DNA of 64,000 nt from Agromyces soli. GTDB taxonomy: Bacteria > Actinomycetota > Actinomycetes > Actinomycetales > Microbacteriaceae. The position numbers were made by a program, and so were the translations under genes. Below are positions 1 to 64,000 of this stretch, piece by piece. Every line of letters starts with the position of its first letter. Position 1 is the first letter of the stretch. The notes beneath the pieces are model-generated. The model worked only from the letters and a program-made list of their open reading frames with translations, ran no database searches and was not told the origin of the DNA. The DNA is taken from positions 1,736,001-1,800,000 of the forward strand of contig NZ_CP094533.1 of assembly GCF_022811605.1 (NCBI RefSeq), in the 5' to 3' direction.

Positions 1-1
1 C

Positions 2-109
2 GGGCTCGGCGCCGCGGTGGCCGCCCACCACGGGCCGCTCCGCACCTCCGGGCTAGCACCGGCCGGCGAAGGGGTCAAGCCCGATGCGGCCGAGGCGGCT
101 GTGGAGTAG
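2..109 (+). CDS. C-terminal end of an unidentified protein (5' truncated)
   Basis: The open frame enters from the left edge and ends at TAG 107-109, giving a 35-residue tail that begins GLGAAVAAHHGPLRTSG. Its codons all follow the strong G/C third-position bias of the window, so it is probably the true end of a gene that starts outside. The GLG...AAHHG stretch recalls the end of a histidine-kinase ATPase domain, but this is too short to call. It is followed by about 70 bases and then the next gene on the same strand. Confidence 0.45.
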   Translation, partial: GLGAAVAAHHGPLRTSGLAPAGEGVKPDAAEAAVE

Positions 110-179
110 CTTCATTCTGCCGAGGGCGGCGTCGCGCTCGGCTCGGGGAACACCACATCGGGGAACAAGGGGAGCCGCC

Positions 180-437
180 ATGACCATCGAGGCACCGCAG
201 CCCATCGGCGCGAGACGCGCCATGCTTCCGCCCATCGGCCTCTGGTGGCCGATGCTCGAGCCCACCCTGCAGCGCGAGATCCTGGAGCACCCGAGCGCCC
301 CGCTGCGCCGCGTCGTCGTCCGCCGGATCTACGAGCTGTGCGAGCTCGAACGCTTCCCGATGCGCGATTACGTGCGCCTCAGCGAGAACGAGCGCGCCTA
401 CCTCGCAGGCTGGACGCACACCGCGGCCTGGGAGTGA
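180..437 (+). CDS. Small hypothetical protein (85 aa), first gene of a two-gene unit
   Basis: An 85-residue soluble protein with no signal peptide or membrane segment. I chose ATG 180 because AAGGGGAG lies just upstream; an in-frame ATG at 84 would add a low-complexity arginine-rich stretch. The middle (residues about 28-70) is rich in charged residues and looks helical, with an ELERFPMRDYVRLSENER segment near the end. Its stop TGA overlaps the ATG of the next gene (ATGA at 434-439 region), so the two are almost certainly translationally coupled. I do not recognise the family; its role may be linked to the membrane protein that follows. Confidence 0.6.
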   Translation: MTIEAPQPIGARRAMLPPIGLWWPMLEPTLQREILEHPSAPLRRVVVRRIYELCELERFPMRDYVRLSENERAYLAGWTHTAAWE

Positions 438-952
438 TGGCGGCGCACCCGACGGGCGCCGGCCCCGACGCCGACGCCGATCCCGCCGACGGTCGTACTG
501 AGACCGCCACCGAACGGTACGACCGCAACTGGAACGAGCTGCTGCAGGAGCTCCGCGCGGTGCAGACGGGCACACAGATCCTCTCCGGGTTCCTGCTCGC
601 GGTCGCCTTCCAGCCGCGCTTCGACGAGCTCGACCCGTACGCCCACACCCTCTACCTCTGCCTCGTCGTGGCCGCGGGGCTCGCGACCCTGCTGGGGCTC
701 GCCCCGGTGATGCTGCACCGCGCGCTGTTCCGGCAGCACGCCAAGCAGCGCCTCGTGCGCACGGCGAACCGGCTGCTGATCGCCCAGATCGCGGTCGTCT
801 CCTTCATCGCGGCGGGCGTCACGGGGCTCATCTTCGACGTCGCCGCGGGCCGCGAGATCGGCGTGCTCGCGCTCTGCATCGCGGCGGTCGTCGTCATCGG
901 CTTCTGGTCGATCATGACGTGGACAGGATGGCGCGCACGCCTCGACCCGTAG
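437..952 (+). CDS. DUF6328-type four-helix membrane protein (171 aa)
   Basis: The protein has a hydrophilic N-terminus (about 30 residues) followed by the segment ERYDRNWNELLQELR and QTGTQILSGFLLA, which is the hallmark I associate with DUF6328. Four hydrophobic segments follow at about residues 45-60, 70-95, 115-138 and 145-165. The family has no established function; it is an integral inner-membrane protein. ATG 437 overlaps the upstream stop by one base, supporting co-expression with the 85-residue protein. The longer in-frame start at 245 would run antisense-like through the upstream gene and is rejected. Confidence 0.75.
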   Translation: MAAHPTGAGPDADADPADGRTETATERYDRNWNELLQELRAVQTGTQILSGFLLAVAFQPRFDELDPYAHTLYLCLVVAAGLATLLGLAPVMLHRALFRQHAKQRLVRTANRLLIAQIAVVSFIAAGVTGLIFDVAAGREIGVLALCIAAVVVIGFWSIMTWTGWRARLDP

Positions 953-987
953 GCTCGGCGTGTGGATGACCCGACCGGACCGGCCGC

Positions 988-1911
988 ATGATCGGCGTGC
1001 TCACCGGCTTCGTCGTCATCGCGCTCGCCGTCGTCGTCGGCTGGATCACCGCCCGCTCTGGCCTGTTCGGCCCCGAAGCCCGGCCGGTGCTCGCGAAGCT
1101 CACCTTCAACGTGCTCGCCCCGTTCCTGCTGTTCTCGGTGCTCTCGACCGCGAACGTGCAGCAGTTGTTCTCGACCCTGCTGCCCGTCTCCGCGATCGCG
1201 GCCGCGACGATGATGCTGCTGTTCGGCCTCGTGTCGATGCTGCTGCTCCGCCGTCGGCTCGCCGACACGGTGATCGGTTCCCTCGCCTCCGGCTACGTGA
1301 ACGGCAACAACATCGGCATCCCGATCGCGGTGTACATGCTGGGCGACGCGGCACTGTCGGTGCCGATCGTGCTGCTGCAGCTCCTGCTCTTCGCCCCGGT
1401 CGCGCTCGCGGTGCTCGGCGCCGTCGTGGAGCGGCGCACCTCGGTCGCCGCGATCGTGCGCGGCACGCTCACGAACCCGATCATCGTCGGTTCGCTCGCG
1501 GGGGTGCTCGTCGCCGTCAGCGGGATCGAGCTGCCGCCGATCGTGCTCGACCCGATCGAGCTCATCGGGCACGCGGCCGTGCCGCTCATGCTCATCTCCT
1601 ACGGGATGTCGCTGCACGGCCGCCGGCTGCTCGCACCGGGCGGCGCACGGGTCGAGGTGTTCATCGCCGCCGGGCTGAAGCTCCTCGCGATGCCCGTCGT
1701 GGCGTGGGCGCTCGGCCGCTTCGTCTTCGGGCTCGACGACGCCTCGCTCTACGCGGTCACCGTGCTCGCCGCGCTGCCGACGGCGCAGAACGTCTTCAAC
1801 TACGCGCAGCGCTACGAGACCGCGGAGGTGCTCGCGCGCGACACCATCTTCGTGACCACGGTGGGTGCGGTGCCGGTGCTCACCGTCATCGCGCTGCTGC
1901 TCGGCACCTGA
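988..1911 (+). CDS. AEC-family (auxin efflux carrier-like) transporter
   Basis: A 307-residue protein with about ten hydrophobic helices and no long soluble domain, the usual size of bacterial AEC/PIN-like carriers. The N-terminus (MIGVLTGFVVIALAVVVGWI, then SGLFGPEARPVLAKL and an AFNVLAPFLLF-like helix) and the central GYVNGNNIGIPIAVYMLG with its polar Asn pair in a helix break are typical. The C-terminal half has LPTAQNVFNYAQRY, the second broken-helix crossing. Family members export organic acids or other anions, but the substrate cannot be read. A TAGGCT -10-like element lies at 950-955. The 3' end faces the convergent hydrolase gene with only three bases between. Confidence 0.88.
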   Translation: MIGVLTGFVVIALAVVVGWITARSGLFGPEARPVLAKLTFNVLAPFLLFSVLSTANVQQLFSTLLPVSAIAAATMMLLFGLVSMLLLRRRLADTVIGSLASGYVNGNNIGIPIAVYMLGDAALSVPIVLLQLLLFAPVALAVLGAVVERRTSVAAIVRGTLTNPIIVGSLAGVLVAVSGIELPPIVLDPIELIGHAAVPLMLISYGMSLHGRRLLAPGGARVEVFIAAGLKLLAMPVVAWALGRFVFGLDDASLYAVTVLAALPTAQNVFNYAQRYETAEVLARDTIFVTTVGAVPVLTVIALLLGT

Positions 1912-1914
1912 GGC

Positions 1915-3939
1915 TCAGCTGCGCCAGCCGTGCAGCACGCGGGCCCAGAACCGGGACCACGCCGTCGCCGGGGCGAGCAGGCGGCGGCGCGCGGCGAGCT
2001 CGTTCCGGTAGGCCGGGCTCGCGAGCGCTCGCCCGATCGTCATGGGCGGCTGGAGGTCGGCGGTCGCGCTGGTTCCGCCGGCGACGCGGCGGGCGGGCAC
2101 GACGACGGGCGACGGGGCGAAGCGCGGCTCGGCGATCACGAAGGCGGCGACGAGCCCGATGCCGAGCCCCCAGGCCCACAGCGCCGCCGCGGGCAGCGGC
2201 GGCGTCGTCCACGCGGCGATCGCGCACCACACGGTCATCGCGGCGAGCGCGACGTAGCCGACCCGGGGGAGCGCGGTCAGCACGAGCCAGCGCCGCGCCT
2301 CCATCGGGCAGCGCTGCCAGACGAGCGAGCGCTGGGTGACGCCGTTCAGCAGCTGGTTCAGCCAGATCAGCAGGGCCGCGACGAGGGCGGCCGCGATGAG
2401 CCATCCCCAGTCCGTCAGCCGGCCCTCGTCGACGAGCCAGGCGACCGAGGCGAGGGCATCGCTCGCCGGCGCGCCCGTGAAGACGCCCGCGACGGCGCCG
2501 ACCGCGAGGGCGACGGTCTCGACGAGCCACGCGAAGGCGGCGGATGCCGCGGGCAGCCCGGGCAGGATCGCAGCCGTGACGAGGGCCGCGAGCAGGTTGG
2601 TGCCGAGCGACTTCTTGTCGATCACGGCGAGCCGGTTCTCGAGGTACTCCACCTCGGCGGGTCGGGCGGCGAGCGCCGGGCCGAGCAGGTGCCTGGCGGT
2701 CGGATCGACGACCTGGACGACGTTGCGGTAGTACTCGCTGTGATCGAGGAACGGCTGGCTCGTGTTGTGCACCGCGTGCTCCTCGGGTCCGAGCGCGGTG
2801 TCGCCGGATCGGGGGAAGTACGCGGCGCGCCAGCGCTCGCGCGCCGCGCGCCGGGTGTCGGCGATCGGCCCGGCGGAGAACGGATCCCAGACCGCCCAGT
2901 GGTTCGCCCAGGCGACCGGGTGCGCAGGCGACGCTCCGATCCAGTTCGCGACGGGGGCGTAGCGGTCGCTGCGGCCGCGCCAGTTCTCGCGGCCGAGCAG
3001 CACGACGGCCGCGCCGACGGTGGTCAGCCGGCGCACGTTGAACGCGGCGGGGTCGAGCTCCTCGAAGAGCGCGAACGTCGACACCGCGGCGCCCTGCGAA
3101 TGCGCGAACAGGTGCACCTCCCCGTCGTCGCCGACGAGCTCGCGCGCCCGGGCGAGGGCGTCGCGCACGACGAGTCGCATCGCGGAGGCCCGCACCGGCC
3201 GCTCCTTCCAGGCCGCGACATCGCCGATCGAGCCCACCAGCGCATCGAGCACGCCCTGGGCGAGGTCCTTGAACCAGGGGATCAGCAGCAGCGGGCTGAG
3301 CAGCGGCAGGATCGGGGTCAGCACGACCCCGAGCAGCACGACCCCGAGCCACACGGCCGCGAACACCACGGTGAGCACCGCGACGCGCACGATGTCCACG
3401 ATCGCGGTGAGCGTGCGGCCGATCAGCAGCCGGTCGTGCGGCGGGCGCTGGTGCTCGACGAGGGTCAGCCAGGGCAGCATCACGAGGGTCTGCCGGAAGA
3501 GGCCGAGCATGCGGGTGAGCGCGCGCCACATGAACGGCACGGCCCAGCGGAACACCTGCGCGCGCGACATCGGCACGAACGACTCCGACCAGCGCGCCTC
3601 GACGATCGCGATGCGACGACGGGTGGTCTCGGCATCCACCACCGCGCCGTCCTCGATGCGCCCGGTGCCGCGCGTCGGGAAGGCGACCGTCGCCGTCACG
3701 ATCGGCACGTCGCCCGTGAGCTCGGAGTCGACGATCGTCACACCGTGCTCGTCGCGACCGCCGATGATGCGGTCGCGGGCGATCCAGTCCATCCGTTCGA
3801 GCAGCGGCTCGGCCCACTCGAGCAGGATCTGGCTCGTGTACGCGCTGCCCATGCCGTGCACGACGACGAGCGCGCTGTCGAACGCGCCGGGCTCCGGAGC
3901 CTTCGCCGACTCGCGGCCGGCGTCTTCGGCGATGAGCAT
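1915..3939 (-). CDS. Large membrane-associated alpha/beta-hydrolase-like protein (674 aa)
   Basis: The N-terminus carries a hydrolase opening strand ALVVVHGMGSAYTSQ (residues about 23-37) and, much later, the nucleophile elbow HLFAHSQGAAVS with Ser281, so an alpha/beta-hydrolase fold is split by an insert. Between these lies a hydrophobic hairpin (about 183-222), and three or four further membrane segments lie at about 440-480, 512-530 and 575-612. A catalytic His/Asp pair is plausible but not provable by eye. Start: GAGAGGAG precedes ATG at 3939. The combination of serine-hydrolase motif and multiple membrane helices suggests a lipid- or envelope-directed esterase, but no substrate is indicated. 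It is alone in its orientation between two + strand genes. Confidence 0.65.
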   Translation of the reverse strand: MLIAEDAGRESAKAPEPGAFDSALVVVHGMGSAYTSQILLEWAEPLLERMDWIARDRIIGGRDEHGVTIVDSELTGDVPIVTATVAFPTRGTGRIEDGAVVDAETTRRRIAIVEARWSESFVPMSRAQVFRWAVPFMWRALTRMLGLFRQTLVMLPWLTLVEHQRPPHDRLLIGRTLTAIVDIVRVAVLTVVFAAVWLGVVLLGVVLTPILPLLSPLLLIPWFKDLAQGVLDALVGSIGDVAAWKERPVRASAMRLVVRDALARARELVGDDGEVHLFAHSQGAAVSTFALFEELDPAAFNVRRLTTVGAAVVLLGRENWRGRSDRYAPVANWIGASPAHPVAWANHWAVWDPFSAGPIADTRRAARERWRAAYFPRSGDTALGPEEHAVHNTSQPFLDHSEYYRNVVQVVDPTARHLLGPALAARPAEVEYLENRLAVIDKKSLGTNLLAALVTAAILPGLPAASAAFAWLVETVALAVGAVAGVFTGAPASDALASVAWLVDEGRLTDWGWLIAAALVAALLIWLNQLLNGVTQRSLVWQRCPMEARRWLVLTALPRVGYVALAAMTVWCAIAAWTTPPLPAAALWAWGLGIGLVAAFVIAEPRFAPSPVVVPARRVAGGTSATADLQPPMTIGRALASPAYRNELAARRRLLAPATAWSRFWARVLHGWRS

Positions 3940-4269
3940 CGCGGTCTCCTCTCGGGCAGGCGGGCTGAGCGAACGCTACTGGCGCGGCGGACGGGCCGGC
4001 AAGCACGATGTCCCTGGTGCCCGCTCCGGGGCGAGTTCAGGGTCACCACTGAGGCGGCGCATTCCGCGCCCGCCCTAGCGTGAGCACTGGACCGCACCCC
4101 GCCGTGACTGCAGGGGGAACTGATTCCGGCGGGTGCGTCCGCTGAGAGCCGGCCCGATCGCGACCCGAACCGCGGTCATGGGCCGGCTCCCCCCGTTCCG
4201 GCACGGAGGGGGCCAAGCCGGGACGGGGCAGCGCCGTCCGGCTGCCGGTCGCCGTGACAGACTCGACGG
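3940..4269. other. Intergenic stretch between divergent genes, with one inverted repeat
   Basis: This 330-base gap separates the divergent membrane hydrolase and helicase genes. It has no convincing small gene. It holds an exact 10-base inverted repeat, GAGCCGGCCC at 4146-4155 and GGGCCGGCTC at 4180-4189, with a 24-base loop, and a CAGACT -10-like element at 4258-4263 exactly six bases before the helicase GTG, which suggests a leaderless start. The role of the inverted repeat is unknown. Confidence 0.4.
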
Positions 4270-6801
4270 GTGACCGACGCGCTCCTCGACCTCGTCCCGC
4301 GGCCCTACGACGCGGATGCGATGTACGACGCCTTCGTCGGCTGGGCCGAAGGCCGCGGCTTCTCGCTCTACCCCGCGCAGGACGAGGCGGTCATCGAGAT
4401 CGTGTCCGGCGCGAACGTCATCCTGTCCACGCCGACCGGCACCGGCAAGTCGCTCGTCGCCGTCGCGGCGCACGCGACGGCCGTCGCGACGGGCGGGCGC
4501 AGCTACTACACGGCGCCGATCAAGGCGCTCGTCTCCGAGAAGTTCTTCCAGCTCGTGGAGGTGTTCGGCGCGGCGAACGTCGGCATGGTCACGGGCGACA
4601 GCTCGGTGAACGCCGATGCGCCGATCGTCTGCTGCACGGCGGAGATCCTCGCGAACCTGGCGCTCCGCCGCGGCGCCGACGCCGACGTCGACCAGGTCGT
4701 GATGGACGAGTTCCACTACTACGGCGACCCCGAGCGCGGCTGGGCGTGGCAGGTGCCGCTGCTGCTGCTCACGAAGGCGCAGTTCGTGCTCATGTCGGCG
4801 ACGCTCGGCGACGTCGCGGCGATCGCCGAGGACCTGTCGGCGCGCACCGGCCGGACGACCGCCGAGGTCACCGGCGTCGAGCGCCCGGTGCCGCTCAGCT
4901 TCTCGTACGCGAAGACGCCCGTGCAGGAGACCGTCGAGGAACTGCTCGAGACGCGGCAGGCGCCCGTCTACATCGTGCACTTCTCGCAGGCCCAGGCGAT
5001 GGAGCGAGCCCAGGCGCTCTCGTCGATCCGCGTCGTCACGCGCGAGCAGCGGGACGAGATCGCCGAGGCGATCGGCGGCTTCCGCTTCACCACGAGCTTC
5101 GGCAAGACGCTGTCGCGGCTCGTTCGCTCGGGCATCGGCGTGCACCACGCCGGGATGCTCCCGCGCTACCGCCGCCTCGTCGAGACCCTCGCCCAGCGCG
5201 GACTGCTGCGCGTCATCTGCGGCACGGACACGCTCGGCGTCGGCATCAACGTGCCGATCCGCAGCGTGCTGATCACGGCGCTCGCGAAGTACGACGGGCA
5301 GCGGATGCGGCACCTGAGCGCCCGCGAGTTCCACCAGATCGCCGGCCGCGCGGGCCGGGCCGGCTACGACACCGCCGGCACCGTCGTCGTGCTCGCGCCC
5401 GAGCACGAGATCGAGAACGAGCAGGCCGTCCGCAAGGCCGGCGACGACCCGAAGAAGCTCAAGAAGGTCGTGCGCAAGAAGCCGCCGGCCGGGCAGATCA
5501 GCTGGGGCGAGGGGGCCTTCGAGCGGCTCGTCGCCGCCCAGCCGGAGCCGCTCGTGCCGCAATTGCAGCTCACCGCCGCGATGCTCATCAACGTCATCGC
5601 CCGCGGTGGGGACGTCGCCGCGAACGTCGCCGCGCTCGTCTTCGACAACCATCAGCCCCGGGCCCGGCGCTTCGAGCTCGCCCGCCGCGCCCTCGGCATC
5701 CTGCGCACCCTGCGCGACGCGGGCGTCGTGACGCTCTCACCGGACCCCGAGGGCACGGCGCTCGGTGTGGAGATCCGCCTCGAGGTGGAGCTGCAGCCGA
5801 ACTTCGCCCTGAACCAGCCGCTCTCGCCGTTCGCGCTCGCCGCGATCGAACTGCTCGACCCGGAGACGAGCGAACAGGGCACCGGCCACTACGCCCTCGA
5901 CGTGGTCTCGATCATCGAGTCGACGCTCGACGATCCGCGGCCGATCCTCTCGCAGCAGGAGTTCCGCGCGCGCGGCGAGGCCGTCGCCGCGATGAAGCAG
6001 GAGGGCATCGAGTACGAGGAGCGGATGGCGCGCCTCGAGGACGTGACCTGGCCCAAGCCGCTCGAGGAGCTGCTCTCGCACGCGTTCGAGCGCTTCGCCG
6101 CGAGCCAGCCGTGGGTGCGCGACTTCGAGCTGCGGCCGAAGACCGTGGTGCGGGACATGTTCGAGCGCAGCATGTCGTTCGGGGAATACGTCGCGCTGTA
6201 CCAGCTCGCCCGGAGCGAAGGGCTCGTGCTGCGGTACCTCTCGGACGCGTTCCGCGCCATCCGCCAGACCGTTCCGGAGGAGGCGAAGAACGAGGAGCTG
6301 CTCGACCTCATCGAGTGGCTCGGCGAGCTCGTGCGCCAGGTCGACTCGAGCCTCGTGGACGAGTGGGCCGAGCTCATCGACCCCGCCGCGCACCTGCCCG
6401 AGGACGAGGCGCCCGTCGTGCCGCCCGCGCCGCCCTCGGTCGTCACGAACCGGCGGGCGTTCACCGTGCTCGTGCGGAACGAGCTGTTCCGGCGCGTGCA
6501 GCTCGCCGCCCTCGATCGCGAGGAGGAGCTCGTCGAGCTCGACCCCGACGCCGGCTGGCCGGACGCCCTCGACGCCTACTACGCCGAGCACGACGCCATC
6601 GGCACCGGACCCGCGGCGCGCTCGCCCCGGCTCGTGACGATCGACGAATCGGATGCCTCGACCGGAACCTGGCGCGCCGAGCAGACGGTGGACGACCCCG
6701 CCGGCGACCACGACTGGCGCATCCGCGCGGTGATCGATCTCGAAGCCTCGGCCGAGGCGGGCACCGCCGTGCTCGGCGAGGTGGCGTTCGTGCGGCTGTA
6801 G
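4270..6801 (+). CDS. Ski2-like DEAD/DEAH-box helicase with DUF3516 C-terminus
   Basis: An 843-residue superfamily 2 helicase. The Walker A motif STPTGTGKS lies near residue 54, motif Ia TAPIKALVSEKFF near 80, the Walker B box is DEFHYYGD near 146, motif III is MSATLGD, and the second RecA domain has GIGVHHAGMLPRYR, CGTDTLGVGINVPIR and the arginine-finger motif QIAGRAGRAG. This places it with Ski2/Mtr4-type RNA helicases; the C-terminal 350 residues match the actinobacterial DUF3516 arrangement. It probably unwinds structured RNA or RNA-DNA hybrids. Translation starts at GTG 4270 with a -10-like CAGACT six bases upstream and no Shine-Dalgarno, consistent with a leaderless mRNA. Single gene, convergent with the cupin gene. 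Confidence 0.9.
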   Translation: MTDALLDLVPRPYDADAMYDAFVGWAEGRGFSLYPAQDEAVIEIVSGANVILSTPTGTGKSLVAVAAHATAVATGGRSYYTAPIKALVSEKFFQLVEVFGAANVGMVTGDSSVNADAPIVCCTAEILANLALRRGADADVDQVVMDEFHYYGDPERGWAWQVPLLLLTKAQFVLMSATLGDVAAIAEDLSARTGRTTAEVTGVERPVPLSFSYAKTPVQETVEELLETRQAPVYIVHFSQAQAMERAQALSSIRVVTREQRDEIAEAIGGFRFTTSFGKTLSRLVRSGIGVHHAGMLPRYRRLVETLAQRGLLRVICGTDTLGVGINVPIRSVLITALAKYDGQRMRHLSAREFHQIAGRAGRAGYDTAGTVVVLAPEHEIENEQAVRKAGDDPKKLKKVVRKKPPAGQISWGEGAFERLVAAQPEPLVPQLQLTAAMLINVIARGGDVAANVAALVFDNHQPRARRFELARRALGILRTLRDAGVVTLSPDPEGTALGVEIRLEVELQPNFALNQPLSPFALAAIELLDPETSEQGTGHYALDVVSIIESTLDDPRPILSQQEFRARGEAVAAMKQEGIEYEERMARLEDVTWPKPLEELLSHAFERFAASQPWVRDFELRPKTVVRDMFERSMSFGEYVALYQLARSEGLVLRYLSDAFRAIRQTVPEEAKNEELLDLIEWLGELVRQVDSSLVDEWAELIDPAAHLPEDEAPVVPPAPPSVVTNRRAFTVLVRNELFRRVQLAALDREEELVELDPDAGWPDALDAYYAEHDAIGTGPAARSPRLVTIDESDASTGTWRAEQTVDDPAGDHDWRIRAVIDLEASAEAGTAVLGEVAFVRL

Positions 6802-6829
6802 CGCGCCGGCCGCGCCGGTCGTCCCGTGC

Positions 6830-7279
6830 TCAGTCGCGTCGCGAGGCGTACTGCGGGGCGAGCGAGAGCGCGCTGAAGGTGAACGGGCGGTCGACGCGGA
6901 TGAACCCGAGCGGGCAGTGCCGCACGCCGGCGGGGATGTAGATCGAGCCCGAGGTCGTGATGATGCGGCGCTCGCCGTCGATCTCCATGTAGATCTCGGC
7001 GCCGAGGTCGCGCGGGTTCTCGGGGTCGCTGCCCGTCCAGATGAGCACCTCGTCGTAGTCGTGCACGTGCTCCTGCACCCAGGGGGTCTCCTGGTCGGTC
7101 TCGGTGATCCAGACGTAGGTCATGTGGATCGCGCTGTCGTCCTGCGTGAGCCGGCCGACGAGCTCGAGCCCCTCGCCGAGGTTCTCCGGGTCGGGGAGGC
7201 CGGCGGCCTCGCCCTCGTCGGTCCAGACGACGTCGAGCAGCGGGAGCGTGGTGTTGAGCAGGTCGTCGATGCGTGCCAT
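6830..7279 (-). CDS. Cupin-fold protein (149 aa)
   Basis: The start at 7279 is fixed by a perfect AGGAGG seven bases upstream; the longer open frame to 7411 adds only low-complexity residues. The protein has two cupin-like stretches: EHVHDYDEVLIWTGSDPEN (about residues 75-93), carrying His and Glu as possible metal ligands, and GSIYIPAGVRHCPLGF (about 117-132) with the second His. Length and motif spacing fit a single-domain small-molecule-binding or metal-binding cupin. No partner gene sits beside it: it is convergent with the helicase and divergent from the HNH nuclease. The ligand or reaction is unknown. Confidence 0.7.
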   Translation of the reverse strand: MARIDDLLNTTLPLLDVVWTDEGEAAGLPDPENLGEGLELVGRLTQDDSAIHMTYVWITETDQETPWVQEHVHDYDEVLIWTGSDPENPRDLGAEIYMEIDGERRIITTSGSIYIPAGVRHCPLGFIRVDRPFTFSALSLAPQYASRRD

Positions 7280-7605
7280 GGGGTCCTCCTTGACGTGGCG
7301 GGTGGATGCCGGTGCCCGGGCCTGTGCGGCCCGGTGCGCCGGTGTGTTCGACGCTAGGGAGGTCGCCGAGGGGGAGGAAGGCCGGGCCGGACACTGTGCC
7401 GGGACCGTCAAGGCGCGGTGCGCGGGCCGACAAACGGTGCGCGGTGCGGCGGTCCGGGGCCGGGTGCGTCGACCCGGGCCAGGCGCTGCGGCCCGGGTCG
7501 CCGGGCGCGGCCCTCGTGCTCGATCGCGCCCTCAATCGCGCCGGAAGTGGCGCTATTGCTCGAACACATCTTCGAATTCGGGCGATTCTCGGGGAGAATC
7601 GAGGC
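7280..7605. other. Divergent intergenic region between cupin and HNH nuclease genes
   Basis: A 326-base gap holding both promoters. Towards the cupin gene a TAGCGT -10-like element reads on the minus strand at 7351-7356. Towards the nuclease gene there is the SOS-like box at 7560-7575 and a GAGAAT -10-like element at 7594-7599, six bases before ATG 7606. I see no small gene in the rest, which is simply GC-rich. Confidence 0.4.
7560..7575 (+). promoter_or_regulatory. SOS (LexA-type) box candidate upstream of the HNH/DUF222 gene
   Basis: The sequence TCGAACACATCTTCGA matches the actinobacterial LexA consensus TCGAAC-N4-GTTCGA with one mismatch (C for G at the first base of the right arm). It ends 18 bases before the -10-like GAGAAT and 30 bases before the start codon, a position suited to repression. 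13E12/DUF222 genes of mycobacteria are known members of the LexA regulon, which supports the reading. No lexA gene is in the window. Confidence 0.55.
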
Positions 7606-9135
7606 ATGGAGATCAGCCCACCCGATGCCGCGGCCCCTGCGCCCGTGCCCCGAGCGCTCGAGGCGCTCATGGCGCGCGCTGCAGACGTCGGCGCGGTGTG
7701 GGCCGGGGCGCTGCTGCGGGAGTCCTCGCCCGCCTCGGTCGAGGCGGATGCGCGGGCGATGAGCGACGACGGGGTCGTCCGGGTCGTCGAGACGCTCGCG
7801 GTGCTCGCACGACAGGTCGAGGCGCTGCAGGTGCGGCTCGCCGCGGAACTCGACGATCGCTGCACGGGCATCGCCGGTGACGACGTGGCCAAGGCGATGG
7901 GGTTCAGCACTCCGGAGCGGCTCGTCGCGCACGCCACGGGCGGGCGTCAGGCCGAGGCGGCCGCGCTCGTGCGGCTCGGGCGGGCCACGGCCACTCGCCC
8001 GTCGTTCACCGGGGGGCTGCTCGCGCCGAAGCGCCCGTTCCTCGCGGCGGCCGTCGAGCGGGGCGAGCTCGGAGTCGAGGCCGCCGAGACCATCCGCCGC
8101 TTCCTCGAGCGGGTCGAGCTGCGGGCCGATCCCGGTGAGCTGGCCGCCGCCGAGGAGTTCCTGGTGCAGCGGGCCGCTCGCACGGGGCAGCGCGTCGCCG
8201 CCTGCACGGCGGTCGGGGCCGACGGCCTCGCGCGGCTCGTGAAGCGTCTCGAGGCGCAGCTCGACCCCGACGGGGTGAAGCCGCGCGAAGACGAGCTCCG
8301 CGCGCGTCGGGGCCTCACCCTCTGGCAGGACGCCAGCGGCATGATCCGCGTGCGCGGCGCGCTCGACCCCGTCGGCGGCGCGGCGCTGCGTTCCGCGCTC
8401 GACGGGCTCGTCGGCGCGGAGCTGCACCGCGCGAGAGACGCTCGCGCGCCGTTCGGGGCTCGGGCCCGGCATGCCGCCGCAGACGCGGCGGTCGACGGCG
8501 ACCCCGCCCTCGCCGAGCATCGGACGATCGCGCAGATGTACGCCGACGCGCTCGTCGACGTGTCGCGCCACGCGCTCGGCTGCCGGGCGATGCCCGTGCT
8601 CCGTCAGGCGATGGTCGTCGCCCGGGTCGAGCTCGAGGCGCTCGTCGCGGGCCGGGGCTCGGCCACGATCGACGGCATCGAGCAGCCGGTCTCGCTCGAC
8701 GCGGTCCGCGAGCTGGTGAGCTCGGCCGGTCTCGCGCCGCTCGTCGTCGGTTCCGGTGACGAGCCGCTGCACCTGGGCCGATCGGCACGGTTGTTCACCC
8801 CCGCGCAGAAGCTCGCCCTGGCGGATCGCGACGGCGGGTGCGCGTGGCCCGCCTGCACGAGGCCGCCCTCGCACACCGAGGCGCACCACATCGCCTGGTG
8901 GGGCAGAGACGACGGGCCGACCGATCTCGACAACGGTGTGCTGCTCTGCAGCCACCATCACCACCGGGTGCACGACGACGGCTGGCGCGTGCGCATCCGC
9001 GATGGGCGCAGCTGGTTCGTGCCGCCGGCGCACCTCGACCCCGAGCAGCTGCCGCGCCCCGGCAACACCTCGATCGACCGGGAGTTCCGCCGGCGGCTCC
9101 AGGAGCGCCGTGCGCCCGCGCCCGCGGTGGCGTGA
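7606..9135 (+). CDS. DUF222 / 13E12-repeat protein with HNH endonuclease domain
   Basis: A 509-residue protein of the actinobacterial DUF222 family. The N-terminal two thirds are helical and alanine-rich. The C-terminus carries a zinc-coordinating HNH domain: GGCAWPACTRPPSHTEAHH (about residues 409-427) with the first Cys pair and the catalytic His, then NGVLLCSHHHHRVHDDGW with the second metal and catalytic residues. Such proteins are predicted DNA nucleases often repeated within a genome, sometimes found in mobile regions. I chose ATG 7606 because a -10-like GAGAAT ends six bases before it; the longer frame from 7306 passes through the promoter and SOS-like box. Probably induced by DNA damage. 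Confidence 0.88.
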   Translation: MEISPPDAAAPAPVPRALEALMARAADVGAVWAGALLRESSPASVEADARAMSDDGVVRVVETLAVLARQVEALQVRLAAELDDRCTGIAGDDVAKAMGFSTPERLVAHATGGRQAEAAALVRLGRATATRPSFTGGLLAPKRPFLAAAVERGELGVEAAETIRRFLERVELRADPGELAAAEEFLVQRAARTGQRVAACTAVGADGLARLVKRLEAQLDPDGVKPREDELRARRGLTLWQDASGMIRVRGALDPVGGAALRSALDGLVGAELHRARDARAPFGARARHAAADAAVDGDPALAEHRTIAQMYADALVDVSRHALGCRAMPVLRQAMVVARVELEALVAGRGSATIDGIEQPVSLDAVRELVSSAGLAPLVVGSGDEPLHLGRSARLFTPAQKLALADRDGGCAWPACTRPPSHTEAHHIAWWGRDDGPTDLDNGVLLCSHHHHRVHDDGWRVRIRDGRSWFVPPAHLDPEQLPRPGNTSIDREFRRRLQERRAPAPAVA

Positions 9136-9154
9136 GCGGTCGCGAGCGCGAGCG

Positions 9155-10132
9155 TCAGCGGCGTGCGGCCGGGATCGGGGCGAAGACCGCGGGCCGGCGC
9201 TGCCACTCGGTGATCACGGGGCGATAGCCGCTCCGCGACCAGAACGGCCCTGAGCGAGGATTCGCCGCCGCGTAGCTCAGCAGCACGTACGGGGCGCCGG
9301 CGGCGTCGAGCGCATCGTGCGCGAGCTGCAGGAACGCCGTGCCGAGTCCCGCCCCGCGCTCCGACTCGTCGAGATACATCACCACGAGATACTGGCCGCC
9401 GCCCATGGCGAGCACCTGCGAGTCGGGCTCCGGCGACTCCGCGTCCGGCATCACGTGGATGTACCCGGTGATCTCGCCGTCGCGCTCGAGCACCCAGGTG
9501 GTCTCGGGGGCACGCTCGAGTCTCGCGCGGTACTCCGCGGCGAAGCCGGTGTCGGCGCCGTCGCGCACGGTGACGCCGGCGAAGTGCGCGTCGAGCTCGA
9601 GCAGGCGCGCATCGAGCACGCCGAGCCGGTCGGCGTCCGCCGCCGTCGCGAGCCGCACGACGGCGCCGTCGAGCCGCTGCGGCAGCACGGGAGCCGTCGT
9701 CGCCGCATCACGCGGACGGAGCCGCACGGCGCGCACGCCAGTCGGGCCGAAGCCGCGCGCGTAGAGGGCGTTGACGAGGGCGATGTCCCGCGTGGGCAGC
9801 GAGATGCGCGCGCTGCTGTCGAAGTCGCCCGGGGTCTCGGTCTCGGCGATCCGCTCGAGCCAGGCGTCGAGCACCCGCTCGACCGCGGCGATCCGATCGG
9901 CGTCCTCGCCGGCGCTCCGCAGCTCCAGGGTGTGCCGGCGCAGGGCGCCCCAGACCGCGTCGATCGTGGCGGGGTCGACCGCTTCGAAGCCCGCGATCGC
10001 TTCCGCCCGGCCGTCGCCCGCGATCGCCGCCAGGTAGCCCGGCGCGTCCTCGTCGAGCTCCGCGCCGGCCGGGGCGATGGCGGGGTCGAGTGCGCGGACG
10101 CGCTCGTCGTGGGCCTGCGTGATGCGCGGCAT
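9155..10132 (-). CDS. GNAT-family N-acetyltransferase with unusual N-terminal extension
   Basis: A 325-residue protein. The C-terminal half is a GNAT fold: VRLATAADADRLGVLDARL (about 163-180), the central strand TTWVLERDGEITGYIHV, the acetyl-CoA-binding turn YLDESERGAGLGTAFLQLA with an R-G-x-G-L-G-like loop (about 258-276), and YAAANPRSGPFWSRSGYRP near the end. The N-terminal 150 residues are helical and lack clear GNAT motifs, so it may be a second degenerate GNAT or a substrate-recognition domain. AGAGGAGG precedes the start. Transfer of acetyl from acetyl-CoA to an unidentified amine is the expected reaction. Convergent with the HNH gene. Confidence 0.8.
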   Translation of the reverse strand: MPRITQAHDERVRALDPAIAPAGAELDEDAPGYLAAIAGDGRAEAIAGFEAVDPATIDAVWGALRRHTLELRSAGEDADRIAAVERVLDAWLERIAETETPGDFDSSARISLPTRDIALVNALYARGFGPTGVRAVRLRPRDAATTAPVLPQRLDGAVVRLATAADADRLGVLDARLLELDAHFAGVTVRDGADTGFAAEYRARLERAPETTWVLERDGEITGYIHVMPDAESPEPDSQVLAMGGGQYLVVMYLDESERGAGLGTAFLQLAHDALDAAGAPYVLLSYAAANPRSGPFWSRSGYRPVITEWQRRPAVFAPIPAARR

Positions 10133-10302
10133 CCGCGCCTCCTCTCGGGTCGTCGCTCCAGGCTACGGAGCATCCGCCGCCCGGCGGTTGACTCTCCCCG
10201 AAGCCCGATTGGCATCCCCCGCACGTCTCCGTCGGCACGGGTCCGCCGCCGCTCCGGCGCGGCGAGACTGGCCCTCTCCCATCACGAAAGGACGCTGCCG
10301 CC

Positions 10303-10692
10303 ATGAGCAGTCTCGACCTCGTCAACGCCCACTACGCCGCCTCCGCGCGCGGCGACCTCGAGGGGATGATCGCCGACTTCGCCGACGACATCGTCTGGAC
10401 CGAGTGCGCCGGCTTCCCGACGGCGGGCACCTACATCGGCCCCGCCGCCGTCGTCGACGGCGTGTTCGGCCCCACCGCGGCCGAATGGGAGGGCTTCGCC
10501 GTCTCGGTCGACCGCACGATCGCCGACGGCGGCACGGTCATCGCGCTCGGCCGCTACACCGCGACCCACCGCGGCAGCGGGCGCGCGCTCGACGCGCGCA
10601 CCGTGCACGTCTGGACGGTCGAAGGAGATCGCATCGTCGGCTTCGAGCAGATCGCCGATTCCCACCTCGCGGTCGCGGCGGCCCGGCCATGA
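10303..10692 (+). CDS. SnoaL-like / NTF2-fold protein (129 aa)
   Basis: A small protein of typical NTF2-fold length. It begins LDLVNAHYAASARGDLEGMIADFADDIVWTE, the usual helix-cone opening of SnoaL-like proteins, and ends in strands with DARTVHVWTVEGDRIVGFEQ. Members are isomerases, cyclases, hydrolases or binding proteins; the residues seen do not decide. GAAAGGACG lies upstream of ATG 10303. Its TGA overlaps the ATG of the P1 peptidase gene (ATGA), so the two form a coupled two-gene operon and probably act on the same metabolite. Confidence 0.75.
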   Translation: MSSLDLVNAHYAASARGDLEGMIADFADDIVWTECAGFPTAGTYIGPAAVVDGVFGPTAAEWEGFAVSVDRTIADGGTVIALGRYTATHRGSGRALDARTVHVWTVEGDRIVGFEQIADSHLAVAAARP

Positions 10693-11801
10693 CCCGGGCG
10701 AGCGAGCTCGGGATCGTGGTCGGCGAGCTGCCGGCCGGACCGAACGACGCCATCACCGACGTCGCGGGTGTCCGGGTCGGGCACACCACCCTCATCTCCG
10801 GTGACGGGCCGCTCCGCGTCGGCGAGGGGCCCGTGCGCACCGGCGTCACCGTCGTGATCCCGCGCGAGGAGCCGTGGCACCGTCCCCTGTTCGCGGCCCC
10901 GTTCCGCCTGAACGGCAACGGGGAGCTCACCGGCCTCGAGTGGGTCCGCGAGTCCGGCACGCTGACGAGCTACCTCGCCCTCACGAACACGCACAGCGTG
11001 GGCGTCGTCCGCGACGCGCTCATCGCCGACGAGGCCAGGCGCCGGGGCGGCGACCGCGCCTTCTTCTCCCTCCCGGTCGTCGGCGAGACCTGGGACGGCG
11101 TGCTCAACGACATCAACGGCTTCCATGTCCGGCCCGAGCACGTCAGGGCGGCGATCGAGGCGGCGAGCGGCGGCCGGGTCGAGGAGGGCAGCGTCGGCGG
11201 CGGCACCGGCATGATGGCGCACGGCTTCAAGGGCGGCATCGGCACGGCCTCCCGGCTCGTCCCGGCCGAGTCCGGCGGTTACACGGTCGGCGTCCTCGTA
11301 CAGGCGAACCACGGCAGCCGCGCCCGACTCCGAGTGAACGGCGTGCCCGTCGGCGAGCGCTTCGAACGCGAACTGCCGCCGGTCGAGCGCTTCTTCGACC
11401 GGATGAGCGAGGAGGAGGGCTCCATCATCGTGCTGGTCGCGACCGACGCGCCGCTCCTGCCCACCCAGTGCGCACGCCTCGCGAAGCGCGCGGCGCTCGG
11501 CATCGGGCGCATGGGCGGCGCCGGCGAGAACGGCAGCGGCGACCTCGTGCTCTGCTTCAGCACCGGCAACGACGCGGTCCCCGGCGGCTTCGACCGCGGC
11601 AGCGCGCTGACCAGCACGGTGGAGGTGCTCGCGAACGAGCACATCGACCCGCTGTTCTACGCGGCGATCGAGGCCACCGAGGCGGCGATCCTGAACGCGA
11701 TGCTCGCCTCGCCGACGATGGTCGGCGCGTCCGGCTTCACCGCGCCCGGCATCCCGCACGAGCTTCTCGTCACCGCGCTCGCCGAGGCCGCGGGCCGCTG
11801 A
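10689..11801 (+). CDS. P1 family (DmpA-type) self-cleaving aminopeptidase / amidase
   Basis: A 370-residue peptidase-family P1 (S58) protein. It opens with GPNDAITDVAGVRVGHTTL, has TNTHSVGVVRDAL, and carries the autocleavage site EEGSVGGGTGMMAHGFKGG near residues 160-178, where cleavage before the Ser frees the N-terminal nucleophile of the beta chain. Conserved LVATDAPLLPTQCARLAKRA and NGSGDLVLCFSTGN follow. DmpA relatives release N-terminal D-amino acids or beta-amino acids from peptides and amides. No signal peptide, so it acts in the cytoplasm. Start ATG 10689 overlaps the upstream stop. The gene converges on the oligopeptide-type ABC operon, which is a plausible supplier of its substrate. 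Confidence 0.9.
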   Translation: MTRASELGIVVGELPAGPNDAITDVAGVRVGHTTLISGDGPLRVGEGPVRTGVTVVIPREEPWHRPLFAAPFRLNGNGELTGLEWVRESGTLTSYLALTNTHSVGVVRDALIADEARRRGGDRAFFSLPVVGETWDGVLNDINGFHVRPEHVRAAIEAASGGRVEEGSVGGGTGMMAHGFKGGIGTASRLVPAESGGYTVGVLVQANHGSRARLRVNGVPVGERFERELPPVERFFDRMSEEEGSIIVLVATDAPLLPTQCARLAKRAALGIGRMGGAGENGSGDLVLCFSTGNDAVPGGFDRGSALTSTVEVLANEHIDPLFYAAIEATEAAILNAMLASPTMVGASGFTAPGIPHELLVTALAEAAGR

Positions 11802-11824
11802 CCGCCGTGCCGCCGGCGCTCGCC

Positions 11825-13588
11825 TCACCCGGCGAGTGCCGGCAGCTCGAGCGTGTCGGCGAGCAGCCCCTGCGTGTACGGATGGCTCGGCCGATCGAGC
11901 ACCGCAGCGGTCTCGCCGCGCTCGACGACGTGCCCTTCGCTCAGCACGACGACCGAGTCGGCGATGCTCCGCACGATCGCGAGGTCGTGGGTGACGAACA
12001 GCATCGCGAGGCCCTCGTCGATGAGTCCGCGCAGCAGCTCGATGACCGAGGCCTGCACGGACACGTCGAGCGCCGACGTGACCTCGTCGCAGAGCAGCAC
12101 CTTGGGCTCGCACGCGAGCGCCCGCGCGATCGCGACCCGTTGGCGCTGGCCGCCCGACAGCTCGGCGGGGTACCGCTCCGCCAGGCGCGCGGAGATCTCG
12201 ACGCGCTCGAGCGCCTCCGCGACGACCGCGCCGGTGCGGCGGCCGTCCGAGCCGAACAGCCGGAGGGCCGCCGCGATGCTCGAGCCGACCGTGCGCCTCG
12301 GGTTCAGCGAGCCGAACGGGTTCTGGAAGACGTACTGCAGCTCCCGGCGCGCGGCGGCCGGTCGTGCCCGTGCCGTCAGCGGCAGCTCCTCGCCGTCGAG
12401 CCGCAAGCGACCCTCGTACTGCTCGTGCAGCCCGATCAGGCACCGCGACAGGGTCGACTTGCCGCTGCCGGACTCGCCCACGACGGCGAGGCACCGGCCG
12501 GGCTCGAGCTCGAGCGAGACGTTGAACAGCACCTGGCGCTCGCCGTAGTGCGCGTCGATCCCCTCCGCCTCGAGCACGGCGGGCCGGCAGACGAGCCCGG
12601 GACGCTCCGGCCGGTCGGCGACCCTGGTGATGCGCGTGAGGCGCTGCACCTCGTCCGCGCGCACGCAGCGGACGAGCCGCCCGCCGGGTTCCGCCTCGAG
12701 CGGCGGGCGTTCGAGGCACGCGTCCGTGGCGAAGTCGCAGCGCGCGCGGAACACGCAGCCGGCGTCGCGCTCGCCGACGCCGGGGGCGCGGCCGCGGATG
12801 GGATGCAGCACCTGGCGCTCCCTCGCGGACGGCACAGCCGCGAGCAGCGCCCGCGAGTACGGGTGCCGCGGCGCGCCGAGCAGCGCATCGGTCGGGACGA
12901 GCTCGACGAGCTCGCCGCCGTACATGACGATCACCCGGTCGGCGACGTCGGCGACGACCGCCAGATCGTGGCTCACGTAGATCGCGGCGATGCCCTCGTC
13001 GGCGCAGAGCTGCTTCACGAGCGCGAGCACCTTCGCCTGCGTCGAGACGTCGAGTCCCGTGGTGGGCTCGTCGAGGACGATCACGCGCGGCCGGGCGACG
13101 ACGGCCATGGCGATCGCGATGCGCTGCTGCTGCCCGCCGGAGAGCTGGCGGGGCTTCCGGCGCAGGAAGGCGTCGTCGGCGGGCAGGCCGACGGTGCGGA
13201 GCACCCGGCGGATCCGGTCGAGATTCTCGGCGGGCGGGCCGTCGAGGCTCTCGAGGAGCTGGGTGCGCAGGGCGAGCGCGGGGTTGAGCGCGGTCGCCGG
13301 GTCCTGCGCGACGTAGGCGGCGAGGCGGCGTCGCGCGTCGCGCAGCTCGCCGCCGCGGAGGGCGAGCAGGTCGACGCCGTCGATGACGACCCGTCCGCCG
13401 GCGATCCGGGCGCCGGGCCGGGCGAAGGCGAGCAGCCCGAGGGCGACGGTGCTCTTGCCGGAGCCGGACTCGCCGACGACGCCGAGCACTTCGCCCGGCC
13501 CGAGCGCGAACGACAGCCCGTCGACGATGCGCGCCTCGTCGGCGTCGCGGACGATGGTGAGGTCGGCGACCTCGAGCGTGGCGGTCAT
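11825..13588 (-). CDS. Fused two-domain ABC ATPase, oligopeptide (DppD-DppF) type
   Basis: A 587-residue protein containing two complete ABC ATPase domains. Domain 1 has Walker A GESGSGKST near residue 35, signature LSGGQQQR near 148 and Walker B VIVLDEPTTGLD. Domain 2 has GESGSGKST near 372, LSGGQRQR and LLCDEVTSALD. Between them lies the oligopeptide-family C-terminal region with HPYSRALL and a Cys-rich CVFRARCDFATDAC stretch, the [4Fe-4S]-type motif of OppD-like ATPases. It energises the two permeases encoded upstream. ATG 13588 overlaps the permease stop (ATGA). Fusion of both ATPases into one chain contrasts with the second ABC operon in this window, where they are separate. Confidence 0.93.
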   Translation of the reverse strand: MTATLEVADLTIVRDADEARIVDGLSFALGPGEVLGVVGESGSGKSTVALGLLAFARPGARIAGGRVVIDGVDLLALRGGELRDARRRLAAYVAQDPATALNPALALRTQLLESLDGPPAENLDRIRRVLRTVGLPADDAFLRRKPRQLSGGQQQRIAIAMAVVARPRVIVLDEPTTGLDVSTQAKVLALVKQLCADEGIAAIYVSHDLAVVADVADRVIVMYGGELVELVPTDALLGAPRHPYSRALLAAVPSARERQVLHPIRGRAPGVGERDAGCVFRARCDFATDACLERPPLEAEPGGRLVRCVRADEVQRLTRITRVADRPERPGLVCRPAVLEAEGIDAHYGERQVLFNVSLELEPGRCLAVVGESGSGKSTLSRCLIGLHEQYEGRLRLDGEELPLTARARPAAARRELQYVFQNPFGSLNPRRTVGSSIAAALRLFGSDGRRTGAVVAEALERVEISARLAERYPAELSGGQRQRVAIARALACEPKVLLCDEVTSALDVSVQASVIELLRGLIDEGLAMLFVTHDLAIVRSIADSVVVLSEGHVVERGETAAVLDRPSHPYTQGLLADTLELPALAG

Positions 13589-14472
13589 TCCGCCCTCCCT
13601 TCGGTGCGGGCGATGACCCGGGCGGCGCCCTCGGCGATGAGGTTGCCGGAGACGGTGTAGACGACGATCATGACGACCGGGGCGAGCACGGCGAGCGGCT
13701 GGATGCCGAGGCCGGTGCGGTTCTCGCTCACCATGAGTCCCCAGTCGGCCGCGGGCGGCTGGATGCCGTAGCCGATGAAGCTCATCGAGGCGAGGATGCC
13801 GACGGCCCACATCAGCCGCACGCCGAGTTCGACGAAGAGCGGGGAGGAGACGTTGGGCAGCAGCTCCGTCCGCAGGATGGTGGCGCTCGGCATCCCGACC
13901 GCCTTCGCCCACTGCACGTACTCTCGTCCGATCACCGGCAGCGCAGCGCCGCGGATGACGCGGGCGACGCCGGGCACGAGCGCGACGACGACGAGCGTCA
14001 CGAGCAGCCACGGCAGCGGCCCGAACACGGCGACGAAGAGCAGGGTCAGCAGGATCCCGGGGAACGCGAGCACGACGTCCATGGCGCGCATCAGCAGCGT
14101 GTCCACCCAGCCGCGCCAGTAGGCGGCGGCGAGGCCGACGGCGGCGCCGATCGCGACCGCGAGCACGGCGGAGGTCGGGGCCATCCAGGCGAGGTAGGCG
14201 CCGCCGTGCAGCACCCGGGAGAGCACGTCGCGCCCGAGCTGGTCGGTGCCGAGCCAGATGCCGGGCGAGGGCGGCGCGTAGGGTGCGCCGACCGGCTGGC
14301 TCGGGTCGAACGGCGCGAGCAGCCCGCCCAGGAAGGCGAAGGCGGTCGTCGCGGCGAGCAGCAGCACGCCCCAGCGGACTCGCGGTGCGGCCCAGAGCCG
14401 GCGGAGGCCGGCGCCCCTGGCGCTCGGTTCTCGGCTCGCTGCGACGGCCTCGGTCCTCGGCGGTGCGCTCAT
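13585..14472 (-). CDS. Oligopeptide-type ABC permease, DppC-like
   Basis: A 295-residue inner-membrane permease with a hydrophilic N-terminus, one leading helix (VRWGVLLLAATTAFAFLGGL), the periplasmic APYAPPSPGIWLGTDQLGRD segment typical of DppC/OppC, and five further helices. The coupling-helix EAA-like loop reads EYVQWAKAVGMPSATILRTELLP (split here to its core EYVQWAKAVG). It pairs with the DppB-like permease to form the channel. Start ATG 14472; the gene lies 11 bases downstream of dppB-like and overlaps the ATPase by four bases. Confidence 0.92.
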   Translation of the reverse strand: MSAPPRTEAVAASREPSARGAGLRRLWAAPRVRWGVLLLAATTAFAFLGGLLAPFDPSQPVGAPYAPPSPGIWLGTDQLGRDVLSRVLHGGAYLAWMAPTSAVLAVAIGAAVGLAAAYWRGWVDTLLMRAMDVVLAFPGILLTLLFVAVFGPLPWLLVTLVVVALVPGVARVIRGAALPVIGREYVQWAKAVGMPSATILRTELLPNVSSPLFVELGVRLMWAVGILASMSFIGYGIQPPAADWGLMVSENRTGLGIQPLAVLAPVVMIVVYTVSGNLIAEGAARVIARTEGRAE

Positions 14473-14483
14473 GGCGGGTCCTT

Positions 14484-15470
14484 TCAGCGTCCCTGCGGCT
14501 CGCCGCCGGCCAGGAGGTCGGCGACGAGGTTCAGCACGTAATAAGTGGCGGCGATGAGCAGCACGATGGCCTGGATCACCGGGAGGTCTCGGTTGTTGAC
14601 CGCTTCGACGAGGGCGGCCCCGATGCCCGGGAACGCGAAGAGGTACTCGACGACGACCACGCCGCCGACGGTGTACGCGGCGACGAGGCTCGCCGCGGGG
14701 ATGACCGGGCCGAGCGCGTTCGGCAGCGCGTGCCTGGCGAGGATGCGCGGGGTCCCGAGCCCCTTGAGCCTGGCGGTCTGCACGTACTCGCTCGACATCG
14801 CGTCGATGAAGGCGATCCGCACGAGCCGGCCGAGGTACATCACCCCGCTCACGACGAGCGTGAGCACGGGCAGCACCATGGCCTCGGGGTGCGCGAGCGG
14901 GCTGTCGCCGGGCGGGATGAACGAGACGGGCGGGAGCAGGTGGAAGACCGTCGTGCCGAGCAGGGCGATGAGCACGGTGCCGGTCACGAACTCGGGCGTC
15001 GCGTTCACCACGATGGACGTGCCGAGGAAGCCCTGGTCGAAGGCGCGGTCGCGCCGCTGCGCGGCGACGATGCCGACGAGCAGCGAGATCGGCAGCATGA
15101 TCAGCATCGCGACGACGCTGAGGGTCAAGGAGTTCCGGATGCGTCCCGCGAGCAGCTCCGAGACGGGCATGCCGTTCACGAGCGAGGTGCCGAAGTCGCC
15201 CCGCAGCACGCCCCACAGCCAGGTGCCGTACTGCTCCCAGATCGGCCGGTCGAGGCCGAGCTGCTCGCGCAGCGTCGCGAGCGTCTCCGGGGTCGCGCGG
15301 GTGCCGAGCACCACGCGGGCGACATCGCCGGGCATGGCCTGGGTGACGAGGAAGATGAGCAGGGAGACGACGAGCAGCGTGCCGACGCCCTGCGCGACGG
15401 CGAGGGCGACCGCCCGGGCCCGCCGCGTGGAGCGCGACGGGGCCGGGGCGGCCAGCAGTTCGACGGCCAT
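14484..15470 (-). CDS. Oligopeptide-type ABC permease, DppB-like
   Basis: A 328-residue permease with the DppB signature of one N-terminal helix (ALAVAQGVGTLLVVSLLIFL), the exported TQAMPGDVARVVLGTRATPE segment and five C-terminal helices. The cytoplasmic loop EYVQTARLKGLGTPRILARH contacts the ATPase. It starts three bases after the binding-protein stop, confirming one transcript. It forms the import channel with the DppC-like subunit. Confidence 0.92.
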   Translation of the reverse strand: MAVELLAAPAPSRSTRRARAVALAVAQGVGTLLVVSLLIFLVTQAMPGDVARVVLGTRATPETLATLREQLGLDRPIWEQYGTWLWGVLRGDFGTSLVNGMPVSELLAGRIRNSLTLSVVAMLIMLPISLLVGIVAAQRRDRAFDQGFLGTSIVVNATPEFVTGTVLIALLGTTVFHLLPPVSFIPPGDSPLAHPEAMVLPVLTLVVSGVMYLGRLVRIAFIDAMSSEYVQTARLKGLGTPRILARHALPNALGPVIPAASLVAAYTVGGVVVVEYLFAFPGIGAALVEAVNNRDLPVIQAIVLLIAATYYVLNLVADLLAGGEPQGR

Positions 15471-15473
15471 CGG

Positions 15474-16988
15474 CTACTTCTCGATCGTGACGCCGCGGTA
15501 GTCGATCGAGGTGCGGCCGTACAGGTCGGCGTGGAGACCCTCGACGCCGGCTCGGTAGGCGACGACGCTCTGCGGGTAGGCGGGGACGATGTTGCCGCCG
15601 CCGTCGCGCTCGATCTCCTGCAGCCGGGTGATCATGCCGCACTGCTCGGCGTGGTCGACCGTGCCCATCATCTGCAGCGCCAGCTCCGTGTAGGCGGGGT
15701 CGTCGAAGTGGGTCGCGTTCTCGACGCCGTCCGGGAGGAAGTGGGTCGCTGCCGTGATGACGTAGGGGCTGCCCGAGTACCCGATGAAGAACGGCCAGTC
15801 GCCCCAGCCGTTCAGGAAGGTCGCGGTGTCGAGCTTCTTCACGGTCACGGTGATGCCGGCGCCGGCGGCCTGCTGGGCGTAGAGCTGGGCGGTCTCCATC
15901 ATCCCGGGGAAGACGCCGTCGGTGACGAGGTCGAGCTGGAGGTCCTGCTGCCCGGCCTCGGCGAGCAGCTGCTTCGCCCGCTCGAGGTCCTGCGCGCGCT
16001 GCGGCACGTCTGGCGCCGGGCAATCCGTGTTGTTGCCGAGGAAGTCGTTGCCGAGCGAGGCGTAGCCGCCGAAGGCGTTGTCGATGATCTGCTGGCGGTC
16101 GACGACGAGCTTCAGCGCCTCCTGCACGCGGGGATCGTCGAAGGGCGCCTGGTCGACGCGCATCGACATGGTCAGGTAGCTGCCGCTCTCGCTGACGAGG
16201 GTCTTCAGGTTCGGGTCCGCCTCGAGCGCCGGCACGTCCGTGAACGGCACCGAGTAGGCGACGTCGATCTGGCCGCCGCGGAGGGCGTTCGTGATCGCGG
16301 GCTGGTCCTGGAAGAACTGGATGCGGAGCCGCTCGAAGCCCGGCTGCTCGCCCCAGTAGTCGTCGAAGCGCACGAGCCGCGCCTCCTGGCCGGGGGTGAA
16401 GCTCTCGAGGTCGAACGGCCCGGTGCCGGTCACCTCGCCGGACTCGTCGAGCCCGCGCATCAGCAGGTCCCGCGACGCCCAGGTCTCGGCGAAGGTGCCG
16501 GCCGGGCGCAGCAGGTGGAACTCGACGGTCGTGTCGTCGACGGCGACGACGCCGTCGGGGTCGACGAAGTCGATCTGGGCGGCCGCCGGGTAGACGTGCT
16601 CGGGGTCGAGCATGAACCGCACGCTCTCGACGACGTCCTCGCTCGTGAAGTCGCTGCCGTCGTGGAGCTTCACGCCCTCGCGGAGCTTCACGGTCCACAC
16701 GTCGAGCGCGTCGTTCGGCGTCATCGATTCGGCGAGCCGCATCTCGACGCCGCCGTCGGCGTCGTACGCGGTGAGTCCGTCGTAGAGCTGCTGTCTGAGC
16801 GAGTCGGCGGAGGCCGAGGAGGTCGCCGTGTACGGCTGGATCTCGTCCTTGTTGTTGCCCACGACGCCGAGCACGAGCTCGTCGCCGGACGCGCCGGCGT
16901 CCGTGGCTGCGCAGCCGGCGACCGCCGCGAGGAGCCCGGCGGAGATGAGCGCCGCGGCGAGCCGGCGGCGGAGAGGGATGCGTGACAT
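15474..16988 (-). CDS. Solute-binding lipoprotein, family 5 (oligopeptide type)
   Basis: A 504-residue secreted lipoprotein: positively charged N-terminus RIPLRRRLAAALI, hydrophobic core and lipobox LLAAVAGC at about residues 16-23. The mature chain has family-5 features such as LREGVKLHDGSDFTSEDVVES near 98 and TGPFDLESFTPGQE. Start ATG 16988 follows AAGGAGTTCCCCA. It captures the substrate outside the membrane and delivers it to the two permeases. First gene of the four-gene operon 16988-11825, divergent from an AraC regulator that likely controls it. The substrate (peptide, nickel chelate, sugar oligomer) cannot be read from sequence. Confidence 0.92.
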   Translation of the reverse strand: MSRIPLRRRLAAALISAGLLAAVAGCAATDAGASGDELVLGVVGNNKDEIQPYTATSSASADSLRQQLYDGLTAYDADGGVEMRLAESMTPNDALDVWTVKLREGVKLHDGSDFTSEDVVESVRFMLDPEHVYPAAAQIDFVDPDGVVAVDDTTVEFHLLRPAGTFAETWASRDLLMRGLDESGEVTGTGPFDLESFTPGQEARLVRFDDYWGEQPGFERLRIQFFQDQPAITNALRGGQIDVAYSVPFTDVPALEADPNLKTLVSESGSYLTMSMRVDQAPFDDPRVQEALKLVVDRQQIIDNAFGGYASLGNDFLGNNTDCPAPDVPQRAQDLERAKQLLAEAGQQDLQLDLVTDGVFPGMMETAQLYAQQAAGAGITVTVKKLDTATFLNGWGDWPFFIGYSGSPYVITAATHFLPDGVENATHFDDPAYTELALQMMGTVDHAEQCGMITRLQEIERDGGGNIVPAYPQSVVAYRAGVEGLHADLYGRTSIDYRGVTIEK

Positions 16989-17212
16989 TGGGGAACTCCT
17001 TCGTCCCGGTGCTGGGGGAGGGCGGGGTCGTCGACCTCGCGCTGCCGGCAACCTTCGCCGCTCCGGCGGGCGAGCCTCTACGTGCCCGGGCCATCGTTTC
17101 CGAGGATGTCAATGCGTGTGCTGGGAACGACAACTCCGCACACGGCGTCCGTCGAGCGGCTGCTAGCCTGCCCGCACGGCGCGCCGGGGCGCCGGACGAG
17201 GCGGTGACGACG

Positions 17213-18190
17213 ATGCATCCACACGACGATCGCGGCGGGGAGTCCGCCGCCGGCATGTCGAGCGTGAGCCGTGGGTTCGCGGCGTTCCGCGAGGCGATGG
17301 CCCGCTCGCTCATCCCGATGCAGCTGACGAGCTTCAGCCCGGAGAGCTTCTGGAGCCGGATCAGATCGGCCGAGGCCGATCACGTGCAGCTGACCGAGAT
17401 CACCGCGTCGCGGCACACCGCCGTGCGGGACGCGGGGCACATCGATGCGCGGGCCGAGGGCTTCCTCAAAGTCAACGTGCAGCTGTCGGGCACGGGACTC
17501 CTGATCCAGGACAACCGCCAGGCGCTCCTCCGGCCGGGCGATCTCGCGATCTACGACACCCAGCGCACCTTCTCCCTCGCCTTCGAGGACGACTCGCGCT
17601 CCCTCGTCGTGATGTTCCCCAGGGGCTCGCTCGACCTCCCGCCCGAGCTCGTCGACCGGCTGACGGCGGTCACCATCTCGGGCCGCGCGGGCGTCGCGAA
17701 CCTCGTGGTGCCCTTCCTCTCCCAGGTGGCGTCGAACCTCGACCAGTTGCGCAGCCCGCTCGGGCCGCGGCTCGCGCACAACGTGCTCGACCTGCTCTCC
17801 ACGACGCTGTCTGCGGAACTCGCCGACAGGGCGCCCGAGCTCGGCCACGGCGCGGCGCTGTTCCACCGGGTGCTCGACTACATCGACGTGAACCTGGGCT
17901 CGCCCTCGCTCACCCCCGACGGCATCGCCGCGGCGCACTACGTCTCGACCCGCCACCTGCACGGCCTGTTCCAGGCGCAGGGCACGACGATCGCCTCCTG
18001 GGTCCGTGGTCGACGACTCGAGCGCTGCTGCCGCGACCTGCACGATCCCTCGCTCGCCGAGCGGCCGGTGTCGGAGATCGCCCGGCGGTGGGGCTTTCTC
18101 GACTCGGCGCACTTCTGCCGGGTGTTCAAAGCGCACTCCGGGCTCACGCCGACGGAGTTCCGGGCGCTCAGCGCGGCTCGAGCCCACTAG
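17213..18190 (+). CDS. AraC-family transcriptional regulator
   Basis: A 325-residue regulator. The N-terminal part (about 30-200) is the cupin-like ligand domain of the AraC_binding_2 type, with LLIQDNRQALLRPGDLAIYDTQRTF split across two strands. The C-terminal hundred residues hold the two helix-turn-helix units: SPSLTPDGIAAAHYVSTRHLH and VSEIARRWGFLDSAHFCRVFK, ending HSGLTPTEFR. I chose ATG 17213; GTG 17204 and ATG 17255 are alternatives. Divergent from the ABC operon (224-base shared region) and so its probable local activator. Confidence 0.85.
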   Translation: MHPHDDRGGESAAGMSSVSRGFAAFREAMARSLIPMQLTSFSPESFWSRIRSAEADHVQLTEITASRHTAVRDAGHIDARAEGFLKVNVQLSGTGLLIQDNRQALLRPGDLAIYDTQRTFSLAFEDDSRSLVVMFPRGSLDLPPELVDRLTAVTISGRAGVANLVVPFLSQVASNLDQLRSPLGPRLAHNVLDLLSTTLSAELADRAPELGHGAALFHRVLDYIDVNLGSPSLTPDGIAAAHYVSTRHLHGLFQAQGTTIASWVRGRRLERCCRDLHDPSLAERPVSEIARRWGFLDSAHFCRVFKAHSGLTPTEFRALSAARAH

Positions 18191-18265
18191 GCGCGGTCGA
18201 GGATGCCGCGCCGAACGCTGCGCATCCGAGCGCCCCGTCCGGGGGGTAGTGCTCATCTGCGCGCT

Positions 18266-18309
18266 CGGCCGTGAACGACGGATGAAATCACCGGGTGCGC
18301 CGCGTGAAA
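18266..18309 (-). promoter_or_regulatory. PHO-box-like direct repeats (candidate PhoP site)
   Basis: Read on the minus strand there are four consecutive 11-base units. Units 1, 3 and 4 are TTTCACGCGGC (18299-18309), TTTCATCCGTC (18277-18287) and GTTCACGGCCG (18266-18276); unit 2 is degenerate. The repeated TTCA(C/T) core at exact 11- and 22-base spacing resembles the streptomycete PHO box of adjacent 11-base repeats. It lies about 50-95 bases upstream of a TAAGCT -10-like element (18360-18365) for the nuclease/nucleotidase gene, a typical phosphate-scavenging function. Confidence 0.5.
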
Positions 18310-18412
18310 TCAACGGAATCCGGGGCAGACCACCTCTTGGCAGCGCCGCCCGGCCCTCCTAAGCTCTGGTCCAGTGCGTCCCCCGAGTGGGGGCGACTCG
18401 GAGGGAGAACTC

Positions 18413-21400
18413 ATGCAACGCCGCACCATCCGCAGGTGGCCGGCCGTCGCGGTCGTCGCCGTCGGCACGCTCGCGACCGGGCTGCTCGCTGCGACACCGG
18501 CTCAGGCGGCCGAGGTCACGCATACCATCGCCGAGGTGCAGGGGACGGGCGCCGCCACCCCGCTGCCCTCGAACGCCGACGTCACCGTCGAGGGCGTGAT
18601 CACCGCCGATCACCGCACCGGTGGCTATCGCGGCATCTACGTCCAGACGCAGGGGTCCGGCGGCGCCGACGACGCGACGCCCGGGGCGTCCGACGCCGTC
18701 TTCGTGTACCTCGGCAACGCCGCGGCGACGACGCCCGGCGCGATCGGCGACCTCGTGCGCGTCACCGGCAAGCCGAACGAGTTCAGCGGGCAGACGCAGA
18801 TCTCGGTCGCGAACGCCGCCGCCGTCGAGCTCGTGCAGGCCGGGGTCGGCGTCCCGGAGGCGACCCCGCTGCCCGATGACGTGCGCGGTGCCGCTCGCGA
18901 GGCCTACGAGGGCATGCACGTCGCCCCGAGCGGGGAGTACCGGCTCGTCTCGAGCCACTCCCTCTACAGCTTCGGCGAGCTCTGGCTGAACGCCGGCGAC
19001 GAGCTCCCCGTGAAGAGCACCGAGCAGGTCGATGCCGCAGACCCCGCCAACGCGACGATCGCGCAGGCGAACCGCGACTCGCGGCTCCTGCTCGACGACG
19101 GCTGGTCGACGCGCGTCGACAACTCCGCGCACCCGAACGACCAGCCGTACTTCACGGCCGACACCGTCGTGCGCAACGGCGACCGCGTCGTCTTCCCCGA
19201 CGCCGGCTACGTGCTCGGCTACGGCTTCAACGAGTGGCGCCTCCAGCCGACGGTGCCGATCGACTCGGCGAGCGACGCCTCGCTCAAGCCGACGTTCGAG
19301 TCGCTGAACCCGCGCCCCGAGACGGCTCCCGAGGTCGGCGGCGACGTGCAGGTCGGCGCGTTCAACGTCTACAACTACTTCACGACCTTCACCTCGGTGA
19401 ACTCGCAGGCGCGCGGCGCGGCCGACGCCGAGGAGTTCGCGATCCAGAAGTCGAAGATCGTCGCGGCGATCTCGGGCCTCGGGGCCGACGTCGTGGCGCT
19501 GCAGGAGATCGAGAACTCGGTCAAGCTCGGCGAGGCGCCCGATGAGGCGCTGGCCGACCTCGTGGCCGGGCTCAACGAGGCGGCGGGCGCCGACGTCTGG
19601 TCGTACGTGCCGACGCCGGCCGCGCTGCACGACGCCGCGATCACCGACTTCATCACGAGCGCGATCATCTACCGCAACGACCTGGTGAGCCCGGTCGGCG
19701 ACAGCCTCACGGTCGTCGACGAGACGGTGTGGGACATCGCCCGCGAGCCGATCGCCCAGGCGTTCCGCCTCGACAGCGGCAAGGTGTTCTCGGTCGTCGC
19801 GAACCACTTCAAGTCGAAGAGCCCGCCCTCGGGCAACCCGCCCGAGCCGGCCGACGGCCAGGGCTTCTTCAACGCCGAGCGCGTCGAGCAGGCCGAATCG
19901 CTCCTCGCCTTCACCGACACGGTGGCCGAGGCATCCGGCAGTGACGCGATGTTCCTCATCGGCGACTTCAACTCCTACGCCCACGAGGACCCGATCGACG
20001 TCTTCACCGGCGCCGGCTGGACCGACCTCGTGCCGTCGCAGACCGAGCAGTTCACCTACTCGTTCAACGGCGAGCTCGGCTCGCTCGACCACGTGCTGGC
20101 GAGCCCCTCGGTCGCCGCCGACGTGACCGGCGTGGGCGTCTGGAACATCAACTCGCCCGAGTGGGGCGACCGGGGCTACGCCTTCGGCGCGACCGAGGCC
20201 GGCACCCCCTACCGCTCGAGCGACCACGACCCGATCGTCCTCGGCCTCTCGGCCGAGGTCGCCCCGGTGGACATCGACATCGTCACGATCAACGACTTCC
20301 ACGGTCGCATCGAGCAGTCGGCCCCGGCCGCGGGGGCCGCGGTCCTCGCCGGCGCCGTCGAGCAGGTGCGGGCGGAGAATCCGAACACGATCTTCGCGGC
20401 GGCGGGCGACCTCATCGGCGCCTCGACGTTCACCTCGTTCATCCAGGACGACAACCCCACGATCGACGCGCTGAACGCCGCCGGCCTCGACGTGAGCGCC
20501 GCGGGCAACCACGAGTTCGACCAGGGCTGGGAAGACCTGCGCGACCGGGTGCAGAGCCGGGCCGACTGGGAGTACATCTCGTCGAACGTGTTCCTGAAGG
20601 GCAGCGACGACACGGCCCTCGCGCCGTACTACACCGAGACGCTCGACGGCGTGACCGTCGGCTTCATCGGCGCGGTCACCGAGGAGCTCGACTCGCTCGT
20701 GAGCCCGGCCGGCATCGCCGACCTCGAGGTGCGCGGCGTCGTCGACTCCGTCAACGCGGTCGCCGAGCAGCTGAAGGACGGCGACCCCGCCAACGGCGAG
20801 GCCGATGTGCTGGTGCTGCTCGTGCACGAGGGCGCGACGACGACGGACATCGCGAGCCTCAGCGACGGCTCGGCGTTCGCGAAGATCGTCCAGGGCGTCG
20901 ACCCCTCGGTCGCGGCCATCGTCTCGGCGCACACCCACCTCCCGTACAACCACGTCGTCGACGGCCGTCCGGTCGTCTCGGCCGGTCAGTACGGCGAGCG
21001 CTTCGGGCTGATGAAGCTGCAGGTCGACCCCGTCACGAAGGAGCTGCTCTCGATCTCGAACGAGCTGAAGCCCCTCATGAACGGCACGACGCCGCTGTAC
21101 CCGGCGGTGCCGGCCGTGCAGTCGATCGTCGACGAGGCCAAGAAGGTCGCCGATCAGCTCGGCAAGCAGAAGGTCGGCGACATCACGGGCGACTTCAACC
21201 GGGCCCGCCAGCCCGGCACCGATGCCCAGGGCAACCCGACGCTCGTGGAGAACCGCGGCGGCGAGTCGACGCTCGGCAACTTCGTCGCCGACGTGCAGCT
21301 GTGGGCGGCGAAGCAGGACGCGAAGGCCGACATCGCCTTCATGAATCCCGGCGGCCTGCGCACCGACCTCGTGTACAAGGGCACGAGCGCCGAGGACCCC

Positions 21401-22423
21401 GACGGCAACCTCACCTACAAGGAGGCGGCCGGCGTGCAGCCGTTCGCCAACACGCTGGTGACGCTCGACCTCACGGGCGAGCAGGTGAAGCAGGTCCTCG
21501 AGGAGCAGTGGCAGCCCGCGGGCTCGTCGCGGCCGTTCCTGAAGCTCGGCGTCAACAAGGAGCTCCAGGTCGTCTACGACCCGACTGCCGCGGCCGGATC
21601 CCGCGTCACGCAGGTGACGCTGAACGGCACGGCGATCGACCCGGCGGCGACGTACCGGGTGGTGGCGAACTCGTTCCTCGCCTCGGGCGGAGACAACTTC
21701 TTCACCCTGGGCGCGGGCACGAACAAGGCCGACACCGGCCGCGTCGACCTGCAGTCCATGGTCGACTGGTTCGCGGCGAACGGCACGGCGACGCCGGATG
21801 CGGCGCAGCGCTCCGTCGGTCTCGTGCTGCCGGCCCCGGCCGACGGCCAGGCCTACGCCCCGGGCGAGTCGCTCAGCCTGCAGCTCAGCTCGCTCGACTT
21901 CTCGACGAGCGAGCCCGCGGCGGGCGAGGTCACCGTGTCGCTCGGCGACGCCGTGCTCGGCACGGCGACCGTCGACCGCACGGTCGTGCCGACGAGCGAC
22001 GAAGGCGGTCGCGCGACGGTCGAGATCGTCATCCCCGAGGGCGTCGAGGGCGCGCAGTCGCTCACGATCGCCGTCGCCGCCACCGGCACGAGCGTCACGG
22101 TGCCGATCACGGTGCAGGCGGCCCCCGACCTCGTCGACACGGCGATCGTCGGGCTGCCCTCGAAGCTGCTGTTCACGTCGAAGTCGACGATCCGCTGGGT
22201 CGGCCTCGTCGTGACCGGCGACGGCAGCCGCCCGGCGGGCACGGTCACGATCAGCGACGGCCAGACGGTCATCGCCACGGTCGAGATCACCGCGAAGGAC
22301 CGCGGTCGGGTCGACGTGAAGCTGCCGAAGCTCGGCCGCGGCCTGCACGTGCTGCAGGCCTCGTTCACCGGCGACGGCTACGAGAGCTCGCGCTCCTTCA
22401 AGGTGCCGGTGCTCGCCTACTAG
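18413..22423 (+). CDS. Secreted ExeM/NucH-type nuclease fused to a 5'-nucleotidase (1336 aa)
   Basis: A giant secreted enzyme. Signal peptide: RRWPAVAVVAVGTLATGLLA then ATPAQA, cleavage near residue 33. An OB-fold-like region follows (about 35-150). The endonuclease/exonuclease/phosphatase domain spans about 312-610, with QVGAFNVYNYF, VVALQEIEN (catalytic Glu), FLIGDFNSY and the closing SSDHDPIVLGL. The metallophosphatase part of the 5'-nucleotidase runs about 620-910: TINDFHGRIE, AAGDLIGAS, AAGNHEFDQGW, VSAHTHLPYN. Its C-terminal substrate domain is about 920-1130 with NPGGLRTDL and SFLASGGDNFFTLG. A terminal Ig-like domain (about 1240-1330) ends the protein; there is no LPXTG anchor. GGAGGGAG precedes ATG 18413. 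Degrades nucleic acid to nucleosides and phosphate outside the cell. Confidence 0.92.
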   Translation: MQRRTIRRWPAVAVVAVGTLATGLLAATPAQAAEVTHTIAEVQGTGAATPLPSNADVTVEGVITADHRTGGYRGIYVQTQGSGGADDATPGASDAVFVYLGNAAATTPGAIGDLVRVTGKPNEFSGQTQISVANAAAVELVQAGVGVPEATPLPDDVRGAAREAYEGMHVAPSGEYRLVSSHSLYSFGELWLNAGDELPVKSTEQVDAADPANATIAQANRDSRLLLDDGWSTRVDNSAHPNDQPYFTADTVVRNGDRVVFPDAGYVLGYGFNEWRLQPTVPIDSASDASLKPTFESLNPRPETAPEVGGDVQVGAFNVYNYFTTFTSVNSQARGAADAEEFAIQKSKIVAAISGLGADVVALQEIENSVKLGEAPDEALADLVAGLNEAAGADVWSYVPTPAALHDAAITDFITSAIIYRNDLVSPVGDSLTVVDETVWDIAREPIAQAFRLDSGKVFSVVANHFKSKSPPSGNPPEPADGQGFFNAERVEQAESLLAFTDTVAEASGSDAMFLIGDFNSYAHEDPIDVFTGAGWTDLVPSQTEQFTYSFNGELGSLDHVLASPSVAADVTGVGVWNINSPEWGDRGYAFGATEAGTPYRSSDHDPIVLGLSAEVAPVDIDIVTINDFHGRIEQSAPAAGAAVLAGAVEQVRAENPNTIFAAAGDLIGASTFTSFIQDDNPTIDALNAAGLDVSAAGNHEFDQGWEDLRDRVQSRADWEYISSNVFLKGSDDTALAPYYTETLDGVTVGFIGAVTEELDSLVSPAGIADLEVRGVVDSVNAVAEQLKDGDPANGEADVLVLLVHEGATTTDIASLSDGSAFAKIVQGVDPSVAAIVSAHTHLPYNHVVDGRPVVSAGQYGERFGLMKLQVDPVTKELLSISNELKPLMNGTTPLYPAVPAVQSIVDEAKKVADQLGKQKVGDITGDFNRARQPGTDAQGNPTLVENRGGESTLGNFVADVQLWAAKQDAKADIAFMNPGGLRTDLVYKGTSAEDPDGNLTYKEAAGVQPFANTLVTLDLTGEQVKQVLEEQWQPAGSSRPFLKLGVNKELQVVYDPTAAAGSRVTQVTLNGTAIDPAATYRVVANSFLASGGDNFFTLGAGTNKADTGRVDLQSMVDWFAANGTATPDAAQRSVGLVLPAPADGQAYAPGESLSLQLSSLDFSTSEPAAGEVTVSLGDAVLGTATVDRTVVPTSDEGGRATVEIVIPEGVEGAQSLTIAVAATGTSVTVPITVQAAPDLVDTAIVGLPSKLLFTSKSTIRWVGLVVTGDGSRPAGTVTISDGQTVIATVEITAKDRGRVDVKLPKLGRGLHVLQASFTGDGYESSRSFKVPVLAY

Positions 22424-22432
22424 CGAGGCGCG

Positions 22433-23299
22433 TCATCGCGCGGCGTCGAACTCCCGGCGCCGCGCGATGACCTCGTGCGGATCCCAGCCCGGCCCTGGGA
22501 CGGACGAGACGAGCAGGCGGGTGTACGGGTGCTCCGGCGCCCGGAACACCGCTGCCGCCGGGCCCTCCTCGACCACGTCGCCCCGGTAGAGCACGAGCAC
22601 GCGGTCGGCGATCTCGTCGACGACGGCGAGATCGTGGCTCACGAACAGCACCGCGATGCCCGCCTCCCGGCGGATCTCGTCGACGAGCTCGAGGATCTGC
22701 GCCTGCACCGAGACGTCGAGGGCGGAGACCGCCTCGTCGAGCACGAGCAGCGTCGGCGACACCGCGAGCGCGCGGGCGATGGCCACCCGCTGCCGCTGAC
22801 CGCCGCTCAGCTGGTGCGGCCGGAGCGAGCCCTGCTGCTCGGTGAGCCGCACGCGGTCGAGGAGTTCGCCGGCACGGCGTCGGGCGCCCTCGCGGTCGGC
22901 CACGCCGTGCAGCCGCATCGCGGCCACCAGCGCCTGCTGCACGCTCAGCCGGCGATCGAGCGAGCCGTACGGGTCCTGGAACACCATCTGCGCCTGCCGG
23001 GCCCGGGCCAGCCGGGCCGCCTGGCCTCGAGCCGGGGCGAAGCGATCCGCTCCGGCGATCCGCAGCGACCCGGCATCCGCGCGCTCCAACCCGACGAGCA
23101 TTCGGGCGATCGTCGACTTGCCGGACCCGGACTCGCCGACGAGGCCGAGCACCTCGCCCGCGGCGATCCGGAACGACACGTCGTTCGCGGCGACGACCGG
23201 GTCCTGCCCCTTCGGCATCCGGAACTCGCGACGGAGACGCTCAGCCTCGACGAGGGCCGGCGGTGCCGCCGGCGCGGGCGTGGACATCGACGCGCTCAT
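22433..23299 (-). CDS. Oligopeptide-type ABC ATPase, DppF-like
   Basis: A single-domain ATPase of 288 residues: Walker A GESGSGKST near residue 58, Q-loop region QMVFQDPYGSLDRR, signature LSGGQRQRVAIARA and Walker B LLVLDEAVSALD, ending with HPYTRLLVSSVPGP. Last gene of the six-gene operon 28726-22433; ATG 23299 overlaps the DppD-like stop by four bases. Pairs with the neighbouring ATPase to drive import. Confidence 0.92.
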   Translation of the reverse strand: MSASMSTPAPAAPPALVEAERLRREFRMPKGQDPVVAANDVSFRIAAGEVLGLVGESGSGKSTIARMLVGLERADAGSLRIAGADRFAPARGQAARLARARQAQMVFQDPYGSLDRRLSVQQALVAAMRLHGVADREGARRRAGELLDRVRLTEQQGSLRPHQLSGGQRQRVAIARALAVSPTLLVLDEAVSALDVSVQAQILELVDEIRREAGIAVLFVSHDLAVVDEIADRVLVLYRGDVVEEGPAAAVFRAPEHPYTRLLVSSVPGPGWDPHEVIARRREFDAAR

Positions 23300-24084
23300 C
23301 GGCTGCGCTCCTCGAGCTCGGGCGCCGCCTGCAGCAGCGAACGGGTGTACGGGTGGGTGGCCCCGGTGAACAGGGCGGCGCCGCTGAGCTCCTCGACGAC
23401 CTCTCCGCGCAGCATCACGAGCACCCGATCGCAGAACGCCGCGGCGAGATGCAGGTCGTGCGTGATGAACAGCATGCCGAGCTCCCGCTCCCGCTGCTGA
23501 TCGCGGAGGATCGCGAGCACCTCGGCCTGCGTCGTGACGTCGAGCGCGCTCGTCGCCTCGTCGGCGAGGATCAGTCGCGGCCGGGTCGTGAGCGCCGCCG
23601 CGATCACGACGCGCTGCAGCATCCCGCCCGAGAGCTCGTGCGGGAACTGCCGCAGGCGGTGCTCCGGACGGGTGATGCCGACCGCGCCGAGCAGTTCCAC
23701 CCCGATGCGGCGTGCCTCGGCCCGCGGCATCCCGTGCACCTTCACGAGCCGTTCGGCGAGCGAGTCGCCGATGCGGCGCACGGGGTTCAGCGCGCCGCGC
23801 GGGTCCTGCTGGATGAAGCCGACCTCCTCGGCCCGGATGCGTCGGAGCTCGGCGTCGTTCGCGCCGAACACGTCGCGGCCGCCGATCCGCACCCGGCCCT
23901 GCACGCCGGCCGTCGGCGGCAGCAGCCGCAGGGCGGCGCGCACCGTGCTCGACTTGCCCGAGCCCGACTCGCCGACGAGCCCGACCGTCTCGCCCGGCGC
24001 CACCGTCAGGGAGACGCCGTGCAGGATGGCGGCTGAGCCGTAGGCGAGGTCCAGGTCCTCGATCGTGAGCAGCTCTGCGGTCAT
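23296..24084 (-). CDS. Oligopeptide-type ABC ATPase, DppD-like
   Basis: A 262-residue ATPase with Walker A GESGSGKSS near residue 39, Q-loop GFIQQDPRGALNPVRR, signature LSGGMLQRVVIAAA and Walker B LILADEATSALD. It ends with HPYTRSLLQAAPELEERSR but is shorter than usual DppD and lacks the long Cys-rich tail seen in the fused ATPase of the other operon. ATG 24084 overlaps the permease stop; the longer frame to 24498 is antisense shadow. Confidence 0.92.
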   Translation of the reverse strand: MTAELLTIEDLDLAYGSAAILHGVSLTVAPGETVGLVGESGSGKSSTVRAALRLLPPTAGVQGRVRIGGRDVFGANDAELRRIRAEEVGFIQQDPRGALNPVRRIGDSLAERLVKVHGMPRAEARRIGVELLGAVGITRPEHRLRQFPHELSGGMLQRVVIAAALTTRPRLILADEATSALDVTTQAEVLAILRDQQRERELGMLFITHDLHLAAAFCDRVLVMLRGEVVEELSGAALFTGATHPYTRSLLQAAPELEERSR

Positions 24085-24935
24085 GCGCGGGCCCCCAGTC
24101 GTTCGGACAGCCGCACGCCCACGATGTTCACGGCCACGACGACCGCGGCGATCGCGAGGCCGGGCACGAGGGTCGGCGCGAAGTGGCCGAGCACGATGCC
24201 GTCCTGTCCCTCCTGCACCATGAGGCCCCATTCCGAGCTCGGCGGCTGCGCGCCGAAGCCGAGGTAGCTGAGCGTCGCGAGGCTCATCAGCCCCTCGCCG
24301 AAGAGCACGACGAGGTAGCCGAGCAGCGCCGGGGTCATGTTCGGCAGCACGCGCCGCACCGCGATGTGCACGGCGGACGCGCCCTGCACCCGGTACGCGT
24401 CCACGTACGGGCGGGCGAGCTCGGAGAGCGCGATGCTCCGGGTGAACTTCGCGATCACCGGGGCGTACGCGAGCGCGAGGGCCACGACGGCCGTCCACGG
24501 CCCCTTGCCGAACACGGCGATCACGAGCACGACGAACAGCAGCCCGGGGAACGCGAACATGACGTCGGTGATGCGCGCGAGCAGCACGTCGACCCAGCCG
24601 CCGTTCCAGGCGGCGACGAGGCCGATGGCGACGCCGATGACGGTCGCCCCGGCGAGCAGCGCGAGCGGTCCGATCAGGCTCTCCCGGGTGCCGAGCAGGA
24701 GCCGCGAGAAGAGGTCGCGGCCCAGCTGGTCGGTGCCGAGCAGGTGCGCCGGGCTCGGCGAGCCCCAGATGGCGGTGAAGTCGATGGCGTCGGGCGGATA
24801 CGGCGCGACGAGCGGACCGAAGGCCGCGACGAGCACGACGAGGCCGAGGAAGGCGAGCGACACCGCGTAGAGCGGGTCGCGGCGCCTGGCGAGGCCGTCG
24901 CGGCGCAGCAGCGCGCCGGTGGCGGTGGTGGTCAT
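24081..24935 (-). CDS. Oligopeptide-type ABC permease, DppC-like
   Basis: A 284-residue permease: leading helix LYAVSLAFLGLVVLVAAFGP, exported PSPAHLLGTDQLGRDLFSR segment and five further helices. The ATPase-contact loop reads PYVDAYRVQGASAVHIAVRR. The overall layout equals the DppC-like subunit at 13585-14472 but the sequences are clearly diverged. ATG 24935 overlaps the DppB-like stop by four bases. Confidence 0.92.
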   Translation of the reverse strand: MTTTATGALLRRDGLARRRDPLYAVSLAFLGLVVLVAAFGPLVAPYPPDAIDFTAIWGSPSPAHLLGTDQLGRDLFSRLLLGTRESLIGPLALLAGATVIGVAIGLVAAWNGGWVDVLLARITDVMFAFPGLLFVVLVIAVFGKGPWTAVVALALAYAPVIAKFTRSIALSELARPYVDAYRVQGASAVHIAVRRVLPNMTPALLGYLVVLFGEGLMSLATLSYLGFGAQPPSSEWGLMVQEGQDGIVLGHFAPTLVPGLAIAAVVVAVNIVGVRLSERLGARA

Positions 24936-25882
24936 GAGGTCTTCACCCGGGTTCCGATGCGAGGGTCGAGCAGCGGCAGCAGCAGGTCGACGATGGTCGT
25001 CACGACCATGTAGGCGACGACCATGTAGAGCAGCACCGCCTGCACGACGGGGAAGTCGTGGGAGTTGATCGCGTCGACGAGCAGCGAACCGATGCCGCTG
25101 ATGCCGAAGACGCTCTCGACCACGACGGTGCCGGCGAGCATGCTCGCGATCACGAGGGCGACCATGGTCACGATCGGTCCCCAGGCGTTGCGCAGCACGT
25201 GGCGCACGACGACCATCCCGCCGGCCATGCCGGTCGCGCGCGCGGCCTCGACGTGCTCCGAATCGAATTGCTCCACCATCGACTGCCGCGTCACGCGGCT
25301 GACGATGGCGAGGGAGCCGATCGAGAGCGCGATCGCCGGGAGGGTGAGATGGCGGATGCCGTCCACGAAGCCGTCGCCCGCGCCGGCGACCGGGAACCAG
25401 CCGAGCTGCACGGAGAAGACCGAGACGAGCACGATGCCGATCACGAAGGAGGGGAACGACGCGGCGAGCGTGGTGGCGCCGACGATCGCGGAGTCCGCCG
25501 CGCGGCCGCGGCGCACCGCCGCCCACACGCCGAGCCCGATGCCCACGACCGTGAAGAGCACCGCGGCGTACGCGACGAGGCCGAGCGTCGCGGGGAGCCG
25601 GCTCGCCATGATGCCGGCGACGGGCTGGTGGTACTGGAACGAGGTGCCGAGATCGCCGCCGAACACGCCGCTCAGCCACAGCCAGTACTGCACGAACAGC
25701 GGCTGGTCGAGGTGGTACTCGGCGCGGACGGCGGCGATCCGCTCCGGCGTCAGATTCTCGGGGTTGCCGATGAGGAAGGTCACCGGGTCCCCGGGGGCCG
25801 CGTACATGGCCGCGAAGATGATGAACGAGGCCACCACCAGCGTCAGGGCCATGCCCGCGACCCGCCTCAGGGCTGCGAGCAC
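24932..25882 (-). CDS. Oligopeptide-type ABC permease, DppB-like
   Basis: A 316-residue permease opening with RRVAGMALTLVVASFIIFAA and the exported AAPGDPVTFLIGNPENLTPE segment, followed by five helices and the coupling loop EHVEAARATGMAGGMVVVRH. It begins one base after the binding-protein stop. Forms the membrane channel with the DppC-like subunit. Confidence 0.92.
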   Translation of the reverse strand: MLAALRRVAGMALTLVVASFIIFAAMYAAPGDPVTFLIGNPENLTPERIAAVRAEYHLDQPLFVQYWLWLSGVFGGDLGTSFQYHQPVAGIMASRLPATLGLVAYAAVLFTVVGIGLGVWAAVRRGRAADSAIVGATTLAASFPSFVIGIVLVSVFSVQLGWFPVAGAGDGFVDGIRHLTLPAIALSIGSLAIVSRVTRQSMVEQFDSEHVEAARATGMAGGMVVVRHVLRNAWGPIVTMVALVIASMLAGTVVVESVFGISGIGSLLVDAINSHDFPVVQAVLLYMVVAYMVVTTIVDLLLPLLDPRIGTRVKTS

Positions 25883-25883
25883 G

Positions 25884-27533
25884 TCAGCCCTCGGTCGTTC
25901 CGAGGTCGGCGGCCCACGGGTAGTACAGGTACGCGGCCGACGCGGGCACGCCGCTGAGCTCCGCGCGCAGGGCGACGGTCGACGGGCTCTGCGCGATCGA
26001 GATCCACGGCGTGGCCTCGACCCAGCGGCGCTGCAGCTCGATGGCGAGCTCCGAGCGCTCGGCGTCGTCGGTCGCGGCGAACGCCTCCTTCACGAGCGCG
26101 TCGTAGTCGGGGTCGCTGAAGCCGACGAAGTTCACCGTCGCGGTCGAGGCGCCGTTCTTGTAGAAGCCGACCGGGTCGTTCTTCGAGATGTAGTACTCGT
26201 CGGAGAAGAGATCGGCCTGGCCGCGCACGGCCTCGTCCGAGTAGAAGTCGCCGTACTGGGCCGAGGGCACCGTGACGATCTCGGCATCCAGGCCGATCTG
26301 CTTCGCCGCGGCGACGAGTGCGTTCGAGACGACGTTGCGCACCGAGCCGCCGTCGCTCGCGACGAGGATCGGCTCGTCGGGCGCGCCGGCCTCGGCGACG
26401 AGCGCCTTGGCGCGCTCGAGGTCGGCGGCGCCCGGGCTCGCCGGGGCGCCCTCGAGCTCGTCGTACGCGGCCTGGAACGCCTCGGTCTCGTAGCCCCAGG
26501 CGCCCTGCCCGATGGGCGTCTTCCACGGCTGGGCGAGCCCGCCGAACGCGGCGGTCGTGATGCCGCTGCGGTCGATCGCGAGCGAGAGCGCCTGGCGGAT
26601 GCGCTCGTCGGCGAGCGGGCCGCGCTCGGTGGCGAGCAGCACCCACGCGTTCGTGGAGGGGCCCTGCGCGAGCGAGACGTCGGCGACCTGCTGCAGCGGG
26701 ACCGCCGAGGCGGGGGAGTCGAGGTAGGAGCCGTCGGCCTCGCCCGCGGTGAGGGCGTTCACCACGGCGGACTGGTCGGCCCAGCGGAACACGACCTCGC
26801 CGGCGAGCACCTCGCGCGAGTCGTCCCAGTAGTCGGCCGCGCGCTCGATGGTGAGGCTCGAGCCGGGCTTCCACTCCCCGAGCGTGTACGGGCCGGTGCA
26901 GGCATCCGGCGTTCCGGGCGAGCCGAAGGCATCGCCCTGGGCCTCGACGACCCGGGGGTTCAGCACCATGCCTCCGTTGCCGGCCATCGCCTGGATGAAG
27001 ATGGCGTCGCGCTGCGCCATGGTGACGGTGATCTCGCGCTCGCCGGTCTGCTCCATCGAGACCACGTTCGCGTACTCGTCGGACTCGTCGGCGCCGTCGG
27101 CGGCGTGCCGCTGCATGCTCCACAGCACGTCGGCCGCGGTCATCGGGCTGCCGTCGTGGAAGGTCACGCCGTCGCGGATGGTGAAGACGACGTGCGTGTC
27201 GTCGACCCACTCGGCCGACTCGGCCAGGTGCGGCACCGTCGTGAGGTCGGGCTGCACGGCCATCAGCCGCTCGCAGACGTTCGCGAAGACCGTGTTCTCG
27301 GCGGCGCCGCTGTCGATGTCGAAGTCGAACGTCGCGGGCTCGGCGGGGAGCATCCAGGTGACCGAGTCGACGGGGCCGCTCGCGGCGGGGGTGGTCGGGC
27401 CGAACGGCAGCTCGACGGCGGGCGCCTCGCTCGTCGACGGCCCGGCGGCGGTGCAGCCGGCCAGCAGGATCGCGGCGGCGCCGGTCGCGAGTGCGGTGCC
27501 GGCGAGCCGGCGTCGGGGGAAGGGGGTGTTCAT
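25884..27533 (-). CDS. Solute-binding lipoprotein, family 5 (oligopeptide type)
   Basis: A 549-residue lipoprotein. The signal has PFPRRRLAGTALATGAAAIL and lipobox LLAGC at about residues 23-27. Mature-chain family-5 features include FTIRDGVTFHDGSPMTAADV, TGPYTLGEWKPGSSLTIERA and IRQALSLAIDRSGI. It collects substrate for the import system. ATG 27533 overlaps the stop of the C45 hydrolase gene by four bases, so hydrolase and importer are made together. Confidence 0.92.
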   Translation of the reverse strand: MNTPFPRRRLAGTALATGAAAILLAGCTAAGPSTSEAPAVELPFGPTTPAASGPVDSVTWMLPAEPATFDFDIDSGAAENTVFANVCERLMAVQPDLTTVPHLAESAEWVDDTHVVFTIRDGVTFHDGSPMTAADVLWSMQRHAADGADESDEYANVVSMEQTGEREITVTMAQRDAIFIQAMAGNGGMVLNPRVVEAQGDAFGSPGTPDACTGPYTLGEWKPGSSLTIERAADYWDDSREVLAGEVVFRWADQSAVVNALTAGEADGSYLDSPASAVPLQQVADVSLAQGPSTNAWVLLATERGPLADERIRQALSLAIDRSGITTAAFGGLAQPWKTPIGQGAWGYETEAFQAAYDELEGAPASPGAADLERAKALVAEAGAPDEPILVASDGGSVRNVVSNALVAAAKQIGLDAEIVTVPSAQYGDFYSDEAVRGQADLFSDEYYISKNDPVGFYKNGASTATVNFVGFSDPDYDALVKEAFAATDDAERSELAIELQRRWVEATPWISIAQSPSTVALRAELSGVPASAAYLYYPWAADLGTTEG

Positions 27534-28726
27534 CGGAGTGCCTCCATTGGCGGGGTGTGAACGGGGGTGTGGCGGGACCCTGGTCCGTCGAAGGCGTTCC
27601 AGGGGAGCTTCTCATAGGGGTGGTCGCACGGCGTGCCGGCGGTGACGAAGTAGTCGCCGGTGGTGAGGTCGACGCAGCTCGACAGCAGCGTCGACCACTG
27701 CCGCACGGCGGGGCGCCGCTCGTCCGGGTGCGTGCACACGGACTCCGGGTAGCCGAGGTGGTCGCTCATGGCGGCGTGGATGCCGGCGAGCGCGGCTTCG
27801 CGGTCGGCGGCGTGCCGCACGCGCTCCAGCCCGGCCCGGGCCTGCGGCACCCGGAACAGCGAGTCCGCCGAGACCGGCCGGTACCGGCCCGCGAGCTGGG
27901 GCGGCACCTGCGCCTGATAGTGGTTGCCGTGCACGAGGAGCCCGTCGACCGGGTAGACCCAGTCGACGCCGCTCGGGGTGATCTCGAGGTCGATCGAGAA
28001 GCCCGAGCGGTCCGTGAGCAGCGCGTTGCTCGCGATGTGCGCCGGCGTGCGCACGAGCGTGTTGATCGCGTCGGGCAGCTCGCTCTGGTTCAGCGTCATC
28101 CGGCGGATGAAGGTCTGCGGCAGCCCGACGGCGCCGTCGAAGCGGCCGCCGAGGCCGTTCGCGTTGAGCGCGAGCCCGGCGGAGTTCACGCCGTGCCGGC
28201 CGATCTGCCCGGCCTCGAGCTGCATGATGAGCGTCGGCAGCGGGTCCTGCACGACCCGCACGATGACGACGGTGTCGCGGGTGCCGGTGCGCCAGTCCCA
28301 GTTCTGGCCGGCGTACTGGTGGCCGTCGCCGGAGGCGCCGGCGGTGAGGGAGAAGCTGGTGCAGCCGTCGCTCGCGTCGCGCTCCTCGCTGGGGTCCTCG
28401 GTGCGCGCCCGGCGGGCGCCGCCCTGGTCGTAGATGATCTCGCCGCGCAGGTTCAGCACCATGAGGTCGAGCAGGTCCCGGCCGGCGCCCGCGGCGATCC
28501 CCTCGAGCTCGGCGACGAGCTCGGGCGCCGCCTCGGTGCAGCGCGGCACCCAGGCCGCGGCGCGGCGCCTGGCCTCGGCCCAGCCGAGCCCCGCCTGCTG
28601 TCCGAACGCCTCCTCGTAGTACGCGACGGCCGCGTCGATGAGGTCGGCGGCCCCCTCGCCGTACTGGCGTCCCCGCTCCGCGGGGGTGCCGCTGATCTCG
28701 AGGGTGCGGATGCTGGTGCTCGTCAT
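27530..28726 (-). CDS. C45-family Ntn-hydrolase (penicillin acyltransferase-like)
   Basis: A 398-residue protein of the C45 / acyl-CoA:6-aminopenicillanate acyltransferase-like family. The self-cleavage site is DGCTSF with Cys122, which would become the N-terminal nucleophile of the beta chain after cleavage before it. Supporting motifs are QNWDWRTGTRDTVVI just downstream and GVNSAGLALNANGLGG near 190. The N-terminal alpha-chain segment ISGTPAERGRQYGEGAADLI is typical. Relatives hydrolyse N-acyl amides, N-acyl amino acids and dipeptide-like compounds such as carcinine. No signal peptide, so cytoplasmic. First gene of the importer operon, so it likely processes the imported compound. Confidence 0.87.
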   Translation of the reverse strand: MTSTSIRTLEISGTPAERGRQYGEGAADLIDAAVAYYEEAFGQQAGLGWAEARRRAAAWVPRCTEAAPELVAELEGIAAGAGRDLLDLMVLNLRGEIIYDQGGARRARTEDPSEERDASDGCTSFSLTAGASGDGHQYAGQNWDWRTGTRDTVVIVRVVQDPLPTLIMQLEAGQIGRHGVNSAGLALNANGLGGRFDGAVGLPQTFIRRMTLNQSELPDAINTLVRTPAHIASNALLTDRSGFSIDLEITPSGVDWVYPVDGLLVHGNHYQAQVPPQLAGRYRPVSADSLFRVPQARAGLERVRHAADREAALAGIHAAMSDHLGYPESVCTHPDERRPAVRQWSTLLSSCVDLTTGDYFVTAGTPCDHPYEKLPWNAFDGPGSRHTPVHTPPMEALR

Positions 28727-28785
28727 GGACGGCGTCGTCCTCCCGTGCCGGATACCATGGCACCGGCGTCAGTCTTGGAATGGGT

Positions 28786-28841
28786 GTTACGAGTTAGGAT
28801 GCTCGCGGAATGAACGATACACACAACCCGCAGTTCGTAAC
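28786..28841. promoter_or_regulatory. Divergent promoter with inverted repeat GTTACGA / TCGTAAC
   Basis: GTTACGA at 28786-28792 and its exact complement TCGTAAC at 28835-28841 flank a 42-base interval between the C45 operon and the rpiR-type gene. A TAGGAT -10-like element lies at 28795-28800, nine bases before ATG 28810, directly beside the left arm. The second arm lies inside the first codons of the regulator gene. This is a candidate operator pair for the RpiR-type regulator, inferred from position and symmetry only. Confidence 0.4.
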
Positions 28842-29712
28842 AAGTGATACGCGCAACCCTGGCGTGATCGAGCTGCGCTCGCGCGTCCGCGACGCGTGGG
28901 ACGGCCTGTCCAAGGCGGAACGCGCGGTCAGCGGGCTCCTCGCCGGGAGCACCGCCGAGCGCATCCTCTTCGCGACCGCCGCCGAGCTCGGCAGCGAGAC
29001 CGGCACGAGCAACGCCACGGTCATCCGCACCCTGCAGAAGCTCGGCTACGCGGGGCTCGCCGAGGTGAAGCGCCAGGTCGCCGCGCCGTTCACCGAGGAG
29101 GTCGCGCCCGAGGAGCGCGTCCGGCAGCGGCTGGACCGCGCGGGCGAGGACGTCGGGCGCATCGTCGGCAGCGTCTGGAACGAGGCGAGCGACCAGCTCG
29201 AGCTCGCCCGCCACGCGCTCGAGGTCGAGGAGGTCACCGCGGCGGCCTCGCTCCTCGCCCGGGCGGGGCGCATCTACTGCTACGGCGTCGGCGCCTCCTC
29301 GGTCGCCGCCGCTCACCTCGTGCTCCGGCTCGGCCGCGCCGGCCGCGCCGCAACGCACCTCGACGCCGACGGCTTCCGGCTCGCCGACGGGCTGCTGCCG
29401 CTCCGCGCCGGGGACGTGGCCGTGATCTTCGCCCCAGGCCGGGTGAACCCCGAGGTCGAGACGATCATCGGTCGCTGCCGGGAGGTCGGCGCGCAGTGCG
29501 TCCTCGTCACCGACGAGCTGCACGAGCGGCTCGCCCCGAAGGTCGCCGTCTCGCTGCACGCGCCGCACACCCCGACCGGCCTCACCGCCGAGGTGCTCGC
29601 CTCGATCCTCGTCGGCGACGTGCTCGCCCAGGTGGTCTCGGCGATGTCGCCCGAGCTCGCCGTCGAGACTTCGCACGCGCTCACCGTCCTGCGCTCGCGC
29701 CTCGGGTACTGA
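28810..29712 (+). CDS. MurR/RpiR-family regulator (HTH plus SIS domain)
   Basis: A 300-residue regulator. The N-terminal helix-turn-helix (about 18-95) has WDGLSKAERAVSGLLAG and GTSNATVIRTLQKLGYAGLA. The C-terminal SIS domain (about 140-280) has RIYCYGVGASSVAAAHLVLR and GDVAVIFAPGRVNPEVETII, and usually binds a phosphorylated sugar or sugar acid; here the classic SGxSG loop reads APGRVN, so ligand specificity may differ. Divergent from the C45/ABC operon and its probable repressor. Short distance from the -10 element to ATG (9 bases) suggests a leaderless or near-leaderless mRNA. Confidence 0.88.
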   Translation: MNDTHNPQFVTSDTRNPGVIELRSRVRDAWDGLSKAERAVSGLLAGSTAERILFATAAELGSETGTSNATVIRTLQKLGYAGLAEVKRQVAAPFTEEVAPEERVRQRLDRAGEDVGRIVGSVWNEASDQLELARHALEVEEVTAAASLLARAGRIYCYGVGASSVAAAHLVLRLGRAGRAATHLDADGFRLADGLLPLRAGDVAVIFAPGRVNPEVETIIGRCREVGAQCVLVTDELHERLAPKVAVSLHAPHTPTGLTAEVLASILVGDVLAQVVSAMSPELAVETSHALTVLRSRLGY

Positions 29713-29775
29713 CCGCCCGGGCGGGCGGTGGATGGCCCGGGGCCGGCGTCGGCGGCCGCCGGTAGACTCCATGCG

Positions 29776-31761
<1,986 letters not shown>

Positions 31762-31776
31762 CGACCCGGCACTCGA

Positions 31777-31802
31777 AAACCTAGCGGCATTCGGTTTATG
31801 CT
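31777..31802 (+). promoter_or_regulatory. Promoter and palindromic operator candidate for the GH3 gene
   Basis: TATGCT at 31797-31802 is a good -10 element for the glycosidase gene. It overlaps an imperfect palindrome at 31777-31797 with arms AAACC and GGTTT around an 11-base centre. The size and position suit a LacI- or ROK-type sugar-responsive repressor, but no such regulator gene is nearby. Confidence 0.35.
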
Positions 31803-31837
31803 GGCTCCACCGAGCCCGAGCATGAAGGAGTGCAGGC

Positions 31838-33640
31838 ATGACCGACCAGCAGCAGACGACCGTCGACACCCGCTACCGAGACGCGAGCCTCCCGGTCGCC
31901 GAACGGGTCGAGATCCTCCTCGCGCAGATGACGCTGGAAGAGAAGGCGGGCCTCTTCTTCCAGACGATGATCGGCATCGGCGAGGGCGGCACGCTCTCCG
32001 AGGGCGACGCGACCTTCGGCCTGCCGGCCACCACCGACTACGTGCTCGACCGCCACCTGACCCACTTCAACGTGCTGCAGGCGCCCGCCGACGCCGGCCA
32101 GATCGCCGAGTGGCACAACCGCCTGCAGGAGCTCGCCGCCTCGACGCGCCTCGGCATCCCCGTCACCATCTCGACGGACCCCCGCCACTCGTACACCGAC
32201 AACCCGCTCGCCGGCCTCCTCGCGGGCGCCTTCTCGGTCTGGCCCGAGACCATGGGACTCGCGGCGATCGGCGACGAGGAGCTCGTCGAGCGCTTCGGCG
32301 ACATCGCCCGCCAGGAGTACACGGCCGTCGGCATCCGCGTCGCCCTGCACCCGCAGATCGACCTCGCGACCGAGCCGCGCTGGTCGCGCGCCCTGCAGAC
32401 CTTCGGCGAGGACGTCGAGCTCGCCAGCCGTCTCGGCGCCGCGTACATCCGCGGCTTCCAGGGCGAGACGCTCGGGCCCGACTCGGTCGCGACGATGACG
32501 AAGCACTTCCCGGGCGGCGGCCCGCAGCTCGGCGGCGAGGACCCGCACTTCGCGCACGGCCGCGAGCAGGTCTACCCGGGCGGCCAGTTCGAGCTGCACC
32601 TGAAGCCCTTCGAGGCGGCCTTCGAGGCGGGCACGAGCCAGATCATGCCGTACTATGGCATGCCCGTCGGCACCGAGTACGAAGAGGTGGGCTTCGGCTT
32701 CAACAAGTCCGTCATCACGGGCCTGCTGCGCGAGCGCTACGGCTTCGACGGCATCGTCTGCACCGACTGGGGCCTCATCAGCGACTCCGAGATCATGGGC
32801 GCGCCGTTCCCGGCGCGCGCCTGGGGCGTCGAGCACCTCGCGCCGCGCGAGCGGATGAAGAAGGTCATCGACGCCGGCTGCGACCAGTTCGGCGGCGAGG
32901 CGGTGCCCGAGCTCCTCGTCGCGCTCGTGCGCGACGGCGAGCTCAGCGAGGCGCGGCTGGATGCCTCGGCCCGCCGCCTGCTGCGCGAGAAGTTCGTGCT
33001 CGGCCTCTTCGACCGGCCGTTCGTCGACGTCGACCGGGCCCGCGAACTCGTCGGCCGCGCCGACTTCGTCGCGGCGGGCGAGGCGGCCCAGCGGGCGGCC
33101 ATCGCGCTGCTCGTGAACCGCGAGCGCGAGGTCGCCGGGGCGCCGGCCGCCCCCGTGCTGCCCTTCGCCCGCGGGCTGAAGCTCTACGTCGAGGGCATCG
33201 ACGCCGAGATCGCGGGGGAGTACGGCACGGTCGTGGGAAGCCCCGCCGAGGCCGACGTCGCGGTGCTCCGCCTGCAGGCGCCCTACGAGGAGCGGCCGAC
33301 CTTCTTCGAGAACTTCTTCCACTCCGGCTCGCTCGACTTCCCCGCCGACGTCGTCGCCCACGTGCGCGAGGTCGCGGCCGCGGTGCCGACGGTCGTCGAC
33401 GTCTTCCTCGACCGGCCGGCGATCCTCACCCCCTTCGTGGACGAGCTCGCGGCGCTCACCGGCAACTGGGGCGCGAGCCCGCGCGCCGTGCTCGACGTGC
33501 TGACGGGGGCCGCCGAGCCCAAGGGCCGGCTCCCGTTCGACCTGCCGTCGAGCATGGCGGCGGTCGACGCGAACCGGCCCGACGTGCCCTTCGACACGGC
33601 CGATCCGCTGTTCCGGCACGGCCACGGTCTCGCCTACTGA
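31838..33640 (+). CDS. Glycoside hydrolase family 3 (beta-glucosidase-like)
   Basis: A 600-residue cytoplasmic GH3 enzyme without a signal peptide. The TIM-barrel domain includes VEILLAQMTLEEKAGLFFQT, the substrate-binding stretch TMTKHFPGGGPQLGGEDPH (Lys-His pair) and the nucleophile motif GFDGIVCTDWGLISD with Asp310. The C-terminal alpha/beta sandwich (about 400-600) ends with PKGRLPFDLPSSM and FRHGHGLAY, the usual GH3 terminus. Hydrolyses terminal beta-linked sugars from oligosaccharides or glycosides; exact sugar not readable. GAAGGAG precedes ATG 31838. Single gene with its own promoter. Confidence 0.92.
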   Translation: MTDQQQTTVDTRYRDASLPVAERVEILLAQMTLEEKAGLFFQTMIGIGEGGTLSEGDATFGLPATTDYVLDRHLTHFNVLQAPADAGQIAEWHNRLQELAASTRLGIPVTISTDPRHSYTDNPLAGLLAGAFSVWPETMGLAAIGDEELVERFGDIARQEYTAVGIRVALHPQIDLATEPRWSRALQTFGEDVELASRLGAAYIRGFQGETLGPDSVATMTKHFPGGGPQLGGEDPHFAHGREQVYPGGQFELHLKPFEAAFEAGTSQIMPYYGMPVGTEYEEVGFGFNKSVITGLLRERYGFDGIVCTDWGLISDSEIMGAPFPARAWGVEHLAPRERMKKVIDAGCDQFGGEAVPELLVALVRDGELSEARLDASARRLLREKFVLGLFDRPFVDVDRARELVGRADFVAAGEAAQRAAIALLVNREREVAGAPAAPVLPFARGLKLYVEGIDAEIAGEYGTVVGSPAEADVAVLRLQAPYEERPTFFENFFHSGSLDFPADVVAHVREVAAAVPTVVDVFLDRPAILTPFVDELAALTGNWGASPRAVLDVLTGAAEPKGRLPFDLPSSMAAVDANRPDVPFDTADPLFRHGHGLAY

Positions 33641-33704
33641 CCGGACTCGTCGCTACGATCGGGGCCAGGCGCCGCATCGGGCGGCGGGATCCGGGGGGAT
33701 CGAC

Positions 33705-34103
33705 ATGGGACAGGTCAAACGGCCCGGCGGGGTCACGCTCGTCGCGGTGCTGACGTGGATCTCGGGCTTGCTCGACATCATCGGCGGCACCCTGCTGCTC
33801 TTCCAGACGAGCGTGGTCTCGACCGCCGAGGCCTTCGGCGGCGCGAGCGGCCTCGTCGCCTCGGCGATCGTGTCGATCCTGATCGGCGCCATCGTGATCG
33901 TCGTCGCGAACGGGCTGCTGCGCGGCAGCGCGGTCTCGCGCATGGTGATCACGGTGATCGAGGTGCTCTCGATCATCGCGTCGATCTTCTTCGCGATCGC
34001 CTACCCGGCGGGGGCCATCGGCGAGTACTTCTCGGCGGCGATCGCGCTGATCGTCATCGCGCTGCTCTGGACCGGGCGGGCGAACGCCTTCTTCCGCGGC
34101 TGA
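33705..34103 (+). CDS. Four-helix membrane protein (132 aa), DUF7144-like
   Basis: Four hydrophobic segments at about residues 10-32, 46-68, 75-98 and 103-124 and a short basic start QVKRPGGVTLVAVLTWISG. The layout (helix, gap with SVVSTAEAFGG, then three closely packed helices ending in ANAFFRG) resembles small actinobacterial membrane proteins of unknown function. GGGGGGATC precedes ATG 33705, with a TACGAT -10-like element at about 33654. No operon partner; nothing indicates the function. Confidence 0.65.
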   Translation: MGQVKRPGGVTLVAVLTWISGLLDIIGGTLLLFQTSVVSTAEAFGGASGLVASAIVSILIGAIVIVVANGLLRGSAVSRMVITVIEVLSIIASIFFAIAYPAGAIGEYFSAAIALIVIALLWTGRANAFFRG

Positions 34104-34292
34104 GCGAGTCGGCACCGCCGCGCTTGTCGAACATCCAACGGGCGCGGATGCCTCGTTTGTAGACACCGCACAGCAGCCGACGACGCTCGGCCGGGCCCGC
34201 TTGTCGCCGGTCGACCGAGCGTTTCGGGTGCCGCGGGGCCGGTCGTAGCGTGAGGGGACACCCACGAAGCGAAGTCGGAGGCGAGACCGAAG

Positions 34293-36359
34293 ATGGTTGA
34301 CACTGCAGCGCGCACCGAGGCGAAGCCCGCCACCCCTGCCGCCCGTTCCACCGGGGGGCCGAAGGTCGACGTCGCCGCGCTCGGCCGGCAGCTGCTCGGC
34401 ACTTGGGCCGACATCCGCCTCGCCTCCCGCGAGCGCGCGGCGATGCCCGAGCTGCAGCGCATCGAGGGCCAGACGATGGCCGAGCACCGCGAGCGCGTGC
34501 TGGGGCAGCTGAAGCTGCTCGTCGAGCAGGGCGCCGTGCACCGCGCCTTCCCGACCTCGCTCGGCGGCGAGGACGACCACGGCGGCAACATCGCCGCCTT
34601 CGAGGAGCTCGTCATCGCCGACCCGAGCCTCCAGATCAAGTCGGGCGTGCAGTGGGGCCTCTTCGGCGCCGCCGTGCTGCACCTCGGCACGAAGCCGCAC
34701 CACGAGAAGTTCCTGCCGGCGATCATGTCGCTCGAGGTGCCCGGCGCCTTCGCGATGACCGAGATCGGCCACGGCTCCGACGTCGCGGCGATCGCGACGA
34801 CCGCCACCTACGACCCGGAGACCGAGGAGTTCGTCATCCACACGCCGTTCCGCGCGGCGTGGAAGGAGTACCTCGGCAACGCCGGCCTCCACGGCAAGCA
34901 TGCGACCGTGTTCGCGCAGCTCATCACGAACGGCGTGAACCACGGCGTGCACTGCTTCTACGTGCCGATCCGCGACGACGAGGGCGACTTCCTGCCCGGC
35001 GTCGGCGGCGAGGACGACGGGCTGAAGGGCGGCCTCAACGGCATCGACAACGGCCGGCTGCACTTCACGAACGTGCGCATCCCGCGCGAGAACCTGCTGA
35101 ACCGCTACGGCGACGTGGCCGCCGACGGCACCTACTCCTCGCCCATCCAGAGCCCGGGCCGGCGCTTCTTCACGATGCTCGGCACCCTCGTGCAGGGCCG
35201 GGTCTCGCTCGACGGCGCCGCGACCGTCGCGAGCGCGATGGGGCTCACCATCGCGATCACCTACGGCAACCAGCGCCGCCAGTTCACCGCCTCGAGCGAC
35301 ACCGAGGAAGAGGTGCTGCTCGACTACCAGCGCCACCAGCGCCGGCTGCTGCCGCGGCTCGCGACGACGTACGCGCAGTACTTCGCGCACGACGAGTTCC
35401 TCGTGAAGTTCGACGCCGTGTTCAGCGGCGCCGCCGACAGCGACGACGACCGCCAGGACCTCGAGACCATCGCGGCCGCGCTGAAGCCGCTGTCCACCTG
35501 GCACGCCCTCGACACCCTGCAGGAGGCGCGCGAGGCCTGCGGCGGCGCCGGTTTCATCGCCGAGAACCGCATCACGGGCCTCCGCCACGACCTCGACATC
35601 TACGTCACCTTCGAGGGCGACAACAACGTGCTGCTGCAGCTCGTCGCGAAGCGCCTGCTCACCGACTTCTCGAAGCAGTTCAAGAACGCCGACGCCGGCG
35701 CCATGGCCCGCTACGTCGTCTCGCAGACGGCCGAGCGCGCCTACCACGGCACCGGCCTGCGCCGCCTCGGCCAGACCATCGCGGACTTCGGCTCGACCGC
35801 GCGCTCGGTGAGCGAGCTCCGCGACGAGGCATCCCAGCGCGAGCTCCTCACCGACCGCGTCGAGACGATGATCGCCGAGATCGCCGGCCGCCTGCGCGAC
35901 GCGCGCAAGCTGCCGAAGGCCGACGCGGCCGCCGCGTTCAACCGCAACCAGAACGAGCTCATCGAGGCGGCCCGCGCGCACGGCGAGCTGCTGCAGTGGG
36001 AGGCGTTCACCCGGGCGCTCGCCCGCGTCGAGGACGAGGGCACGAAGCAGGTGCTCACCTGGGTGCGCGACCTGTTCGGCCTCGGCCTGCTGGAGAAGCA
36101 CCTCGCCTGGTACCTGATGCACGGCCGGCTCTCGCCGCAGCGGGCGCAGGCGGTCGGCGCCTACATCGACCGCCTCGTGGAGCGCCTCCGCCCGTATGCG
36201 CAGGACCTCGTCGACGCCTTCGGCTTCCGCCCGGAGCACCTGCGCGCCACGATCGCCACGGGCATCGAGCAGGAGCGGCAGGACGAGGCCCGCGCGTGGT
36301 TCGACGAGCAGCGCCGGGCCGGCACCCTGCCCGTGCCGGAGAAGTCCGCCAAGAAGTAG
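34293..36359 (+). CDS. Acyl-CoA oxidase/dehydrogenase-family flavoprotein (688 aa)
   Basis: The protein has the acyl-CoA dehydrogenase core followed by a long C-terminal domain as in acyl-CoA oxidases. The flavin/substrate region includes AFAMTEIGHGSDVAAIATTATYD-type sequence (core MTEIGHGSD near 155), WKEYLGNAG and GVNHGVHCFYVPI. In the helical part GRVSLDGAATVASAMGL, YGNQRRQF and YVTFEGDNNVLLQLVAKRLL (core EGDNNVLLQ) are typical. Length is near 690, well above the 380-400 of normal dehydrogenases. Oxidises fatty acyl-CoA to trans-2-enoyl-CoA using FAD, with oxygen or an electron-transfer partner as acceptor. No other beta-oxidation gene is nearby. Confidence 0.88.
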   Translation: MVDTAARTEAKPATPAARSTGGPKVDVAALGRQLLGTWADIRLASRERAAMPELQRIEGQTMAEHRERVLGQLKLLVEQGAVHRAFPTSLGGEDDHGGNIAAFEELVIADPSLQIKSGVQWGLFGAAVLHLGTKPHHEKFLPAIMSLEVPGAFAMTEIGHGSDVAAIATTATYDPETEEFVIHTPFRAAWKEYLGNAGLHGKHATVFAQLITNGVNHGVHCFYVPIRDDEGDFLPGVGGEDDGLKGGLNGIDNGRLHFTNVRIPRENLLNRYGDVAADGTYSSPIQSPGRRFFTMLGTLVQGRVSLDGAATVASAMGLTIAITYGNQRRQFTASSDTEEEVLLDYQRHQRRLLPRLATTYAQYFAHDEFLVKFDAVFSGAADSDDDRQDLETIAAALKPLSTWHALDTLQEAREACGGAGFIAENRITGLRHDLDIYVTFEGDNNVLLQLVAKRLLTDFSKQFKNADAGAMARYVVSQTAERAYHGTGLRRLGQTIADFGSTARSVSELRDEASQRELLTDRVETMIAEIAGRLRDARKLPKADAAAAFNRNQNELIEAARAHGELLQWEAFTRALARVEDEGTKQVLTWVRDLFGLGLLEKHLAWYLMHGRLSPQRAQAVGAYIDRLVERLRPYAQDLVDAFGFRPEHLRATIATGIEQERQDEARAWFDEQRRAGTLPVPEKSAKK

Positions 36360-36382
36360 CGCTCGAGACGTAGGCTTCGGGC

Positions 36383-37147
36383 ATGCGCCGACTGCTCCGG
36401 ATCCTCGTCTCGATCGTGGGCGTTCTCGCCCTGCTCGCCGTGCTGTTCCTCGCCTACGCGCACACGGTGATGCAGGGCGAGCGCCCCGCCGCGCTCGCGG
36501 CCTGGCAGGACGACGCCGTGACGATCACCTCCGCCGACGCGGGCATCGTGATCGCGCCGGCCGATCCGGGCACCGGGCCCGCGAGCGGCCAGGGCCTCGT
36601 CTTCATCCCCGGCGCGAAGGTCGACCCCTACGCGTACCTGTTCAAGCTCTCCGGCGTCGTCGAGGAGACGGGGCTCACGGTCGTGATCACGAAGCCGACG
36701 CTGAACCTCGCCTTCTTCGACACCCGGCCGCTCGCCGCCTTCACGGCGCTCGCGCCCGACGTCGACGCCTGGTGGGTGGGCGGGCACTCGCTCGGCGGTG
36801 TGCGCGCCTGCCAGTTGGCCGGGGACGCGGATGCCTCGGGCGACGCCGAGGTGCTCGGCGTCATGCTGTTCGGCTCGTACTGCGCGAACGACCTCTCGGG
36901 CTCCGAGCTCGCCGCGCTCAGCGTCTCGGGCTCGAACGACGGCCTGTCGACGCCCGCGAAGATCGAAGCGGCGAGCGGGCTGCTGCCGCCCGGCGCCGAG
37001 TTCGTCGAGCTCGAGGGGGTCAACCACGCCGACTTCGGCGACTACGGCGTGCAGCCGGGCGACGGCGAGTCGACGGTCGACGACGCGGAGGTGCGGCGCG
37101 AGATCGCCGAGGCCGTGGCGGCGTTCAGTCGTTCGGCGGGCGCATGA
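36383..37147 (+). CDS. Membrane-anchored alpha/beta hydrolase (254 aa)
   Basis: An N-terminal helix (about 7-27, ILVSIVGVLALLAVLFLAYA) looks like a signal anchor. The catalytic domain has the oxyanion strand GLVFIPGAKVDPYAY, the nucleophile elbow WWVGGHSLGGVRAC with Ser near 137, an acid in SGSNDGLSTPAK and the His in EGVNHADFGDYG. This is the Abhydrolase_5 (carboxymethylenebutenolidase-like) pattern. Substrate unknown; likely acts on the outer face of the membrane. TAGGCT at 36371-36376 lies six bases before ATG 36383, indicating a leaderless mRNA. Its last 23 bases overlap a small gene on the opposite strand. Confidence 0.85.
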   Translation: MRRLLRILVSIVGVLALLAVLFLAYAHTVMQGERPAALAAWQDDAVTITSADAGIVIAPADPGTGPASGQGLVFIPGAKVDPYAYLFKLSGVVEETGLTVVITKPTLNLAFFDTRPLAAFTALAPDVDAWWVGGHSLGGVRACQLAGDADASGDAEVLGVMLFGSYCANDLSGSELAALSVSGSNDGLSTPAKIEAASGLLPPGAEFVELEGVNHADFGDYGVQPGDGESTVDDAEVRREIAEAVAAFSRSAGA

Positions 37148-37301
37148 TCGCGCCGGTGGCGAGGCCGACGAGCAGGCCCGCGGGCAGCCACAGCCAGAAG
37201 CCGGTCCAGAGGCTCACCCCGACGCCGACGAGCGCCCCCACGATGATGCCGACGATGAGCTGCTTGCGGCGGGCGGGGGAGAGCGGAGCGCGATCGGCCA
37301 T
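37125..37301 (-). CDS. Small two-helix membrane protein (58 aa)
   Basis: This short gene is easily missed. It encodes a basic leader (MADRAPLSPARRKQL), a Gly/Val-rich helix (about 15-35) and a second helix starting with FWLWLPAGLLVGLATG (about 35-52), ending MRPPND. TAGGCT lies exactly six bases before its ATG at 37301 on the minus strand, the same leaderless pattern as mdh next door, and the codon bias is correct. It overlaps the 3' end of the convergent hydrolase gene by 23 bases and lies 25 bases beyond the mdh stop region. Function unknown. Confidence 0.7.
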   Translation of the reverse strand: MADRAPLSPARRKQLIVGIIVGALVGVGVSLWTGFWLWLPAGLLVGLATGAIMRPPND

Positions 37302-37326
37302 GCTGCCAGCCTAGGCGGCGCGGGCG

Positions 37327-38346
<1,020 letters not shown>

Positions 38347-38463
38347 CTACGCCCGCGGCGCGGCTGGCATCCTGAGCAACGCTCGATCTCGGGCCCGGGC
38401 AATCGGTCAGACCAATCGGCGCGGCGCGCGGTCGAGGCATCCCGACGCGGATACCGTGGCCCC

Positions 38464-39504
38464 ATGCGCGAGTTGTACCCGGAGATCGAACCGCTCGAGA
38501 CCGGCATGCTGGACGTCGGCGACGGTCATCACATCTACTGGGAGGTCTCGGGCAACCGGACCGGCAAGCCCGTGGTGTTCCTGCACGGCGGGCCGGGCGG
38601 CGCGACGAAGCCCGCGCAGCGGCGCCTCTTCGACCCCGAGAAGTACCGCATCGTGCTGTTCGACCAGCGCGGTTGCGGGCTGTCGATCCCGCACGCTTCC
38701 GAGCCCGGCGCGAGCCTCGCGACGAACACCACCTGGCACCTCATCGCCGACATCGAGCGCCTGCGCGCGCATCTCGGCATCGATCGCTGGCAGGTCTTCG
38801 GCGGTTCCTGGGGGAGCGCGCTCGGCCTCGCGTACGCCGAGACCCACCCCGAGCGGGTGACCGAGCTCGTGCTGCGCGGCATCTTCACGCTCCGCCGGGC
38901 GGAGCTCGACTGGTTCTACGAGGGCGGCGCGGCGGCGCTGCTGCCCGACCGCTGGCGCGAGTTCGTCGAGCCCGTGCCGTTCGGCGAGCGCTCGCACCTC
39001 GTCGAGGCGTACGGCCGGCTGCTCAGCGACCCGGACCCCGCCGTGCACCAGCCCGCAGCGATCGCCTGGGCGCGCTGGGAGGCCGCCGCGATCACCCTGC
39101 TGCCGCAGCCCGAGAACCTCGAGGCGTACGGCTCGCCGGAGTTCGCGACCGCCTTCGCCCGGATCGAGAACCACTACTTCCGGCACGGCGGCTGGTGGGA
39201 GGAGGGGCAGCTCATCCGCGACGCGGTGCGCCTGCGGGACATCCCCGCCGTGATCGTGCAGGGGCGCTACGACCTGTGCACGCCCATGATGACCGCGTGG
39301 GACCTGCACGTCGCGTGGCCCGAGGCGGAGCTGCGGATCATCGACGACGCCGGCCACGCCTTCGACGAGCCGGGCATCCTCGACGCGCTCATCGAGGCGA
39401 CGGACCGCTTCGCGGCCGGGATCGAGCCCGAGGGCGGCGAGCCCGACGACAGCAGCGAGCTCGACGACCCGGACATCGAGACGGGCCGCCCCGAGGCGGA
39501 GTAG
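38464..39504 (+). CDS. pip: Proline iminopeptidase
   Basis: A 346-residue S33 peptidase. It has VVFLHGGPGGATKP (oxyanion hole, about 37-50), FDQRGCGLSIPHASE, the nucleophile elbow VFGGSWGSALGLAYA with Ser115, and the late motifs IVQGRYDLCTPM (Asp) and IIDDAGHAF (His). It removes N-terminal proline from peptides in the cytoplasm. An acidic tail of about 30 residues (EPEGGEPDDSSELDDPDIE) is added beyond the usual end. TACCGT lies at 38452-38457, six bases before ATG 38464, fitting a leaderless start. Confidence 0.93.
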   Translation: MRELYPEIEPLETGMLDVGDGHHIYWEVSGNRTGKPVVFLHGGPGGATKPAQRRLFDPEKYRIVLFDQRGCGLSIPHASEPGASLATNTTWHLIADIERLRAHLGIDRWQVFGGSWGSALGLAYAETHPERVTELVLRGIFTLRRAELDWFYEGGAAALLPDRWREFVEPVPFGERSHLVEAYGRLLSDPDPAVHQPAAIAWARWEAAAITLLPQPENLEAYGSPEFATAFARIENHYFRHGGWWEEGQLIRDAVRLRDIPAVIVQGRYDLCTPMMTAWDLHVAWPEAELRIIDDAGHAFDEPGILDALIEATDRFAAGIEPEGGEPDDSSELDDPDIETGRPEAE

Positions 39505-39513
39505 CGTCGCAGC

Positions 39514-40398
39514 ATGACCTTCGATCCGAACGCCGACATCAGCGGCGGCAAGGCCTCCAAGCGGGGCCGGACCACCGGCATCGCGGTCGCGGGCGGCGGC
39601 GGCGTGCTCATCGTGCTCTTCCTCGTCTCGCAACTGCTCGGGGTCGACCTCACCGGCCTCGCCGGCGGCACCGGTCAGCAGCAGGAGGTCGTCGAGGACT
39701 CGAGCCTCGACACCTGCCTCACCGGGCAGGACGCGAACGAGCGGGTGGAGTGCCGGATGAAGGGCGCCTCGGCCTCGCTCGAGACCTACTGGGAGACGGA
39801 GGCCCCCGAGATCGGCGTCGCCTATCGCGCGCCGAACGACTTCGTCATGTTCGACCAGGCGACCTCGACCGGATGCGGCCAGGCCTCCTCGGCGACGGGC
39901 CCGTTCTACTGCCCGCCCGACGAGACGATCTACCTCGACGTCAGCTTCTACGACGAGCTGCGCACCCGCTTCGGCGCGCAGGGCGGCCCGCTGGCCGAGA
40001 TGTACGTGATCGCGCACGAGTGGGGTCACCACGTGCAGAACCTCGCCGGCGTGCTCGAGTCGACCCGCGACGGGCAGACCGGGCCGAGCTCGAACGCCGT
40101 CCGCGTCGAGCTGCAGGCCGACTGCTTCGCGGGCGCGTGGGCCGCGGCGGCGTCGAGCACGAGGGACGGCGACGGCGTCGCGTTCCTGAAGCCGATCACG
40201 CCCGCCGAGTACCGCTCCGCGCTCGATGCGGCGGCCGCCGTCGGTGACGACCACATCCAGCAGTCGATGCAGGGCCAGGTCATGCCGCACACCTTCACCC
40301 ACGGCACGAGCGAGCAGCGCATCCGCTGGTTCGAGACGGGCTTCGACGGCGGTGCCGGCGCCTGCAACACCTTCGACGTCGCCGGCGGCTCGCTCTAG
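39514..40398 (+). CDS. YpfJ-type neutral zinc metallopeptidase, membrane anchored
   Basis: A 294-residue protein with a cytoplasmic start (NADISGGKASKRGRTTG), one membrane helix (about 28-48) and an extracytoplasmic domain. The zinc site is AHEWGHHVQN with the HEXXH His168, and a likely third ligand/Glu segment VELQADCFAGAWAAA. Conserved FVMFDQATSTGCGQA and FYCPPDETIYLDVSFYDEL are family hallmarks. The peptide substrate is unknown. TAGCGT at 39502-39507, inside the last codons of the iminopeptidase gene, sits six bases before ATG 39514, so it has its own leaderless promoter. Confidence 0.9.
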   Translation: MTFDPNADISGGKASKRGRTTGIAVAGGGGVLIVLFLVSQLLGVDLTGLAGGTGQQQEVVEDSSLDTCLTGQDANERVECRMKGASASLETYWETEAPEIGVAYRAPNDFVMFDQATSTGCGQASSATGPFYCPPDETIYLDVSFYDELRTRFGAQGGPLAEMYVIAHEWGHHVQNLAGVLESTRDGQTGPSSNAVRVELQADCFAGAWAAAASSTRDGDGVAFLKPITPAEYRSALDAAAAVGDDHIQQSMQGQVMPHTFTHGTSEQRIRWFETGFDGGAGACNTFDVAGGSL

Positions 40399-40409
40399 GG
40401 AGGCCGCGT

Positions 40410-40431
40410 CGCGGATTTCGGGCGATCCGCG
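40410..40431 (+). terminator. Stem-loop after the zinc metallopeptidase gene
   Basis: CGCGGAT (40410-40416) and ATCCGCG (40425-40431) form a 7-bp stem with an 8-base loop 12 bases after the stop. No U-run follows, so it is a weak or factor-assisted terminator candidate. Confidence 0.4.
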
Positions 40432-40512
40432 TCATGATCCGGCCCCGCCCGCGTCTCTTCCATGAAGCCATGACGGCCGACGGGCCGTCAGCGTGAGCGA
40501 TTGGGATGGGAC

Positions 40513-40722
40513 ATGCGACGACGCACGCCACCGGTGCAGCACCGGGAGTTCTTCCGGGCCATGAATTCCGAGGAGGTCATCGCCTGCCTGTGCACCTGCA
40601 CGCGGGCGGCCGACCACTGGTACGGCGCGCCGATCGGCGCCCCGGCGCTGACGGCCGAGGAGCTGCTCGGCACCGTGGAGCCCGAACCCGAACCGGTGCG
40701 CGAAACCGCAGCGCACGTCTGA
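40513..40722 (+). CDS. Small cysteine-containing hypothetical protein (69 aa)
   Basis: A basic start RRRTPPVQHREFF, a central Cys cluster CLCTCT (residues about 25-30), then HWYGAPIGAPALTAEELLG and an acidic tail. Three Cys at two-residue spacing could bind metal. Codon bias is acceptable in this frame. No Shine-Dalgarno or clean -10 is seen near ATG 40513; a TTG at 40501 is an alternative start. No family recognised, and the gene may not be real. Confidence 0.4.
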   Translation: MRRRTPPVQHREFFRAMNSEEVIACLCTCTRAADHWYGAPIGAPALTAEELLGTVEPEPEPVRETAAHV

Positions 40723-40817
40723 TCGTCGGGCGGCGGGACGGGACGGTGTCCCGGCCGCGCCGTCCCGTCGCCCGGGCATATTGTTACACAATCCTCCGGG
40801 CGCGGCGAGCCCGAACC

Positions 40818-41060
40818 TCAGCCGCCCGAGGGGGCGTCGCCGACCGCGGTGATGACCGCGTCCACGTCGTGCTCGCTCGCGGGCAGGCCGGCCTGCTCGA
40901 GGCGCTCGGCCACCATCCGGCGCACGTCGTCGACGTTGCCGAGGAGCGCGTCGCCGCGCACCTGCTCGATCACGCCCTCGAGCTTCCGGCCGCGATCGGC
41001 GTCGTCGTGACCCTCCTGGATCGGTTCGGACTGGGTGGGCTGCTCGTTTCCTGCGTCCAT
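40818..41060 (-). CDS. Small acidic hypothetical protein (80 aa)
   Basis: The protein has an acidic, Gln-rich start (DAGNEQPTQSEPIQEGHDD) and a helical second half RKLEGVIEQVRGDALLGNVD then VRRMVAERLEQAGLPASEHD, with no membrane segment. The helical part looks like a folded regulatory or binding module. I start at ATG 41060; GACCAT lies six bases upstream as a poor -10 match. The upstream extension to 41132 is arginine-rich shadow. Between it and the previous gene (40723-40817) lie a GC-rich imperfect hairpin and an ATTGT/ACAAT inverted repeat of unknown role. Confidence 0.6.
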   Translation of the reverse strand: MDAGNEQPTQSEPIQEGHDDADRGRKLEGVIEQVRGDALLGNVDDVRRMVAERLEQAGLPASEHDVDAVITAVGDAPSGG

Positions 41061-41197
41061 GGCCCGATGGTCGCATCCGCGCCGGCTCGCCCACAGGGCC
41101 TTGACACGCGCCCGACGGCGCTCGCGCCGCACGGCGGCGCTGTGCCAGACTCGACCCCGTCGGACGGGGCCCGACGGCCGGGGGATCGGGGGATGCG

Positions 41198-43666
41198 GTG
41201 GACGACGCGACGCACCTCGCCGCCAGGCACCTCGAGGCCACCGACCCCGTCGCGGGTCTGAGCCGCGCCGAAGCCGCGCGACGCGCCGCGGCCGGGCTCG
41301 CGAACATCGCGACGGATGCCTCGAGCCGGAGCCTGTGGAGCATCCTCCGCGCGAACGTCTTCACCCTCTTCAACGGCATCGTCGTCGGCGGCTTCGCCCT
41401 GCTGTTCGCGCTCGGCCGCTGGCAGGACGCGCTGTTCGGCTTCGCCGCGATCGCGAACGCCGCGATCGGCGTCACCCAGGAGTACCGCGCCAAGCGGGCG
41501 CTCGACCGGCTCGCCCTCCTGCACGCCCCGAAGGCCCGCGTCGTCCGCGACGGCGAGGAGCAGGAGCTCGCCGTGCGCGAGGTCGTGCTCGGCGACCTGC
41601 TCGTGCTCCGCGCCGGCGACCAGGTCACCGCCGACGGCGTCGTGCTCGACGGGCTCCGCCTCGAGGCCGACGAGTCGCTGCTGACCGGCGAGTCCGACCC
41701 CGTCGACAAACTGCCGGGCGACCGGGTGCTCTCGGGCTCCATCGTCGTCGCCGGCCAGGGCTCGGTCGAGGTCACGGCGGTCGGCGACCAGGCGTTCGCG
41801 GCGACGCTGACCGCCGAGGCGAAGCGATTCTCCCTCGTCGCGTCCGAGCTGCGCAGCTCCGTCGACCGCATCCTGAAGTGGATCACCTGGGCGATCTTCC
41901 CGATCATGATCGTCGTCGTGAACGCGAACATGCAGGCCGCGGGCGGCTGGCAGCACGCGATCGAGAGCGGCGCCTGGCGGGATGCCGCGACCGCCTCGGT
42001 CGCGGCGGTGATCGCGATGATCCCGCTCGGCCTCGTGCTCATGACGAGCATCGCCTTCGCGGTGGGCGCCGTGAAGCTCGGCTCGCACAAGGTGCTCGTG
42101 CAGGAGCTGCCCGCCGTCGAGGGGCTCGCCCGGGTCGACCTGATCTGCCTCGACAAGACGGGCACCATCACGACGGGCGACGTGCGCTTCGACGGGGTGC
42201 ACGAGCTCGGCGAGGCCCGGCCCGCGCACTGGGAGCGGGTGCTCGCCTGGCACGGCGCCGAGCCGGAGGCGAACGCGACCGCCCGATGCCTCGCCGAGCG
42301 CTTCCCCGACGACGAGGGCCTCGCGCCGGCGGAGCGCATCGAGTTCTCCTCCGGGCGCAAGTGGAGCGCGGTGTCCTTCGCCGACGGCGCCGCGGGCACG
42401 TGGGTGTTCGGCGCTCCGGAGTTCGTGCTCGCGGCAGAACCGGCCGGCCGTGACGCCGCAGCCGGCGCCGCGCTCGAGCAGGGCCGCGAGCTCGCCGCGA
42501 GCGGGCGGCGCACGCTGCTGCTCGCGCACGCGCCGGCGCCCCTCGACGCGGACCTCGTCGAGCGCGCCGCGCTGCCGGGCGGGCTCGTGCCGGTGGCCCT
42601 GCTCACCTTCCGCGAGGTGGTGCGCGACGACGCGGCATCCACGCTCCGCTACTTCGCGAAGGAGGGCGTCGAGGTCCGCGTGATCTCCGGCGACAGCCCG
42701 CTCACCGTCGCCGCCGTCGCCCGCGAGGTCGGCCTCGACGCCGGCGAGGGCTTCGACGCCCGCGAACTGCCGGACGACGCCGTCGAGCTCGGCCGGGTGC
42801 TCGACGAGCACCGCGTCTTCGGCCGGGTCACCCCGGTGCAGAAGCGAGCGATGGTGCACGCGCTCAAGGAGCGCGGGCACACCGTCGCGATGACCGGCGA
42901 CGGGGTGAACGACGCGCTCGCGATCAAGGACGCCGACATGGGCATCGCGATGGAGTCGGGCTCGGCCGCGACGAAGGCGGTCGCCCGCATCGTGCTCCTC
43001 GACAACCGCTTCTCGCACCTGCCGGGCGTGGTCGCCGAGGGGCGGCGGGTGATCGCGAACATCGAACGGGTGTCGATGCTCTTCCTCTCGAAGACCTCGT
43101 ACGCGATCACGATGTCGGTGCTGTTCGGCATCCTGCTCTGGGCGTTCCCGCTGCTGCCGCGCCAGCTCTCCGTGACCGACGGCCTGACCATCGGCATCCC
43201 CGCGTTCCTGCTCGCGCTGCTGCCGAACTCCCGCCGCTACGTGCCCGGCTTCCTGCGCCGCTCGCTGTCGTTCGCGATCCCGGCGGGGCTCGTGGTCGCG
43301 GCGGCGATCACCGTGGTCTCCGGGATCGCCCGGGCGACGGGGGACGCCGAGGACGCCGTGCGCACGGCGTCGATGGTGACGCTCGCGCTCATCGGGCTGT
43401 GGATCCTCGGCGTCCTGTCGCGGCCGTTCACCTGGATCAAGGCGGGCGTGGTGCTCGCGATGGTCGCGGGGCTCGCGCTCGTGCTCGTCGTGCCGATCGC
43501 GCAGGAGTTCCTGGAGCTCGCCATGCCGGGGCGCGACACGCTCACCGCGATGGCCTGGACGGTGCCAGCCGCCTGGGTGCTGATCGAGGGGATCGGCTTC
43601 TGGCACCGCCGCCGGTTCGGCGCGGCCTCCGAGATCGAGGTGAAGCGGGTCAGGCGCCGGAGCTGA
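41198..43666 (+). CDS. Cation-transporting P-type ATPase, CtpE-like
   Basis: An 822-residue P-type ATPase. The actuator has LLTGESDP near 165, the phosphorylation site is CLDKTGTITTGD with Asp319, and the hinge is MTGDGVNDALAIKDADMG (about 565-582). About ten helices are visible. The M4 region, normally PEGL or CPC, reads MIPLGLVLMTSIAFAVG, so this is neither a copper (CPx) nor a standard PEGL pump. The pattern recalls mycobacterial CtpE, linked to calcium uptake; the ion here is an inference. Start GTG 41198 with GGGGGAT upstream. It ends overlapping the convergent MFS gene by 17 bases. Confidence 0.9.
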   Translation: MDDATHLAARHLEATDPVAGLSRAEAARRAAAGLANIATDASSRSLWSILRANVFTLFNGIVVGGFALLFALGRWQDALFGFAAIANAAIGVTQEYRAKRALDRLALLHAPKARVVRDGEEQELAVREVVLGDLLVLRAGDQVTADGVVLDGLRLEADESLLTGESDPVDKLPGDRVLSGSIVVAGQGSVEVTAVGDQAFAATLTAEAKRFSLVASELRSSVDRILKWITWAIFPIMIVVVNANMQAAGGWQHAIESGAWRDAATASVAAVIAMIPLGLVLMTSIAFAVGAVKLGSHKVLVQELPAVEGLARVDLICLDKTGTITTGDVRFDGVHELGEARPAHWERVLAWHGAEPEANATARCLAERFPDDEGLAPAERIEFSSGRKWSAVSFADGAAGTWVFGAPEFVLAAEPAGRDAAAGAALEQGRELAASGRRTLLLAHAPAPLDADLVERAALPGGLVPVALLTFREVVRDDAASTLRYFAKEGVEVRVISGDSPLTVAAVAREVGLDAGEGFDARELPDDAVELGRVLDEHRVFGRVTPVQKRAMVHALKERGHTVAMTGDGVNDALAIKDADMGIAMESGSAATKAVARIVLLDNRFSHLPGVVAEGRRVIANIERVSMLFLSKTSYAITMSVLFGILLWAFPLLPRQLSVTDGLTIGIPAFLLALLPNSRRYVPGFLRRSLSFAIPAGLVVAAAITVVSGIARATGDAEDAVRTASMVTLALIGLWILGVLSRPFTWIKAGVVLAMVAGLALVLVVPIAQEFLELAMPGRDTLTAMAWTVPAAWVLIEGIGFWHRRRFGAASEIEVKRVRRRS

Positions 43667-45089
43667 GCTCCGCCGCCTCCGGCTGCTCCGCGCTCGCCGG
43701 GCCCCGGCCCCGGCCGCGCAGGAACAGCACCGCCGCGAGGAAGCCCACCGCCGCGACGATCGCGGCCCCGAGGAACGCGGCCGCGTAGCCGGGCGTCAGC
43801 CCTGCGGCATCCGTCCCGCTCGTCGCCGCCGCGCCGACCGCGGTGAGGATCGCGAGTCCCACCGCCGAGCCGATCTGGTAGCTCGTGTTCACGAGGCCCG
43901 AGGCGACGCCGGCCTCCTCCGGCCGGGCGGCGCTGATCGCGGTGCCGAGCGACGGCACGAAGGCGAGCGCCATGCCGAACGCCGCGACGAGCGAGGCCGG
44001 CAGCACGTCGACCGCGTACGCGCCGTCCGGACGCACGAGGGCGAGCCAGCCGAGCCCCGCCGCGAGCAGCACGAAGCCCCACGCGATGAGCGGCTTCGCC
44101 CCGAACCGCGCCTGCAGCCTGGGCGCGAGCGCCACCATGACGACGACGATGAGGGCGGTCATCGGCAGGAGCGCCGCGCCCGAGGCGAACGCGCCGGCGC
44201 CGAGCACCTGCTGCAGGTACAGGTTCAGGAAGAACCACATCGGCACCCACGCGGCGCCGAGCAGGAGCTGCGCGAGGTTCGCGCCGCCCAGCTGCGGGGC
44301 GCGGAAGAGACCGAGGCGGAGGAGCGGCGTGCGCCGCCGCGCCTGGATGACGAAGAAGAGGGCGAGGAGCACGGCGCCGACGACGAGGCCGATGACCGTT
44401 TCGGGCCCGCCCCAGCCCGCCTCGGGCGCGCGGACGACCGCGTACACGATGGCGGCGAGGCCGAGCGTCGCGGTGATCGCCCCGCCGAGATCGACCGAGC
44501 CGCGGCCGCCGGGGACCGCGGGCAGGGCCGCCGGGGTCAGCACGATGACGAGGACGGCGATCGGCACCGTGACGTAGAGGACCCACGGCCAGCTCGCGTA
44601 CTCCGTGAGCACGCCGCCGAGGAAGACGCCGGCGGTGCCGCCGATCGGGGCGGCTGCGCCGTAGACGGCGAAGGCGCGGGGGAGCTCCGCGGTGCCGCCG
44701 AAGAGCACCATCAGCAGGGAGAGCGCCGCCGGGGCGATGAGGGCTGCGCCGCCGCCCTGCACCGCGCGGCCGACGATCTCGGTCACCGCGTCGGGCGCGG
44801 CGCCCGCGACGATCGAGCCGAGCGCGAGGATCGCCCAGCCGGCGATGAACACGCGGCGGGCGCCGAGCACGTCGGCGAGGCGTCCGCCGAGAAGCAGGAG
44901 CCCGCCGAAGGCGACGACGTAGGCGTTGAACACCCACGACAGCGACTCGGGGGAGAAGCCGAGGGCGGCCTGCATGTCGGGCAGGGCGACCCCGATGATC
45001 GAGGTGTCCATGATGACGACGAACTGGGCCGCGGCGATGAGCGCGAGGCCGAGGCCGCGGCGGCCGCCGGATCTGCTGGTGGGTGACAT
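43650..45089 (-). CDS. MFS drug exporter, DHA2 (EmrB/QacA) family
   Basis: A 479-residue transporter with about fourteen hydrophobic helices. Motif A-like GGRLADVLGARRVFIAG follows helix 2, helix 1 has FVVIMDTSIIGVALPDM (the DHA2 motif D1), and helix 4-5 has GRAVQGGGAALIAPAAL. Such pumps expel drugs, dyes or other small toxic molecules using the proton gradient. GGAGCAGCACC precedes the ATG. The promoter upstream carries a CsoR-type palindrome (separate entry), which would tie its expression to a metal ion or a sulfur/copper-type signal, unusual for this family. Confidence 0.93.
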   Translation of the reverse strand: MSPTSRSGGRRGLGLALIAAAQFVVIMDTSIIGVALPDMQAALGFSPESLSWVFNAYVVAFGGLLLLGGRLADVLGARRVFIAGWAILALGSIVAGAAPDAVTEIVGRAVQGGGAALIAPAALSLLMVLFGGTAELPRAFAVYGAAAPIGGTAGVFLGGVLTEYASWPWVLYVTVPIAVLVIVLTPAALPAVPGGRGSVDLGGAITATLGLAAIVYAVVRAPEAGWGGPETVIGLVVGAVLLALFFVIQARRRTPLLRLGLFRAPQLGGANLAQLLLGAAWVPMWFFLNLYLQQVLGAGAFASGAALLPMTALIVVVMVALAPRLQARFGAKPLIAWGFVLLAAGLGWLALVRPDGAYAVDVLPASLVAAFGMALAFVPSLGTAISAARPEEAGVASGLVNTSYQIGSAVGLAILTAVGAAATSGTDAAGLTPGYAAAFLGAAIVAAVGFLAAVLFLRGRGRGPASAEQPEAAELSSGA

Positions 45090-45133
45090 GGTGCTGCTCC
45101 GTTTCGGATGAGGCTCGGGGCATCTGGTTGTTA

Positions 45134-45150
45134 ATACCCCTAGGGGGTAT
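45134..45150 (-). promoter_or_regulatory. CsoR/CstR-type operator candidate
   Basis: The 17-base palindrome ATACCCCTAGGGGGTAT has seven-base arms ATACCCC and GGGGTAT around TAG. This is the known shape of copper (CsoR) and persulfide (CstR) repressor operators. It lies one base downstream of the -10 element of the MFS promoter and about 45 bases before the start codon, where a bound repressor would block transcription. No csoR-like gene is in the window. Confidence 0.6.
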
Positions 45151-45151
45151 A

Positions 45152-45180
45152 GATATAGTGGAGCGTGGCGGCCGCGTCAA
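45152..45180 (-). promoter_or_regulatory. Sigma-70 type promoter of the MFS exporter
   Basis: On the minus strand TTGACG (45175-45180) and TATATC (45152-45157) are separated by exactly 17 bases, the best -35/-10 pair in the window. Transcription would start within the palindrome at 45134-45150 and run into the MFS gene at 45089. Confidence 0.65.
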
Positions 45181-45226
45181 GCCGCGTGACGTCGTTAGCA
45201 TGGGCGGGAGAGAGACGGGAGCCTCG

Positions 45227-45913
45227 ATGACGGACGCGCACGGCCAGCAGATCGCCCCTGGGTGGTACCCCGACCCCGCCGGAAGCGGCGGGCAGCGCTG
45301 GTGGGACGGGATCGGCTGGACCGAGCACGTCGCGCCGGCGGCGGCACCGGTCGCAGCGGCGGCGCCGGTCGCGCCGGCCGCGGCTGCGCCGGCCTCGGGG
45401 CCCGCGCCGTACCAGCCGTACGGGACGCCCGCCCATCGCGTGCCCGAGGGGACGCCGACCGGCACGGTGTGGATCTGGCTCGTGGTGTTCCTGCCGCTGC
45501 TGCCGCTCGTCATGCTCTTCTTCTGGGACGTGCGCGGCTACCTCGAGGCCTCGATCGCGAACCCCTATGCGGCGAGCACCGGGATCTTCTTCGACCCCTG
45601 GTATCTGACGCTCATGATCCTCGGCTGGGTCGTGTACGGCCTGTCCGTCTGGTTCGCGTACCTCGATTCCGCGGCGCTTGCGCGGCTCGGCTACGCGCGC
45701 CGCTTCCACTGGGCGTGGACCTTCCTCTCCGCGCTCGTCTACGTCATCGGGCGCAGCGTCTTCGTGCGCCGGGAGTCCGGCCGCGGCCTGGCGCCCCTGT
45801 GGGCGGTGATCGCCGTCAACGTGACGAGCTTCATCGTCGTGATGATCTGGACCGTGTGGTTCATGACCGAGATCTTCGAGTTCGTGCGCACCATGCCGAT
45901 GACGAGCTACTAG
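45227..45913 (+). CDS. DUF2510-domain membrane protein (228 aa)
   Basis: The N-terminus carries the DUF2510 motif APGWYPDPAGSGGQRWWDG plus IGWTEHV (residues about 9-35), then an Ala/Pro-rich linker of about 45 residues and four membrane helices at about 83-103, 125-148, 165-180 and 190-212. DUF2510 is a short actinobacterial Trp-rich module attached to many membrane proteins, with no firm role. GGGAG precedes ATG 45227; an in-frame ATG at 45200 is possible. A strong hairpin terminator follows. Confidence 0.8.
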   Translation: MTDAHGQQIAPGWYPDPAGSGGQRWWDGIGWTEHVAPAAAPVAAAAPVAPAAAAPASGPAPYQPYGTPAHRVPEGTPTGTVWIWLVVFLPLLPLVMLFFWDVRGYLEASIANPYAASTGIFFDPWYLTLMILGWVVYGLSVWFAYLDSAALARLGYARRFHWAWTFLSALVYVIGRSVFVRRESGRGLAPLWAVIAVNVTSFIVVMIWTVWFMTEIFEFVRTMPMTSY

Positions 45914-45930
45914 GCCGCCGCGCGACCCCG

Positions 45931-45962
45931 ACGCCCCCGCATCCGCTCGGATGCGGGGGCGT
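45931..45962 (+). terminator. Strong hairpin terminator after the DUF2510 gene
   Basis: A perfect 14-bp stem, ACGCCCCCGCATCC and its complement, with a GCTC loop, begins 18 bases after the stop. The trailing sequence TCGCGTTG has few U residues, so termination may be partly factor-dependent, but stem strength is high. Confidence 0.75.
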
Positions 45963-46009
45963 TCGCGTTGCCGCACGTAACGGTTTGAAAACGTCACTAG
46001 GAAATGGTG

Positions 46010-46038
46010 TTGTGCGTTTCAATAACTCACCCTAGGCT
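46010..46038 (+). promoter_or_regulatory. Promoter of the APC permease-amidohydrolase pair
   Basis: TTGTGC (46010-46015) and TAGGCT (46033-46038) with 17 bases between them form a reasonable promoter, placing the transcript start near 46045 and leaving a 75-base leader. Just upstream, 45978-45998 contains GTTTGAAAACGTCAC, which resembles half of a LacI-type operator; this is only suggestive. Confidence 0.5.
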
Positions 46039-46118
46039 CGCAGACGTTCACGCCGACGGCTCCGCCGCGGCACCCGCGACGGGGCGACGGATGCCTCGGT
46101 GACACAAGGATGTGCGCA

Positions 46119-47525
46119 GTGGCAGCACCGACCCTCAAGCGCTCGCTCGGCATGTGGGCCATCGTCGGACTCGGTCTCGGGTACATGGCCCCGGTGACCG
46201 TGTTCGACACCTTCGGCATCGTGAGCGAGGAGACCGACGGCGTGGTGCCGATGGCCTACCTCGTCGGCCTCGTGGTGCTGCTGTTCACCGCGGTCAGCTA
46301 CGGCGCGATGGTGCGCGCGTTCCCGGCCGCGGGCTCCGCCTACACCTACACGCGCGAGGCGATCCACCCCGCGCTCGGCTTCCTCGTCGGCTGGGCCTCG
46401 CTGCTCGACTACCTGCTGCTGCCCGTCGTGAACGCGGTCATCATCCGGCTCTACATGGAGCAGTTCTTCCCCGAGGTGCCGGGGTGGGTCTGGGTGGTCG
46501 GCGTCGCGGCCCTCCTCATCGGCCTCAACGTCGTGAGCGTCAAGGCGACCTCGCGGGTGAACGGCGTGCTGCTCATCGCCGCGCTCGCCGGCATCGCGGC
46601 GTTCCTGGTGCTCGCCGGGCTGCAGATCTCGAAGGGCCTGGGCACGGGCACGCTGTTCTCGCTGCAGCCCATCTGGCACGACGGCGTGCAGCTGACGGCC
46701 GTGCTCGCGGGCACCACGATCGTCGCCTTCTCGTTCATCGGCTTCGACGCGGTCACCATGTACGCCGAGGAGGCGAAGAACCCGAACGCGGTGCCGCGGG
46801 CCGTGATGCTGACCGTGCTGATCGGCGGCGCGATCTTCTTCGCGGGGGCGTGGTTCGCGCAGTCCGCGTTCCCGACGCTCGACGGGTTCGAGTACACCGA
46901 CGACACGCTGCCCGAACTCGCGCTCTTCGTCGGCGGCCAGGCCTTCCAGCTCCTCTTCGTGGCCGTCGCCTTCGCGGCTGCCGTCGCCTCGGGGCTCTCC
47001 TCGCACGCGAGCGTCTCGCGGCTGCTGTACGTGATGGGACGCAACGGCGTGCTCGCCCCGAAGCGCTGGTTCGGCGCGGTGAGCCCGCGCTTCCGCACCC
47101 CGGTGTTCACGACGGTGCTCGCCGGGCTCGTCGTGCTGCTCGCGATCACGCCCACGCTCGACCTCATCTCCTCGGTCATCAACTTCGGCGCGCTCATCGC
47201 CTTCACCTTCGTGAACCTCGCCGTCATCGCCCACTACGCGATCCGCCAGGGCCGCCGACGCACCCCCGCCGACGTCGTGCGCTTCATCGTGCTGCCGCTC
47301 CTCGGGGCTGCCGGCACCGGCCTGCTGTGGGTGCACCTGAGCGCCGACGCGATGATCCTCGGCTCCGTCTGGACCGCCGTCGGCCTCGTCATCCTGTTCG
47401 CCGTCACCCGCGGCTTCCGCCGCCCCGTCGCCGAGCTCGGCATCGACGAGGCCGACGGCGCCGACGGGTCCGATGCCGACGAGGCATCCGCGCCCGACGA
47501 GACGCCCACCGTGCCGACGCGCTAG
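46119..47525 (+). CDS. APC-family amino acid / amine permease
   Basis: A permease of about 468 residues with twelve hydrophobic helices. Helix 1 has the broken Gly-rich motif AIVGLGLGYMAPVTVFDTFG, helix 6 SFIGFDAVTMYAEEAKNP, the usual APC substrate-binding features, and the SRLLYVMGRNGVLAPKRW loop. It closely follows the putrescine-importer-like branch, but substrate is not certain. I favour GTG 46119, because AAGGA sits eight bases before it; ATG 46110 overlaps that Shine-Dalgarno. An acidic Asp-rich tail ends the protein. It forms an operon with the amidohydrolase gene 50 bases downstream. Confidence 0.9.
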   Translation: MAAPTLKRSLGMWAIVGLGLGYMAPVTVFDTFGIVSEETDGVVPMAYLVGLVVLLFTAVSYGAMVRAFPAAGSAYTYTREAIHPALGFLVGWASLLDYLLLPVVNAVIIRLYMEQFFPEVPGWVWVVGVAALLIGLNVVSVKATSRVNGVLLIAALAGIAAFLVLAGLQISKGLGTGTLFSLQPIWHDGVQLTAVLAGTTIVAFSFIGFDAVTMYAEEAKNPNAVPRAVMLTVLIGGAIFFAGAWFAQSAFPTLDGFEYTDDTLPELALFVGGQAFQLLFVAVAFAAAVASGLSSHASVSRLLYVMGRNGVLAPKRWFGAVSPRFRTPVFTTVLAGLVVLLAITPTLDLISSVINFGALIAFTFVNLAVIAHYAIRQGRRRTPADVVRFIVLPLLGAAGTGLLWVHLSADAMILGSVWTAVGLVILFAVTRGFRRPVAELGIDEADGADGSDADEASAPDETPTVPTR

Positions 47526-47575
47526 CCCGCCCGGCCGCTCCCCGACCCCCGAACCACCCCCAGAAAGGAACGCGA

Positions 47576-49381
47576 ATGCGCAACCCCACTCGCACCAGGC
47601 GCCTCATGGCGATCGGCACCGCCGCCGTCGTCACCGGGCTCCTCGCCGCATGCAGCCCGGCGACGCCGGCCTCCGACGCGGACGCCGCCGACACGGTGCT
47701 GACGAACGGCTTCGTCTGGACCGTCGACGCCGAGAACAGCGTGCAGCAGGCCGTCGCCATCACCGACGGCGAGATCGTCTACGTCGGCGACGACGCCGGC
47801 GCGAAGCAGCTCATCGGCGAGCGCACCGAGGTGATCGACCTCGACGGCAAGATGCTGATGCCGGGCATGCAGGACGCCCACGTGCACACCTTCCTCGGCG
47901 GCGACAAGCTGACGGCCTGCAACCTCAACTTCGAGTCGCTCACCATCCCGCAGTTCCAGGAGAAGATCCAGGCCTGCCTCGACGAGGAGGGCGACACCGA
48001 CAAGCCGCTCATCGTCGAGACCTGGTACCGCCAGGCGATGCAGCCGCAGGGCGTCACCGTCGACAAGACGGTGCTCGACGCGCTCGACACCGACCGCGCG
48101 GTGCTCGTGTACACGACCGACGGGCACTCGGTGCTGCTGAACTCCAAGGCGCTCGAGGTCGCGGACATCACCTCGGAGCACTCCGGCCCGCCGCACATCG
48201 AGGTCGACGCGAACGGGGTGCCGAACGGCATCCTCGAGGAGGGCGCGGCGTTCATGGCGCGCGGCAAGATCGTGCCGCCGCGCACGCTCGACGAGAGCGT
48301 CGCCTCGGCTTCCGCCGCGATGTCGGCGCTCTCCGCCGTGGGCGTCACGGCGTACATGGACCAGCTCTCGGGCGACGACGTCGCCTCCGCCATGACCGAG
48401 CTGCGCGAGCGCGGTGAGCTCACGACGCGCGTGTTCCTCGCGCCGAACGTCTCCGCCGAGCTCGGCAAGACCGATCCGCGCGCCGCGGTCGACGAGGTGC
48501 TCGCGTACCGCGAGCAGTGGGCGACGGATGCCTCGGCCGAGGAGCCGGGCATCGCGGTGAACAACGTCGCCGAGTTCGGCCTCGACGGCGTGCTGCAGGC
48601 CCCCGCGCTGACCGCGTCGTTCCTCGAGCCGTACTACGTGAACGTCGGCACCGAGGACGCGCCCGACTGGCAGCCCGGCACGGACGCCGGCCCCGAGCCG
48701 GAGTACACGGCCGAGCAGATGGGCGCGATCGTCGCGCTGCTCCTCGACGAGGACATCACGCCGGAGCCGCACGCCATCGGCGACCGCGCGGTGCGCACCG
48801 CGCTCGACGCCTTCGAGATCGCCCGCGCCGAGTCCGACTCGGACACGCCCCTCGCCATCGCCCACGCGGAGTCGGTGCACCCCGACGACCTGGCGCGTTT
48901 CGCGGAGCTCGACGTGCTGCCCGCCATGGGGCTGCAGTGGGCGAAGCCCGCGTTCGACTCGATCGACGCCGCCCAGGACACTCTCGGCCCGGAGCGCTTC
49001 GCCCGCACCGAGCCGATCGGCAGCCTCGCCGACGCGGGTGCGCAGGTCGCGAACGGCAGCGACTGGCCGGTCGACCCGCTGAACCCCTTCGCCTCGCTGC
49101 AGATCTCGATGACGCGTGAGAACCCCGAGGGCGGTGACCGCTTCCCCGGCAAGCTCGGCGAGGACCGCGGGCTCACCATCGAGGAGGCGATCCGCGCGAT
49201 GACGATCAACCCGGCCCGCATCATGCACGGCGATGCCACGAGCGGCTCGATCGAGGTCGGCAAGTACGCGGACCTCATCGTGCTCGACCAGAACCTCACC
49301 GAGGTGCCGGTCGACGAGATCGTCGACACCAAGGTCGAGCTCACCCTGCTCGGCGGGAAGGCGGTCTACGGCGAGCTCTGA
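47576..49381 (+). CDS. Secreted lipoprotein amidohydrolase, YtcJ-like (Amidohydro_3)
   Basis: A 601-residue lipoprotein: signal TRRLMAIGTAAVVTGLLAAC with the lipobox Cys near residue 23. The mature enzyme has the amidohydrolase metal site DAHVHTF (about 102-108), the TTDGHSVLLNSKALE region typical of YtcJ/NfdA proteins, PHAIGDRAVRTALD, AHAESVH and GSDWPVDPLNPFASLQ with the last Asp ligand. Relatives hydrolyse N-substituted formamides and other amides. Attachment outside the membrane is unusual for the family and implies that the permease upstream takes up the product. GAAAGGAACGCGA precedes ATG 47576. Confidence 0.9.
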   Translation: MRNPTRTRRLMAIGTAAVVTGLLAACSPATPASDADAADTVLTNGFVWTVDAENSVQQAVAITDGEIVYVGDDAGAKQLIGERTEVIDLDGKMLMPGMQDAHVHTFLGGDKLTACNLNFESLTIPQFQEKIQACLDEEGDTDKPLIVETWYRQAMQPQGVTVDKTVLDALDTDRAVLVYTTDGHSVLLNSKALEVADITSEHSGPPHIEVDANGVPNGILEEGAAFMARGKIVPPRTLDESVASASAAMSALSAVGVTAYMDQLSGDDVASAMTELRERGELTTRVFLAPNVSAELGKTDPRAAVDEVLAYREQWATDASAEEPGIAVNNVAEFGLDGVLQAPALTASFLEPYYVNVGTEDAPDWQPGTDAGPEPEYTAEQMGAIVALLLDEDITPEPHAIGDRAVRTALDAFEIARAESDSDTPLAIAHAESVHPDDLARFAELDVLPAMGLQWAKPAFDSIDAAQDTLGPERFARTEPIGSLADAGAQVANGSDWPVDPLNPFASLQISMTRENPEGGDRFPGKLGEDRGLTIEEAIRAMTINPARIMHGDATSGSIEVGKYADLIVLDQNLTEVPVDEIVDTKVELTLLGGKAVYGEL

Positions 49382-49407
49382 GCGGTTCTCGCCGGCTTAC
49401 GCCCTGA

Positions 49408-50007
49408 TCACGCCCGCCGGATCGTCGACAGCACCACGTCGAGGGTCCGGCGGGCGTCGTCCGGGCCGATGAGGCCGGCGAGCCAGCGCTGGCTGAGCCC
49501 CTCGACCAGGGCCGTCAGGAGCTCGGCCACGGCCTGCGGTGCCGCGGCCGTCTCGATCGAGCCGTCGGCGAGGCCGCGCAGGATGCCGATGGTGACCTGC
49601 TCGTTCCACCGCTCGGTCGCCCGCCGCACCGCCTCGGCGAGCTCGGGGTCCTCGATGGGCAGCGCGGTCACCTCGTTCCAGATGAGGTTGAGGTCGCGCA
49701 CCTCGGGGGAGTCGTCGAACTCCGCGTGCAGCGCACCGCGCAGCGCCTCGTAGCCGCTCGCCTCGCGGTCGCGGTGCAGCAGGTTCACCGAGGGCGCCCT
49801 CTCTGCGGCGTACTGGAACACCCCGCGCACGAGCGCCTGCCGGTTGGGGAAGTGGTAGTACGTCAGCTGCGAGGTGACGCCGGCGCGCGCCGTGATGTCC
49901 TTGACCACGAACGCGTCGAGGCCGCGCTCGCCGATCACCTGCGCCGCGGCGGCGAGGATGCGGTCGCGCTTGGAGGCGGGCTTCTGCGCCTTCGCGTCAG
50001 TCGGCAT
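49408..50007 (-). CDS. TetR-family regulator (199 aa), second of a pair
   Basis: The helix-turn-helix is at about 14-60: RILAAAAQVIGERGLDAFVV, then GVTSQLTYYHFPNRQALVRG. The C-terminal ligand domain ends with ALVEGLSQRWLAGLIGPDDA, a common TetR_C arrangement. The start at 50007 lies 11 bases inside the preceding TetR gene, so the two are co-translated. It follows the permease-amidohydrolase unit on the opposite strand (convergent ends 26 bases apart) and may not regulate it. Confidence 0.87.
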   Translation of the reverse strand: MPTDAKAQKPASKRDRILAAAAQVIGERGLDAFVVKDITARAGVTSQLTYYHFPNRQALVRGVFQYAAERAPSVNLLHRDREASGYEALRGALHAEFDDSPEVRDLNLIWNEVTALPIEDPELAEAVRRATERWNEQVTIGILRGLADGSIETAAAPQAVAELLTALVEGLSQRWLAGLIGPDDARRTLDVVLSTIRRA

Positions 50008-50641
50008 CCGTCGCCCCGTCTGCGAGGACCGCGCCCGTGGCCAGGGCGAGCAGCTCGAGCCCGCGCTCGGCGGGCAGCAGTGAGGAGCGCACCCGCTGCT
50101 GCAGCCCGTCGACGAGCGCCGTGAGCGCCGTCGCCGTCTCGGCCGGCGCCTCCGGGTGCGTCTCGGCGAGCTGCGGCACCGCCGCCGTAACGAGCCGGGT
50201 CATCCCGCCGTTCCAGCCTTCGAGCGTCCTCGCGAGGGCCGGGCGGATGGCCGGGTCGAACGCCGCCGCCCGCATCGCCTCGGCATATACCCGGTCCTGG
50301 CGGGCAGCCTCGGCGTCGACGCCGATGTGCTGGCTGAGCGCCGTGCGCAGCCGCTCGGCCGGCGGCAGCTCCTGCGGCGGGCGCCGGTACGCATAGTGGT
50401 CGAGCGCCTCCGCGAGCGCCGCCCGCACCAGGTCCTGCCGGTTCTCGAAGTGGTAGTAGAGCAGCCCGAGCGAGACGTCGGCGGACTCGGCGACCGCCTC
50501 GACCGTCACCCCGCGCACGCCGTGCTCGCTCAGCAGCTCCGTCGCCGCCCCGAGGATCGCGGCACGTGTCGACGCGGCCTTCGAGGGCTTCGGCGCCTGC
50601 TCGGGCTTCGATGCCGTCGAGGGCTGCTGCGGTGCGGGCAC
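49997..50641 (-). CDS. TetR-family regulator (214 aa), first of a pair
   Basis: HTH region STRAAILGAATELLSEHGVR and DVSLGLLYYHFENRQDLVRA (about 28-75), then a helical ligand domain ending LVDGLQQRVRSSLLPAERGL. I chose GTG 50641 because TAGAAT lies seven bases upstream on the minus strand, the leaderless pattern seen elsewhere here; the open frame continues to 50785 but crosses the promoter and a palindrome. The overlap with the second TetR gene indicates one transcript. Two tandem TetR proteins with shared architecture suggest duplication followed by divergence. Confidence 0.8.
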   Translation of the reverse strand: MPAPQQPSTASKPEQAPKPSKAASTRAAILGAATELLSEHGVRGVTVEAVAESADVSLGLLYYHFENRQDLVRAALAEALDHYAYRRPPQELPPAERLRTALSQHIGVDAEAARQDRVYAEAMRAAAFDPAIRPALARTLEGWNGGMTRLVTAAVPQLAETHPEAPAETATALTALVDGLQQRVRSSLLPAERGLELLALATGAVLADGATDAD

Positions 50642-50710
50642 GAATCCGATTCTACGGGCGGATATCGCGGCGGCGTGTCGGGTATGCGCGCCGTCGCCCC
50701 GCTCCGTAGT

Positions 50711-50728
50711 TTCGAACATGTCTTCGAA
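50711..50728. promoter_or_regulatory. SOS-like palindrome in the M23 lysin promoter
   Basis: TTCGAACATGTCTTCGAA contains TCGAAC-N4-CTTCGA, the LexA-type layout with the same single deviation as the box at 7560-7575, differing from it only in two spacer bases. It begins at the end of a TAGTTT -10-like element (50707-50712), so a bound repressor would cover the transcript start of the M23 gene. It also lies about 57 bases upstream of the -10 of the divergent TetR gene, so a TetR operator is the alternative reading. Confidence 0.5.
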
Positions 50729-50802
50729 GAACAGGGTTCCGGACGCGGGGCCCGAATTCATCCCAACAGTACGAAACACGAACACGAATGAAAGGAGGGC
50801 GC

Positions 50803-51684
50803 ATGGTTCGCTATCAGCATCCGTTCCCCAAGGCCGCCAACTACGACGCGTCCGATCCGTACGGCATGGAGCCGCCGCCCCCGTTCCGCAATGGGGCGCC
50901 GCACCGAGGGGCCGACTACAACGGGCCGGCGGCGCAGAACCTCGCCCCGGTGCCGGCGATCGCCGAGGGCGTCGTCGACTGGAGCGCCTGGTATGAGGGG
51001 CTCGGCAACGTCGTCACCATCAAACACGCCGACGGCGCCTACAGCGGCTACTGCCACCTCACCGACCGCAACGTGAGCGTCGGGCAGACCATCGCTCGCG
51101 GCGCGATCGTCGGTCGCGTGGGCGGGACTGCGACGAGCGATTTCAGCTACGCACCCCACCTCCACCTCACGATGGGCTGGAGCTCGGCCGCGACCCGCGG
51201 CTCCGGCTCCTACTGGAGCGACCACTTCGATCCCATCCCGTACATCGATCAGCGACTCAACGCACCAGAAACAGGAGACGACATGGCCAAGAGCTACCCG
51301 ACCCGCGACGACTACCGAGGCGACTTCACCCTCGCCATCAACCAGGCCACCCAGCTGAAGAACGCGAACGGCACCGACGCGAACATCGCGGCGACGCCCG
51401 ACGTCGGCCGTCTGTTCGTCACAGGCCACGTGTACGCCCAGGCCGCGGCGGGTCAGGCACTCGACATCTGGTTCATCCTCTCCGACGTCTCGACCGGTGC
51501 GGAGTCGCCGCACTTCGTGGAGCGGGCCGTCGCCGGCCCCGACGGGCGCATCTTCGCGAACCCGACCTTCCAGCTCGGTCTCGCCTCGACGCGCCGCGTG
51601 TTCCTCCGGATCCAGGCGCCGTCGTCGAACACGGCGACGGTCAAGATCACTCGACTCGCGGCGGACGCCACGCTGTTCCAGTAA
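50803..51684 (+). CDS. M23-type peptidase without signal peptide, phage-lysin-like (293 aa)
   Basis: The N-terminal domain (about 10-140) is an M23 peptidase: HRGADYNGP (zinc His and Asp), AIAEGVVDWSAWYEGLGNVV, HADGAYSGYCHL and the closing HLHLTMGW metal motif. A link of about 20 residues leads to a second domain (about 161-293) that I do not recognise, beta-rich with AQAAAGQALDIWFILSDVST and VFLRIQAPSSNTATVKI, possibly wall-binding. There is no signal peptide, as in phage endolysins and unlike the two secreted wall hydrolases at 54-57 kb. AAAGGAGG precedes ATG 50803. AGGAG at 51273-51277 five bases before in-frame ATG 51283 would give the second domain alone. Likely a domesticated or remnant phage lysin. 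Confidence 0.75.
   Translation: MVRYQHPFPKAANYDASDPYGMEPPPPFRNGAPHRGADYNGPAAQNLAPVPAIAEGVVDWSAWYEGLGNVVTIKHADGAYSGYCHLTDRNVSVGQTIARGAIVGRVGGTATSDFSYAPHLHLTMGWSSAATRGSGSYWSDHFDPIPYIDQRLNAPETGDDMAKSYPTRDDYRGDFTLAINQATQLKNANGTDANIAATPDVGRLFVTGHVYAQAAAGQALDIWFILSDVSTGAESPHFVERAVAGPDGRIFANPTFQLGLASTRRVFLRIQAPSSNTATVKITRLAADATLFQ
51273..51285 (+). promoter_or_regulatory. Internal Shine-Dalgarno and in-frame ATG in the M23 gene
   Basis: AGGAG (51273-51277), a five-base spacer and ATG 51283-51285 form a near-ideal translation start inside the M23 gene, in frame, exactly at the domain boundary (residue 161). It would produce a separate 133-residue C-terminal domain, beginning AKSYPTRDDYRGDF. Several phage lysins use such internal starts to make free wall-binding subunits. 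Confidence 0.55.
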
Positions 51685-51711
51685 TCCGAGTGGCGTGAGC
51701 GGCGCATGAAG

Positions 51712-51743
51712 CGGGCGGGGATGCCGGGAGGCATCCCCGCCCG
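51712..51743. terminator. Bidirectional hairpin terminator
   Basis: A perfect 14-bp stem (CGGGCGGGGATGCC and complement) with loop GGGA lies 28 bases after the M23 stop and directly before the stop of the convergent gene at 51745. It can serve both transcripts. Confidence 0.7.
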
Positions 51744-51744
51744 T

Positions 51745-52116
51745 TCAGCTGAACAGCAGCGACGCGAGGACTGCCAACACGACCGCGGCGACGGGCGCCG
51801 CGACGAACATGACGATCGTTGCGACGAGGGCGAACCGGGCGTCCGAACGGCCGAGACCACCGAGCCGGCCGGCGCTCGCAAGCCCCTTCGCCGCGAACAC
51901 GATCGTGGTCACGGTGAGGCCCAGATAGGGGAGGAACCCGATCCAGACGACGATCAGCCCGATCGTCTGGACGGTCGGCGACGGGACGAACGTGAGGACG
52001 ATCGGCACGAGCCAGAATACGGCTGCGACCGCGATGGTCCACGGCGCGAGCTTCCGGGCGGTCGTCGCCGGGCGATTGCTCGGCGGGGCCCAGGTATTCA
52101 CTGGGGTCGTGGTCAT
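51745..52116 (-). CDS. Hypothetical membrane protein (123 aa)
   Basis: A polar, Thr/Pro-rich start (TTTPVNTWAPPSNRPATTAR) is followed by three hydrophobic segments at about 24-44, 50-72 and 95-120, with a short basic loop SAGRLGGLGRSDAR. Its ATG at 52116 overlaps the upstream stop by four bases, making it the last gene of a coupled minus-strand run. No family recognised. Confidence 0.65.
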   Translation of the reverse strand: MTTTPVNTWAPPSNRPATTARKLAPWTIAVAAVFWLVPIVLTFVPSPTVQTIGLIVVWIGFLPYLGLTVTTIVFAAKGLASAGRLGGLGRSDARFALVATIVMFVAAPVAAVVLAVLASLLFS

Positions 52117-52391
52117 GCTCGGGTGCTCCGTTCGAGCTTGCGGGTGCGGGCGCTGCCCAGCGCCCAGCCGGCGGCGAAGGCGCCGACCGCGACCGCGAGC
52201 ACGAGCAGGGCGACGCCCCAGATGCGCTCGGGCGACACCGGCGACAAGCCGCCGACGAAGCCGAAATCGGCGAGGGGCTGATAGGCGAACCATCCGAACG
52301 ACGCGCTCGGCGCCGGGAGCAGGATGAGCACGACCCCGGCCGTCGCGAGGGCCGCCGCGCCGACGCCCATCGCCGCCAGTCCGATCTTCAT
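52113..52391 (-). CDS. Hypothetical membrane protein (92 aa)
   Basis: Two hydrophobic helices (about 3-26 and 58-80) flank a loop GWFAYQPLADFGFVGGLSP; a basic tail GSARTRKLERSTRA ends the protein, so both ends probably face the cytoplasm. Four-base overlaps with the genes on both sides show co-translation. No family recognised. Confidence 0.65.
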   Translation of the reverse strand: MKIGLAAMGVGAAALATAGVVLILLPAPSASFGWFAYQPLADFGFVGGLSPVSPERIWGVALLVLAVAVGAFAAGWALGSARTRKLERSTRA

Positions 52392-52690
52392 TGCTGCTCC
52401 TCCGCGCCGGGTGCCTGGTCACTTGAGCGCGACCGGTCGCGTGGTTGGGGGTCGAGCGCTCGCGCCAGGGCCTGTCCGAGCGCTGGCGCTGGAACCTCGA
52501 TGGCAGGTTCGACGGCGTCGTCGCGCTCCAGTGCAGAGGTCAGACGCTGCAGCAGGTCCTCGGCGGTGAACGTGCGCCAGCGCTCGGGCTCGTCGTACGC
52601 GGAGTCGCGCAGGTCCCACAGCGCATCGATCAGCTGTTCCGTCGTCTGCGCCGCATCGAGGCGCTTCAGGCCGTTCGCGAGTCCGTCCAC
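52388..52690 (-). CDS. Hypothetical helical protein (100 aa)
   Basis: A soluble protein with an acidic helical body (DAAQTTEQLIDALWDLRD and EPERWRTFTAEDLLQRLTSA) and a disordered, charged tail. GTG 52690 is chosen because TACGAT stands exactly six bases upstream (52697-52702), the leaderless pattern. It overlaps the next membrane-protein gene by four bases. No family recognised. Confidence 0.6.
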   Translation of the reverse strand: MDGLANGLKRLDAAQTTEQLIDALWDLRDSAYDEPERWRTFTAEDLLQRLTSALERDDAVEPAIEVPAPALGQALARALDPQPRDRSRSSDQAPGAEEQQ

Positions 52691-52723
52691 ATGCAGATCG
52701 TATTGGGCCGCGGAGGGGTGAAG

Positions 52724-53068
52724 CTACGGCATCCTGCCAGCGAACCGGGCGTAGAGCTCGGGCGACCGATCGCGAAGCCGGCCCCAGAATGCCGCCTCCC
52801 ATGCGTCGGGATCGGCATCGTAGCGCTGCGCCTCGGCCCGGTACCTCTCGAACGCGCGCTGCGCGACCGCTGCGTCCCATGGTCGTCTCGTGCAGTCGTT
52901 CAGGAGCTGCGCCCCGAAGTGCACAACCTCGTCGCGGTACGAGGCGAGGGCCGCCTCGAGCCAGCGCGCGTGGTCGTCCGCGCGCTCGCCGGTCGCGAGG
53001 TAGGCCTCCCACCGTGCGTCGAGCTGCGCACGGAACGGATCGGCTGCTCGCCCGGCATCCACGCTCAT
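52724..53068 (-). CDS. Hypothetical helical protein (114 aa)
   Basis: A soluble helical protein rich in Arg, Asp and aromatic residues, with WEAYLATGERADDHARWLEA, CTRRPWDAAVAQRAFERYRA and WEAAFWGRLRDRSPELYARF. Regular Trp/Tyr spacing suggests a compact helical bundle. TACGCT lies six bases upstream of its ATG on the minus strand, so it has its own leaderless promoter. It is 33 bases from the next gene in the same direction. Function unknown. Confidence 0.6.
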   Translation of the reverse strand: MSVDAGRAADPFRAQLDARWEAYLATGERADDHARWLEAALASYRDEVVHFGAQLLNDCTRRPWDAAVAQRAFERYRAEAQRYDADPDAWEAAFWGRLRDRSPELYARFAGRMP

Positions 53069-53178
53069 GACTGGAGCGTACCGACTCGGTGCGCCGATGC
53101 GTCTGCAACGTACTTGGCCGGCGCTATCGTCGGATCAGCACCGCCGGACGGGCGAGTGCCGGAATGGGTGGAAGCAGG

Positions 53179-53526
53179 ATGAGTAGCGCGGAGCTTGAGG
53201 CGCGGTTTCGGGCGGCGATGAGTGCCGTGGCCGAAGCGGTCCTCAACAGAGGAGCGCGGCGCACCTACGACATCGTTATGGACGGTGCCGGTCAGTTCAT
53301 CGACGAGTACTTCGACTGCGCGCACAGTGGGGCCGCGTACCGCCTCTGGATGGAGATCGGCGACCTCGCCGACGACCCACGTGGGCCGCTGTCCGAGCGG
53401 ATGACGGATGAGATCGGCCGCAAAGCGGCGTCGGAGTGGCTGGCGATCGATCAGTCCTCGCCGCTCGCGGTCGATGCGTACTTCGCGCGCTGGGGATGGC
53501 CGGAGGCGTGGCGGGCAAAGGGATAA
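53179..53526 (+). CDS. Hypothetical protein (115 aa) beside the tRNA cluster
   Basis: A soluble helical protein: SSAELEARFRAAMSAVAEAV, then TYDIVMDGAGQFIDEYFDCA and AAYRLWMEIGDLADDP. GGAAGCAGG lies before ATG 53179; ATG 53164 is an alternative. Divergent from the short-gene cluster and separated from tRNA-Phe by a hairpin. No family recognised; its use of some AT-ending codons (GAT, GGT, CTT) is slightly higher than its neighbours. Confidence 0.6.
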   Translation: MSSAELEARFRAAMSAVAEAVLNRGARRTYDIVMDGAGQFIDEYFDCAHSGAAYRLWMEIGDLADDPRGPLSERMTDEIGRKAASEWLAIDQSSPLAVDAYFARWGWPEAWRAKG

Positions 53527-53558
53527 GTCGCTCGTTGGCCCCAAGCGCCATGAAACAA

Positions 53559-53584
53559 GAAACCCCCGCTCTCGCGGGGGTTTC
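53559..53584. terminator. Bidirectional terminator next to tRNA-Phe
   Basis: A perfect 11-bp stem GAAACCCCCGC / GCGGGGGTTTC with loop TCTC. On the minus strand it is followed by TTGTTTC, so it is a good intrinsic terminator for the tRNA operon; on the plus strand it closes the gene ending at 53526. Confidence 0.85.
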
Positions 53585-53588
53585 GCTG

Positions 53589-53661
53589 TGGCTCCGACCG
53601 GCATCGATCCGGTGACCTTTCGATTTTCAGTCGAACGCTCTACCAACTGAGCTACAGAGCC
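53589..53661 (-). tRNA. tRNA-Phe (anticodon GAA)
   Basis: A 73-base cloverleaf read on the minus strand: acceptor GGCTCTG pairs with CGGAGCC (one G-T pair), D-arm TAGCTCAGTTGGTAGAGC, anticodon loop CTGAAAA with GAA, T-arm ccGGATCGATgCCGG-like loop and discriminator A. CCA is not encoded. Third gene of the tRNA-Glu, tRNA-Asp, tRNA-Phe unit. Confidence 0.95.
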
Positions 53662-53738
53662 TCGGGGCATCCGATGAAACGGTGCCTCGATAAGGAGAAA
53701 GCCCCTTCTCTCGAAAGGGAAAGGGCTTGTCGCCTGAG

Positions 53739-53812
53739 CGACCCTGACGGGACTTGAACCCGCGACCTCCGCCGTGACAGGGCGGCACGCTAACCAACTG
53801 CGCCACAGGGCC
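53739..53812 (-). tRNA. tRNA-Asp (anticodon GUC)
   Basis: A 74-base cloverleaf on the minus strand: acceptor GGCCCTG pairs with CAGGGTC, D-arm GGCGCAGTTGGTTAGCG, anticodon stem-loop CCGCCCTGTCACGGCGG with GTC, T-arm CGCGGGTTCAAGTCCCG and discriminator G. CCA is not encoded. A short inverted repeat (AAGCCC / GGGCTT, 53708-53728 area) lies between it and tRNA-Phe and may aid processing. Confidence 0.95.
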
Positions 53813-53849
53813 TCGTAATGAGACTATTCAATTGTAAAACCTTCGAGAG

Positions 53850-53922
53850 TGACCCCAACGGGATTCGAACCCGTGCTGCCGCCGTGAAAGGGCGGTGTCC
53901 TAGGCCACTAAACGATGGGGCC
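53850..53922 (-). tRNA. tRNA-Glu (anticodon UUC)
   Basis: A 73-base cloverleaf on the minus strand: acceptor GGCCCCA pairs with TGGGGTC, D-arm TCGTTTAGTGGCCTAGGA, anticodon stem-loop CCGCCCTTTCACGGCGG with TTC, T-arm ACGGGTTCGAATCCCGT and discriminator A. First gene of the three-tRNA transcript. Confidence 0.95.
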
Positions 53923-53957
53923 GGGTGGGAGTGCTTGCGCTCTCCCGCCGACAGCCA

Positions 53958-53986
53958 AGCATACGGGTTTCCCGCCGAGATTCCAA
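53958..53986 (-). promoter_or_regulatory. Promoter of the tRNA operon
   Basis: On the minus strand TTGGAA (53981-53986) and TATGCT (53958-53963) are spaced by 17 bases and lie about 36 bases upstream of the tRNA-Glu 5' end. A GCGGGAGAGCGCAAGC GC-rich start region follows. Confidence 0.7.
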
Positions 53987-54097
53987 AACGAGGCCGGCGA
54001 CCGTTCTCACCGCGGGCCGGCGCCCCTTGGACATGCCCGCCGAAATGCCGTTCGCCCCGTGAATCCATGCCTATCGTGGCTCTGATCGCCTCAAGCT

Positions 54098-54160
54098 GAG
54101 CTTGAACCAGAAGCTCCAGCACCGAGCTCGAACACCGAGCTCGAACACCAGCTCGAACAC
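54098..54160 (+). repeat. Five tandem 13-base units in the leader of the M23 gene
   Basis: Consecutive units: GAGCTTGAACCAG, AAGCTCCAGCACC, GAGCTCGAACACC, GAGCTCGAACACC and a final 12-13-base copy AGCTCGAACACA. The first overlaps an exact inverted repeat TCAAGCT-G-AGCTTGA (54091-54105). A TATCGT -10-like element at 54072-54077 would place all of this in the untranslated leader of the wall hydrolase gene. The two central units are identical. The remainder of 53987-54200 shows no gene. Confidence 0.65.
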
Positions 54161-54200
54161 AGAACGGCGCGGGGGCCCGAGCCCGCGTGGACGGGGAACC

Positions 54201-55481
54201 ATGTACCGAACCACAGTCAACCGCCCGACGACGAAGCGCCGGACCCCGGCGCGGCTGCGCCGTGCCCTGGCGACCCTGCTCGCCGCGGGGCTCGCGGTCA
54301 CCGGCACGGTGCTGGGCGCGAGCCCGGCTATGGCCGCCGACTACCCGACGTGGGACGAGCTGCAGGCGGCGAAGGCCGACACCGCGGCCGCCGCCGACGC
54401 GGTCGCCGAGATCACCTCGCTCATCGCCCAGCTCGAGCAGAACGTCGCGACGACGCGCGCCGAGGCCGAGAAGCGGATGGCCGAGTTCCTCGACGCGCAG
54501 CAGCGCTACGACGACGCTGCCCGCAAGGCCGGCGAGATCGAGCAGCTCGCCGAGGAGACCGCGGCCGAGGCCGCCGACGCCAAGAAGAACGCCGGCCAGG
54601 TCGCGGCGCAGCTCTACCGCTCCGGCGGCGGCGACTTGAGCGTCGACCTCTTCCTCGAGTCGGGCGACGAGTTCGCGACCGATGCCCTCCTCTCCAAGCT
54701 CGGCAACATGGAGAAGATGGTCGAGCGCACCTCCGAGGTGTACCGCAGCGCCCAGTCCAAGTCGAACGACGCGGAATCGCTCGGCGAGCAGGCCGAGGTC
54801 GCCAAGGCCGAGCGCGAGAAGCTCCGCATCGCCGCGCAGGACGCGCTCGCCGCGGCCCAGGAGGCGCAGGCGGCCGCGGAGGCCGCGCTGAGCGAGTCGC
54901 AGACGAGGAAGGTCGAGCTCGACCAGCAGCTGAAGTTCATGAAGGACACCGAGGCGAAGACCACGGCGGCCTACCAGGAGGGCGAGCGCATCCGGAAGGC
55001 CGAGGAGGAGAAGCGCCGCCGCGAGGCGCTCGCGGCCGGCTCCCCGGGCACCGTGGCGAGCTCGGGCTGGGCCCGTCCGGCCTCCGGCTACATCTCCGAC
55101 GGCTACGGTGCGCGCCCGATCATCTGCGGCGGCGGCTACTGCTCGAGCGGCTTCCACTACGCCTACGACATCGCCACCGGCTGCGGGGCGCCGATCTACG
55201 CGGCCAACAGCGGCACGGTCTCGATCGCGGGCTGGAGCGGCAGCTACGGCAACTACGTGAAGATCAACCACGGCGGCAACATCTCGACCGGCTACGCGCA
55301 CATCCGCGAGGGCGGCATCCTCGTCGGCGCGGGGCAGTGGGTCTCGGCCGGCCAGCAGATCGCATGGAGCGGCACGACGGGCGCCTCCACCGGCTGCCAC
55401 CTGCACTTCGAGGTCTGGGACGGCTGGGACCGCATCAATCCCGGCCCCTTCATGTCGGCACGAGGAGTGAACCTTGGCTGA
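54201..55481 (+). CDS. Secreted coiled-coil M23 peptidoglycan hydrolase (426 aa)
   Basis: Signal peptide: basic start then RRALATLLAAGLAVTGTVLG and cleavage after SPAMA (about residue 43). Residues about 50-270 form a long Ala/Glu/Lys coiled coil with SGGGDLSVDLFLESGDEF in the middle, the layout of EnvC/RipC-like hydrolases activated by FtsEX. The C-terminal M23 domain (about 300-426) contains FHYAYDIATGCGAPIYAANS, GNYVKINHGG, and HLHFEVWDGW, the zinc ligands of an active lysostaphin-type peptidase. Probably cleaves peptide crosslinks during cell separation. It overlaps the NlpC/P60 gene by eight bases. Confidence 0.92.
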   Translation: MYRTTVNRPTTKRRTPARLRRALATLLAAGLAVTGTVLGASPAMAADYPTWDELQAAKADTAAAADAVAEITSLIAQLEQNVATTRAEAEKRMAEFLDAQQRYDDAARKAGEIEQLAEETAAEAADAKKNAGQVAAQLYRSGGGDLSVDLFLESGDEFATDALLSKLGNMEKMVERTSEVYRSAQSKSNDAESLGEQAEVAKAEREKLRIAAQDALAAAQEAQAAAEAALSESQTRKVELDQQLKFMKDTEAKTTAAYQEGERIRKAEEEKRRREALAAGSPGTVASSGWARPASGYISDGYGARPIICGGGYCSSGFHYAYDIATGCGAPIYAANSGTVSIAGWSGSYGNYVKINHGGNISTGYAHIREGGILVGAGQWVSAGQQIAWSGTTGASTGCHLHFEVWDGWDRINPGPFMSARGVNLG

Positions 55482-56790
55482 GAACCGTACCCGCCCGGTC
55501 TCCCGGGTGAAGCCCGCGACCGTGTTCTCCGCGGTCGCCGTCGGCGCCGTGACGGCGTCGCTCGGCGTCTCCGGCGCCCCCGCCTTCGCCGTCGACTACC
55601 CGTCGTGGGGCGAGATCGAGCAGGCGAAGCAGAACGAGCAGACCAAGCAGGCGGAGATCGCCCGGCTCGGCGAACTGCTCGCGGGGCTGCAGGCGACGGC
55701 GGATGCCGCGGTGCGCGACTCGCAGATCGCCGCCGAGGCGTACCGGCAGACCGTGATCGAACGCGACGAGGCGGTCGAGCGCGAGGCCTCGCTCGGCAAG
55801 CAGGCCGACGAGGCCGAGGCCGTCGCCGAGATCTCGAAGATGCGGGCGGGGCTCATCGCCGCGCACCTCGCGAAGGCCGGCGGCAACGACCTGACCACCT
55901 CGCTCGTCTTCTCGGGCGACAGCGCTGGGCTGCTGAAGCAGCTGGGCATGGCGTCGAAGCTCGGCGAGCAGTCGACCTCGGTCTACGAGCAGGCGCTCGC
56001 CGACCGCAACGCGGCCGACTCGCTGCGCGAGCAGGCCGACGCCGCCGCGAAGGAGCGCAAGAAGCTCGCCGACGACGCGAAGTCCCAGTACGACGACGCC
56101 CAGTCGAAGGCGGATGCCGCGACCGCGGCGGTCGCGGAGCAGGAGCGCCGCTCCTCGGAGCTCTACGCCCAGCTCGCCCGCCTCAAGGACACCACCGCCG
56201 AGCTCGAGCGCGAGCGGGTGGAAGGCATCGCCCGCGAAGAGGCCGAGGAGGCCCTGCGGCCCGACCCGCCCGCCACGGGCGGCGGCAACACCGGCGGGGG
56301 GAACACCGGCGGTGGGAACACGGGCGGGGGCAACACCGGTGGCGGCAACACCGGTGGCGGCGGCACGACCCCGACGCCGACGACGCCCCCGAAGCCGACC
56401 ACCCCGAAGCCGCCGAACCAGGGCGCGGTCGAGTCGGCCATCTGGTACGCCTCGCAGCAGCTCGGCGAGCCCTACCGCCTCGGCGGCGCCGGCCCGGACG
56501 TCTGGGACTGCTCCGGCCTCACGAAGATGGCCTACGGCTACGCGGGCATCTACGTCGGCACGCACTCGGCGACGAACCAGTACTACACGCTCGCGGGCCA
56601 GGGGAAGGCGGTGTCGCTCGGCAGCATCCAGCGCGGCGACCTGCTGTTCTGGGGATCCGGCGGCGACTATTACCACGTCGCGATCTACCTCGGCGGCGGG
56701 CGCATCCTCGAGGCGCCGCGCGAGGGCGTCCCTGTGCGCGAGTACTTCATCTGGGGCAGCCCCTCGGCGGCCGCCCGCCCGACCGGCTGA
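55474..56790 (+). CDS. Secreted coiled-coil NlpC/P60 peptidoglycan hydrolase (438 aa)
   Basis: The N-terminus mirrors the previous gene: signal with TVFSAVAVGAVTASLGVSG and APAFAVDYPSWGEIEQAK, then a coiled coil to about residue 265. A linker of five-fold (GGGNT) repeats with a PTPTTPPKPTTPKPP stretch leads to the NlpC/P60 domain (about 325-438), with catalytic Cys346 in WDCSGLTKMAYG, GDLLFWGSGGDYYHVAIYLG for the His and GGRILEAPREG. It resembles mycobacterial RipA-type D,L-endopeptidases. Start TTG 55474 follows GAGGAG by seven bases and overlaps the upstream stop, so output is coupled to and probably limited relative to the M23 protein. Confidence 0.92.
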   Translation: MAENRTRPVSRVKPATVFSAVAVGAVTASLGVSGAPAFAVDYPSWGEIEQAKQNEQTKQAEIARLGELLAGLQATADAAVRDSQIAAEAYRQTVIERDEAVEREASLGKQADEAEAVAEISKMRAGLIAAHLAKAGGNDLTTSLVFSGDSAGLLKQLGMASKLGEQSTSVYEQALADRNAADSLREQADAAAKERKKLADDAKSQYDDAQSKADAATAAVAEQERRSSELYAQLARLKDTTAELERERVEGIAREEAEEALRPDPPATGGGNTGGGNTGGGNTGGGNTGGGNTGGGGTTPTPTTPPKPTTPKPPNQGAVESAIWYASQQLGEPYRLGGAGPDVWDCSGLTKMAYGYAGIYVGTHSATNQYYTLAGQGKAVSLGSIQRGDLLFWGSGGDYYHVAIYLGGGRILEAPREGVPVREYFIWGSPSAAARPTG

Positions 56791-56809
56791 GCCGCTCGCA
56801 GCAGACGAC

Positions 56810-56841
56810 GAAGGGGGCGAGCCGATCGGCTCGCCCCCTTC
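56810..56841. terminator. Convergent bidirectional terminator
   Basis: A perfect 14-bp stem, GAAGGGGGCGAGCC and its complement, with loop GATC, lies midway between the stop of the NlpC/P60 gene (56790) and of ppa (56859) and can close both. Confidence 0.8.
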
Positions 56842-56858
56842 CTGTGTCTCGGCTCGGC

Positions 56859-57344
56859 TCAGTGGCCGGGGAAGGCTTCGAACGCCTTCTGGATGAGCGC
56901 CTCGGCCTCGGCCGCGTTCGCCCAGCCCTCGGTCTTGACCCACTTGCCGGGCTCGAGGTCCTTGTAGTGCTCGAAGAAGTGCTCGATCTCCTTCTTCGTG
57001 TACTCGGGGATGGTGTCGACGTCCTGGATGTGGTTCCAGCGCGGGTCGCCCGCGGGCACCGCGATGACCTTCGCGTCGCCGCCGCCGTCGTCGGTCATGT
57101 GGAAGACGCCGACCGGGCGCACCTTCACGCCCACGCCGGGGAACAGCGGGTACTCGAGCAGCACCAGCACGTCCAGCGGGTCGCCGTCGTCGCCCAGCGT
57201 GTTCTCGAAGAAGCCGTAGTCGGTGGGGTAGACGAAGCCCGTGTAGAGCACGCGGTCGAGGAAGACCCGGCCGGTCTCGTGGTCGACCTCGTACTTGTTG
57301 CGGCTCCCCTTCGGGATCTCGATGACGGCGTTGTACTCGCCCAT
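56859..57344 (-). CDS. ppa: Inorganic pyrophosphatase
   Basis: A 161-residue soluble family I pyrophosphatase. Active-site features: [27 protein letters not shown], and the metal-binding [12 protein letters not shown] (Asp cluster), then [20 protein letters not shown] and WVKTEGW. It hydrolyses pyrophosphate to two phosphates, pulling biosynthetic reactions forward. Start ATG 57344 follows AAGGAGAGCAC. Divergent from tilS with a 61-base gap, a conserved actinobacterial neighbourhood. Confidence 0.97.
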
Positions 57345-57405
57345 GTGCTCTCCTTGTGTGAAGTCCCGCCGGGCACGTGGCGCGCGGCGGAATAAGGTTA
57401 CCTCG

Positions 57406-58470
57406 ATGCCTTCAGACGACCGCACGGATGCCTCGGAGCGCCGCCCGCGCCTCACGCCGCCGATCGCCGATGCCCGCCGCGCCGTGCGCGCCGTGCTCGA
57501 GCCCGTCGATCCCGACGAGACCGGCGCGACCCCGCCGCTCGCGCTCGTCGCGCTCTCCGGTGGCGCCGACTCCCTCGCGCTCGCGGCGGCAACGGCGTTC
57601 GAGGCGCCGCGGGCGGGATGGCGCGCCGGTGCCGTCGTCGTCGACCACGGACTGCAGGCGGGCTCGGCCGCGGTCGCCGAGCGCGCCGCCGCCCAGGCCC
57701 GGGAGCTCGGGCTCGATCCCGTGCTCGTGCGCCGCGTCGAGGTGCCGGCCGCCGGCCAGGGGCCGGAGGCATCCGCCCGCGCCGCCCGCTACGCCGCGCT
57801 CGACGCGGTCGCCGCCGAGACCGGGGCGGCCATCGTGCTGCTCGGCCACACGCTCGACGACCAGGCCGAGACGGTGCTGCTCGGCCTCGCCCGCGGCGCC
57901 GGGGGAGCGAGCCTCATGGGCATGCCGCAGCGCGCCGGCCGCTACGTGCGGCCGCTCCTCGGCCTCCGCCGCGAGACGACGCGGCAGGCGTGCCTCGACG
58001 CGGGGCTCGACGTCTGGGACGACCCGCACAACACCGACCCCGGCTACGCCCGGGTGCGGGTGCGCGAGCGCGTGCTCCCCGTGCTCGAGGCCGAGCTCGG
58101 ACCGGGCATCGCCGAGGCGCTCGCCCGCACCGCCGAGCAGCTCCGCGAGGACGAGGCGGCCTTCGACGAGCAGCTCGAAGAGTTCATCGAGGAGATCTGC
58201 GAGCCCGCCGAGGCCGGCATCGCCGTCTCGGCCGCGGTGCTCGCCGCCAATCCCGCGGCCCTCCGCCAGCGCATCATCCGGCACGTCGTCGGCAGCGAGT
58301 TCGGCGTCGCGCTCAGCCGGGTGCAGACGCTCGAGGTCGCCCGGCTCGTGACCGACTGGCACGGACAGGGCCCGGTCGCCCTGCCGGGCGGGGCCGTCGC
58401 GACCCGCGCGGGGGCGCACGTCGTGTTCTCGGCGACCGGCGCGACCGAGATCCTGCCGCACGATCACTGA
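57406..58470 (+). CDS. tilS: tRNA(Ile)-lysidine synthase
   Basis: A 354-residue N-type ATP pyrophosphatase. The PP-loop [13 protein letters not shown] lies near residue 50, followed by [24 protein letters not shown], and [19 protein letters not shown] (about 146-164). [22 protein letters not shown] is the typical central region. It attaches lysine to the wobble cytidine of tRNA-Ile (CAU), changing decoding to AUA. The C-terminal recognition domain is short. TAAGGT lies seven bases before ATG 57406, suggesting leaderless translation. Confidence 0.96.
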
Positions 58471-58512
58471 CCGGGGCACGGATCGGGGCGCGGCGTCGCC
58501 TAGGATCGTTCC

Positions 58513-59064
58513 ATGCACGCGAGCGACATCGAGGGCGACCTCACCGAAGTCCTGGTGACCGAATCCGAGATCCACGCGAAGCTCGCTGAGCTCGCCCGGC
58601 GCATCGAGGCCGACTACGAGGGGCGCGACCTGCTGCTCGTCGGCGTGCTGAAGGGCGCGGTCATGGTCATGGCCGATCTCGCGCGCGAGCTGCGGCCGCA
58701 CCTGAACATGGACTGGATGGCCGTGTCGAGCTACGGCGCCGGCACCCAGTCCTCCGGCGTCGTGAAGATCCTGAAGGACCTCGACACCGACCTCACCGGC
58801 CGCGACGTGCTCATCGTCGAGGACATCATCGACTCGGGCCTCACCCTCAGCTGGCTGCTGGAGAACCTGCGCTCGCGCGGCGCCGCGTCCGTCGAGGTCT
58901 GCGCCCTGCTGCGCAAGCCCGACGCCGCCAAGGTCGAGGTCGACGTGCGCTACCTCGGCTTCGACATCCCGAACCAGTTCGTCGTCGGCTACGGCCTCGA
59001 CTACGCGGAGCGCTACCGCAACCTGCGCGACGTCGCGATCCTCGCGCCGCACGTCTACAGCTAG
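58513..59064 (+). CDS. hpt: Hypoxanthine phosphoribosyltransferase
   Basis: A 183-residue purine salvage enzyme. It has the flexible-loop region VLKGAVMVMADLARELRPH, SSYGAGTQSSGVVKILKDLD and the PRPP-binding motif VLIVEDIIDSGLTLSW (about 98-113), ending with YLGFDIPNQFVVGYGLDYAE. It joins hypoxanthine or guanine to PRPP. TAGGAT at 58501-58506 lies six bases before ATG 58513, a clear leaderless start. Sits between tilS and ftsH as in many actinobacteria. Confidence 0.97.
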   Translation: MHASDIEGDLTEVLVTESEIHAKLAELARRIEADYEGRDLLLVGVLKGAVMVMADLARELRPHLNMDWMAVSSYGAGTQSSGVVKILKDLDTDLTGRDVLIVEDIIDSGLTLSWLLENLRSRGAASVEVCALLRKPDAAKVEVDVRYLGFDIPNQFVVGYGLDYAERYRNLRDVAILAPHVYS

Positions 59065-59070
59065 GCCCGC

Positions 59071-59136
59071 ACTGCTGCGCAGCCCTCAGCGGCAATGCCC
59101 ATGGTCCGCTTCGGGACTGCTGCGCAGCCCTCAGCG
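59071..59136 (+). repeat. Pair of 21-base direct repeats before ftsH
   Basis: Two exact 21-base copies, 59071-59091 and 59116-59136, begin ACTGCTGCGCAG and end CCTCAGCG; their starts are 45 bases apart. Each contains the perfect 10-base palindrome GCTGCGCAGC. They lie between hpt and ftsH, about 30-95 bases upstream of the ftsH -10-like TAGCCT (59168-59173). Candidate binding sites for a dimeric regulator or a small repeat element. Confidence 0.6.
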
Positions 59137-59182
59137 AACATACGGCCAGCGATCAGCGGGTGAACGGTAGCCTGGCAGCACC

Positions 59183-61201
<2,019 letters not shown>

Positions 61202-61218
61202 GCCGTGACGGGGCGGGG

Positions 61219-61842
61219 ATGACGACACCCGGCGTCGACCAGCAGCGCATCGCGCGCGCCGTGCGCGAGATCCTGCTCGCGATCGGCGAGGACCCGGCGC
61301 GGCCCGGGCTCGCCCGCACCCCGCAGCGGGTGGCGGAGGCGTACGCGGAGTTCTTCGGCGGTCTCGCCGTCGACCCCCTCGTGCACCTGGCCGACGCGGT
61401 CCCGCTCGACGCCGGCATCCGCCGGGCGAAGGGCGGGGCGGATGCCGACACCCCGACGACCTCGGACGCGGTGGTGCTGCGCGACCTCGACTTCCGCTCG
61501 GTGTGCGAGCACCACCTGCTGCCCTTCGTCGGCACGGCGCACGTCGCCTACCTCCCCGGCGACCGCGTGGTCGGCCTCGGCCGCATCCCTGCCGTCGTCG
61601 ACACGCTCGCGAGCCGTCCGCAGCTGCAGGAGCGCCTCGCGGAGGAGATCGCCGACGCGCTCGAGACGGGCCTGGAGCCGAAGGGCGTGCTCGTCGTGCT
61701 CGACGCGCAGCACCGCTGCGTCACGACCCGCGGCTCCCGCCAGGAGCGCAGCTCGACGGTGACCATCGCGAGCCGCGGCGCACTCGCCGAGCCCGCGGCC
61801 CGGGCCGAGATCGTCGCCCTCATCGGGGCCCGGCGTGACTGA
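61219..61842 (+). CDS. folE: GTP cyclohydrolase I
   Basis: A 207-residue enzyme with RTPQRVAEAYAEFFGG, zinc/catalytic motif SVCEHHLLPFVGTAHVAYLP (Cys and His ligands, about 94-113), and LVVLDAQHRCVTTRGSRQ with the second Cys. It converts GTP to dihydroneopterin triphosphate, first step of folate synthesis. GGGGCGGGG lies before ATG 61219. An eight-base overlap with folP shows coupling. Confidence 0.96.
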   Translation: MTTPGVDQQRIARAVREILLAIGEDPARPGLARTPQRVAEAYAEFFGGLAVDPLVHLADAVPLDAGIRRAKGGADADTPTTSDAVVLRDLDFRSVCEHHLLPFVGTAHVAYLPGDRVVGLGRIPAVVDTLASRPQLQERLAEEIADALETGLEPKGVLVVLDAQHRCVTTRGSRQERSSTVTIASRGALAEPAARAEIVALIGARRD

Positions 61843-62665
61843 GGAGCCGACCGCGCCCTCGACGCCGCTCGTGATGGGCGTCGTGAACGTGACGCCCGAC
61901 TCCTTCAGCGACGGCGGACGCTGGTTCGACCCCGAGCTCGCCATCGCGCACGGCCTCGAGCTCGCGGCGGCCGGCGCCGAGCTGCTCGACGTCGGCGGCG
62001 AGTCGACTCGCCCCGGCGCCGCGCGGGTCGAACCCGCGGAGGAGCTGCGCCGGGTCATCCCCGTCGTCACCGAGCTCGCCGCCCGCGGCCACCGGGTGAG
62101 CGTCGACACGATGCGCGCCGCGACCGCGCAGGCCGCCGTCGCGGCCGGGGCCGAGCTCATCAACGACGTCTCCGCCGGCCTCGCCGACGAGGCCATGGCC
62201 GAGATCGCCGCCGCGAGCGGCGCCCGCTACGTCGCGATGCACTGGCGCGGCCACTCCGACCGCATGGAGGGGCTCGCCGAGTACGACGACGTCGTGCGCG
62301 AGGTGCGCGACGAGCTCGCCGCCCGGGTCGACGCCCTCGTCGCCGCGGGCGTCGCCCCCGAGCGGATCGTGCTCGACCCCGGGCTCGGCTTCGCCAAGCG
62401 CGCGGAGCACAACTGGCAGCTGCTCGCCGGGCTCGGCGAGCTGCAGGCCCTCGGCTTCCCCGTGCTCGTCGGCGCGTCCCGCAAGCGCTTCCTCGGCGGG
62501 CTGCTGCCCGAGGGCGCCCCGGTCGAGGAGCGGGACCTGCCCACCGCCGTCGTGAGCGTGCTCTCGGCGCAGGCCGGGGCCTGGGCGGTGCGCGTGCACG
62601 ACGTCGCGGCGACCCGGCTCGCCCTCGACGTCCTCGGAGCATGGCAGCATGGAGCACGTGGTTGA
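61835..62665 (+). CDS. folP: Dihydropteroate synthase
   Basis: A 276-residue TIM-barrel enzyme with the pterin-binding motif GVVNVTPDSFSDGGRWF (about 15-31), LLDVGGESTRPGA (about 50-62), SVDTMRAATAQAAVAAG, and LDPGLGFAKRAEHNW. It joins hydroxymethyl-dihydropterin pyrophosphate with p-aminobenzoate and is the sulfonamide target. Start GTG 61835 lies inside folE; the C-terminus overlaps folB by 17 bases. Confidence 0.96.
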   Translation: MTEEPTAPSTPLVMGVVNVTPDSFSDGGRWFDPELAIAHGLELAAAGAELLDVGGESTRPGAARVEPAEELRRVIPVVTELAARGHRVSVDTMRAATAQAAVAAGAELINDVSAGLADEAMAEIAAASGARYVAMHWRGHSDRMEGLAEYDDVVREVRDELAARVDALVAAGVAPERIVLDPGLGFAKRAEHNWQLLAGLGELQALGFPVLVGASRKRFLGGLLPEGAPVEERDLPTAVVSVLSAQAGAWAVRVHDVAATRLALDVLGAWQHGARG

Positions 62666-63038
62666 CGCGCGCACCGGGGGAGACCGGATCACCCTGACCG
62701 GGCTGCGCGTGTTCGCGCACCACGGCGTCTTCGACTTCGAGCGCGCCGACGGCCAGGAGTTCGTCATCGACGTGACCGTGCTCGTCGACCTCGCCGCAGC
62801 GGCCCGCGGCGACGAGCTCGCGCGCACCGTGCACTACGGCGAGCTCGCCGAGGCCGTCGTGCACGGCGTCGAGCGCGACCCCGTCGACCTCATCGAGACC
62901 GTCGCCGAGCGGGTCGCGCAGATCGCCCTCGGCTTCGAGGCGGCCGAGGCCGTCGAGGTGACGGTGCACAAGCCGCAGGCGCCCATCCGCGTGCCCTTCG
63001 ACGACGTCGCCGTCACCATCACGAGGAGCCGCGCGTGA
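62649..63038 (+). CDS. folB: Dihydroneopterin aldolase
   Basis: A 129-residue enzyme. It opens ITLTGLRVFAHHGVFDFE, then GQEFVIDVTVLVDLAAAA, VHYGELAEAVVHGV and the final VEVTVHKPQAPIRVPF, all conserved in FolB. It cleaves dihydroneopterin to hydroxymethyl-dihydropterin and glycolaldehyde. ATG 62649 follows GGAG by nine bases; GTG 62658 is an alternative. Overlaps both neighbours in the folate operon. Confidence 0.95.
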   Translation: MEHVVDARTGGDRITLTGLRVFAHHGVFDFERADGQEFVIDVTVLVDLAAAARGDELARTVHYGELAEAVVHGVERDPVDLIETVAERVAQIALGFEAAEAVEVTVHKPQAPIRVPFDDVAVTITRSRA

Positions 63039-63520
63039 CCCGGGCCGTCATCGCCTTCGGCGCGAACCTCGGCGACCGCGAGGCGACCATCGCCCAGGCC
63101 GCCGCCGAGCTCGCCGACACCCCGGGCGTCGAGCTCGTCGCGGTCTCGCCCGTCTACGAGACGCCGGCCATCAAGCTCTCCGGCGTCGACCACGACGCCC
63201 CGGGCTACCTCAACGGCGTGCTGCTCGTCGAGACCGAGCTCGCCCCGCTCGCCCTCCTCGACGTGCTGCAGGGGCTCGAGCAGGCCCACGGGCGGGTGCG
63301 CGAGGAGCGCTGGGGCGACCGCACGCTCGACCTCGACCTCATCGACTACGGCGGTGCCCGGTTCGCCGACGCCCGGCTCGAACTGCCGCATCCGCGCGCC
63401 TGGCAGCGGGCCTTCGTGCTGCAGCCCTGGCTCGACGTCGACCCCGACGCGGTCGTCGCGGGCCGAGGCACGGTGGCCGAGCTCCGCGCCGCGGCCAGCG
63501 ACGAGGTGCGCCGCCGATGA
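63035..63520 (+). CDS. folK: HPPK, 6-hydroxymethyl-dihydropterin pyrophosphokinase
   Basis: A 161-residue kinase with IAFGANLGDREATIAQA, VSPVYETPAI, YLNGVLLVET, and the catalytic ERWGDRTLDLDLIDYG, then LPHPRAWQRAFVLQPW. It transfers pyrophosphate from ATP to the pterin, making the folP substrate. GTG 63035 overlaps the folB stop by four bases. Confidence 0.96.
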   Translation: MTRAVIAFGANLGDREATIAQAAAELADTPGVELVAVSPVYETPAIKLSGVDHDAPGYLNGVLLVETELAPLALLDVLQGLEQAHGRVREERWGDRTLDLDLIDYGGARFADARLELPHPRAWQRAFVLQPWLDVDPDAVVAGRGTVAELRAAASDEVRRR

Positions 63521-63981
63521 AGCGCACCCACGCCCCCGTGATCGTCGCGTTCGTGGCGCTCGGCCTCGTGCTCGGCTACCTCGGCGACCTCGCGATCGTC
63601 TCCGCGGGCGGCAACGCGCTCGTGCCGCCGGTCTCGCTGCCGATCACCCTCGTCGGCGTCGGCGCGGTCGTCGTCGCCCTCGCCTGGCCGATCCGCCGCG
63701 CGGTCAAGGGCACCGGGCGCCGGGTCGACCCGTTCCGCGCGATGCGCGTCGCCGTGCTCGCGAAGGCGTGCAGCCTGAGCGGCGCGCTCGTCGCCGGCCT
63801 CGGGCTCGGCATCACCCTCTTCCTGCTGAGCCGCACCGTGGTGCCCCAGGCGGGCACCGTCTGGCTCGCCGCGGCGACGGCGATCGGCGCCGTGCTGCTG
63901 CTCGCCGCCGGCCTCGTCGCCGAGCACTTCTGCACCCTTCCACCCGACGATCCCGAGGATGAAGAGCCCGCCCATGCCTGA
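63517..63981 (+). CDS. DUF3180 membrane protein (154 aa)
   Basis: Four hydrophobic helices at about 8-28, 38-58, 85-108 and 115-138, with a basic loop RRAVKGTGRRVDPFRAMR between helices 2 and 3 and an acidic tail. This protein follows folK in many actinobacteria and is catalogued as DUF3180. ATG 63517 overlaps the folK stop by four bases. Function unknown; its fixed place suggests a link to folate or a neighbouring pathway. Confidence 0.9.
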   Translation: MKRTHAPVIVAFVALGLVLGYLGDLAIVSAGGNALVPPVSLPITLVGVGAVVVALAWPIRRAVKGTGRRVDPFRAMRVAVLAKACSLSGALVAGLGLGITLFLLSRTVVPQAGTVWLAAATAIGAVLLLAAGLVAEHFCTLPPDDPEDEEPAHA

Positions 63982-64000
63982 GCAGTCGGACCACCCTGAG
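63974..64000 (+). CDS. Start of the next gene in the operon (truncated)
   Basis: An ATG at 63974 opens a new frame (PEQSDHPE so far) eight bases inside the DUF3180 gene, in line with the overlapping style of this operon, and runs off the window. In related genomes a PH-domain membrane protein often follows DUF3180, but nothing here shows this. Confidence 0.45.

Follow-up and report, generated by a model that had tools for sequence, protein, structure and literature searches.

A solitary gene for a phage-type M23 peptidase in the chromosome of Agromyces soli lies directly behind a LexA-type SOS box, and this box is shared with core SOS genes and conserved ahead of related lysins. The box and the gene constitute an inserted piece of DNA, and comparison among lysins of this kind revealed domain exchange. 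The starting point was the window, i.e., the whole 64,000-nucleotide stretch of the A. soli chromosome that was analysed. From these features we infer that LexA would bind the box, that DNA damage would induce the lysin, and that the enzyme would be active, released, and possibly used in competition.

Organization of the lysin cassette

The cassette, which comprises a promoter, the LexA box, and the lysin gene, spans positions 50661–51710 (plus strand), as delimited by alignment with Agromyces mediolanus JCM 3346 (designated as G033), where it is missing at the equivalent place. The palindrome TTCGAACATGTCTTCGAA, located by pattern search and comparison, occupies 50711–50728 with a 16-bp core at 50712–50727, and 75 nt separate the core from the lysin start codon, an ATG at 50803; the first-pass annotation of this DNA had likewise placed it directly ahead of an M23 gene. 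The lysin open reading frame (50803–51684, plus strand) encodes 293 amino acids and is preceded by a strong Shine–Dalgarno region, GAAAGGAGGG, at 50790–50799 on the same strand. The annotation had also placed the box over the −10 region, which is plausible only: a possible −10 hexamer, TAGTTT (50707–50712, plus strand), overlaps the first base of the box core, but a sigma-70 scan of the lysin promoter found no promoter. The TAGTTT sequence is common to this promoter and to the cassettes at the dcd site described below. Together with the box it occurs, at zero mismatch, at four places in 60 Agromyces genomes, all ahead of lysins, although the pattern was derived from the lysin promoters themselves and its specificity for lysins is partly built in.

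At one exact site per about 423 kb, about 4e-4 sites are expected in the 161-nt gap between the starts of the lysin gene and the divergent gene for a TetR protein (49997–50641). A chance palindrome was rejected on the grounds of the rarity of the site in the genome, its retention ahead of lysins, and its absence near other M23 genes. A strong GC-rich hairpin without a T run is present at the right junction of the cassette (51710–51741; z −4.5 for 51684–51760) and is partly retained at the empty site.

The insertion and its flanks

The sequence of the window up to 50660 and from 51711 onward forms one contiguous stretch in G033, with 4 bp between the two parts, and the box and the lysin thus appear to have come, or gone, as a single piece of about 1.05 kb. 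The empty site in G033 retains the TetR gene (88% identical) with neither box nor lysin, and in A. mediolanus RA 14A.10 (G034) the TetR gene (91%) also lacks a box there, the left flank being present and followed by other DNA. These loci bear on whether the palindrome is the operator of the neighbouring TetR protein rather than a LexA site, as its position between these divergently oriented genes would allow. Because the G033 empty site keeps the TetR gene without box or lysin, and recA, lexA, and imuA' are preceded by the same type of box, we rejected a link of the site to the TetR protein, a reading that now has very little probability; the first-pass annotation had named binding by this protein among the findings that would overturn a link to LexA.

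The ten flanking genes (46110–56787) contained no capsid, portal, holin, or integrase family when tested against PHROGs, in agreement with the earlier remark that none is seen nearby. The matches among them were to M23/tail-type families (two secreted hydrolases) and to PHROGs of unknown function (two TetR genes and an amidohydrolase). A prophage remnant accompanied by other phage genes was therefore unsupported among these ten genes. No holin, lysis, or phage gene was seen adjoining the lysin, nor was an immunity gene; the surrounding genes, for TetR and small proteins, also occur at the G033 empty site.

The lysin is predicted to be an M23 endopeptidase

The M23 catalytic domain (Pfam residues 33–125; 50899–51177, plus strand) matches Pfam with an E value of 5.5e-20, and H34, D38, H85, H119, and H121 are invariant in an alignment of 12 lysins. 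We take these residues to have the catalytic roles of their counterparts in lysostaphin-type enzymes. The protein is predicted to be an active M23 endopeptidase with intact motifs. A hydrophobic N-terminus is absent: the best 15-residue Kyte–Doolittle mean within the first 45 residues is −0.75, whereas the comparable values for three secreted M23 proteins are 1.88 to 2.16, which bears out the initial description of an M23 peptidase without signal peptide. The M23 domain is followed by a linker and a C-terminal domain of 133 amino acids (51283–51681, plus strand), which matches part of a phage endolysin, is beta-rich in a low-confidence structure model, and probably serves in wall binding. Foldseek placed lysostaphin, in an entry titled as an antimicrobial peptidase, among the nearest solved folds of the M23 part; this support is limited to that part, as full-length alignments with lysostaphin have rmsd values above 17. 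PADLOC gave no match for the three lysins submitted to it.

Phage ancestry

The N-terminal domain of the lysin matches 82 of 50,697 phage records, including endolysins of Curtobacterium and Arthrobacter phages, and none of these 50,697 records covers 80% of the whole protein. Only one phage record matches the C-terminal domain, that of the Microbacterium phage WilliamStrong endolysin (36% over residues 49–131 of 133, E 2e-5); three membrane proteins are encoded behind the endolysin in that phage. IMG/VR also yielded a gene of this kind, two (L106 and L107) of the four loci found having been read; in L106, judged by eye, tail-like genes lie on one side of it and an amidase-like gene on the other. 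Since the N-terminal domain, the C-terminal domain, and the L106 locus all give phage matches, we regard the enzyme as being of the phage-endolysin type, and its descent from phage endolysins is highly probable. Given these matches, the lack of phage families of the above kinds in the ten flanking genes, and the clean insertion, the initial description of a phage-type lysin outside a prophage stands.

The palindrome as a LexA box

The pattern TCGAACNNNN(C/G)TTCGA has nine exact sites in the 3.81-Mb single-contig genome, whereas the reversed control pattern has none. Seven of the nine are ahead of genes and two lie within coding sequence. Apart from the site at the window lysin (L003), those ahead of genes precede DUF222/HNH genes (L002, L005, and L007), a broken DUF222-like frame (L001), a gene of the Rv2578c-family radical SAM type (L006), and a gene for a small cysteine-rich protein that is HNH-like by eye and for which Pfam gave only a sub-threshold DUF6510 match (L004). 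The window contains a second exact site at 7560–7575 (plus strand), ahead of a DUF222/HNH gene identified with Pfam, where the first-pass annotation had seen the same layout. All nine exact boxes have the asymmetric form TCGAAC-N4-CTTCGA and none has the symmetric GTTCGA, a form that is common among the sites seen elsewhere in Agromyces and Plantibacter. This one genome contains five DUF222-type genes or remnants behind SOS boxes (L001, L002, L005, L007, and L122), of which L001 looks broken.

A looser core, CGAAYNNNNSTTCG, gave 62 strand-wise matches in the genome versus 3 for the control. These fall at 51 places, 28 within called genes and 23 outside. Fifteen of the latter front SOS-type genes and lysins, namely recA (two sites), lexA, imuA' (two sites), uvrA, Rv2578c-type, DUF222-type, and HNH-like genes, and two lysins, and the remaining eight front other genes. 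The two recA sites have one mismatch each and the uvrA site has one; lexA is present in the genome and its own box is weak, with two mismatches. The identity of imuA' is taken from the NCBIfam name ImuA'. A scan of this kind had been proposed as a check on the LexA reading, and its outcome at recA, lexA, and the DnaE2 mutagenesis gene imuA' is favourable, the weak lexA site included; likewise, the use of a different box by the SOS genes of this genome, which would have spoken against LexA, was not what we found, as recA, lexA, imuA', and uvrA carry the same box type. A LysM-like gene, recognised by eye, lies to the left of and divergent from lexA (L090:826–1050) with several TTCGAA motifs between them, an arrangement that resembles the mycobacterial lexA/Rv2719c layout.

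Boxes with one or two mismatches are widespread in the genus Agromyces. Among 30 genus loci sampled, 23 are ahead of an imuA'-like gene, three ahead of a DUF222 gene, three ahead of a lysin, and one has no called gene; the names were given by eye from likeness to tested members, and two of the three DUF222 genes were themselves tested. For LexA of S. venezuelae, a published study gives the preference tCGAAC-N4-GNNCGa (PMC9380542). In TCGAAC-ATGT-CTTCGA, the left half agrees exactly with this consensus and the G that opens the right half is replaced by C. Since recA, lexA, imuA', uvrA, an Rv2578c-family gene, and DUF222 genes of this genome have the same type of box ahead of them, the palindrome is very likely a LexA box.

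Conservation of the box ahead of related lysins

The closest relatives of the lysin in 60 Agromyces genomes are those of G033, with two divergent copies, and G034. At the family level, homologues are rare and were found in 9 of 398 sampled genomes at E 1e-14, five of which (G000, G109, G232, G321, and G357) carry boxed cassettes; G033 and G034 were added from the genus search. As read by eye, the boxed lysins stand alone amid ordinary chromosomal genes. Tandem arrays are found in Plantibacter, with three lysins in G232 and two each in G321, G357, and G109, the first of the two in G109 being a different M23 protein. An alignment search at the order level, in which six candidates were scored in each genome listed, matched 3 of 396 genomes (the gene itself, G137, and, more weakly, G053). 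Boxed cassettes are thus known in two genera only, Agromyces and Plantibacter, and tandem arrays only in the latter. Relatives of the M23 domain also occur in Nannocystis and in other Myxococcales or deltaproteobacterial records (L095–L098 and L100–L105).

Counting the first gene of each cassette, the box precedes all nine promoters of stand-alone, signal-less lysins in the seven Agromyces and Plantibacter genomes, 41–75 nt before the start codon. Eight of these boxes have at most one mismatch; the ninth, on the plus strand of G033 (TCGAATGTGTATTCGA), has two and was recognised by eye. No box was found within 400 nt of the called start of three signal-bearing relatives (two in G318 and one in G122) or of the genes in phage-like loci of G137 and G404, and none in five phage- or prophage-like loci scanned whole (L086, L106, L107, L110, and L111). 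L086 and, with less clarity, L088 were taken for prophages by eye, and the signals of L081–L083 were likewise judged to be Tat-like; hydropathy values were obtained for two of these three, L082 and L083. One observation counts against this reading: the signal-bearing relative L081 has an exact box, TCGAACTCGGCTTCGA, about 460 nt upstream of its called start, beyond the 400 nt scanned.

As a control, 27 other Agromyces M23 loci were examined, 26 with a called gene and one without. None of the 26 genes has a box within 200 nt of its start, the starts being those of a simple gene caller and three genes having less than 200 nt of upstream sequence (10, 150, and 165 nt). A pattern consisting of the box, a spaced Shine–Dalgarno sequence, and an ATG was present at four places in the 398 family genomes (control, 0), each at a lysin; it was written after the lysin promoters had been seen, its specificity is partly built in, and its spacing excludes the window lysin, whose own is longer. 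Because the same box is present at core SOS genes and at nine of nine lysin promoters, LexA control of the lysin, which the first-pass annotation had put forward as an inference, is now supported by comparison and can be predicted with little doubt.

A second cassette at the dcd site

The genome contains a second boxed lysin-like gene (L130:711–1448, minus strand; near C1:1121094) that encodes 245 amino acids and adjoins tRNA-Gly(CCC) and dcd. A. mediolanus has other boxed lysins at the same place, and cassettes of this kind may have a hotspot at dcd within the clade. Of 30 dcd loci fetched from the 59 found, three carry a cassette and nine have no called dcd start. The L130 promoter is nearly the same as that of the G033 minus-strand and G034 lysins described below (73 of 85 bases), and the N-terminal domain is different. 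This protein, which is called M23-like by eye only, had no match in Pfam, NCBIfam, PADLOC, or the phage records, and the whole protein had none in PHROGs.

Domain exchange and a possible internal start

The minus-strand lysin locus of G033 and that of G034 agree at 100 of 109 aligned bases in the promoter and at 394 of 435 in the M23 part, and their C-terminal parts are unlike (166 of 243 aligned bases in 384 columns). By this comparison, the domains of the lysins appear to have been exchanged behind near-identical promoters.

In the window lysin, an internal Shine–Dalgarno sequence (AGGAG) and an in-frame ATG (Met161) lie at the junction of the linker and the C-terminal domain (51273–51285, plus strand). 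Nine of the 12 lysins have such an in-frame junction ATG with a Shine–Dalgarno run of at least 5 ahead of the C-terminal domain; the junction ATGs were chosen after inspection, four of the nine represent one Plantibacter orthologue, and the prophage-like L086 is among them. Among 42 other internal ATGs of the 16 genes examined, not one has a run of this length; this set includes the junction-like Met166 of L130, whose run is 3. Among 247 internal ATGs of 45 window genes, 8 have such a run. The internal start may yield a C-domain-only product. PMC9430671 describes endolysins for which a single gene gives rise to both the full-length protein and the C-domain. Such two-polypeptide endolysins (PMC9430671; CTP1L, PMC4777826) share the in-frame internal start before the C-terminal domain, and the short product is only predicted here.

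Discussion

We propose that a small cassette, consisting of a LexA-repressed promoter and one phage-type M23 endolysin, has moved between places in these chromosomes. DNA damage would activate RecA, LexA would be cleaved, and the lysin would be expressed. The lysin, perhaps along with the C-terminal domain alone from the internal start, would build up in the cytoplasm and, without a signal peptide or a holin in the cassette, would be kept there as long as the membrane is intact. Death of the damaged cell, or its lysis by a phage, would then release the lysin, which would cut the walls of susceptible neighbours in a manner resembling the release of SOS-induced bacteriocins. We favour action on neighbours for the following reasons: the lysins vary behind a similar promoter, occur sporadically, are inserted at different places, and are sometimes arrayed. 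In these respects they resemble weapons more than a fixed self-lysis device. Against it stands the fact that no export signal, lysis gene, or immunity gene was seen adjoining the lysin; moreover, domain exchange is also normal among the endolysins of phages, and polymorphism is no proof of competition. The restriction of the known boxed cassettes to two genera, and of tandem arrays to one of these, likewise counts against it. The explanation as a whole, a mobile LexA-repressed cassette whose lysin is released from dying cells against neighbours, has in our estimation an even chance of being right, a value set by its weak step, the competitor-directed role.

The main rival is that the lysin lyses the damaged producer from inside, in an altruistic or explosive manner, and thereby releases DNA, vesicles, or public goods. 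The endolysin-like architecture without signal peptide and the SOS box ahead of the gene would suit such a role, and there is a precedent in Pseudomonas aeruginosa, where the pyocin endolysin Lys drives explosive lysis under SOS control (PMC4834629). However, both hol and lys were required in that case to lyse E. coli (PMC4834629); self-lysis would need membrane failure or a holin from elsewhere, and no holin family was detected with PHROGs in the ten flanking genes, nor did visual inspection of the genes that follow boxes of one strict pattern reveal a holin. Several unlike lysins per genome would also be unnecessary for this purpose, and we consider self-lysis rather unlikely, if a serious contender. 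The cassette might instead be the decaying remnant of a prophage lysis module, without a function for the host, in which a LexA-controlled phage promoter has survived. Homologues do occur in the apparent phage lysis region of L106 (by eye) and in the prophage-like locus L086, but the catalytic motifs are intact in all 12 aligned members (the L130 lysin, which has no Pfam match, was outside the alignment), the box is kept in two genera and absent from the five phage- or prophage-like loci scanned whole, related cassettes have appeared at other places and grown in tandem, and the insertion is a clean 1.05 kb; decay is accordingly improbable. A slightly smaller probability still attaches to a response to phage infection, in which SOS raised by infection or prophage induction would let the lysin burst the cell early or spoil the timing of the phage; SOS control and the phage origin of the enzyme would fit, whereas the three lysins tested had no PADLOC match.

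The ingredients of the proposed cassette, i.e., SOS boxes, M23 endolysins, SOS-driven endolysins of prophages and tailocins, and bacteriolysins, are all known. M23 phage endolysins such as WilliamStrong gp22 (by its C-terminal domain), gp12 of Curtobacterium phage Fairywren (by its M23 domain), and the IMG/VR L106 protein have the same combination of a catalytic domain and a variable C-terminal domain, and the lysin here lacks a signal peptide; it differs from them as a solitary chromosomal gene behind a LexA-type box with no holin or virion genes adjoining. Lysostaphin and zoocin A also contain an M23 endopeptidase domain; they carry a targeting domain, are exported, and are accompanied by immunity factors, whereas neither an export signal (by hydropathy) nor an adjacent immunity gene was seen here. 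Colicin-kind SOS bacteriocins are LexA-controlled, cytoplasmic, and polymorphic; the cassettes differ in that no lysis or immunity gene was seen and the payload is a wall hydrolase. Closest in regulation is the Lys/Hol pair of the P. aeruginosa R/F-pyocins, which combines a phage-type endolysin with bacterial SOS control (PMC4834629), the latter being predicted in our case. The pyocin Lys is encoded with a holin inside a cryptic prophage or pyocin cluster, and Lys is described as highly conserved among complete genomes (PMC4834629), whereas the present cassettes are solitary, sporadic, and polymorphic and reside in a Gram-positive family. Among the matches listed in open PMC titles and the beginnings of abstracts, a source with no preprints and few subscription papers, we found no account of solitary chromosomal LexA-controlled endolysins. 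What appears to be new is the way they are combined in Gram-positive chromosomes, where a LexA-type box is directly followed by an endolysin gene that is solitary, mobile, and polymorphic.

The exchanged versions of the cassette in relatives suggest that bacteria have adopted a lysin triggered by damage for purposes of their own. We put forward only tentatively, at somewhat less than even probability, that the cassettes form a new class of Gram-positive weapons, i.e., mobile, polymorphic, LexA-controlled endolysin cassettes that capture phage lysins behind a fixed SOS promoter, whose catalytic and binding domains are swapped like the killing domains of colicins, and whose products are released when the damaged producer dies. 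If the proposal is true, environmental actinobacteria would have domesticated phage endolysins in the form of single genes under SOS control that lie outside prophages and tailocins. The case would bear on how an enzyme leaves the cell without a holin or a signal and on how producers avoid harm, and the cassettes would offer a natural collection of lysins with shuffled domains. They would also provide a testable case of a phage lysis enzyme turned into a damage-triggered weapon or self-lysis device.
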